Below are positions 1 to 29,184 of a stretch of DNA of 29,184 nucleotides, piece by piece (the stretch's first letter is position 1; every line of letters begins with the position of its first letter). The stretch is taken from positions 1-29,184 of the IMG/VR virus record IMGVR_UViG_3300035698_018036; one strand, given 5' to 3'. The notes beneath the pieces were generated by a model, which had not been told where the DNA came from, searched no databases, and saw only the letters and a list, made by a program, of their open reading frames with translations. The DNA is from a virus. The position numbers were made by a program, and so were the translations under genes.

Positions 1-1
1 A

Positions 2-1222
2 TTTCCATTACTTAACACAGCATCAGTAACTGATATGAATTCAGCTTGGTACAACTGCATTAGTTTAACTTCATTTCCTGCTAACATGTTTAACAATACT
101 CTTTGCACTAATTTTACTAATGCGTTTACAAACACGGCATTAACTCAAACTTCAATAGATAACATCCTTGTTTCTATTAACAAAGCTAATACATCGAATG
201 GGACACTTAATCAGTCTGGTGGCTCTGCTCCAAGTGCTTTTGGTCAATCAGCTATAGATTCTTTAAAATCGAGAGGTTGGGTGATTACAGTAACAGGAGG
301 ATATCAATCAGCGGTTCCACTAGGTATAGCGCCAAGAGCTTGGTGGGATTCCAGCGATACAACAACAATTACTAAGTCAGGAACGGCTGTATCACAGTGG
401 CGAGATAAATCAGGTAATAACTACCATAAAGATCAACCTACAGCGGCTAATCAACCTGCTGTTATCACTGATGGTACTGGTACTGTAATTGACTATGATA
501 ATGTAAATGATTTCTTTACATATAATGTTGGTACATTTACAGGAAAAATGGGTGTTGCTACTAGATCAGGATCATATGTTGCAGATGTTAGTTACAATGG
601 TTCTTTCACAATGCCTACTTATCAGCTTTTTGACGTAGTTGCAGTGATTATTGCTGCAACTATAGATGAAACAGCTTTTAAAGATTATGCAGTGACAAAA
701 GGAGCCGTTAGGGAATTTAGTGCTGTTACGAGTTTGTTCAACGCTTTTAGAGAAAGAGCTGATTTAACTTCATTTCCGTTAATTAACACTGCATCAGTTA
801 ATAACCTGACTTTAGCTTGGTTTTTATGTACAAGTTTAACTTCTTTCCCATTGTTAAATACTTCTTCAGTTACTAGCATGCAGCAAGCTTGGAGAGGTTG
901 CACTTCACTAATAACATTCCCTTTGCTCAATACATCTGCTGTAACTAGTTTACAGCAGACTTGGCAAAATTGTACTTCACTAGCAACATTTCCTGCTGCC
1001 ATGTTTAACAATACACCTTGCACTAACTTTATTAATGCATTTACAAACACCGCACTAACTCAAACTTCAATAGATAACATCCTTGTTTCTATTAATACAG
1101 CAAACACTTCAAATGGTACTTTTAATCAATCTGGTGGATCTGCTCCAAGCTCGACAGGCACAGCAGCAATAACAGCTATGCGTGGGCGTGGATGGACAGT
1201 GACAGTGACAGGAGGCTTTTAA
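2..1222 (+). CDS. Tail fibre / receptor-binding protein with BspA-like repeats, 5' end outside window
   Basis: Probable distal tail-fibre protein. The frame is open to the left edge: upstream of the first ATG (35) it reads FPLLNTASVTD, which matches the internal repeats, so the true start lies outside the window. Visible parts are a BspA/DUF285-type repeat tail, a conserved cap module (about nt 60-300), a middle beta-rich segment with an AWWDSSDTTTI...QWRDKSGN motif typical of LamG-like phage fibre domains (about nt 330-660), then four or so more ~25-residue repeats (consensus LTSFPLLNTSSVTSMQQAW..C) and a second copy of the cap module ending GRGWTVTVTGGF. The repeats form a solenoid used in surface recognition in other proteins; binding to a host receptor is inferred. 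Cap modules of this kind occur at the ends of other phage fibre proteins. The next gene starts inside its stop codon. Confidence 0.85.
   Translation, partial: FPLLNTASVTDMNSAWYNCISLTSFPANMFNNTLCTNFTNAFTNTALTQTSIDNILVSINKANTSNGTLNQSGGSAPSAFGQSAIDSLKSRGWVITVTGGYQSAVPLGIAPRAWWDSSDTTTITKSGTAVSQWRDKSGNNYHKDQPTAANQPAVITDGTGTVIDYDNVNDFFTYNVGTFTGKMGVATRSGSYVADVSYNGSFTMPTYQLFDVVAVIIAATIDETAFKDYAVTKGAVREFSAVTSLFNAFRERADLTSFPLINTASVNNLTLAWFLCTSLTSFPLLNTSSVTSMQQAWRGCTSLITFPLLNTSAVTSLQQTWQNCTSLATFPAAMFNNTPCTNFINAFTNTALTQTSIDNILVSINTANTSNGTFNQSGGSAPSSTGTAAITAMRGRGWTVTVTGGF
141..1095 (+). repeat. 40-bp perfect direct repeat inside the fibre gene (141-180 and 1056-1095)
   Basis: The two copies of the fibre cap module share an identical 40-base core at 141-180 and 1056-1095, 915 bases apart and in the same frame (protein LTQTSIDNILVSI). 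Flanking sequence is similar but diverged. The pair could support recombination that deletes or swaps the central domain. Confidence 0.9.
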
Positions 1223-1599
1223 TGAGTTTAATTACAGAAACAGGTAAGTACCTTTTATTCTCAACACAACAGAAAGCTGTAGAAGCTAATCTTGTGTGTT
1301 ATGAGAATCTTGCAAGAAGTAAACCTAAAGTCATTAGGTCTTTAACAGAAGAAGAAATAAACCCTTCTACAGTGCCTACAGGTGAATTGGTATCTATGGT
1401 TTATACTATTCCAGGTTACACTGAAGAGTCTATAGAGGTGACTGAGGGACAAACAAAATCATGGTCTATAATTCATCAATGCCTCAATATTGCTGGCTAT
1501 GTAATTCCAAAGCCAATTGACAGTTTGATGACAAATGTGGTCTATGATTCAATAGTAGATTATGATGAAAATTGGTATATTGCACCCGAGGTAATGTAA
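1222..1599 (+). CDS. Small fibre-associated protein, paralogue A
   Basis: A 125-residue protein of unknown function. I place the start at ATG 1222, overlapping the fibre stop (TAATG), because GGAGG at 1211-1215 is well placed and because the N-terminus (MSLITETGKYLLFST) then matches the paralogue at 1939 (MNSITETGKFLVFDT). The longer frame from 1192 would run inside the fibre gene. Shared landmarks with the paralogue are the ITETGK start, a KA..A....EN segment near residue 20-30, and a C-terminal PKP.DSLM..VV motif. No signal peptide or membrane segment is visible. Its position directly behind a fibre gene, as for Tfa-like chaperones or fibre-tip proteins, suggests a role in fibre folding or attachment; this is inference from context only. 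Confidence 0.7.
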   Translation: MSLITETGKYLLFSTQQKAVEANLVCYENLARSKPKVIRSLTEEEINPSTVPTGELVSMVYTIPGYTEESIEVTEGQTKSWSIIHQCLNIAGYVIPKPIDSLMTNVVYDSIVDYDENWYIAPEVM

Positions 1600-1600
1600 A

Positions 1601-1894
1601 ATGAAACTATCTGAAAATGACAAAACTAAGATAAGAACTAAGCTATATAAGAATCTTAACTATAAGAATTTACTTGTTGAAGTATCAGAGGATGGAAGTA
1701 TTTTCTTTTATGAAACAAAGGATTCTTCAGGTAATATAGTTAATCATAAAAAAATATTGAAAGATAAGAGAGAAGCTAAAATTCTTGCACGTGAAGAGCG
1801 TAGAGAAGACAAAAACATTGCACGCGAAGAACGTAAAGAGGCTAAAAACATTGCACGTGAAGAACGCAAAGAAGACAAAATTAAAAAGGTTTAA
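1601..1894 (+). CDS. Small charged protein with 11-residue (hendecad) tandem repeats
   Basis: A 97-residue protein of unknown function. GAGG before the start sits at the end of the preceding gene, and the ATG follows the previous stop by one base. The first ~55 residues look like a small folded domain (LLVEVSEDGSIFFYETKDSSGN). The C-terminal 40 residues are almost only Ala, Arg, Glu, Lys and Asp, in three copies of AREER(R/K)E(D/A)KNI. The 11-residue period is that of hendecad coiled coils, so a rigid, highly charged helix is expected. Lying between two paralogous fibre-linked genes, it may be a small structural or adaptor protein of the fibre; this cannot be shown from sequence. Confidence 0.65.
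   Translation: MKLSENDKTKIRTKLYKNLNYKNLLVEVSEDGSIFFYETKDSSGNIVNHKKILKDKREAKILAREERREDKNIAREERKEAKNIAREERKEDKIKKV
1787..1882 (+). repeat. 33-bp tandem repeat, about 3 copies
   Basis: Units begin at 1787, 1820 and 1853 with GCACGTGAAGA or GCACGCGAAGA, each 33 bases; the last is cut to about 30. Differences between units are mostly synonymous (CGT/CGC, AAA/AAG type changes), so the peptide is kept while the DNA drifts. This encodes the hendecad helix of the gene at 1601. Confidence 0.9.
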
Positions 1895-1938
1895 TAATGA
1901 TAAATACTATTACCATTTTTTTTCTAAAGGATAACATT

Positions 1939-2352
1939 ATGAATTCAATAACAGAAACAGGTAAGTTTTTAGTATTTGATACTTTAAATAAAGCTGAAAT
2001 AGCTGATATGAAAGTTTTTGAAAACTATGTAAGATATAATGCAAAAAAACTACATCACAATAAAATGTATAATTTTGAAGATAAAAAATGGTCGGACGAA
2101 TGGCGCGTATCATCTTTCACAAAAGGTAAATATAAGGTCGTAGGTTTGCGAGATAATAAGGATAATCTTGAGAGCGGCTTTACTGAGTCATATGCTGAAA
2201 TATCAGCGTCTGATACACTGCCTACTGTTTGGTATTTTCCTAAGCCTGACGATTCGTTAATGAATGAAGTTGTCGAATTTGAAGTATATGATGAAGGTCA
2301 GTTAGCAGGTATAATGATAGGTGATTCAATAATAAAGGATTCTGCTATATGA
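1939..2352 (+). CDS. Small fibre-associated protein, paralogue B
   Basis: A 137-residue protein, paralogous to the product at 1222. The start is ATG 1939, preceded by AAAGGA; the in-frame ATG at 1897 would add a poor leader that breaks the similarity. It shares ITETGKFLVFDT..KAEIADM at the N-terminus and PKPDDSLMNEVVEF near the C-terminus, while the middle (residues ~30-95) is divergent. Function unknown. The duplication around the hendecad gene suggests a modular fibre-accessory locus. The stop overlaps the next start as ATGA. Confidence 0.7.
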   Translation: MNSITETGKFLVFDTLNKAEIADMKVFENYVRYNAKKLHHNKMYNFEDKKWSDEWRVSSFTKGKYKVVGLRDNKDNLESGFTESYAEISASDTLPTVWYFPKPDDSLMNEVVEFEVYDEGQLAGIMIGDSIIKDSAI

Positions 2353-2627
2353 TTAATTTCGTAATATATTACAACAAAATAATATCACATTTGGAAATGC
2401 TTGGTGCTATTTATGAGGCTAATTCAGATGAATCAAGAGCGCACACTTTCATCTTTGCTGCTCAGACCATAAAAGATAACTTCGATACTTTACCGGATAA
2501 TATTCACGAGATTAGAAATCTTAAAGGTATCGGTCCATCTGTTATGAAAGAAATACACGAATGCTTGTTGTTTGGCACGTCAAAGCGCCTAGAGTTGCTA
2601 CAAGAAAAATTAGAAAATAAGGCCTAA
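2349..2627 (+). CDS. Stand-alone helix-hairpin-helix protein, like the 8-kDa domain of family X DNA polymerases
   Basis: A 92-residue, mostly helical protein. Residues ~54-76 (EIRNLKGIGPSVMKEIHECL) form a classic helix-hairpin-helix with the GIG(P)S turn, which binds the DNA backbone without sequence specificity. Overall order (N-terminal helices with SRAHTFIFAAQTIKDN, then L.GIG..(V/I)..KI.E.L..G....L) matches the N-terminal lyase/8-kDa domain of Pol X enzymes; no polymerase domain follows. Start ATG overlaps the upstream stop (ATGA); an internal ATG at 2397 is possible. Role unknown: DNA end binding during packaging or repair are both possible. Placement at the border of the fibre and packaging blocks is unusual. 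Confidence 0.7.
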   Translation: MINFVIYYNKIISHLEMLGAIYEANSDESRAHTFIFAAQTIKDNFDTLPDNIHEIRNLKGIGPSVMKEIHECLLFGTSKRLELLQEKLENKA

Positions 2628-2647
2628 CTAAAAAGTCAATAAAAAGT

Positions 2648-2677
2648 AAAAATTATTATTGGCTCTTAATTTTTTTT
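2648..2677 (+). terminator. Weak AT-only stem-loop with T run, possible terminator of the fibre block
   Basis: AAAAATTA (2648-2655) pairs with TAATTTTT (2667-2674), and the T run reaches 2677. The stem has no GC pair, so efficiency as an intrinsic terminator is doubtful. It lies in the largest gap of the window (2628-2718), between the accessory genes and the packaging genes. Confidence 0.3.
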
Positions 2678-2685
2678 ATTAAAAA

Positions 2686-2694
2686 TGCTATGTT
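2686..2694 (+). promoter_or_regulatory. Possible extended -10 promoter before the packaging operon
   Basis: TGCTATGTT is an extended -10-like element (TGn plus 4 of 6 matches to TATAAT), 25 bases before the ATG at 2719. No good -35 is seen at the usual distance (TTAATT is the nearest). In AT-rich DNA such matches are common, so this is only a candidate. Confidence 0.25.
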
Positions 2695-2718
2695 TTTAAA
2701 TGCTTAGAGAGGAATTCA

Positions 2719-3066
2719 ATGTCAGAAAAAAGTTCTAATTACGATAATTTTTCCATGCTTGTAAGTGACCAATCAGGACAATCAAGAGAAGGTGCTGGCA
2801 GACCTGAATACTCACCCACAGAACAAGACAGAAGAATTGCAGAAGGCATGAGCAGTCATGGAGTTCCACGAGAACAAATTGCAATTGTTCTGGGGGTAAG
2901 CTTAAAGACAATGTGTAAATATTTAAAAAAAGAGCTAATTATTGGTAAGGCCAAAGCAAATAGCGCTATGGGTCAATCTATTTTCACAAGAGGTATTGAG
3001 GGCGATACACCTGCTGCCATTTGGTGGTCTAAATCTCAAATGGGTTGGAAAGACAGGTCTAAATAG
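2719..3066 (+). CDS. HTH DNA-packaging protein, probable small terminase subunit
   Basis: A 115-residue protein with a central helix-turn-helix (about residues 49-72, VPREQIAIVLGVSLKTMCKYL) and a C-terminal part with AKANSAMGQSIF and GDTPAAIWWSKSQMGWKDR. That arrangement is recurrent in small phage HTH proteins next to large terminase genes, where the ending resembles AAIFWLK.RAGW. It would recognise phage DNA and present it to the large subunit. AGAGGA before ATG 2719 is a strong ribosome binding site. The large terminase follows after one intervening gene, consistent with this role. The N-terminal ~25 residues are polar and probably flexible. An HTH regulator is the alternative. Confidence 0.65.
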   Translation: MSEKSSNYDNFSMLVSDQSGQSREGAGRPEYSPTEQDRRIAEGMSSHGVPREQIAIVLGVSLKTMCKYLKKELIIGKAKANSAMGQSIFTRGIEGDTPAAIWWSKSQMGWKDRSK

Positions 3067-3079
3067 TAGTGGAGTTTAT

Positions 3080-3526
3080 ATGTCGAGTGATTTAATTGAA
3101 ACTGGTTTGGATGTTTTAAAGTCGGACGATAATCAAGAATCAAGTGCTGCAAAATTACGAGCTAAAACGGTTGGCTTAACACTTTTTATTCTTGGTATAG
3201 CTGAGTCAAATGCAAAAAGAATAAGCAAGCTTGCAGCCTATGCTGAAAAAATAGAAGACGAATTATTTGATCCTGATTTGCTAGAGTGCCTTGATGATTA
3301 TGAAAAAATTGATCGATACAAGCTCATTACAGAAATGACATCCAAGCTTGCGACAAAATTAAAAGAGCCAAACGCTGCGACAAGCTGGGATGAAATAGAA
3401 TCACAATTACAAGTTTTTGAAAAAGGCTTGCTTGGAGATGGATCTGATGTATTAAGTAATTCGCTTGAAAGTGCTGATTTAGAAACAGCGGCTAGGCATT
3501 TATTGCGTCATTACGGATTGAGCTAA
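3080..3526 (+). CDS. Unknown helical protein between terminase genes
   Basis: A 148-residue protein. The start is ATG 3080 (MSSDLIETG) with GTGGAG 8-10 bases ahead; the same frame is open from 2942 but that part overlaps the HTH gene and reads poorly. It is acidic and predicted helical (residues ~28-75 and ~80-105), ending AARHLLRHYGLS. No family recognised. Position between the small and large terminase genes suggests a packaging accessory factor, or that this is the true small subunit and the HTH protein has another role. Confidence 0.6.
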   Translation: MSSDLIETGLDVLKSDDNQESSAAKLRAKTVGLTLFILGIAESNAKRISKLAAYAEKIEDELFDPDLLECLDDYEKIDRYKLITEMTSKLATKLKEPNAATSWDEIESQLQVFEKGLLGDGSDVLSNSLESADLETAARHLLRHYGLS

Positions 3527-3584
3527 TATCGAAGCGCTCACAATATCATCAACAATTATTGATAAATTTGGCAAGAAAAAAGTC

Positions 3585-5342
3585 ATGGATCAGCTTGCTA
3601 TAATGTCTGGATATGAAGAAGCCGTTCCTGACATTATTACTTTTATAAATGATCCGTATTATCTTGGAAAATCATTAGGTGATGGATTGTACCCTATTTG
3701 GTTTGATGCTGTTAAAAAAGTATTTCCAAGCCCGTATTATTCACAGTACGGTGAAATTGTTTTATCTGGAGCGATAGGTCAAGGAAAGTCAACATTTGCT
3801 TTATTAGTTGTTTTGTATGATATATGCAAGATGCTTTCATTAAAAAGCCCTCACGAATATTATAATTTAATTGAATCTACGGTTATTTCATTTGCATTAA
3901 TGAATGCTACTAAAAGTTTGGCTGGTTCTGTTTTATATGGCCAGATGATAGAGTGGGTTGAAGCAAGCCCGTACTTTACGTCTAAGCTTGTAAGGGGAAA
4001 AAAGCGCCGTACACTGTTCATTAAAAATATTGATGTGGTTATAGGCTCCCGCGGTCGAGACATGCTTGGGCAAGCTACTGCAGGCGCTATATTCTCAGAA
4101 ATTAATGACATGACTGTTGTAGGTGATCAGGCAGAAGATAATTTTGATACAATTGCGACAAGGAGAGAATCAAGGTTTGGCGGCAAAGGAAAGGATATCA
4201 TAGGTCATTTAATTTTAGACTCTTCTAACAAAGGGTCTCGATCATTTATTGATGTACGAATGGATGAGAAAAGAAAAAAAGGTGTGACTGATTACATCCT
4301 TTTTGCTTACACGCACTGGGATGCCAAATGGCATTTAGGCCATTACTCTGGAAAGTTCTTTAAAGTTTATGGGGGCGATGATAAGCGTGATCCATTTATT
4401 ATTCCTGACGATTTAGAATCTGCAGTTGTATCACGGCTTGATCAATCCAGAATTATTGACGTGCCAATAGAACACCACGAGCAATTTCATTACAACATAA
4501 CTAAGTCTTTGCAGGATTTAGCAGGAGTGAGTACATTAGGTTCATTCAATTATATATCATCAATAGAATCTTTGAAGGCTGCATTTACTCATTTGAACCC
4601 GATCACAAAAGACGTTATTGTTTTAGACTTTTTTGATGATGAACAAAAGATATCCCAGTTTATTGATGTAAAAACGTTGTCGATAATAAATAATTCAGCA
4701 AGATTTATTCATGTTGATTTAGGATTAAAAAACGATTCGACTGGTATTGCGTGTTCTTTTTTATCTCACTGGAAAGATTTAAGCCGATTTGATGAAATGA
4801 CAGGCAATACAGTTTATAATCGTGAACCAGTGTTTTTAACTGAGTGGGTCATGGAAATACGCCCACTTCCCGGCCAAGAGGTGCCAATTTATAAAATAAA
4901 AGATTTTATTCTTGAAGCGAAAAACATGGGCTATAATATTACTAAAGTATCAACTGATGGATTTCAATCGTCTAATCTAAGGCAAGATTTAGTATTAAAA
5001 CAAGTAGACACTGCGTTGATATCTGTTGATAGAACTAAAGATCCGTATGACTTCTTAAGAAACGCTATATTAGAAGGTAGGATATCATTGCCAAAAAGTG
5101 CTAAACTTTTCGAGGAATTCAAATTTTTAGAAGACCAAGGAAAAAAATATGACCACGGAAGCTCTGGAACAAAAGATTTAACTGATGCAGTTGCAGGTAG
5201 TGTTTGGAGTTGTCAACAATCAATAAATGAGGAAGGCACTACTGCTGATGCTTCTTTAATGGAAAAATCAATTGATGCGATGCTCTCAATGAATAAGCCA
5301 AAAGATTTGCAATCGTATTTAAATAGCATGGCTAAGGGCTAA
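3585..5342 (+). CDS. terL: Terminase large subunit (packaging ATPase and nuclease)
   Basis: A 585-residue DNA-packaging motor protein. It pumps DNA into the prohead through the portal using ATP and cuts the concatemer. The ATPase half has a Walker A at residues 61-70 (SGAIGQGKST) and a Walker B with catalytic acid at ~168-175 (AIFSEIND). The C-terminal RuvC-like nuclease half has the expected acids: HVDLGLKND (Asp378), VSTDGF (Asp458) and KDLTDA (Asp531/Asp534). Length is normal for the family. The start is uncertain: ATG 3585 has no good Shine-Dalgarno, and the frame stays open back to 3522 without any ATG, GTG or TTG. The portal follows after two bases. Confidence 0.93.
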   Translation: MDQLAIMSGYEEAVPDIITFINDPYYLGKSLGDGLYPIWFDAVKKVFPSPYYSQYGEIVLSGAIGQGKSTFALLVVLYDICKMLSLKSPHEYYNLIESTVISFALMNATKSLAGSVLYGQMIEWVEASPYFTSKLVRGKKRRTLFIKNIDVVIGSRGRDMLGQATAGAIFSEINDMTVVGDQAEDNFDTIATRRESRFGGKGKDIIGHLILDSSNKGSRSFIDVRMDEKRKKGVTDYILFAYTHWDAKWHLGHYSGKFFKVYGGDDKRDPFIIPDDLESAVVSRLDQSRIIDVPIEHHEQFHYNITKSLQDLAGVSTLGSFNYISSIESLKAAFTHLNPITKDVIVLDFFDDEQKISQFIDVKTLSIINNSARFIHVDLGLKNDSTGIACSFLSHWKDLSRFDEMTGNTVYNREPVFLTEWVMEIRPLPGQEVPIYKIKDFILEAKNMGYNITKVSTDGFQSSNLRQDLVLKQVDTALISVDRTKDPYDFLRNAILEGRISLPKSAKLFEEFKFLEDQGKKYDHGSSGTKDLTDAVAGSVWSCQQSINEEGTTADASLMEKSIDAMLSMNKPKDLQSYLNSMAKG

Positions 5343-5344
5343 TA

Positions 5345-6877
5345 ATGGATTTAGAGCAACAAAAAGATAATTCAGAAACACTCGTTAAAGCAATGCGCGA
5401 CATGGCAGAGTTTAAGCATTCCAGCTTGTTTGTAGGCATGTTAGATTACATGACAAACAGGCTGGAAACCAACCTAAGAGAGAGAGAAACATACTTTAAT
5501 ACGTTGGCGGTTCTTAGAGATAATTACATCACTAACGGGATATATGACATTCTTTGCAATGATATTTTTCTATCATCAGGCATTGAAGAATATTTCACTG
5601 TTGAAGTCACAGATAATCCAGAATTAACCGCTGATTTAAAAGAAATGATGTCATCTGTCGGTTTGTATGAAATTTTGTTATCTGTATTACCAGAGCTGCT
5701 GCATTATGGAGCATACCCTTTAAAGCCTGTTTTTCGAGAGGGCAAAGGTTTAGTAGCTCTTCTTGATGATTATGATCCATCTCAAGTAGTTCCTATTTAT
5801 TCGGCTGATAACATTCCTCTTTTTTATTTTGTTTCACGTCAAAAACGACAAACTGACAACGGATTTTCTTTCATTGACTATTCAAAAAGAACAATGTTTG
5901 ATTATGAAGATGTGAGTAACGTATTTTATCTTAGCTCTGATGCGACATACTTAAAGCTTGAGTTGCCTGAAAAAATAATTAGTCAGTTTAGATCAAAGCT
6001 TCCAGACAATATAAAATCAAATAATCTTATTATTAAGCAGCCAAAATCGTTTATATGGCCTGCTCGAGATAAACTTAAAGATACTTTAATTTTAGAAAAG
6101 GTTGCTATTGCAAAGAGTATTGCTAAAAGTTTGTCACCTACTGTTATTGGCGTTCCTGTACCTGCTAGCTTTGACCCAAACAAGCTGGTTGAACTTACAA
6201 AGAAATACAGCGACATTATAAACGGCAACTCGCAATCAATGAGCAACCTTGAAACAATTGACCTAGCTTTAAAAGAAATAGGCCAAGTAAAAGTAATCCC
6301 TGTGGCTGGCGATAAAGCTATACCACAACCTCTTGATACGGGCTCAAGAGAACGAGTAATTCCGCAAGAAGATATTGATGTTAGCTTACGTAGAACACTT
6401 AATACTTTGTCTATTCCTGCCGACTTATTCACAGGTGATCAAGATTCTAAAGCAAATAGAACCACTAATGTTCGTTATGCAAAGCGATTAAAGAGAATAA
6501 GAAAAGACATTGCCCGAAGTTTGTCTATACTATGCTTAATGCATATAGGTTCTAAATTTAAAGATAAAGATGTAAAACTATCAGATATTAAGATATTTTT
6601 TAAAAACAATATTAATAATGATGAGCTTGAAAACATAGAATCTCAAGATTTAATAATATCATCGGTGTCTTCAATGGTAAGATTATTTGATGAAATTGAG
6701 CATGTAACAAGCTCAAGTGATTACGTTGTTGATGCTAACTCATTGATGGAGACTATTAAAGATTCTCTTTCGTCGATAGGTTCAGGCTATGGTAAAGCTA
6801 TTGTGCGAAAATCTGTTGATAATGAAGATAACAGAATTAAAGCATTAAATATGACAAAGGAAGATGATTTTGAATAA
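5345..6877 (+). CDS. Portal protein
   Basis: A 510-residue protein placed directly between large terminase and protease/scaffold, the usual portal position. It would form the dodecameric ring at the capsid vertex that carries the packaging motor and later the neck. Length fits. The sequence fits a portal: a helical N-terminus, a wing-like region with HYGAYPLKPVF and PSQVVPIYSADNIPLFYF, and a C-terminal part with NTLSIPADLFTGDQ followed by a basic helical stretch (VRYAKRLKRIRKDIARSL), as in clip/stem regions of other portals. No residue is diagnostic, so the call rests on context and architecture. The start is preceded by AAGGG at the end of the terminase gene. Its end overlaps the next gene. 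Confidence 0.8.
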   Translation: MDLEQQKDNSETLVKAMRDMAEFKHSSLFVGMLDYMTNRLETNLRERETYFNTLAVLRDNYITNGIYDILCNDIFLSSGIEEYFTVEVTDNPELTADLKEMMSSVGLYEILLSVLPELLHYGAYPLKPVFREGKGLVALLDDYDPSQVVPIYSADNIPLFYFVSRQKRQTDNGFSFIDYSKRTMFDYEDVSNVFYLSSDATYLKLELPEKIISQFRSKLPDNIKSNNLIIKQPKSFIWPARDKLKDTLILEKVAIAKSIAKSLSPTVIGVPVPASFDPNKLVELTKKYSDIINGNSQSMSNLETIDLALKEIGQVKVIPVAGDKAIPQPLDTGSRERVIPQEDIDVSLRRTLNTLSIPADLFTGDQDSKANRTTNVRYAKRLKRIRKDIARSLSILCLMHIGSKFKDKDVKLSDIKIFFKNNINNDELENIESQDLIISSVSSMVRLFDEIEHVTSSSDYVVDANSLMETIKDSLSSIGSGYGKAIVRKSVDNEDNRIKALNMTKEDDFE

Positions 6878-7106
6878 GTGCCAACAATTTATGAAAAAAT
6901 TTAGGCAAATAGAAGAAGCTGCCGTGCCATTTGCGTATTACAAATTAGCTGATGATAAAAGCGATAATACAGAAGCGCTTGAAAAAATAAAGGCAATGCT
7001 TAAAAACGATACATTAGACTTTACTGGTGATACAGTTATTTACAATGGCACAAACGATAAAATTCGTGATGGCCTGTCTAAGCTTGGCTACAAAAAAGAG
7101 GTATAA
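6864..7106 (+). CDS. Small unknown protein between portal and protease
   Basis: An 80-residue protein overlapping the portal end. Start choice is open: ATG 6864 lies only two bases behind AAGGA (6857-6861), while the in-frame TTG at 6870 is eight bases behind it and would be better spaced; MKKFRQ at 6891 is a third option. The sequence is helical, then ends with TGDTVIYNGTNDKIRDGLSKLGY. I do not recognise a family. T4 also has small genes (gp67/gp68) between portal and protease that act in prohead core assembly; a similar role is possible from position only. Confidence 0.6.
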   Translation: MILNKCQQFMKKFRQIEEAAVPFAYYKLADDKSDNTEALEKIKAMLKNDTLDFTGDTVIYNGTNDKIRDGLSKLGYKKEV

Positions 7107-7113
7107 ATAATTA

Positions 7114-8442
7114 ATGAGCAATATGGAATTACGTGATTTTTGGGAATCAAAAGATGCACATAGAATAGTTCAAAGCGATCCATCATCAGATTCAGAAGTC
7201 GACGGTAAAATTATTTTAGCTAAAGCGCGTGGACCGGCTTTTTTCCCTGACTCTGAAAGCGGTAACGGCGTATATTATTCTAGACAAGCGTGGGAGAATG
7301 CAATAAATCATCCTGATTTCGTTAAAAAATTAGATGAAAGGTTGATACTTGGTTCAATTGGTCACGATATTGTCATGGATGATATAAGCGTTCGGGATTC
7401 AAAATTTTCGCATGTTCTCACTAATGTTTTTATTGATGAAAGCAATGTTGGCCAAGCTGAATATCTTATATTTAACACGCCCCCAGGCCAAGCATTAAAC
7501 ATGCTACTTCGAGCCAAAAGTAAAATTAAAGTATCAACAAAAGCCAAAGGTCGAACACTAGCAGATGTATCTGTTCGGCGTGAGGTAGATCCTGATTTGT
7601 TCTTTTTAGAACGAATAGACTTTGTACTAGATCCTGGATACCCGCACGCTGGGGCAGATTTGGTAGAAGCGCTTCTCAATCATGAGAAAAATGTATTAAC
7701 TGAGGAAGAAACTATGACGAATGCTGCGACTGAAAAGTTGATCCAGGTTCAAGAAGCACGAATTTTGGAACTAAGCAACGAGAAAAAAATCACTAGCGAT
7801 ATTGCAGAGAGTATGACTTCAGAAGTCGATGCTATTCGCAGGTCTGCTAAATATAACGACGACAGAATTGCTGCACTTGAGCTTGAGCTGAAGAAGGCGT
7901 ATGACAGTTTAAGTGAATATAAGACAACTATTTCAGATCAAATGGATGCCTACGCTAAACTTGGCGCTGTTTCTGAAATTTACGAATCAATGGAAAAGTC
8001 ATCTAAACTAGCTGATGAGCATGAAGTTTTAAAATGTGAATACAAGCAAGTGCTTGAAGCTTCAGTGTCACTTGAAGAAGCACTTTTTGCTTATCAAGAA
8101 TTTGGTACTGTTTTAGATATTAATGAAATGCTTAAAGCAGCAGATTTGTTAGCTGACAATCATATTGATATTCAAATTAAAGAGTTATCTGAATCATCTA
8201 AAGTATCAAACAATTCATTGATGATGTTAAAAGAAAAAGGTTTGTCTTTAGATGAAATTAAAGAGTTTGCCGAGTCTGTTACTATTAAAGCACCGCGAGA
8301 TGGAAACGAAGACTTTAGTGAAAAGGCATCATCTAAAAATATTTTTTCAAGAGCCAATTCAAAAGATGAAGAGCCTCGACAAATTAATGAATCGAAAAAA
8401 ATATCATCTCTAGCCAGCAAGTTACTCAGTTGCGCTAAGTAA
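7114..8442 (+). CDS. Prohead protease fused to scaffold
   Basis: A 442-residue protein with two parts. Residues ~30-190 look like a T4 gp21-type prohead protease: GSIGHD with His84, then KVSTKAKG with Ser141, and the ending FVLDPGYPHAG. From memory the catalytic pair of T4 gp21 is at very similar spacing (His85/Ser140). Residues ~200-410 are a long acidic coiled coil (repeated LELELKKAYDSL-like heptads) typical of capsid scaffolds, then a Ser/Lys-rich tail. The protease would cut scaffold and capsid precursor and itself during maturation. T4 encodes protease and scaffold separately; here they are one frame, as in lambda C/Nu3. A strong internal start at 7714 probably yields free scaffold. AAGAGG before ATG 7114. 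Confidence 0.8.
   Translation: MSNMELRDFWESKDAHRIVQSDPSSDSEVDGKIILAKARGPAFFPDSESGNGVYYSRQAWENAINHPDFVKKLDERLILGSIGHDIVMDDISVRDSKFSHVLTNVFIDESNVGQAEYLIFNTPPGQALNMLLRAKSKIKVSTKAKGRTLADVSVRREVDPDLFFLERIDFVLDPGYPHAGADLVEALLNHEKNVLTEEETMTNAATEKLIQVQEARILELSNEKKITSDIAESMTSEVDAIRRSAKYNDDRIAALELELKKAYDSLSEYKTTISDQMDAYAKLGAVSEIYESMEKSSKLADEHEVLKCEYKQVLEASVSLEEALFAYQEFGTVLDINEMLKAADLLADNHIDIQIKELSESSKVSNNSLMMLKEKGLSLDEIKEFAESVTIKAPRDGNEDFSEKASSKNIFSRANSKDEEPRQINESKKISSLASKLLSCAK
7702..7716 (+). promoter_or_regulatory. Internal ribosome binding site and start for nested scaffold
   Basis: GAGGAAG followed after five bases by ATG, in frame at the domain boundary of the protease-scaffold gene. Confidence 0.6.
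7714..8442 (+). CDS. Nested in-frame scaffold protein from internal start
   Basis: Predicted 242-residue scaffold translated from ATG 7714 in the same frame as the protease (codon 201 of the long product). GAGGAAG at 7702-7708 sits five bases ahead, a strong and unusual Shine-Dalgarno inside a coding region. The start lies exactly at the junction between the protease domain and the coiled coil, as expected if free scaffold is made in excess over the fused form. Lambda (C/Nu3) and related phages use this arrangement. Seen: site and boundary. Inferred: that it is used. Confidence 0.6.
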   Translation: MTNAATEKLIQVQEARILELSNEKKITSDIAESMTSEVDAIRRSAKYNDDRIAALELELKKAYDSLSEYKTTISDQMDAYAKLGAVSEIYESMEKSSKLADEHEVLKCEYKQVLEASVSLEEALFAYQEFGTVLDINEMLKAADLLADNHIDIQIKELSESSKVSNNSLMMLKEKGLSLDEIKEFAESVTIKAPRDGNEDFSEKASSKNIFSRANSKDEEPRQINESKKISSLASKLLSCAK

Positions 8443-8448
8443 CTGAGT
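8424..8448 (+). other. Stem-loop spanning the scaffold stop, upstream of the capsid gene
   Basis: ACTCAGTT (8424-8431) and AACTGAGT (8441-8448) form a perfect 8-bp stem with a 9-base loop containing the last codons; the stop codon is at its base. No T run follows, so this is not a standard terminator. It could be an RNA processing or stability element at the 5' side of the capsid message. Confidence 0.45.
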
Positions 8449-8507
8449 GCATTAAAACACTATTTAGCATTGCTGGATAGTTGAATTTTTATCTTAAGGA
8501 ACGAAAC

Positions 8508-9908
8508 ATGAACAAAGCTATGATTGATTTAAAAAAAGATGGCGCTGACTCTATCGCCAATTTTTACGTTGAAAAATTCCCAGAGCAAATGGAAGCCTAT
8601 CAAGAATCAAGCATTATTGCTCGAATTGGTGATGGTATTTCTGCTCATGAAATAATGGCTATGGGTCAACAACTTGACCAGTTTAATAGCTATATGGAAT
8701 TTTCTGAAACTCAAGGTACACTTTCATCTTTGGGTGCTATCCCGCGTATTGCACTTGATGTTATCACTGCATCTGTAGGCGCTTCTATTTTGCCTTTAGT
8801 TACTTCAATTCAGCCGATTGAGGAAGAGCATGGCATTGTTTGGTTTAAGCAAATACGAGCAGCACAAGCCTCTGGTGGCTATACTGCTGGTCAAGTTATT
8901 AGAGACCCTTTGACTTTAGATGTGCCTGGTAACGGAACTTTAGGAACTCAGCGCAAGCAAGAAGTGTTAGTTGTAACAACTACTGATCTTACTTTATCTT
9001 ATGCCGGTACTACTGCTTTTTCACCGATTCGCCCGTACATGGTTGAATTATATATTCCAGGCGTTGGCGCTGGCAAAGATGACGGCGGCGGAAAAATTCT
9101 AGGTTTTGGTTTTAGCGGCACTATTAATTATGAAACTGGCGCTTATTCAATCACTTTTGCTGCTAACCCTGGCGCAGATAAATCAATCTCTGTAATTTAC
9201 GACACAGACATTGATGCATTGCAAGAACTTGAAAAAATTGAAGCTGGCTTAGTCTCTAAAGATATTAGAGCTGAAATATTCGCCCTAGCTGCAGACACTG
9301 GCGCATTTACTAATTTCGCATTTAGTAAGCGTTTTGGTCGTAGTGCTCTTGATGAAGTTGCAACTGATTTACAAACTGAAATTACAAACACTTTAAACAT
9401 TAAGGCTATTAAAATGCTTTATGATAATGCTGTGGGTAACACGAATTGGAATCAAACGCCACTAACAGCAATTTCTTATGCTGAACACAAACTTACTTTT
9501 GTTGATGCAATTGCTGATGCTGAAGCAGTACTTCACGCTAATTCTGGACAAAACACTGTAAACAGAATTATTGCTGGTAAAACTGCTGCGGCTCGTCTAC
9601 GGGGTATGCCTGAGTTTTCGCCGAATCTTGGCGCTGCTGCAAGCACCGTTTCATTATTTGGTAGTTACGATAACATTCCAGTTACTCGGGCTACAGGCGT
9701 TGTTGCTGACAATGAAATTCTTATGATTAGCAATCCAAACAACTACTTTAATGCGCCAGTTGCTTACTCTCCTTTTATGCCATTAATGGTGACTAACACT
9801 GTGCAATCAGCCAGCAACCCTTTCCGTAACACAACAGCAGTTGGTGTTTGGGCTGGTATGACTTCATTAAATGCAGGTCTAGTTACTAAGTTGACTATCA
9901 CAAGTTAA
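8508..9908 (+). CDS. Major capsid protein
   Basis: A 467-residue protein directly after protease/scaffold, the usual place of the major capsid protein. I start it at ATG 8508, eight bases after AAGGA; the in-frame ATG at 8481 has no such site. The segment ALDVITASVGASILPLVTSIQPIEEEHGIVWF resembles the T4 gp23-type E-loop/N-domain region with QP...G.(I/V). The C-terminus is rich in small residues and shows a typical late P-domain pattern (NPFRNTTAVGVW). Codon use is noticeably more GC-rich and regular than its neighbours, as often in highly expressed genes. HK97 fold is assumed from family. The protease may remove an N-terminal segment; I cannot assign the cut site. Confidence 0.87.
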   Translation: MNKAMIDLKKDGADSIANFYVEKFPEQMEAYQESSIIARIGDGISAHEIMAMGQQLDQFNSYMEFSETQGTLSSLGAIPRIALDVITASVGASILPLVTSIQPIEEEHGIVWFKQIRAAQASGGYTAGQVIRDPLTLDVPGNGTLGTQRKQEVLVVTTTDLTLSYAGTTAFSPIRPYMVELYIPGVGAGKDDGGGKILGFGFSGTINYETGAYSITFAANPGADKSISVIYDTDIDALQELEKIEAGLVSKDIRAEIFALAADTGAFTNFAFSKRFGRSALDEVATDLQTEITNTLNIKAIKMLYDNAVGNTNWNQTPLTAISYAEHKLTFVDAIADAEAVLHANSGQNTVNRIIAGKTAAARLRGMPEFSPNLGAAASTVSLFGSYDNIPVTRATGVVADNEILMISNPNNYFNAPVAYSPFMPLMVTNTVQSASNPFRNTTAVGVWAGMTSLNAGLVTKLTITS

Positions 9909-9923
9909 TTTCATGATTAGAGT

Positions 9924-9955
9924 CTGGGGGCGCTTGCTCTCAGCTCATTTATTTA
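9924..9955 (+). terminator. Stem-loop after the capsid gene, probable terminator or attenuator
   Basis: CTGGGGGC (9924-9931), loop GCTT, GCTCTCAG (9936-9943): an 8-bp stem with two G-U pairs, followed by the T-rich CTCATTTATTTATT. It lies 15 bases after the capsid stop. Partial readthrough would let the downstream head-completion genes be made in lower amount. The stem contains one copy of GGGGGCG. Confidence 0.55.
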
Positions 9956-9968
9956 TTGGAGAATACGA

Positions 9969-10475
9969 ATGTCTAAAGTGACGTTTACAAATATCAGCGA
10001 CAAAGTGAGTATTTCTTTGTCACGTGTACTTGTTAAAGAAAAGCTCGATTTAAAACCTAGGCAAACACAAAAATTTGAGCCATCAGAATTAGCTAAAGAT
10101 TATAAAAAAGTGGTCGCGTCTTTTGCTGCTATATTGAAAGTTGATTATGGTTCTAAATCGAAAGAAGTTGCACAAGAATCGGTTCCATCCGTTCAAGTTG
10201 TTATTGATAAAGAATCTGAGTTAGTATCAGTTATTGATACAGAAGCTGAAAATATCAATCAAGATGAACTTGTACCTGGTGTTAATACATTGCGTGAAAA
10301 GGTTGACTTTGTGCCAGAAGAATTAGCTGAATCAGACAAAGAGAATATCTTGACTGAAAAAGGCTTAAAATCGAAAAGTAGAAGTGATCTTAAAAAGATT
10401 GCTGTCAATCTAAAGATCGAAACTAAAGGCACGACTGATGACATAATCAAACGAATATTAGCATCTCAGGAATAA
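9969..10475 (+). CDS. Unknown protein with C-terminal SAP/HeH-like domain
   Basis: A 168-residue protein following the capsid gene. Residues ~1-60 look like a small beta domain (VTFTNISDKVSISLSRVLV...). The middle (~60-135) is an acidic, low-complexity linker. The last ~35 residues (KSRSDLKKIAVNLKIETKGTTDDIIKRIL) have the two-helix pattern of HeH/SAP-type domains, often a DNA-binding or interaction motif. The N-terminal part resembles the 61-residue product at 13212. GGAG before ATG. Function unknown; the place next to the capsid gene suggests a capsid or head-completion component. Confidence 0.6.
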   Translation: MSKVTFTNISDKVSISLSRVLVKEKLDLKPRQTQKFEPSELAKDYKKVVASFAAILKVDYGSKSKEVAQESVPSVQVVIDKESELVSVIDTEAENINQDELVPGVNTLREKVDFVPEELAESDKENILTEKGLKSKSRSDLKKIAVNLKIETKGTTDDIIKRILASQE

Positions 10476-10485
10476 AAGGTAGCAC

Positions 10486-11022
10486 ATGAAGTTACGCGAT
10501 TTGATTGACAGCACGAGACAAATTAGAGTTAGACAATATCCGACAAGTAAGGTTGGCAGCATTGAGTTTAAATATGTTGCTCGATCTAAGATGTTTTATA
10601 TTTATTCTAAAGCGTTTCCTCTTGATAAATCGTCACGTCGTTTTGTGTATCCTATTTTGCTGGTTTTTAAAGGTGTCTCATCAAGTGATAATCAAAACAA
10701 AAAACACCCAATTCCATACTCAGGTGATGGTGTTAATGTTGATCGATATATTGAAAAATTAACTGTCAATATGGATGTCATGGTTAGATGCAGATGCGAA
10801 GATTATTATTTTATGTGGCAATATTGGAATAAAGGCGTTAAGTCTTTGATTGGTGCTCACAAAAAATATGTGAGAAAAACCACAACTTATCCAGTTAAAA
10901 ACCCGCTGCAGCATCCAGGCTTGTGCAAGCATCAATTAGCAGCAGTTAAGTTGCTTATGGATAATAACATTATTGTAAAAAACGTTAAGGTGAATCAATA
11001 TGTCAATAGAATCAAAAGATGA
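10486..11022 (+). CDS. SWIM-type zinc-finger protein in the head-completion block
   Basis: A 178-residue protein with a CxC...CxH signature: Cys102, Cys104 (RCRCEDYYF), then Cys147 and His149 (NPLQHPGLCKHQLAAVKLL). This is the SWIM zinc-finger pattern (CxCx(n)CxH), known from other systems to bind DNA or proteins. The first ~100 residues are beta-rich and include no known catalytic motif. PG.CKH-bearing proteins of this type occur in structural gene clusters of other phages, but I know no assigned function. AAGG lies before the ATG; its end overlaps the next gene by 23 bases. Confidence 0.65.
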   Translation: MKLRDLIDSTRQIRVRQYPTSKVGSIEFKYVARSKMFYIYSKAFPLDKSSRRFVYPILLVFKGVSSSDNQNKKHPIPYSGDGVNVDRYIEKLTVNMDVMVRCRCEDYYFMWQYWNKGVKSLIGAHKKYVRKTTTYPVKNPLQHPGLCKHQLAAVKLLMDNNIIVKNVKVNQYVNRIKR

Positions 11023-11284
11023 TAGTCTCGTGGATATTCTCGAAGCTGTCGGTAAGATAAAAAAGTTTATAGCTGTAAGAGATGGCCGTAAACAAGTCGT
11101 AGCAAAGAAACAATATACAACTGAATGTAGACCTGGCTATAAGAGAGATAGATTAACTGGCGCGTGTGTACGCATGTCTGCTGAAGAACGACAGAACAGA
11201 AGCAAGGCGGCTAAAAAAGTGCAGAACAAATCTGCAACTAAACGCAAAAGATCAATCTCGATTAAAAGACGGAATGGTGCATAA
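11000..11284 (+). CDS. Small basic protein with C-x(12)-C motif, probable virion component
   Basis: A 94-residue, very basic protein. The N-terminal 40 residues are helical and mixed in charge; then TECRPGYKRDRLTGACVRMSAEE, with two cysteines framing a turn; then a Lys/Arg/Ala-rich tail (KAAKKVQNKSATKRKR). Small basic proteins with a C.pG.....(G).CV(R/K)MS motif are widespread next to capsid genes of large phages and are probably structural, perhaps contacting DNA. AAGGTG lies seven bases before the ATG, inside the preceding gene. No experimental role is known to me. Confidence 0.6.
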   Translation: MSIESKDDSLVDILEAVGKIKKFIAVRDGRKQVVAKKQYTTECRPGYKRDRLTGACVRMSAEERQNRSKAAKKVQNKSATKRKRSISIKRRNGA

Positions 11285-11286
11285 AT

Positions 11287-11895
11287 ATGCCGTTGACCAG
11301 ACAAGACATAATTGATTACGCCATGTTGCATTCTGGTCAATGGCTGTCCGGATTTGAATCTACATTTTTGACCAACTCCATGGTTGATATGATAATACGA
11401 CGTGAAGTTAGCGTTTATAGTAAGCATAGGCCAACCAAAAAAACCGAAGGATTTAGGCTTTACAACGGAAAATCATTTGCTAATGAATCTCATACTCCTG
11501 TGCAAATTTTTGAAATAAGAGGCAGAAATACGCCCAGTGCTTTAATGACAGGCATGGCTTCAAGTTGGGGTTTAGTGCCATCGGTTTATTGGCGTTATGA
11601 CAATCCTGTTTTAAGTTTTTCGTTAACATCTGACGTTTATCAAGTTGGTTATTTTTATACTCCAAAATATGTAGACGGTGTTATCGAAGAGTTTGATATT
11701 ACTGAAGAGCGTTTTTTGGATATGGTGACTGGAAAGTTTATGTCAACAATAGGTCGATCACGTCGAGCATTTAAAATTACAGAATTACCAATTGACTTTG
11801 ACTTTGATTATCTTATACAAGATGGTGATGCTTTGTATGCAGAAGCAAAAGAAGCTATTCAAGAAGGAAGTGACTTTTGGCTAGCTATATTTTGA
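11287..11895 (+). CDS. Probable head-tail connector / neck protein
   Basis: A 202-residue protein in the head-completion block. It starts with a short helical segment (LTRQDIIDYAMLHSGQW), passes through a beta-rich central part, and ends with a helical acidic tail (EERFLDMVTGKFMSTIGRSRRAF..., ALYAEAKEAI). This layout, with a helical N-terminus and a C-terminal helix following an FD..-(I/L)..-D pattern, resembles connector/adaptor proteins of contractile-tailed phages. I recognise no specific family. The next gene begins eight bases later behind GAGGGG. Confidence 0.45.
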   Translation: MPLTRQDIIDYAMLHSGQWLSGFESTFLTNSMVDMIIRREVSVYSKHRPTKKTEGFRLYNGKSFANESHTPVQIFEIRGRNTPSALMTGMASSWGLVPSVYWRYDNPVLSFSLTSDVYQVGYFYTPKYVDGVIEEFDITEERFLDMVTGKFMSTIGRSRRAFKITELPIDFDFDYLIQDGDALYAEAKEAIQEGSDFWLAIF

Positions 11896-11903
11896 GGGGT
11901 TGA

Positions 11904-12479
11904 ATGGAATACTACAGCCCAGTTTTAAAAAAGCTAACAGACGTTGGCATTGCTCTTAATACAAGGCTTTACGGAATTGAGTGTAAAATCTATTATCCTG
12001 TTAGTGTTGGCCATTATTCCGGTCAACATGATGATATTGAATTTCGTTCTGATCCAGATTTAATAGAACGGCTGCTAATACCGCAAATTTATCAAATAAA
12101 AAGAACACCACAAGGCGGAATTAACGACATGCTTTATGATGAAAATATGTCTTTATACATAAGTCGTGAATTTGTATTGCCACATTTGAGTAAGATAGTT
12201 GTTATTTCTGCTGCGAGCGGCACAATGCAGTTTTTAGTGACTGAGATGGACTCTGTTACAACTATTCAAGACACGCTGTATAAAGCTGTAACAATCGTGC
12301 CATTTTTAAGTTACAGAAACAATGATGATGAGGCTAACATTATATCTGACAATTTATCACAAGAATTTTTAGATGAAATAGATGATATTGATTCAACAAT
12401 AGATCGTTCAGTAGCAATTGGCGATCCTAAAGATGTCGCCCCCGACGATAGAAAGTTTTTCTTTAGGGAAATTAAATAA
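11904..12479 (+). CDS. Probable head-closure / neck protein
   Basis: A 191-residue protein. The sequence is beta-rich from ~20 to ~140 (LYGIECKIYYPVS, YISREFVLPHLSKIVVISAASGTMQFLVTEMD), then a very acidic C-terminus (~140-175). Head-closure proteins are small beta-barrels of this kind, so I suggest this role from position and composition; no motif proves it. GAGGGG is four bases before ATG 11904. The stop overlaps the start of the following gene (TAATG). It carries one copy of the GGGGGCG motif on the minus strand (12437-12443). Confidence 0.45.
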   Translation: MEYYSPVLKKLTDVGIALNTRLYGIECKIYYPVSVGHYSGQHDDIEFRSDPDLIERLLIPQIYQIKRTPQGGINDMLYDENMSLYISREFVLPHLSKIVVISAASGTMQFLVTEMDSVTTIQDTLYKAVTIVPFLSYRNNDDEANIISDNLSQEFLDEIDDIDSTIDRSVAIGDPKDVAPDDRKFFFREIK

Positions 12480-13198
12480 TGATATCTAAGGTTCAAAAAG
12501 CAACGTTCATGTTTTTGTCTGAATTATTTAAAATGCACGGTGTGCCTGTAGAATTTCAATACGATGAAGATTTGGATGTTATTAATGAATTTAGGAAGTC
12601 AACACAGCTCAGAATTAAAAACAAAGACACTTTTAATGATGTCGTTGATAAATACGATGCTAATAATAAGAAATACATGTCAAATTTGGCTCTTTTTAAT
12701 AGAACGCCAATTTCAAGAAACCCTTTGATCGGCAATAATTTAAGCTTAGAAGTTTTTTGTAAAGAATTTAACTCTCTGTATGATATTGAAATGAGAAATG
12801 CTTTGTTTGGTCAAGTGACCTTTGAAGTGAAAATATTATTTGATTCAAGTGATGCATCTGACATTATTGAAATGCTTTATGTTAATAAATTAGAAAGTAA
12901 ACAGCGTTCAATTAAAGTAACTTATGATCTTGGTTCAGAAATAGAAAGTATTGAAGATGTTAATTACGATTTATTATTTTCAGGAATAAATGGCTTAGGC
13001 GCTCTAAATTCGTCTAATCTAAGATACATGGACTTTTCTGTAACAGTATCAGGATTGTTCTTCAGTCAATTCTATAGAAGAAATCAGCTTTTAGAGTTGA
13101 TAGACGTAGAGTTACACGTTTTTAGTCCAATGACAGAGATGTCGGTAGACAGTTCTACTGAAGATACTTTGATTTGGGAAAAAACTTTTATAAACTAA
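12479..13198 (+). CDS. Probable tail completion / terminator protein
   Basis: A 239-residue protein located just upstream of the sheath gene, where tail terminator or completion proteins usually lie. An N-terminal helix is followed by mixed alpha/beta sequence; the last third has MDFSVTVSGLFFSQFYRRNQLLELIDVELHVF, a beta-strand pattern with a hydrophobic core like tail terminator/tube-related folds. Function not provable from sequence. Start ATG 12479 overlaps the previous stop. A small gene and the sheath follow. Confidence 0.45.
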   Translation: MISKVQKATFMFLSELFKMHGVPVEFQYDEDLDVINEFRKSTQLRIKNKDTFNDVVDKYDANNKKYMSNLALFNRTPISRNPLIGNNLSLEVFCKEFNSLYDIEMRNALFGQVTFEVKILFDSSDASDIIEMLYVNKLESKQRSIKVTYDLGSEIESIEDVNYDLLFSGINGLGALNSSNLRYMDFSVTVSGLFFSQFYRRNQLLELIDVELHVFSPMTEMSVDSSTEDTLIWEKTFIN

Positions 13199-13211
13199 TG
13201 AGGTAATTATC

Positions 13212-13397
13212 ATGAAAGTAAAGATTCTCAACCGAACTAAATTCACACAGTATGTTGATTTAGATGGCTCTGGAAATGTTGACTTAACAGTTGTAGTTGG
13301 GCCTTCTGCATCAGCATTTGTAGAAGTGGGAAGTGAGTCACAGTTTCTTAAATTGTCTAAGCAGTTTAAAGATATTTTGGTTCTTAGAAAGCAATAA
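13212..13397 (+). CDS. Small beta-domain protein upstream of sheath
   Basis: A 61-residue protein with GAGG before its ATG. The sequence (MKVKILNRTKFTQYVDLDGSGN..., VVVGPSASAFVEVGS) suggests a small beta-sandwich like the tiny accessory proteins (DUF2635-like) found before sheath genes in other contractile-tail phages. It resembles the N-terminal ~60 residues of the product at 9969. No enzymatic motif. Probably a virion accessory protein. Confidence 0.55.
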   Translation: MKVKILNRTKFTQYVDLDGSGNVDLTVVVGPSASAFVEVGSESQFLKLSKQFKDILVLRKQ

Positions 13398-13426
13398 TTA
13401 TCGCTTAATTTATCAAGGATTTTATT

Positions 13427-16003
13427 ATGACAAGTGCAAAAGTTATTATTAAAGAGCAAGATCGCTCTGCTATCGTTCCAGCGATGGACGGTGTTTATGC
13501 TGGTGTTACTGTAATAAGCTCGAAAGGTCCGGTCAAAACGCCTAGACTTATTACAAGCTTAAACCAGCTTTTAGATGTGTATGGCAAGCCTGACCCTAAG
13601 CTAGGTACTGCAATGTACTCTGCCATGGAATATCTTAAGCAAGGAAATAAATTATGGGTTGTTCGATCCGCTCATGATGATTCAATGTATTCTGCAGCTC
13701 TTATCAGATCAAAAATATTACCAGTACCTCAAGGATTAACTGATACTTTGGTTTCTGATAATCTTGTTGTTAATCCAGTCCTAGGATTGACGCAAAATGC
13801 CTTAAATTCTTATCAATTCCCTGTCTATTCTACTAACAAAGAATATGAAGCAGTAACCGGCTCTAACATTTTCGCTAATTCAAGCGCCTCTACTGATATT
13901 CATGTTAATAGTTTTTCTGATATTTCCGTGGGCGATGACCTTTCTTTTGGAAGTGAAACTTTATCAGCGCTTAATGATTTGAGCGATAGCGTTGGCGAAA
14001 ATAAAGCTACATATAGCGTTGTTGAGCTAGTCACAGGAAATTTAAGCTTCGACAAAATTACAGTGGCAACTGCGGTAACTGTAACTGCTGGAACTGTCAT
14101 TAAAAGATATGTAGATGGCGGCGCTGGTGATACTTTATATGCAGGAAGCCCTACAGTAGTTCGTAGCGCAACTAGCTCAACCGAGCTCCTTATAAGCAAT
14201 GCTGATTATATTGCAAATGGCGATAATTTAAGTATTGACGGCGTAAGTGTTGCTTTTACTTCTAAAGAATTTTATTCAGAAGAAGCTAAATATGTTCGTG
14301 TTGATGACTTAGTTTCAGTTACAGATTCCCAGTCAATCTTTAGAGTAGTTACTGCTGAAGTAGAAGATCGTGATGCATTTTTGGTCACTTCTGCAAACCA
14401 AGGAATCTGGGGCAACAAACTTAGCATTGGTATTGCAAAAAGCAATGACTATGCTGATGCTTTCAACTTAATTGTCTACTTTGACGGTGTTTTAGTAGAG
14501 TCCTGGGAAGTAACTCTTGATGATCAATTAGATGGATATAATAGACAGCTAGAAATTGAGAAAAAAATCAATGGCAAGTCTGCTTATATTAATGTTTTAT
14601 CTAATGGTAACAACGTTGATAGTGAAGGAAAACCTAAGCTTCCTCTTGTAACTGATTACAGCTTGTGGTCAAGAACTCCTGAAGACTTATTCACAGACTC
14701 AACTTATGTTTTAGCAGAAAGCTTGGTAAAAGGTCACGTTGAAGTTAAGTTGGATGCTGTCACTAATTTGTCAATTGGCGATAGAATTAAGTTTGTTCTT
14801 AATGAAACCACAAACTCAAAAGAATATAAAGTACTTTCAATCAACTCAGGTTCTAACTCTGTAATTGTTGATAGACCGATCGAAGAAGAAGAGATCCCAG
14901 TTTCTTGGGTTGATACAGATTCTAATACAGTACCTACTTCTGTATTATTCTTTGATAATACTTTTAATGATAGCGCTACAGGTGTAGTTAATGGCGTTAA
15001 AAATTACGGTATCACTAAAATAAATAACGTGTATTACAACTATCCTTTGAACTCTTCATTTGTCAATAATGGAGTTCAAGGAAAGCTATTGTCTGCCGGA
15101 GCTAATCTTGCAACTGGCGGTAGCATGGGAAGCTCTGTAACTGTTGGTGACTTAATACAGTCTATTAATAAGCTTAGCAATAAAGAGGCTACTCCAGTTA
15201 CTTTGTTCATGGACGGTGGTTTTGCAATTCCTGCAGTTGCGCAAGCAATTCATGAAGTGTGCAAAAGACAAGGTCTAACGCATGGTTACTTGTCAACAAG
15301 TTACAGTGCAGAAGAATCGGTTGACTATCTTGCAGCAATTGTTGCTTACAAAGATTCAACAAATCTTGATACTCATTTATGCTCAATGTTTGCTGGTTGG
15401 GTTCAAGTTTATGATGAGTTCAACGACTTAGCTGTTTGGATATCGCCTGAAGGTTTTGCTGCAGCTCAGCAATCATTTACAACTAGAGAATTCCAAGCGT
15501 GGTTTCCGGCTGCAGGTTATGAGCGCGGAAAAATCAGCGGCCTAGACGTTAAGGTTAAATTTACTGAGGGTGACAGAGATTTCTTAGTTGCAAACAGAAT
15601 AAATCCAATTCGTAAAAGAGCTGGATCTGGTCTTATTATTTGGGGCAATGAGTCAATGCTTGTTAAACCATCTCCAATGCAATTGCGCTCTGTGTCAATG
15701 CTTCTTATTGTTATTAAACTTGGTCTTGAAAATCTACTTGAATTTAAAACATTCGAGCTTAACGATGAGAGAACATGGTCAATAACTTCAGGCACTCTTG
15801 ATGCATTTATGCGAGATGAAATAAAAGCAAAAGGCGGTGTTTATAATTACGAAGTAGCAATACAAGAAATTATAACCCCGTCTGACATTGACAACCGTAG
15901 AATGCCTGTTTTCCTTGGAATTCAGCCAACCATGGACATTAAAACAATCCCAGTTACTTTGGCAATCTTCAATAGTTCTGTAGATATCCAAGTTTCATTG
16001 TAA
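13427..16003 (+). CDS. Tail sheath protein
   Basis: An 858-residue contractile sheath subunit. N-terminus GVYAGVTVISSKGPVKTPRLITS..LLDVYGKPD and the C-terminal region (NRRMPVFLGIQPTMDIKTIPVTLAIF) match the sheath family, in which terminal strands interlock neighbouring subunits. It is much longer than many sheaths (T4 gp18 is 659 residues). Extra length lies in residues ~140-490, made of beta-rich inserts including repeated STD(I/L)xV...(I/N)GD.LSF motifs. These inserts would face outward. AAGGA before ATG 13427. A large stem-loop follows the stop, then the tube gene. Confidence 0.9.
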   Translation: MTSAKVIIKEQDRSAIVPAMDGVYAGVTVISSKGPVKTPRLITSLNQLLDVYGKPDPKLGTAMYSAMEYLKQGNKLWVVRSAHDDSMYSAALIRSKILPVPQGLTDTLVSDNLVVNPVLGLTQNALNSYQFPVYSTNKEYEAVTGSNIFANSSASTDIHVNSFSDISVGDDLSFGSETLSALNDLSDSVGENKATYSVVELVTGNLSFDKITVATAVTVTAGTVIKRYVDGGAGDTLYAGSPTVVRSATSSTELLISNADYIANGDNLSIDGVSVAFTSKEFYSEEAKYVRVDDLVSVTDSQSIFRVVTAEVEDRDAFLVTSANQGIWGNKLSIGIAKSNDYADAFNLIVYFDGVLVESWEVTLDDQLDGYNRQLEIEKKINGKSAYINVLSNGNNVDSEGKPKLPLVTDYSLWSRTPEDLFTDSTYVLAESLVKGHVEVKLDAVTNLSIGDRIKFVLNETTNSKEYKVLSINSGSNSVIVDRPIEEEEIPVSWVDTDSNTVPTSVLFFDNTFNDSATGVVNGVKNYGITKINNVYYNYPLNSSFVNNGVQGKLLSAGANLATGGSMGSSVTVGDLIQSINKLSNKEATPVTLFMDGGFAIPAVAQAIHEVCKRQGLTHGYLSTSYSAEESVDYLAAIVAYKDSTNLDTHLCSMFAGWVQVYDEFNDLAVWISPEGFAAAQQSFTTREFQAWFPAAGYERGKISGLDVKVKFTEGDRDFLVANRINPIRKRAGSGLIIWGNESMLVKPSPMQLRSVSMLLIVIKLGLENLLEFKTFELNDERTWSITSGTLDAFMRDEIKAKGGVYNYEVAIQEIITPSDIDNRRMPVFLGIQPTMDIKTIPVTLAIFNSSVDIQVSL
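13889..14878 (+). repeat. Degenerate beta-motif repeat within the sheath insert
   Basis: Protein-level repeats at residues ~155-225, ~250-278 and ~436-484. All share a pattern of hydrophobic strand, then (I/L)xxGDxLxF, and where complete a later YxVxxI...xxIxVxR. DNA similarity is low, so the duplication is old. Confidence 0.45.
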
Positions 16004-16013
16004 TAAAAAATAT

Positions 16014-16046
16014 CGCTGGCTCTCTACTATAATAAGAGAGTTAGCG
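16014..16046 (+). other. 12-bp stem-loop between sheath and tube genes
   Basis: 16014-16025 pairs with 16035-16046 (12 pairs, two of them G-U), leaving the 9-base loop ACTATAATA. It starts 11 bases after the sheath stop. An A6 run precedes the stem, so on the opposite strand it would look like a terminator; on the coding strand no strong T run follows. RNA processing, mRNA stabilisation or a weak terminator are all possible. The loop holds TATAAT (16028-16033), but no -35 is seen. Confidence 0.6.
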
Positions 16047-16084
16047 CCTATTAAGCATTTAATTTAATCGAGAAGGAACAAGCA

Positions 16085-16624
16085 ATGAAATTTGCGATTA
16101 ACAGAACAAAGCAAGCTTTAGGCGAGCTACAAACCTCACTACATTGGGGCATGACAATTGTTAGCCCAGCTACGGCTGTTGGTGATCTTGAAGAAGATTT
16201 ACAAATTCGTTGTCAGTCTACCGCTGTTCCTGAGGCTGTAGAAGAGACGAATAAGGTCGAGCTGCAAGGCCATGTTATTAATTATGTCGGAAAGACTGTT
16301 AAAAACGGCGAAATTGCAATGACATTTGTTGAAGGAACAGATGCTAAAGTAACTGCATACTTCACTAGATGGCAGGCCGCACGATGGAGTGCTGATGGCT
16401 CAGATACAACTGGTAAGCAAGCATTAACCGCTGACTTAAAAGCTGATATCAAACTTGAGATGTATGGTCCAGATGATGTTGTAACGCAAACATATACTCT
16501 TATTGGTGCAATTGCAAGATTTGAAAAGGGTGTAACTTTAAGCCAAACTTCTGACCCTATGGCTCCTACCGTCACTTTTGAATACGATGACTTCCATTTT
16601 GATGGTGGTGGTGTAATCTGGTAA
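16085..16624 (+). CDS. Tail tube protein
   Basis: A 179-residue tube subunit, directly after the sheath. It begins with NRTKQALGELQTSLHWGMTI and then follows the tube-type beta-barrel pattern (QIRCQSTAVPEAVEET, VELQGHVINYVGK, MTFVEGTDAKVTAYFTRW), ending VTFEYDDFHFDG. Hexameric rings of this protein form the inner tail tube through which DNA passes. GAAGGA lies before the ATG. A clear intrinsic terminator follows 17 bases after the stop, so downstream genes are probably expressed at a lower level. Confidence 0.85.
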   Translation: MKFAINRTKQALGELQTSLHWGMTIVSPATAVGDLEEDLQIRCQSTAVPEAVEETNKVELQGHVINYVGKTVKNGEIAMTFVEGTDAKVTAYFTRWQAARWSADGSDTTGKQALTADLKADIKLEMYGPDDVVTQTYTLIGAIARFEKGVTLSQTSDPMAPTVTFEYDDFHFDGGGVIW

Positions 16625-16641
16625 AAAATACCTAAATCATG

Positions 16642-16666
16642 GGGGCGTTTATGCCCCTTTTTTTTT
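16642..16666 (+). terminator. Rho-independent terminator after the tube gene
   Basis: GGGGC (16642-16646), loop GTTTAT, GCCCC (16653-16657), then nine T (16658-16666). This is the best intrinsic terminator in the window, between the tube gene and its paralogue. The stem contains one GGGGGCG copy. Confidence 0.85.
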
Positions 16667-16680
16667 GAGAGTTACAAATA

Positions 16681-17208
16681 ATGTTAAGATTTTCATTAAA
16701 TCAGCTAAAAAGTTCTTTTGAGCTAGGTTCTACGTCGAATTGGGTTGTGTCTTTCGAGAAAGGTGGCGCGTCAGCACCTGACATTAGCAATTTTAATATA
16801 ATCGCTGGGCAATGGTGTCCTGTTCTTGATGTAAGCTATGATGATTACAATGTGTATAACGAAACTATTTCTGTCGGTCCGAGTGTTACAATGCAAATAC
16901 CAGCTAAAGCCAGTAATTCGCCGGACGTTATTGCATTGACTTTGTATGATGATCACGCTTTAAGAATACGATTAGCACTTAATTCATGGGTTGATCTAAT
17001 GCAGATCAAGTTAGGACGAGCGCCAATGTTAAAAGAATTAAAAAAATATTCGCTTATTGTTAAGATACACTCGTTCACTAAAGATGGATTGCCAGTATTA
17101 ACTGATGCGTTTTATATATTACCAAGCGAGTCATTGGCAAGGCGCGGTGATCAATCTTTCTCAGCAGATACTTTGCCTATAAGCTTTAATGTTATTGGTC
17201 GCCAATAG
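16681..17208 (+). CDS. Second tube-like protein (probable baseplate-proximal or tube-initiator subunit)
   Basis: A 175-residue protein whose beginning (MLRFSLNQLKSSFELGSTSNWVVSFEK) aligns loosely with the tube protein at 16085 and whose length is similar. It is beta-rich, ending DTLPISFNVIG. Its place behind the tube terminator suggests a low-copy paralogue, for instance a tube-initiating ring at the baseplate or another tube-type subunit. In T4, gp48 and gp54 do this job and are not high-copy. GAGAG just before the ATG lies directly after the terminator T run. Confidence 0.6.
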   Translation: MLRFSLNQLKSSFELGSTSNWVVSFEKGGASAPDISNFNIIAGQWCPVLDVSYDDYNVYNETISVGPSVTMQIPAKASNSPDVIALTLYDDHALRIRLALNSWVDLMQIKLGRAPMLKELKKYSLIVKIHSFTKDGLPVLTDAFYILPSESLARRGDQSFSADTLPISFNVIGRQ

Positions 17209-17230
17209 TCTCAACCAAAGGACTTTAATT

Positions 17231-17980
17231 ATGTCAAAAAAAATACGAACTCTTAAATCTGAAAAATCAGGCGATGATTCTGATTATATGGTGGTCGCTA
17301 CTCTGCCCAGCCACTTCAGATCATATGATGTTAATGAGGTCATGGTTAGAGGTCTGTTTTACTGCGAGTCATTATCATTATCAAAGTATGTTGGAGGAAA
17401 TACGTCGTCGTTCTCGCAGCTTGCAGCTATCTATTCTGACGTGATCAGAGGTATTGATATCTATGATTTAGAAATTGTTGACTTTATTATTTTGACAATT
17501 ATAAGCAGCATATGGACTATCGATGACTTTGGCTGGAAACCAAATATTAGATGTGCAAACATGCTTGACGATGGCAATCAGTGCAAGGGAATTATTAATG
17601 AGCTTATTATATTGGATGATTTTGAATTTAACGATCCATTGATTAATGAGTTGCCTATACCTGTTTCAATTAGAAATAAAGATATGTTGATTGGTGCAAT
17701 TACAGTAAAAGATGCTATTGATAAAGAAAGATATTTGCAAGAAAACCCAGATGAAGACAGCAAAATAATTGATTATTCGCTATTATTAAAAAATGAAGAT
17801 ATGAGCTTTGAAGATAGAGTTAAGTTTGTAAAATATTCAAAAGCTGTAGAATTGCGAGATATGAGCACTGTTGATTCTGAAATACATATAACAATCAACA
17901 CTATTAAAAAGACTTGCCCTAGTTGCAGGCATGTAAATAAACTTAAAATTGGTTTAGAAACCATTCGGGGGTATCCCTAA
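17231..17980 (+). CDS. Tail-assembly chaperone, unshifted product
   Basis: A 249-residue zinc-finger protein between the tube genes and the tape measure, the classical place for tail-assembly chaperones. I start at ATG 17231 (AAAGGA ahead); an in-frame ATG at 17189 lies inside the tube-like gene. Cysteines Cys108, Cys118, Cys229 and Cys232 (CANMLDDGNQC and CPSCRHVN) form a probable zinc site. The C-terminal CPSC...LKIGLE resembles the T4 gp26/gp51 baseplate-hub/chaperone family ending. It ends in CGG GGG TAT CCC TAA, a prfB-like +1 frameshift signal. The unshifted form would bind the tape measure and tube subunits in the cytoplasm during tail assembly; this is inferred from analogy to lambda G/GT. 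Confidence 0.8.
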   Translation: MSKKIRTLKSEKSGDDSDYMVVATLPSHFRSYDVNEVMVRGLFYCESLSLSKYVGGNTSSFSQLAAIYSDVIRGIDIYDLEIVDFIILTIISSIWTIDDFGWKPNIRCANMLDDGNQCKGIINELIILDDFEFNDPLINELPIPVSIRNKDMLIGAITVKDAIDKERYLQENPDEDSKIIDYSLLLKNEDMSFEDRVKFVKYSKAVELRDMSTVDSEIHITINTIKKTCPSCRHVNKLKIGLETIRGYP

Positions 17981-18113
17981 CTTCAGTTACAAAAAAGTAG
18001 CTAATATTAGATTGCAATGGCTTGATAAATTTAAAGCAGACATACCGCCAAGAACTCTTTATATTGACATTAAAAACATATTTGATTTAAGAGAACAACA
18101 ACTAGCTAAGTAA
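17231..18113 (+). CDS. Tail-assembly chaperone, +1 frameshift extended form
   Basis: Predicted 293-residue product. Reading CCC, then slipping one base forward to CCT, continues in frame from AAC 17979 for 44 codons to TAA 18111. The added part begins NFSYKKVANIRLQWLDKF and contains PPRTLYIDI. That frame has no ATG anywhere, a protein-like composition, and ends 16 bases before the tape-measure start, so it is unlikely to be an independent gene. Tail chaperones commonly exist as a short and a frameshift-extended form. Most phages use -1; this one would use +1 with a release-factor-2-like site. Confidence 0.75.
17967..17981 (+). promoter_or_regulatory. prfB-like +1 programmed frameshift site
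   Basis: Sequence around the stop is CGGGGGTATCCCTAAC (17966-17981). E. coli prfB has AGGGGGTATCTTTGAC: same G5-TAT spacing, then a slippery pyrimidine codon (CTT there, CCC here), then a stop followed by C. GGGGG acts as an internal Shine-Dalgarno at close spacing in prfB. CGG and GGG codons are rare elsewhere in this AT-rich window, which argues for selection on the RNA. Confidence 0.8.
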
Positions 18114-18129
18114 AGTAGGAGCTACATCA

Positions 18130-21100
18130 ATGCAAGAAGCAGTAAAACCTACTGACATGCCAGACTTAATGTCATCAAACGATTTAAGAATGATTGAATC
18201 TGACATTGTTAAAAGCATTTACAAATCAATAAAAAACAAAATACCCTCATTGAAATCCCACAAATCTGTTGAACCAGATTATGAGGACTTGCCATTAAAA
18301 AACGTACCAATGAGTTCTGTTGATGTCTCAAAAGGCGCTGGAAAATTTGACATTGAAAAAGACAGCTCAATTGAAAACAAACTTGTTCTTGATGCTTTAT
18401 CAGCAATAAAAAACAGTCTTGACAAATCGGGAAAAGTCAATAATAAAACAAAACTTGAATATGATAAAAGAATATCTAAAATAGGTGATACTTTTTCAAA
18501 AACTGGTAAAGCTGATGTTGAAAAAATATCAGAATTGTTCAATAGCGTAACATCTTTGACAAACAGGCTTGGAAATAGAATAGTAAAAATAGAATCTGAG
18601 TCAAAAATATCTGATTCTATAAATCAAGCTATGAATAATAACGTCACATCAGCAACAAGCGAGCGTTTAATTACTCGCATATTAGAAGAATATAAATCAA
18701 GTATCAGTAGCGAATTATCAACAAAACTAGAAGCCGGACTTATAAGCGTTAATGATTTTCAAAGTAAACTGGTTGAATCTGGCGTTAAAACTGAAAAGTT
18801 AGATGAAATAAAGAAAGTCGAACTATCAAGAGAAGGTGTTATTAGCTCTGAAATAACATCAAGACTGCATGAAGAAATAAGCCGTTTAGACGACACGCAA
18901 AAATCAGAATTTACAGAAATAAAAAATCTTTACATAAAAAATGAAGTTGACCGTGAATTTTTCTTAGAGTACATGTCTGATTTAACTGATAATGTAAAAA
19001 ACAATAGCACATCAGACTCAATGTCACGAATGACAGAAGTTCTTAAAAGCATTGATGCTAATACTGACCCTGAGAATAATCAACTTACAAATGCCGAAAT
19101 AATTTTAGAAGAAAACAAGCTTGATTTAGAAAAAGAAAACAATGCTTTGCTTAGCAAAACTCTTGGCAACTTATCCGTAGATAGCAACAAATTTGTGGCT
19201 AGCTCTATGCTAGGCCAAGTTTCTGGCTTTGAATCAGCAGGTGAGCTCGCTGGCAGCACTTTAGCTGATAAAGCTTTAGATATGTTGAATGGCGGCGGCG
19301 ATGATAAAAACTCAAGCAAAAAAAGTAAGGCTAACGTTCAAGTTGACGGCAATTCTACAAAGAAAAAAGGAAAGTTTGGTAAATTATTAAGCAAAGCAAA
19401 ATCTATTGTTCCAGGCGTTGGCGCTGCTTCAAAAGCTGTGCCTTTGTTGGCTTCAGGTGCAGCTTTGGCAAGCGCGGGAATTGGCTACTTTAGCTCAGAA
19501 AGCGATGCAGAGCGAAATGATACAGTTAGCACTGGCATTGGTGCTGCTGGTGGTGCGTTGGCTGGCGGTCAAGCTGGAGCGATTGGTGGGGCTTTGTTTG
19601 GTTCTGCTGTTCCTATAGTTGGCACTGCTGTTGGCGGCGTGGTTGGAGGAATTGCTGGTTCAGCTCTTGGTGCTTTCGCTGGATCTAATGTTGGTAAAAA
19701 GATTGGTTCATGGTTTAGTGATGTCACCGATACTATTCCTGACGATGTAAAAAAGAAGGGGACAATTTCAGAGATACAATACATTGATAAAGTGATGATG
19801 AGCTCTGTTGTACAAGCTGCTAAAAGTGGTGGAGAGTATGATAGTTCTGACGTTAAAGATTTGCAAGAACACAGACAAGAGTTAATTAATAAAGATCTTA
19901 AAGTCCATATCAGCGATCAGCTTAAAACAGCTAATTTAATTGATGCATCTGCTGTTGATAAGCACAGATACTTGTCAGAAACTTATGCTGAATTAAAATA
20001 TTCAAATCCTGATCTTTATAGTGCTATTTTTTTAGGACAATCTGATGATATAAAAAATCTTCAACTTAAAGAAACAAATAGCGTTGACATGTCTATTTCT
20101 ACCAACAAAGAACAATTAAAAAATGTAAATTCTTCTGAAAATCTAGAAGCAAGCAACAAATCAAATGATGTTAGCAATACATCTATGTCAAGTACTATTG
20201 ATGCCAAAAAAACGAGCACCGCTGATAATCTCACGTTATCAGAGACGGTAGATGGAACTCCTGTCGTCAATGCAGATTTAAGTATTACTGCGGGTGCTTT
20301 GGCTGGTTCAGCTTTAAAAGATAATATTGTTGCAACAAATAAAGAAATTGATAACGCCCCCACTGTTATAAATTTGAATAACGATAAAGTAATAAATGAT
20401 AAAGGTATCATTGCAAGCTTTACAGAAAAATACATAAAGCCTAGTGCGAATGGATTATCTACTGACGCCATGTTATCAACATCGTTAAACAATGACACTA
20501 ACAACATTGAATCTAACAATAATAATGTAAATAAAAGTAACTCGGACTTAAATGTAAGCACATCAAAGTCAAGTATTTTTGAGAATATTTCAAATCAGAT
20601 TGTTAAACCATTAATTAATAGCGCTTCAACTGTTTTGAATAATGTTTCATCGTCTATTGATTCAATTGTACCAAATTCAATTAAAAGCATTGTACCTGAA
20701 AGCGTTAAAAACATTGCTTCATCTGCTAAAAAATTAATCAATTTACCTAGTGTCAACGACCCTACTTCTACTTCAAAAGGCTTATCTACTGTCGCTGATA
20801 GCCCTTTAAAAACAAACAGCTCTAGTGAATCAAGCTATTCAGACAATCTTTTGACTTACATTAACTCTAAAGATGATGGAATTGTTCAAGTAGACAAAAG
20901 TAATGGCATTAAAAATATTATCAATAATCAACTGGAACAATCAGGCTTAACAGAATCTTCTGCTAGTGAGCAATATGATTATTTGAAGCAATATTATGAA
21001 GATTTAAATAAATCTGATAGTCAACTTTATGACGCTGTATTTAGTAACGCCTCTAAATCTGTTCAAGATTACAAAAAAATTGATGAATCAAAATCAATTA

Positions 21101-22557
21101 CCCTTAATAACGTCAAATCAAACAATATAGAATCAAAATTAACAAGCAATGCTGAATCAAGTGCATTTTCAAAAACATCGAGCGCAGTAGATGAAAGCAT
21201 TAAGTCTCAAAAAAATGAATTAATAGTAAAGGCTATTAAAGCTTTTTCAAATGCTAAAAACTTTGTTAAAAACTCAAATGTCAGTAGCGTCAAAAAAATG
21301 GCAGTTGACACGGTTTCTAATACTAACATTGGTCGGTCAATAACTAATTCTGTGGGAGCCACAAACGCTGTAAAAAGCCTAGACTTATCTGACTCATATG
21401 TAGGCACTGTAAGTAAAAGTAATACTGGTTTGGGTTTTATATCTGAAAAATATGAAAGTGGAGGTAAGGGCGTTGAAACCATTTCAAGCGGAGTTGACGA
21501 TGCTGGCGGTGTAAGTTATGGCACTTATCAGTTATCAAGTACCGCTGGCACGATGGCCGATTTTTTAAGCAGTCAAGAAGGGAAACCATTTAATGCGTAT
21601 TTTGCTAATAGTTCGCCAGGCTCTAAAGAGTTTAACAAAACGTATAAAGAAGTTGCAAAAAACCACACGTCTGACTTTGAGTCTGCTCAGCATAACTACA
21701 TTAAGAGAACTCATTACGATCCTGTTCTGAAAATGGCTGCTGATTGTGGCATCGAAACGTCAAACAAAGCAATACAAGAGGCGCTGTGGAGTCAATCGGT
21801 TCAGCATAGTCGCGTTGGTAACAATCAAATATTAAACGCTGTAGCTGGCTCTGGCGTTGACCTAAGCAATAGTGATTTAGCTTTAAAACAAATATATGTT
21901 GAGCGCAACAATTACGCGAGTAAGTTTGCCTCTCCATCCGCTACTTCAATGCGATATTCAAAAGAGCTTAAAGATGTATTGGCTTTAAATTCAGATAGTT
22001 CAGATAGCAGTGGAGATACCATATTATCATCTAATAGTCGTGTGGATAATGGGGGCGTTAGTGTTGGCAGCAGTAATGCTAGCAATAGCAATAGCAATAG
22101 CAATAGCAATAGCAATGTGGCCAATATATCTAAATCATATTCTCCCTTTAATACAAATGAAAGTAACTCGACTAATAGCAGTTATAATCAAAGTAGCTTA
22201 GCCTCAAACGCTCCAGAATTTTCATCAATATTTACTGAAGAGCAAACAAAAAAAGCTGAAATGTTAGCAATGCAAGGTGCTGATGCAGGAATAATTTCAG
22301 TAGCTGCAGGCATACCCAAAGAAGATGCAATTACTTTTTTGTCTAATAGATCTGGAAATATGAGCACGACAAATCAAGTATACGAAACCTCAAATGGTGA
22401 TTTTAATGCAGGAGTTATGAATAAATCAGTGGTAGATAAATATGAAAATAAACAAAGTGCTCCACAAGTTATTGTTACGCAACAAGGGCAATCAAATTCC
22501 ACAGATGACCACCGTATTTCAGATAATACAGTCTCAATGGCCGCTTTAATGATGTGA
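18130..22557 (+). CDS. Tape measure protein with embedded peptidoglycan hydrolase domain
   Basis: A 1475-residue tail-length ruler, directly after the chaperone. AGGAG is eight bases before the ATG. Residues ~1-420 are helical. Residues ~427-530 are a Gly/Ala-rich hydrophobic stretch of the kind that can insert into membranes during DNA delivery. Residues ~596-634 and ~934-971 are an internal repeat. Residues ~1098-1287 form a muralytic-type domain: ISEKYESGGKG (Glu1106/Glu1109 as catalytic candidates) followed by DDAGGVSYGTYQLSS and ALWSQSVQHS, a pattern seen in phage tail lysozymes. A Ser/Asn-rich linker with an AGCAAT microsatellite and a short C-terminal helix follow. It would set tail length and open the cell wall on infection. 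Confidence 0.87.
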   Translation: MQEAVKPTDMPDLMSSNDLRMIESDIVKSIYKSIKNKIPSLKSHKSVEPDYEDLPLKNVPMSSVDVSKGAGKFDIEKDSSIENKLVLDALSAIKNSLDKSGKVNNKTKLEYDKRISKIGDTFSKTGKADVEKISELFNSVTSLTNRLGNRIVKIESESKISDSINQAMNNNVTSATSERLITRILEEYKSSISSELSTKLEAGLISVNDFQSKLVESGVKTEKLDEIKKVELSREGVISSEITSRLHEEISRLDDTQKSEFTEIKNLYIKNEVDREFFLEYMSDLTDNVKNNSTSDSMSRMTEVLKSIDANTDPENNQLTNAEIILEENKLDLEKENNALLSKTLGNLSVDSNKFVASSMLGQVSGFESAGELAGSTLADKALDMLNGGGDDKNSSKKSKANVQVDGNSTKKKGKFGKLLSKAKSIVPGVGAASKAVPLLASGAALASAGIGYFSSESDAERNDTVSTGIGAAGGALAGGQAGAIGGALFGSAVPIVGTAVGGVVGGIAGSALGAFAGSNVGKKIGSWFSDVTDTIPDDVKKKGTISEIQYIDKVMMSSVVQAAKSGGEYDSSDVKDLQEHRQELINKDLKVHISDQLKTANLIDASAVDKHRYLSETYAELKYSNPDLYSAIFLGQSDDIKNLQLKETNSVDMSISTNKEQLKNVNSSENLEASNKSNDVSNTSMSSTIDAKKTSTADNLTLSETVDGTPVVNADLSITAGALAGSALKDNIVATNKEIDNAPTVINLNNDKVINDKGIIASFTEKYIKPSANGLSTDAMLSTSLNNDTNNIESNNNNVNKSNSDLNVSTSKSSIFENISNQIVKPLINSASTVLNNVSSSIDSIVPNSIKSIVPESVKNIASSAKKLINLPSVNDPTSTSKGLSTVADSPLKTNSSSESSYSDNLLTYINSKDDGIVQVDKSNGIKNIINNQLEQSGLTESSASEQYDYLKQYYEDLNKSDSQLYDAVFSNASKSVQDYKKIDESKSITLNNVKSNNIESKLTSNAESSAFSKTSSAVDESIKSQKNELIVKAIKAFSNAKNFVKNSNVSSVKKMAVDTVSNTNIGRSITNSVGATNAVKSLDLSDSYVGTVSKSNTGLGFISEKYESGGKGVETISSGVDDAGGVSYGTYQLSSTAGTMADFLSSQEGKPFNAYFANSSPGSKEFNKTYKEVAKNHTSDFESAQHNYIKRTHYDPVLKMAADCGIETSNKAIQEALWSQSVQHSRVGNNQILNAVAGSGVDLSNSDLALKQIYVERNNYASKFASPSATSMRYSKELKDVLALNSDSSDSSGDTILSSNSRVDNGGVSVGSSNASNSNSNSNSNSNVANISKSYSPFNTNESNSTNSSYNQSSLASNAPEFSSIFTEEQTKKAEMLAMQGADAGIISVAAGIPKEDAITFLSNRSGNMSTTNQVYETSNGDFNAGVMNKSVVDKYENKQSAPQVIVTQQGQSNSTDDHRISDNTVSMAALMM
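19918..21042 (+). repeat. Internal two-copy repeat in the tape measure (19918-20031, 20929-21042)
   Basis: Residues 597-634 and 934-971 align without gaps over 38 positions with 14 identities (QL....L...SA.....YL...Y..L..S...LY.A.F). They look like two copies of a small three-helix unit, 337 residues apart. Confidence 0.7.
22081..22116 (+). repeat. AGCAAT hexanucleotide microsatellite, six perfect copies
   Basis: Six perfect units encode (Ser-Asn)6 in the linker between the hydrolase domain and the C-terminus of the tape measure. Slippage would change linker length in steps of two residues without frameshift. Confidence 0.95.
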
Positions 22558-22567
22558 GAAAAAAAAC

Positions 22568-23218
22568 ATGCTAGATTTTGATAAACTTGCAGAATATAGA
22601 GATTACTTAGTTACAATAACAAACTCTAAAACTGGAGAAGTGATTACTGGTTTAATAGATAATGATGGGCTAACGTATTCTACAGGCGCAGCTCTAGGCG
22701 AATCAGCAGCAGCCAATGGAATCAAAGGTGCTGGACTTGGACTGGTGCAAGGCGCTGCTAATAGCCTTGGCGCTGGCGGTATTGTCAGTGCTATACGTGG
22801 TGCTTCATATTCAAATGTATCTACAACAATTAAAGCATACGAAGGTTCGGATGAAACGCCTTTCAATATAAGTATGCATGTTTTTGCTACAGATGAAACT
22901 TACAATGATATTCTAAATAAAGTATTAAAATTTACCCAGCCAAATATTAACGGCGCTGGATTGATGATGTCGTATCTTTATGATGAAAGCGATGTTGCAG
23001 GAATAGCAACAAACTACGATATTTTTAAAGAGCAATTAATTCGCGTAACAATTGGTGAATATTTCTTTGCTGCTGGATTGTTTTGTACTGGTATTAATCA
23101 CAGGTTTAGCCAATATGTTGATGAAGAGGGGAAGCCGCTTTACTTGCAGCTTGATTTTTCTTTCGTTTCATATCGTATGTTGAATGCTGAAGAACTGGCA
23201 GGCTGGATAAGGAAATAA
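22568..23218 (+). CDS. Baseplate / tail-tube junction protein candidate
   Basis: A 216-residue protein directly after the tape measure. An N-terminal strand-rich segment is followed by a Gly/Ala-rich stretch (residues ~40-80, GLGLVQGAANSLGAGGIVSAIRG) and then a region (VSTTIKAYEGSDETPFNISMHVF, through LYLQLDFSFVSYRML) with the look of tube-junction or hub-associated beta proteins. I suggest a gp48/gp54-like junction subunit from position. No diagnostic motif. The ribosome binding site is weak (GAGAAAA). One base separates its stop from the next start. Confidence 0.5.
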   Translation: MLDFDKLAEYRDYLVTITNSKTGEVITGLIDNDGLTYSTGAALGESAAANGIKGAGLGLVQGAANSLGAGGIVSAIRGASYSNVSTTIKAYEGSDETPFNISMHVFATDETYNDILNKVLKFTQPNINGAGLMMSYLYDESDVAGIATNYDIFKEQLIRVTIGEYFFAAGLFCTGINHRFSQYVDEEGKPLYLQLDFSFVSYRMLNAEELAGWIRK

Positions 23219-23219
23219 A

Positions 23220-23561
23220 ATGGCAAGCAAAATTGATGTTTATGACATTGAACAATTTCTTTATTTAGAAATGGGATCGCAAGCGTACTCAAAATCTAGA
23301 TTTGTCATTGATTTAAAAAATCTTTCATTCTCTGCAGAAGCTTATTCAAAAGGTGATTTATTAGATAAAGTATCATTTGATTATTACGGAACAGAAGAAC
23401 TTTGGCCTATTGTTGCGCTGTACAATGATGTTATTGATCCATTATCTAAAGATAACGTATTACTCAGAATACCAAGCAAATCAGAAGTTGAAAAGTTGCT
23501 GATTGATTATGTTGAGATGTTGAGATTAAACCCGAGGAGTTCAGTCATTGATACAAATTAA
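23220..23561 (+). CDS. gp53-like baseplate wedge protein (LysM-like)
   Basis: A 113-residue protein. Residues ~44-75 (KGDLLDKVSFDYYGTEELWPIVALYNDVIDPL) match the pattern of T4 gp53-like wedge proteins and LysM folds: D.(I/V)....YG.....(W)(P).I...N.(I)..P. In T4, gp53 stabilises wedge interactions and is needed for baseplate assembly around the hub. The first ~40 residues are extended. A strong GAGGAG (23534-23539) near its 3' end serves the next gene. Confidence 0.7.
   Translation: MASKIDVYDIEQFLYLEMGSQAYSKSRFVIDLKNLSFSAEAYSKGDLLDKVSFDYYGTEELWPIVALYNDVIDPLSKDNVLLRIPSKSEVEKLLIDYVEMLRLNPRSSVIDTN
23534..23550 (+). promoter_or_regulatory. Strong RBS deciding a TTG start for the hub gene
   Basis: GAGGAG at 23534-23539, then TTG at 23548 after eight bases. 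No ATG is found near, and the frame continues as IQINGRCFIGVEMDG, which fits a hub N-terminus. Confidence 0.65.
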
Positions 23562-24636
23562 TGGCCGATGCTTTATTGGCGTTGAAATGGATGGCCTAGA
23601 AGTGTTTAACATCACTCACTTTAAAAAGCTTGTAGTAAATGAAGGTACTGGTTTAACTTTGCCGGTATTTGAATTAACGCTTCATCAATCTGATTACCGA
23701 TTGCACAGAACACTGGTAAGACCAAATACAAAAATTAAAATAACATATGGCGCGTCTGCAACTAATGCTATACCGTATGATTTCATTATTCTTAATTACT
23801 CATTTAATAAAGGAGAAAGTGCCAAGTTTGATTTGGTTTTGTCTGGAGTTCTTGACTTAAGTGACTTTATTAACATACCAACAATTAAACATTTCGACAA
23901 AACAAGTAATGCTATATTGTCAGAGATTAGCACTGTCATACCTATCGTTGAGTATGCAGGTGCTGATCAACAAGTATGGATACAACACAATATTTCAGAC
24001 AAAAATTTTATTGAGCGAGTTTTGGCAAATTCTTATATTAGTGATACTGATGTAGTGATATCTTCACTGAATGTAGGAAAAGAGCTAGTAGCAAGATCCG
24101 TTAAGACTCAATTAAGTAAATCTGGTGTCGTTGTAGCAAACGAAGGTAAGGGTGGCATACGATTTGATTACATTAAAGTTGAGTCTGATGCAGCGGTCTG
24201 GTCTCATTTTTTTTCTGAAGGTCGAACATTACCAGTTTTTAAAGTAAAAGACAGAAGCACAGATTATTACACCCCAGGCTTAGAAAGCATTGGTGATTCA
24301 CAAATATACAATAACTTAACAACTGGCTATCAGTACCCTACTTTGCTTGACTGCGGTAATTGTCACGAAAACTACTATAAAGCATGGGCGGACAATCTTA
24401 GCAAAAATACGCAATTCTCAAATAATAAGGTCTACGTTTTTGTTAGTAATTATTATCTGGCAAACGATGAATTAAAGGTCACTGACACTATAAAGCTTGT
24501 AGTCAACAACTCAAGCTATAATGAATTAGCTGATCCCATGTCTGGCAAGTATATTTTAAGCGAAAAGAGCACAGTAATTACAGCTAAATACGGCTATAAT
24601 CATAGATTGTCGTTAATCAGGGATTATGTGATTTGA
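23548..24636 (+). CDS. Baseplate hub protein (gp27 / gpD-like)
   Basis: A 362-residue hub protein. N-terminal GVEMDGLEVFNITHFKKLVV, with LTLPVFELTLHQSDY and PNTKIKITYGASATN next, follows the gpD/gp27 pattern of two tube-like beta barrels that form the pseudo-hexameric base of the tail tube. The later part has DCGNCHENYYKAW, with CxxC. It starts with TTG, overlapping gp53-like by 14 bases. Next is the OB-fold gene, the usual hub-spike pairing. It would sit at the centre of the baseplate and carry the spike. Confidence 0.72.
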   Translation: MIQINGRCFIGVEMDGLEVFNITHFKKLVVNEGTGLTLPVFELTLHQSDYRLHRTLVRPNTKIKITYGASATNAIPYDFIILNYSFNKGESAKFDLVLSGVLDLSDFINIPTIKHFDKTSNAILSEISTVIPIVEYAGADQQVWIQHNISDKNFIERVLANSYISDTDVVISSLNVGKELVARSVKTQLSKSGVVVANEGKGGIRFDYIKVESDAAVWSHFFSEGRTLPVFKVKDRSTDYYTPGLESIGDSQIYNNLTTGYQYPTLLDCGNCHENYYKAWADNLSKNTQFSNNKVYVFVSNYYLANDELKVTDTIKLVVNNSSYNELADPMSGKYILSEKSTVITAKYGYNHRLSLIRDYVI

Positions 24637-24965
24637 TCAACAAATATAAAGCAAAACATTTGATTGAAAGCTCAAATTCGTTAAAATATGGTATTTATAA
24701 TGGCGTAGTTGTTGACAATAAAGACCCAGGCTATAAGAATGACGGAAATCCAATTGGTCGAGTTCGCGTTGTTATAGCTGAATTAACCGACGGAATACCA
24801 GTTATTTTTTTGCCATGGTATATTTGCAAACATAACGTCAGCACAAGTCCAAATTCTCAAGCATCAATACCACCAACTGGTAGTGAGGTAATTGTAGAGT
24901 TTCCAACAGATGATATTTATAATGGCATTGTAAGTCATGTAATAATAAGCTCGCCCCCGAGGTAG
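24633..24965 (+). CDS. gp5-type OB-fold hub protein, without lysozyme domain
   Basis: A 110-residue protein containing an OB-fold like the N-terminal domain of T4 gp5 or gpV (GVVVDNKDPG..., IGRVRVVIAEL, then PPTGSEVIVEFPTDDIYNGIVSHV). The phrase I(G)RV(R/K)V and the late EV(I)VEF..GD-like strand are typical. In T4 this domain is fused to lysozyme and beta-helix; here it is alone. The start is TTG in a TTGA overlap with the hub stop, with AGGGA nine bases ahead. It ends at SSPPR, a spot that carries one minus-strand GGGGGCG. Confidence 0.7.
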   Translation: MINKYKAKHLIESSNSLKYGIYNGVVVDNKDPGYKNDGNPIGRVRVVIAELTDGIPVIFLPWYICKHNVSTSPNSQASIPPTGSEVIVEFPTDDIYNGIVSHVIISSPPR

Positions 24966-24968
24966 AAG

Positions 24969-26849
24969 ATGACGGTTACTATTTACAACATTCTTGATTA
25001 CGTTACAGATTTAGACAACAATGTATTTCATGTAACACCACCAGAATTTACACCTGCCTTATTTATTGCTATACAAAACAAAAAAAGAAACGACACTATT
25101 GAAAATATAAGCAATTTTATAGAAGCATTCAATTATAATCCATTATTACTGTTAAATAACATTTCTTCTTACTACGACAATGCCGATACCCAAGATACTT
25201 ATTTGCTATTTATCTTGGATTGTATGAAGAAAATGATTTTATTGAAAATAAACACATTAAATTATAAATTGTCTCTCAATAATGTGTCGTTAATGTTCGA
25301 CTCTAATATGAAAAATGACTTTAGCCATTCTCAATTTTTAAAATGGCTAAAAGAAGGAATGACAAGTGATCGTCTTTCTATAGTTTTAGCTTCACAGCCA
25401 ATTAATTTAACATCTACAGAGGCGACAGAGTACACTAATTCTATAATAGCGATTGATGATTATTTGTATGGACTTGAATTAAAAGACGTATTATTAAAAT
25501 CGATCAACTCATATCGATCTACTACTTCTTCAGAAGCCCTAGTTGCTTCTCTATGCGCTCAAACAAATCTATTGATGCCATTGGTTGACGAGTATTTTAC
25601 TGCAGCGCACAACTACAATGAGACCCATGAGCATAAAGACATCGCAATTGATGGTGTCTTTGCTATTTTTGTAGAGCCTGACATTAAATTAGTAGATGCG
25701 CTAGCATATAAAGTTTATTATGGAATCAATAACGCAATTCAAAATTTATCAATCAATCAAGACTCTTCAGATTGTATTATCAGAAATCTACTGAATGAAA
25801 AAACACACAATGCAGCAATTGTTGACAACAACTTGTTTAAGTTGAGGCATGAATTAACTGATATAGACCCACCAGAAAATCCAATTAAACCCAATATAGC
25901 TGTCTTTTTAGGTAATCAAATATCAACAGCAGAAGAAATTGAAGTTATTTTTCGTCAATATAACAATAGTGTCGATAATTACACGAAAGAATCAACTATT
26001 ATAATTAATAGAATTAAAGACCATATTGGTGATCAAGTAAGCGTCATAGATCAAATTGATAAAATAATAAGCAGCAAGTATGCTGATATAAAAGAAAGTG
26101 CTGATGCATTTATTGCAAATAATTCAAACACGCAATACACGCTAGGCATATTAGAAAATCGATTAAAATTAATAACAGAAGATTTGGCTTCTATTATTGC
26201 TGATATAAAATTAAGTCCCACATTAAGAACTGCAGAATTTATTAGCACAGTTGAAAAAAAGGTTGTTTGTCAAGCAATTGATCAAATAGGAATTGTTTCA
26301 TCGTTACAGTCAAAATCAGAAAAATCACTCAATAATATTGCATTGGCAAATTCTTCCATGGGAAAAGCATTGGCATCAGTTTTAAGAAAAAAAAACAAAG
26401 ATGATAATTTGCAAAGTGAGGTTGATGCCATTGCTACTGCAGCGCCAGTCAGCGCCAGTGCTGCGGCAATAGAATTGACTGAAGAGTTATCAAGAATGAC
26501 TGAAAGCTCAGCTAATCAAGCATTGCAAGCTGCTAGACCCTTGTTAGAGTCGATGATGATTCAAGATAAAGTTTTTCAGTTTATGCTGGCTATGAGAAAA
26601 GCCATTGATTCATCAATCAAGATTATGCCTCCTGAATTAACCGACGATATGGTAGCTGAAGGTGAAGCAAGAGCTAATATTTTAATTCAACCAATGAAAA
26701 AAATAGCAGAAAATAATCTTTATCCAAATAATTTGACTCCAGCTGATAAGCCTTCAGGTAGAATGACTTCAATTCGCGGTAATTCTGATATTGTTAATGT
26801 AAAACCATCAATGCCCACTCAAATTGAGGTAAAAAATGACGGCTGCTAG
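24969..26849 (+). CDS. Large unknown protein inserted between OB-fold and spike genes
   Basis: A 626-residue protein of unknown function. GAGG lies six bases before ATG 24969. It is strongly helical, with long polar helices (residues ~320-480) suggestive of coiled coil and an Ala/Ser-rich region with repeated AAPVSASAAAIE near residue ~490-505. A short Pro-rich tail leads into the C-terminus (PSMPTQIEVKNDGC). No signal peptide, no enzyme motif recognised. It overlaps the spike gene by 14 bases. Placement in the hub operon suggests a baseplate or central-hub part, or a protein delivered with the spike. I have no homologue in mind. Confidence 0.6.
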   Translation: MTVTIYNILDYVTDLDNNVFHVTPPEFTPALFIAIQNKKRNDTIENISNFIEAFNYNPLLLLNNISSYYDNADTQDTYLLFILDCMKKMILLKINTLNYKLSLNNVSLMFDSNMKNDFSHSQFLKWLKEGMTSDRLSIVLASQPINLTSTEATEYTNSIIAIDDYLYGLELKDVLLKSINSYRSTTSSEALVASLCAQTNLLMPLVDEYFTAAHNYNETHEHKDIAIDGVFAIFVEPDIKLVDALAYKVYYGINNAIQNLSINQDSSDCIIRNLLNEKTHNAAIVDNNLFKLRHELTDIDPPENPIKPNIAVFLGNQISTAEEIEVIFRQYNNSVDNYTKESTIIINRIKDHIGDQVSVIDQIDKIISSKYADIKESADAFIANNSNTQYTLGILENRLKLITEDLASIIADIKLSPTLRTAEFISTVEKKVVCQAIDQIGIVSSLQSKSEKSLNNIALANSSMGKALASVLRKKNKDDNLQSEVDAIATAAPVSASAAAIELTEELSRMTESSANQALQAARPLLESMMIQDKVFQFMLAMRKAIDSSIKIMPPELTDDMVAEGEARANILIQPMKKIAENNLYPNNLTPADKPSGRMTSIRGNSDIVNVKPSMPTQIEVKNDGC

Positions 26850-27543
26850 CATTCAAGAAACATTAAGTCCAGATTCTGGAATAACATCCGCGTCTGATGA
26901 GCTCGTTGAAGCTGGCTGGAGTGGGGGCGAGATAGCTTCTGTACAAAGCATTATTACTGGCATTTCAGCGCCATTGTCAACTGAACAGATTGAAAGTGCT
27001 TATGCCGAATGGGGAGAATCACTTGCATCATCAGTTAATAGTATAGTGACTAAATCAGTTAAAGCTGCGGAACAATTAAAAACAGCTATTATTTCAGAAT
27101 CTCATGAAGTGTATAATGCCAAATCATCAATAACAATTCCAGATATGCCGCCCAGCTCGCAGATGTTCACTTCAACGACTTCTCTTGATGCTGTGAATTA
27201 CACGATAAATGAGGATTATCCAGAAACTTTTGGTTGGATCGACTATGTCAAGAATTGGATTAAAATTAATAAGAAAAAAAGAAAGGCAGAATTGGTAATG
27301 TCTAGCGGAACTCATATAAAAACTGATGCCGATGGTAACGTCACCATCTATACTAAAGGTAATTTGCGTCAAATCGTCGATGGTGATTACTTGCTTGATG
27401 TGAAAGGTAATTCTGATTTAATCATCAACGGTAAGAGTTACCACAGTGTTGGTGGTCAATTGATGGAAAAATATGGCAGCAATCACACGACTAAAGTAGG
27501 CGGTATTAGAAAAGAAACCGCTACAATTATTTTTCATCAATAA
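26836..27543 (+). CDS. Tail spike / puncturing protein with beta-helix C-terminus
   Basis: A 235-residue protein. Residues ~1-150 are helical and polar with no known domain. From ~155 (GTHIKTDADGNVTIYTKGN..., VDGDYLLDVKGNSDLIINGKSYHSVGG) the sequence has the alternating strand pattern, with Gly and Asp/Asn turns, of the gp5C/VgrG-type triangular beta-helix. It would form a trimeric needle shaft under the baseplate with the PAAR protein as tip. GAGG before the ATG. Contains a plus-strand GGGGGCG copy. Confidence 0.75.
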   Translation: MTAASIQETLSPDSGITSASDELVEAGWSGGEIASVQSIITGISAPLSTEQIESAYAEWGESLASSVNSIVTKSVKAAEQLKTAIISESHEVYNAKSSITIPDMPPSSQMFTSTTSLDAVNYTINEDYPETFGWIDYVKNWIKINKKKRKAELVMSSGTHIKTDADGNVTIYTKGNLRQIVDGDYLLDVKGNSDLIINGKSYHSVGGQLMEKYGSNHTTKVGGIRKETATIIFHQ

Positions 27544-27551
27544 GGTTTTTT

Positions 27552-27845
27552 ATGTTTCCCATTGCTAGATTAAATGATTTATGCGCAGGCCATGGCTGCT
27601 ACTTTCCTAGAATGGCTATCGTTGGCGCTCCAACTGTCTTTGCAAATGGAATGCCCGTACATCGTCAGTCAGATTTATGGGCTATACACGCTTGCGGTAA
27701 GCCACATGGAGGATTTACCATCCTAGGGTCTACAAAAGTTTTTGCTAATGGGCTGCCAGTAGCTAGAATGGGCGATGTGATTGGTGACATGATAGAATGT
27801 GGTACTGCCATTGCAGTAGGTTCGACTAATGTATTTTCAGGTTGA
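27552..27845 (+). CDS. PAAR-domain spike tip
   Basis: A 97-residue PAAR protein, normal length for a stand-alone tip. It has the family's repeated motif (VFANGMPVHRQSD and VFANGLPVARMGD) and metal-ligand candidates His14, His46, Cys48, His52 and Cys83. PAAR proteins fold into a small cone that sharpens the beta-helix spike and can carry cargo. It follows the spike gene by nine bases. Confidence 0.92.
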   Translation: MFPIARLNDLCAGHGCYFPRMAIVGAPTVFANGMPVHRQSDLWAIHACGKPHGGFTILGSTKVFANGLPVARMGDVIGDMIECGTAIAVGSTNVFSG

Positions 27846-27851
27846 AATTGA

Positions 27852-28214
27852 TTGAATAAATATGCTGACATATCAAAAAAAGGTTCTAACCTAGTTGACG
27901 TTGATAGCGTTATTGACGCTATAGATAATATTATAAAAACCAGAATTGGAGAGCGGCCATTTAAACGTGATTTTGGCTCTAGAGTTGAAGATTATTTATT
28001 TCGCCCCCTGTCTTTTTCTATTAGCCGATTAATTTTGGGTGAGCTAATATCATCAATTACAAAATGGGAAAATAGAGTTATTGTTTTACCTGAAACCAGC
28101 GTCACATTATCTCCTGACACAAGATCTTATTCAGTAATACTGAAAATAAGAATAAAAGATTTAGGAAATTCTCTTATTATTCAAAGACAACTATTTCAGA
28201 AAGGCACAATTTAA
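27852..28214 (+). CDS. gp25-like baseplate wedge protein
   Basis: A 120-residue protein of the gp25/gpW (T4/P2) family. The key motif is NIIKTRIGERPFKRDFGSRV followed by LFRPL (residues ~27-54), which includes the family's conserved (T)R.GER.(F)..(F)G. In contractile machines this protein links wedge and sheath and starts sheath assembly. The start is TTG 27852; no in-frame ATG is nearby, and AGG lies about eleven bases ahead. Its stop overlaps the next start (TAATG). Confidence 0.88.
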   Translation: MNKYADISKKGSNLVDVDSVIDAIDNIIKTRIGERPFKRDFGSRVEDYLFRPLSFSISRLILGELISSITKWENRVIVLPETSVTLSPDTRSYSVILKIRIKDLGNSLIIQRQLFQKGTI

Positions 28215-29184
28215 TGAAGATGATTAAACAAAACTCAACATCTTTTAGGCAAATTAGAGACAACGTTATCGAATATTTATCTGGTCTTGACAATTGGGAA
28301 GAGATAAAAGACAACCTGCCTGCATCTAACTTGACATTAATAACTGATATTGTTGCTGGCTTTGGCTCATTTTTGATTTATAAAAACAATCAACTAGCCA
28401 ATGAAACGTATTTATCGACAGCTAAAAACAAATTTTCGGTTTGGGAAATTGCTCGAACTTTTGGTTATGAAATTAAAAGATACACTGCACCTTCAATAAA
28501 ACTTAAATATAATGGCATACCAACTTTGTTAATTCACTCAGGAGAAATTCTTGGTAAATATCTTCAGTATGACTTGATTTATTTTGGAGCAGATAAATAC
28601 CTTGAAAAACTTGATACTATTGATGTAAAAATTGGCGAAGTTAATAGAGAATTATTAGATGTTATATATGATGGAGATTCTTTAAAGTACACGGTGTCTC
28701 CTAGCGTTCTTGAGTCGATAGATAACGATTGCATTTCACTTTACGTTGATGATGTTATTTTAAACATATCAAAAAAGATAGAAGATTATGTAGTTCAAGG
28801 TAAAGTAGTTGATTACAGTTATACGCCTTTTTCAACTGAGATTATTATTTCGGACACTAAATTTAGCTACGGAACTCCTATAGATATTTTGTCAAAATTA
28901 GAAGTTTTATACATTGAAACTGACGGAAAAATAGATTCTTTAGATACTCGGAAAGCAACATCACTTTTGACTGACTTTGTGGCTTTATCAGTCAATCATT
29001 TGGGATCGAATGGACAAGACATTGATCAAATAAGAAATTTAGCACCCCTATTTTATTCAACTCAAAGACGAATGGTTACTAAATCAGACTATAAGTACGT
29101 AGCTGAAACGCACCAATACATTAAATCTGCATCAGCAATTAGAGACGATGGCAGAAATAAAACAATTACGCTTAGCTTGCAACC
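28214..29184 (+). CDS. gp6/gpJ-like baseplate wedge protein, 3' end outside window
   Basis: Open from ATG 28214 to the right edge: 323 codons and no stop. The region near 29040-29140 (APLFYSTQRRMVTKSDYKYVAE) is the gp6/J-type signature ((P)..F.TQ.R.VT..DY), which is central to this wedge family. The earlier part (LPASNLTLITDIVAGFGSFL, YLSTAKNKFSVWEIARTFGY) also fits the family's N-terminal helical domain. Wedge proteins of this kind form the ring that triggers sheath contraction. The neighbour order gp25-like then J-like is the same as in P2 (W-J) and many others. Confidence 0.85.
   Translation, partial: MKMIKQNSTSFRQIRDNVIEYLSGLDNWEEIKDNLPASNLTLITDIVAGFGSFLIYKNNQLANETYLSTAKNKFSVWEIARTFGYEIKRYTAPSIKLKYNGIPTLLIHSGEILGKYLQYDLIYFGADKYLEKLDTIDVKIGEVNRELLDVIYDGDSLKYTVSPSVLESIDNDCISLYVDDVILNISKKIEDYVVQGKVVDYSYTPFSTEIIISDTKFSYGTPIDILSKLEVLYIETDGKIDSLDTRKATSLLTDFVALSVNHLGSNGQDIDQIRNLAPLFYSTQRRMVTKSDYKYVAETHQYIKSASAIRDDGRNKTITLSLQ

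What the first reader, a model, noticed from the sequence alone, without database searches (positions are those of the whole stretch)
21421..27845. T4 gp5 functions distributed over several genes, lysozyme moved to the tape measure
T4 gp5 joins OB fold, lysozyme and beta-helix. Here the OB fold (24633-24965), beta-helix spike (26836-27543) and PAAR tip (27552-27845) are separate, and the only muralytic domain I see is inside the tape measure (about 21421-21990). Wall degradation would then happen when the tape measure is released rather than at the spike.
Basis: partly seen in the sequence, partly recalled or inferred. Interest (0 to 1): 0.6.

Follow-up and report, generated by a model that had tools for sequence, protein, structure and literature searches.

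The report
Split phage spike, lytic tape measure
This virus keeps its cell-wall-cutting enzyme domain inside the long protein that fills its tail rather than on the puncturing needle, as phage P1 is thought to do; the less usual part is that the needle is split over two genes with a third, unexplained gene between them.

Summary
The tape-measure-position protein (18130-22557) carries a VgrG3-like peptidoglycan-hydrolase domain (PF21277, E 5e-44, residues 1101-1269) with its Glu/Asp pair intact. OB domain, gp5-type needle and PAAR tip are separate genes; no lytic family was found in them. "Lysozyme moved to the tape measure" is only partly right. The domain is not the T4 gp5 lysozyme family. 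A lysozyme-free needle plus a lytic tape measure is already published for phage P1, and I found this family in 30 other viral loci in the tape-measure slot. Lysozyme-free needles are the common form among relatives. Lytic modules look exchangeable: one relative has a T4-family lysozyme in its tape measure (L009), another has the VgrG3-type domain on a T4-type gp5 (L156), and a close relative shows none (L010). Unusual is the split of OB and needle around a 620-720-residue protein, seen only here and in Carin-5, YerA41, GN1 and L010; its role is unknown and its structure prediction failed. Open: enzymatic activity, timing of release, and whether the rest of the genome, outside this 29-kb fragment, encodes another virion lysin, as YerA41's appears to.

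The parts
18130..22557 (+). tape measure protein, 1475 aa, carrying the lytic domain
   Evidence: position between tube/chaperone genes and PmgG-like junction gene; weak hits to tape-measure PHROGs phrog_23574 and phrog_794 over 370-546; homologues in Carin-5 and YerA41
19528..19704 (+). glycine-zipper / hydrophobic stretch of the tape measure (residues 467-525)
   Evidence: G 21%, A 18% in 416-540; hydropathy peak at 483-519
20080..21399 (+). S/N-rich stretch (residues 651-1090), mostly absent from Carin-5 and YerA41
   Evidence: S 19%, N 14%; alignment gap
21430..21939 (+). VgrG3-like peptidoglycan hydrolase domain (residues 1101-1269); Glu1109 and Asp1124 conserved
   Evidence: PF21277 E 5e-44; 4NOO E 2e-27; alignment
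22501..22554 (+). conserved tape-measure C-terminal end (TDDHRISDNTVSMAALMM)
   Evidence: similar endings in Carin-5, YerA41, Sen-NF, PaBG, Yoloswag, L009, L012-L014
22568..23218 (+). PmgG-like protein (P1 PmgG is called a gp48-like tube-baseplate junction in PMC9024508)
   Evidence: phrog_1114 E 3e-6
23220..23561 (+). baseplate wedge protein, gp53-like position
   Evidence: phrog_7145 E 5e-5, phrog_15542 E 8e-6
23548..24636 (+). hub protein (gp27-like position)
   Evidence: profile match to the longer Yoloswag/Sen-NF hub-position protein, probability 97.7 over 325 columns; gp27 role inferred
24633..24965 (+). stand-alone OB protein, 110 aa
   Evidence: PF04717 E 3e-5, phrog_430 E 1e-12
24969..26849 (+). 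626-aa protein of unknown function, encoded between OB and needle
   Evidence: homologues only in Carin-5, YerA41, GN1, L010 among loci held; no family hit
26836..27543 (+). needle protein; residues ~124-235 (27205-27540) are the gp5-type beta part
   Evidence: weak AlphaFold model with helix 49-88 and strands 131-172
27552..27845 (+). PAAR tip protein
   Evidence: PF05488 E 8e-11, phrog_281 E 2e-27

Best explanation
This is the tail-tip module of a contractile-tailed phage related to Carin-5 and YerA41. It has a needle without lysozyme and carries a probable entry muramidase in its tape measure. Shown by sequence: domain identities, gene order, conservation of the catalytic-site residues, and the split of OB and needle. 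Inferred: the OB trimer caps the hub and needle plus PAAR form the tip; on sheath contraction the needle breaches the outer membrane and leaves; the tape measure then exits with its C-terminal end first, so that the lytic domain, about 200 residues from that end, reaches the periplasm early and cuts glycan strands, while the glycine-zipper stretch may enter the inner membrane for DNA passage. The 626-residue protein is probably part of the central needle assembly or is ejected with it.
For: PF21277 in the tape-measure slot of the window, Carin-5, YerA41, Yoloswag, Sen-NF, PaBG, AR9 and 30 IMG/VR loci directly upstream of a PmgG-like gene. Catalytic-site Glu/Asp conserved. No lysozyme in the OB and needle proteins. 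OB and needle match T4 gp5 on either side of its lysozyme. Shared tape-measure C-terminal ending, and in diffocin the tape-measure C-terminal helix contacts the spike (PMC10996793). The P1 precedent states the same division of labour (PMC9024508). YerA41 g028, by gene order the homologous tape measure, is marked as found in virions (PMC7354516; mapping mine).
Against: No activity shown. L010, with the same split module, has no recognised lytic domain in its tape measure, so the domain is not indispensable to the architecture. YerA41 has a GH108 muramidase that by gene order is the 'Endolysin' marked as found in virions, so another protein could do the wall cutting. Published tail lengths of YerA41 and PaBG exceed 1.5 A per residue of their tape measures, so the ruler role is not fully consistent.
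Confidence: 0.72

Rival explanations
1. Literal relocation: an ancestor had a T4-like gp5 with lysozyme, and that lysozyme was transferred to the tape measure while gp5 broke into OB and needle genes.
For: Both lytic families occur at both sites: T4-family lysozyme in the L009 tape measure, VgrG3-type domain on a T4-type gp5 in L156. OB and needle here flank the position of the gp5 lysozyme.
Against: The window's domain is a different family from the T4 gp5 lysozyme; fused, lysozyme-free OB-needle proteins are the common form among relatives; published P1 gp5 also lacks it.
Confidence: 0.08
2. The lytic domain in the tape measure is not the entry enzyme: another virion lysin, encoded outside the fragment, opens the wall, and this domain is dispensable or does something else, for instance local remodelling in stationary cells.
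For: YerA41 has a GH108 muramidase listed as virion-associated. L010 lacks the domain. In mycobacteriophage TM4 the tape-measure hydrolase motif promotes infection of stationary-phase cells (PMC1796659 title and abstract).
Against: The domain and its active-site residues are conserved over distant phages, which argues for a selected function.
Confidence: 0.15
3. The 626-aa protein is a hidden muralytic or needle-bound enzyme, so the lysozyme function never left the needle.
For: It is encoded between OB and needle, at the place where T4 gp5 has its lysozyme. Its AlphaFold model failed, so its fold is unknown.
Against: No hit in Pfam, PHROGs, NCBIfam or PDB sequences, no profile match to the VgrG3-type domain; sequence looks mostly helical, and three of four homologues have strong hydrophobic stretches, more like a structural or membrane-active protein.
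Confidence: 0.05

Closest known systems
Phage P1 tape measure Sit with lysozyme-free needle gp5 (PMC9024508)
   Same: contractile tail, gp5-like needle without lysozyme, muralytic domain near the C-terminal end of the tape measure, PmgG-like junction protein
   Different: P1 uses an SLT domain and a fused OB-needle; here a VgrG3-type domain, with OB and needle in separate genes and a 626-aa protein between
T4 gp5 tail lysozyme
   Same: OB domain and C-terminal beta needle are homologous
   Different: T4 joins OB, T4-type lysozyme and needle in one protein; here three genes, none with a recognised lysozyme
VgrG3 C-terminal domain of type VI secretion (PDB 4NOO, 4NSO)
   Same: same domain family and same spacing of the active-site Glu and Asp
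   Different: there attached to the secretion spike; here inside a phage tape measure
Yersinia phages YerA41 and GN1, Cobetia phage Carin-5
   Same: same gene order, lytic domain in the tape measure, split OB and needle, homologue of the 626-aa protein
   Different: tape measures of 979-1043 aa without the long S/N-rich stretch; Carin-5 has an extra 169-aa gene between needle and PAAR

Membership tests
PF21277 VgrG3-like hydrolase domain | profile score above the curated cut-off | tested here: met
   150.9 bits against a cut-off of 27
PF21277 VgrG3-like hydrolase domain | active-site Glu and Asp | tested here: met
   Glu1109 and Asp1124, conserved with 4NOO; that these are the catalytic pair is my own knowledge
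PF21277 VgrG3-like hydrolase domain | peptidoglycan hydrolysis | not testable with these tools
   needs a purified protein
T4 gp5 tail lysozyme | OB domain and beta needle homologous to gp5 | tested here: met
   phrog_430 columns 15-105 and 360-436; PDB matches, the OB one weak
T4 gp5 tail lysozyme | T4-type lysozyme in the same polypeptide | tested here: not met
   OB and needle are separate ORFs without PF00959
Lytic tape measure (P1 Sit type) | tape-measure gene position and a muralytic domain towards the C-terminus | tested here: met
Lytic tape measure (P1 Sit type) | needle protein without lysozyme | tested here: met
Lytic tape measure (P1 Sit type) | SLT-family domain as in P1 Sit | tested here: not met
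   the only lytic-family hit is PF21277
Lytic tape measure (P1 Sit type) | protein length matches tail length | not testable with these tools
   tail of this phage not known; in YerA41 and PaBG the published lengths exceed 1.5 A per residue

The most novel reading that the evidence does not exclude
The central needle of this clade is a multi-part assembly in which the 620-720-residue protein joins or surrounds separate OB and needle trimers, or is a second ejected, membrane-active protein, so that the gp5 needle has been taken apart to make room for a new component.
Probability: 0.25. Interest if true: 0.55.

Novelty: new variant of a known kind. Interest (0 to 1): 0.35.

Why it matters
It indicates that the wall-cutting module of contractile phages is exchangeable both in enzyme family and in place: T4-type and VgrG3-type domains each occur on needles and in tape measures. 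It also flags a small clade in which the gp5 needle itself is split around an unknown protein, a concrete target for structural work.

Tried and rejected
AlphaFold of the 626-aa protein (two sequences) gave pLDDT 31 and was not interpreted or searched; the needle model was weak (pLDDT 47). Homology of the 626-aa protein to the C-terminal part of the longer Yoloswag hub-position protein, suggested by an end motif in a first alignment, was tested and rejected. A scan of the GTDB genome contigs with the needle alignment found nothing. Single-sequence and three-sequence OB scans found no relatives. The 626-aa profile's match to chemoreceptor coiled coils and Carin-5's match to SMC models were judged coiled-coil background. 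An assembly error as the cause of the split was rejected because the Carin-5, YerA41/GN1 and L010 records show it independently. No tree was built, so the order of fission and domain gain is inference.

Full report
What is there. The window is a 29,184-base virus record with a head and tail module on the + strand. From the tail tube on, the genes run: tube proteins, a chaperone-position gene, a 1475-aa tape measure, a PmgG-like protein, a gp53-like protein, a hub-position protein, the OB protein, a 626-aa protein, the needle, PAAR, gp25 and gp6. The muralytic domain is PF21277 (T6SS VgrG3-like C-terminal domain), residues 1101-1269, E 5e-44, with PDB 4NOO and 4NSO at 1e-27 to 1e-26. Glu1109 and Asp1124 have the same 15-residue spacing as in 4NOO and are conserved in Carin-5, YerA41, Yoloswag, Sen-NF and PaBG; AR9 keeps the residues with one position less between them. 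That these two are the catalytic pair of VgrG3 is my own knowledge; that the VgrG3 C-terminal domain degrades peptidoglycan is stated in PMC6099711.

The gp5 parts. The OB protein matches phrog_430 (gp5) at columns 15-105 and the needle at columns 360-436. The OB profile aligns weakly to T4 gp5 11-97 (E 0.14) and better to a PDB chain named Gp5 (9vzk, E 0.001); the needle profile aligns to T4 gp5 491-557 (E 1e-6 to 1e-8). The two genes therefore match gp5 on either side of its lysozyme. In L009, L012, L013, L014 and L016 a needle motif like (N/D)EDYPESYG follows the OB domain in the same protein. In the window it lies in the next-but-one gene, after about 120 new N-terminal residues. The split is real: Carin-5, YerA41, GN1 and L010 have it too, always with a 622- to 723-residue protein between. 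A profile of that protein found it nowhere else among the loci held.

How common is a lytic tape measure. The domain was found in 75 IMG/VR loci. In 30 of them its gene lies directly upstream of a PmgG-like gene, the tape-measure slot; 27 of these have an OB protein in reach, all 239-275 residues long and none stand-alone. Pfam scans of 35 OB-bearing proteins (two sets of 19 and 20, four proteins shared) gave OB and gp5 needle families and no lysozyme; one weak MltA-insert match, E 0.015, was not taken as real. Many of the 30 are closely related Erwinia jumbo phages, so they are not independent. In the other 45 loci no PmgG-like gene was recognised next to the domain, and I did not resolve what they are.

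Exchangeable module. L009, with a similar tail module, has a T4-family phage lysozyme (PF00959, E 4e-23) in its tape measure and a fused, lysozyme-free OB-needle. L156, a T4-type gp5 (Gp5_OB E 6e-27) beside genes that read as gp25 and gp6, carries the VgrG3-type domain at its C-terminus (E 2e-30). No lytic domain was recognised in the tape measures of L010 and L012-L014. Both enzyme families thus occur at both places, which argues for repeated gain and exchange rather than one move. No tree was built; the direction is inference.

Mechanism. Shown: domain content, order and conservation. Most of these tape measures, with and without a lytic domain, share a similar (I/L)(S/D)D ending (L010 and AR9 do not), and in diffocin the tape-measure C-terminal helix contacts the spike (PMC10996793). 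The lytic domain, about 200 residues from that end, should therefore sit near the baseplate and leave early. Release after loss of the needle, wall cutting in the periplasm, and membrane insertion of the glycine-zipper stretch are inferred. By gene order, YerA41 g028 is the homologous tape measure, and it is marked as detected in virions (PMC7354516); the mapping of numbers to locus tags is mine.

Prior knowledge. For phage P1, PMC9024508 states that the gp5-like needle lacks the lysozyme and that the activity is likely supplied by the SLT domain of the tape measure Sit. T5, TM4 and a staphylococcal phage are further lytic tape measures (PMC6116005). The central idea of the finding is therefore known. 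The VgrG3-type domain in this slot and the split needle make it a variant. YerA41's needle and, by gene order, its PAAR protein are listed as 'tail-associated lysozyme' in PMC7354516; the domain searches here do not support lytic activity for their homologues.

Limits. The 626-aa protein has no usable model. Other lysins may be encoded outside the fragment; YerA41 has a GH108 muramidase that by gene order is the virion-marked 'Endolysin'. Published tail lengths of YerA41 (about 241 nm) and PaBG (about 220 nm) exceed what one helical chain of their 1043- and 1176-aa tape measures could span at 1.5 A per residue, which is unexplained.

Noticed in passing
L003:10444-13575 (YerA41) and L006:10984-14514 (PaBG): Tape measures of 1043 and 1176 aa against published tails of ~241 and ~220 nm give 2.3 and 1.9 A per residue, more than an alpha-helical ruler allows; either another protein contributes to the ruler or the chain is not one helix.
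   Followed up: partly
window 20080-21399: A ~440-residue S/N-rich stretch just before the lytic domain, largely absent from Carin-5 and YerA41; it could be a flexible tether or extra ruler length.
   Followed up: no
L009:4913-7897 and L156:242-2506: A T4-family lysozyme inside a tape measure (L009) and a VgrG3-type domain at the C-terminus of a T4-type gp5 (L156): the same two enzyme families at swapped places.
   Followed up: partly
L010:1893-4622: A tape measure of the split-needle clade without any recognised lytic domain; where this phage keeps its entry lysin is unknown.
   Followed up: no
window 35-1222: A ~395-aa repetitive protein (repeats around 'SLTSFPLLNTSSVTSM') upstream of the packaging genes; looks like a leucine-rich-repeat surface or fibre protein; not searched.
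   Followed up: no
window 10486-11022: A 178-aa protein with a CxC...CxH pattern resembling a SWIM zinc finger inside the head-tail block; Carin-5 annotates a gene of similar size and place as an RNA polymerase sigma factor.
   Followed up: no
L003:18260-19288 (YerA41 needle and PAAR): By gene order these are the proteins listed as 'tail-associated lysozyme' in PMC7354516 although no lysozyme domain was found in their homologues here; the names probably reflect partial similarity to gp5.
   Followed up: partly
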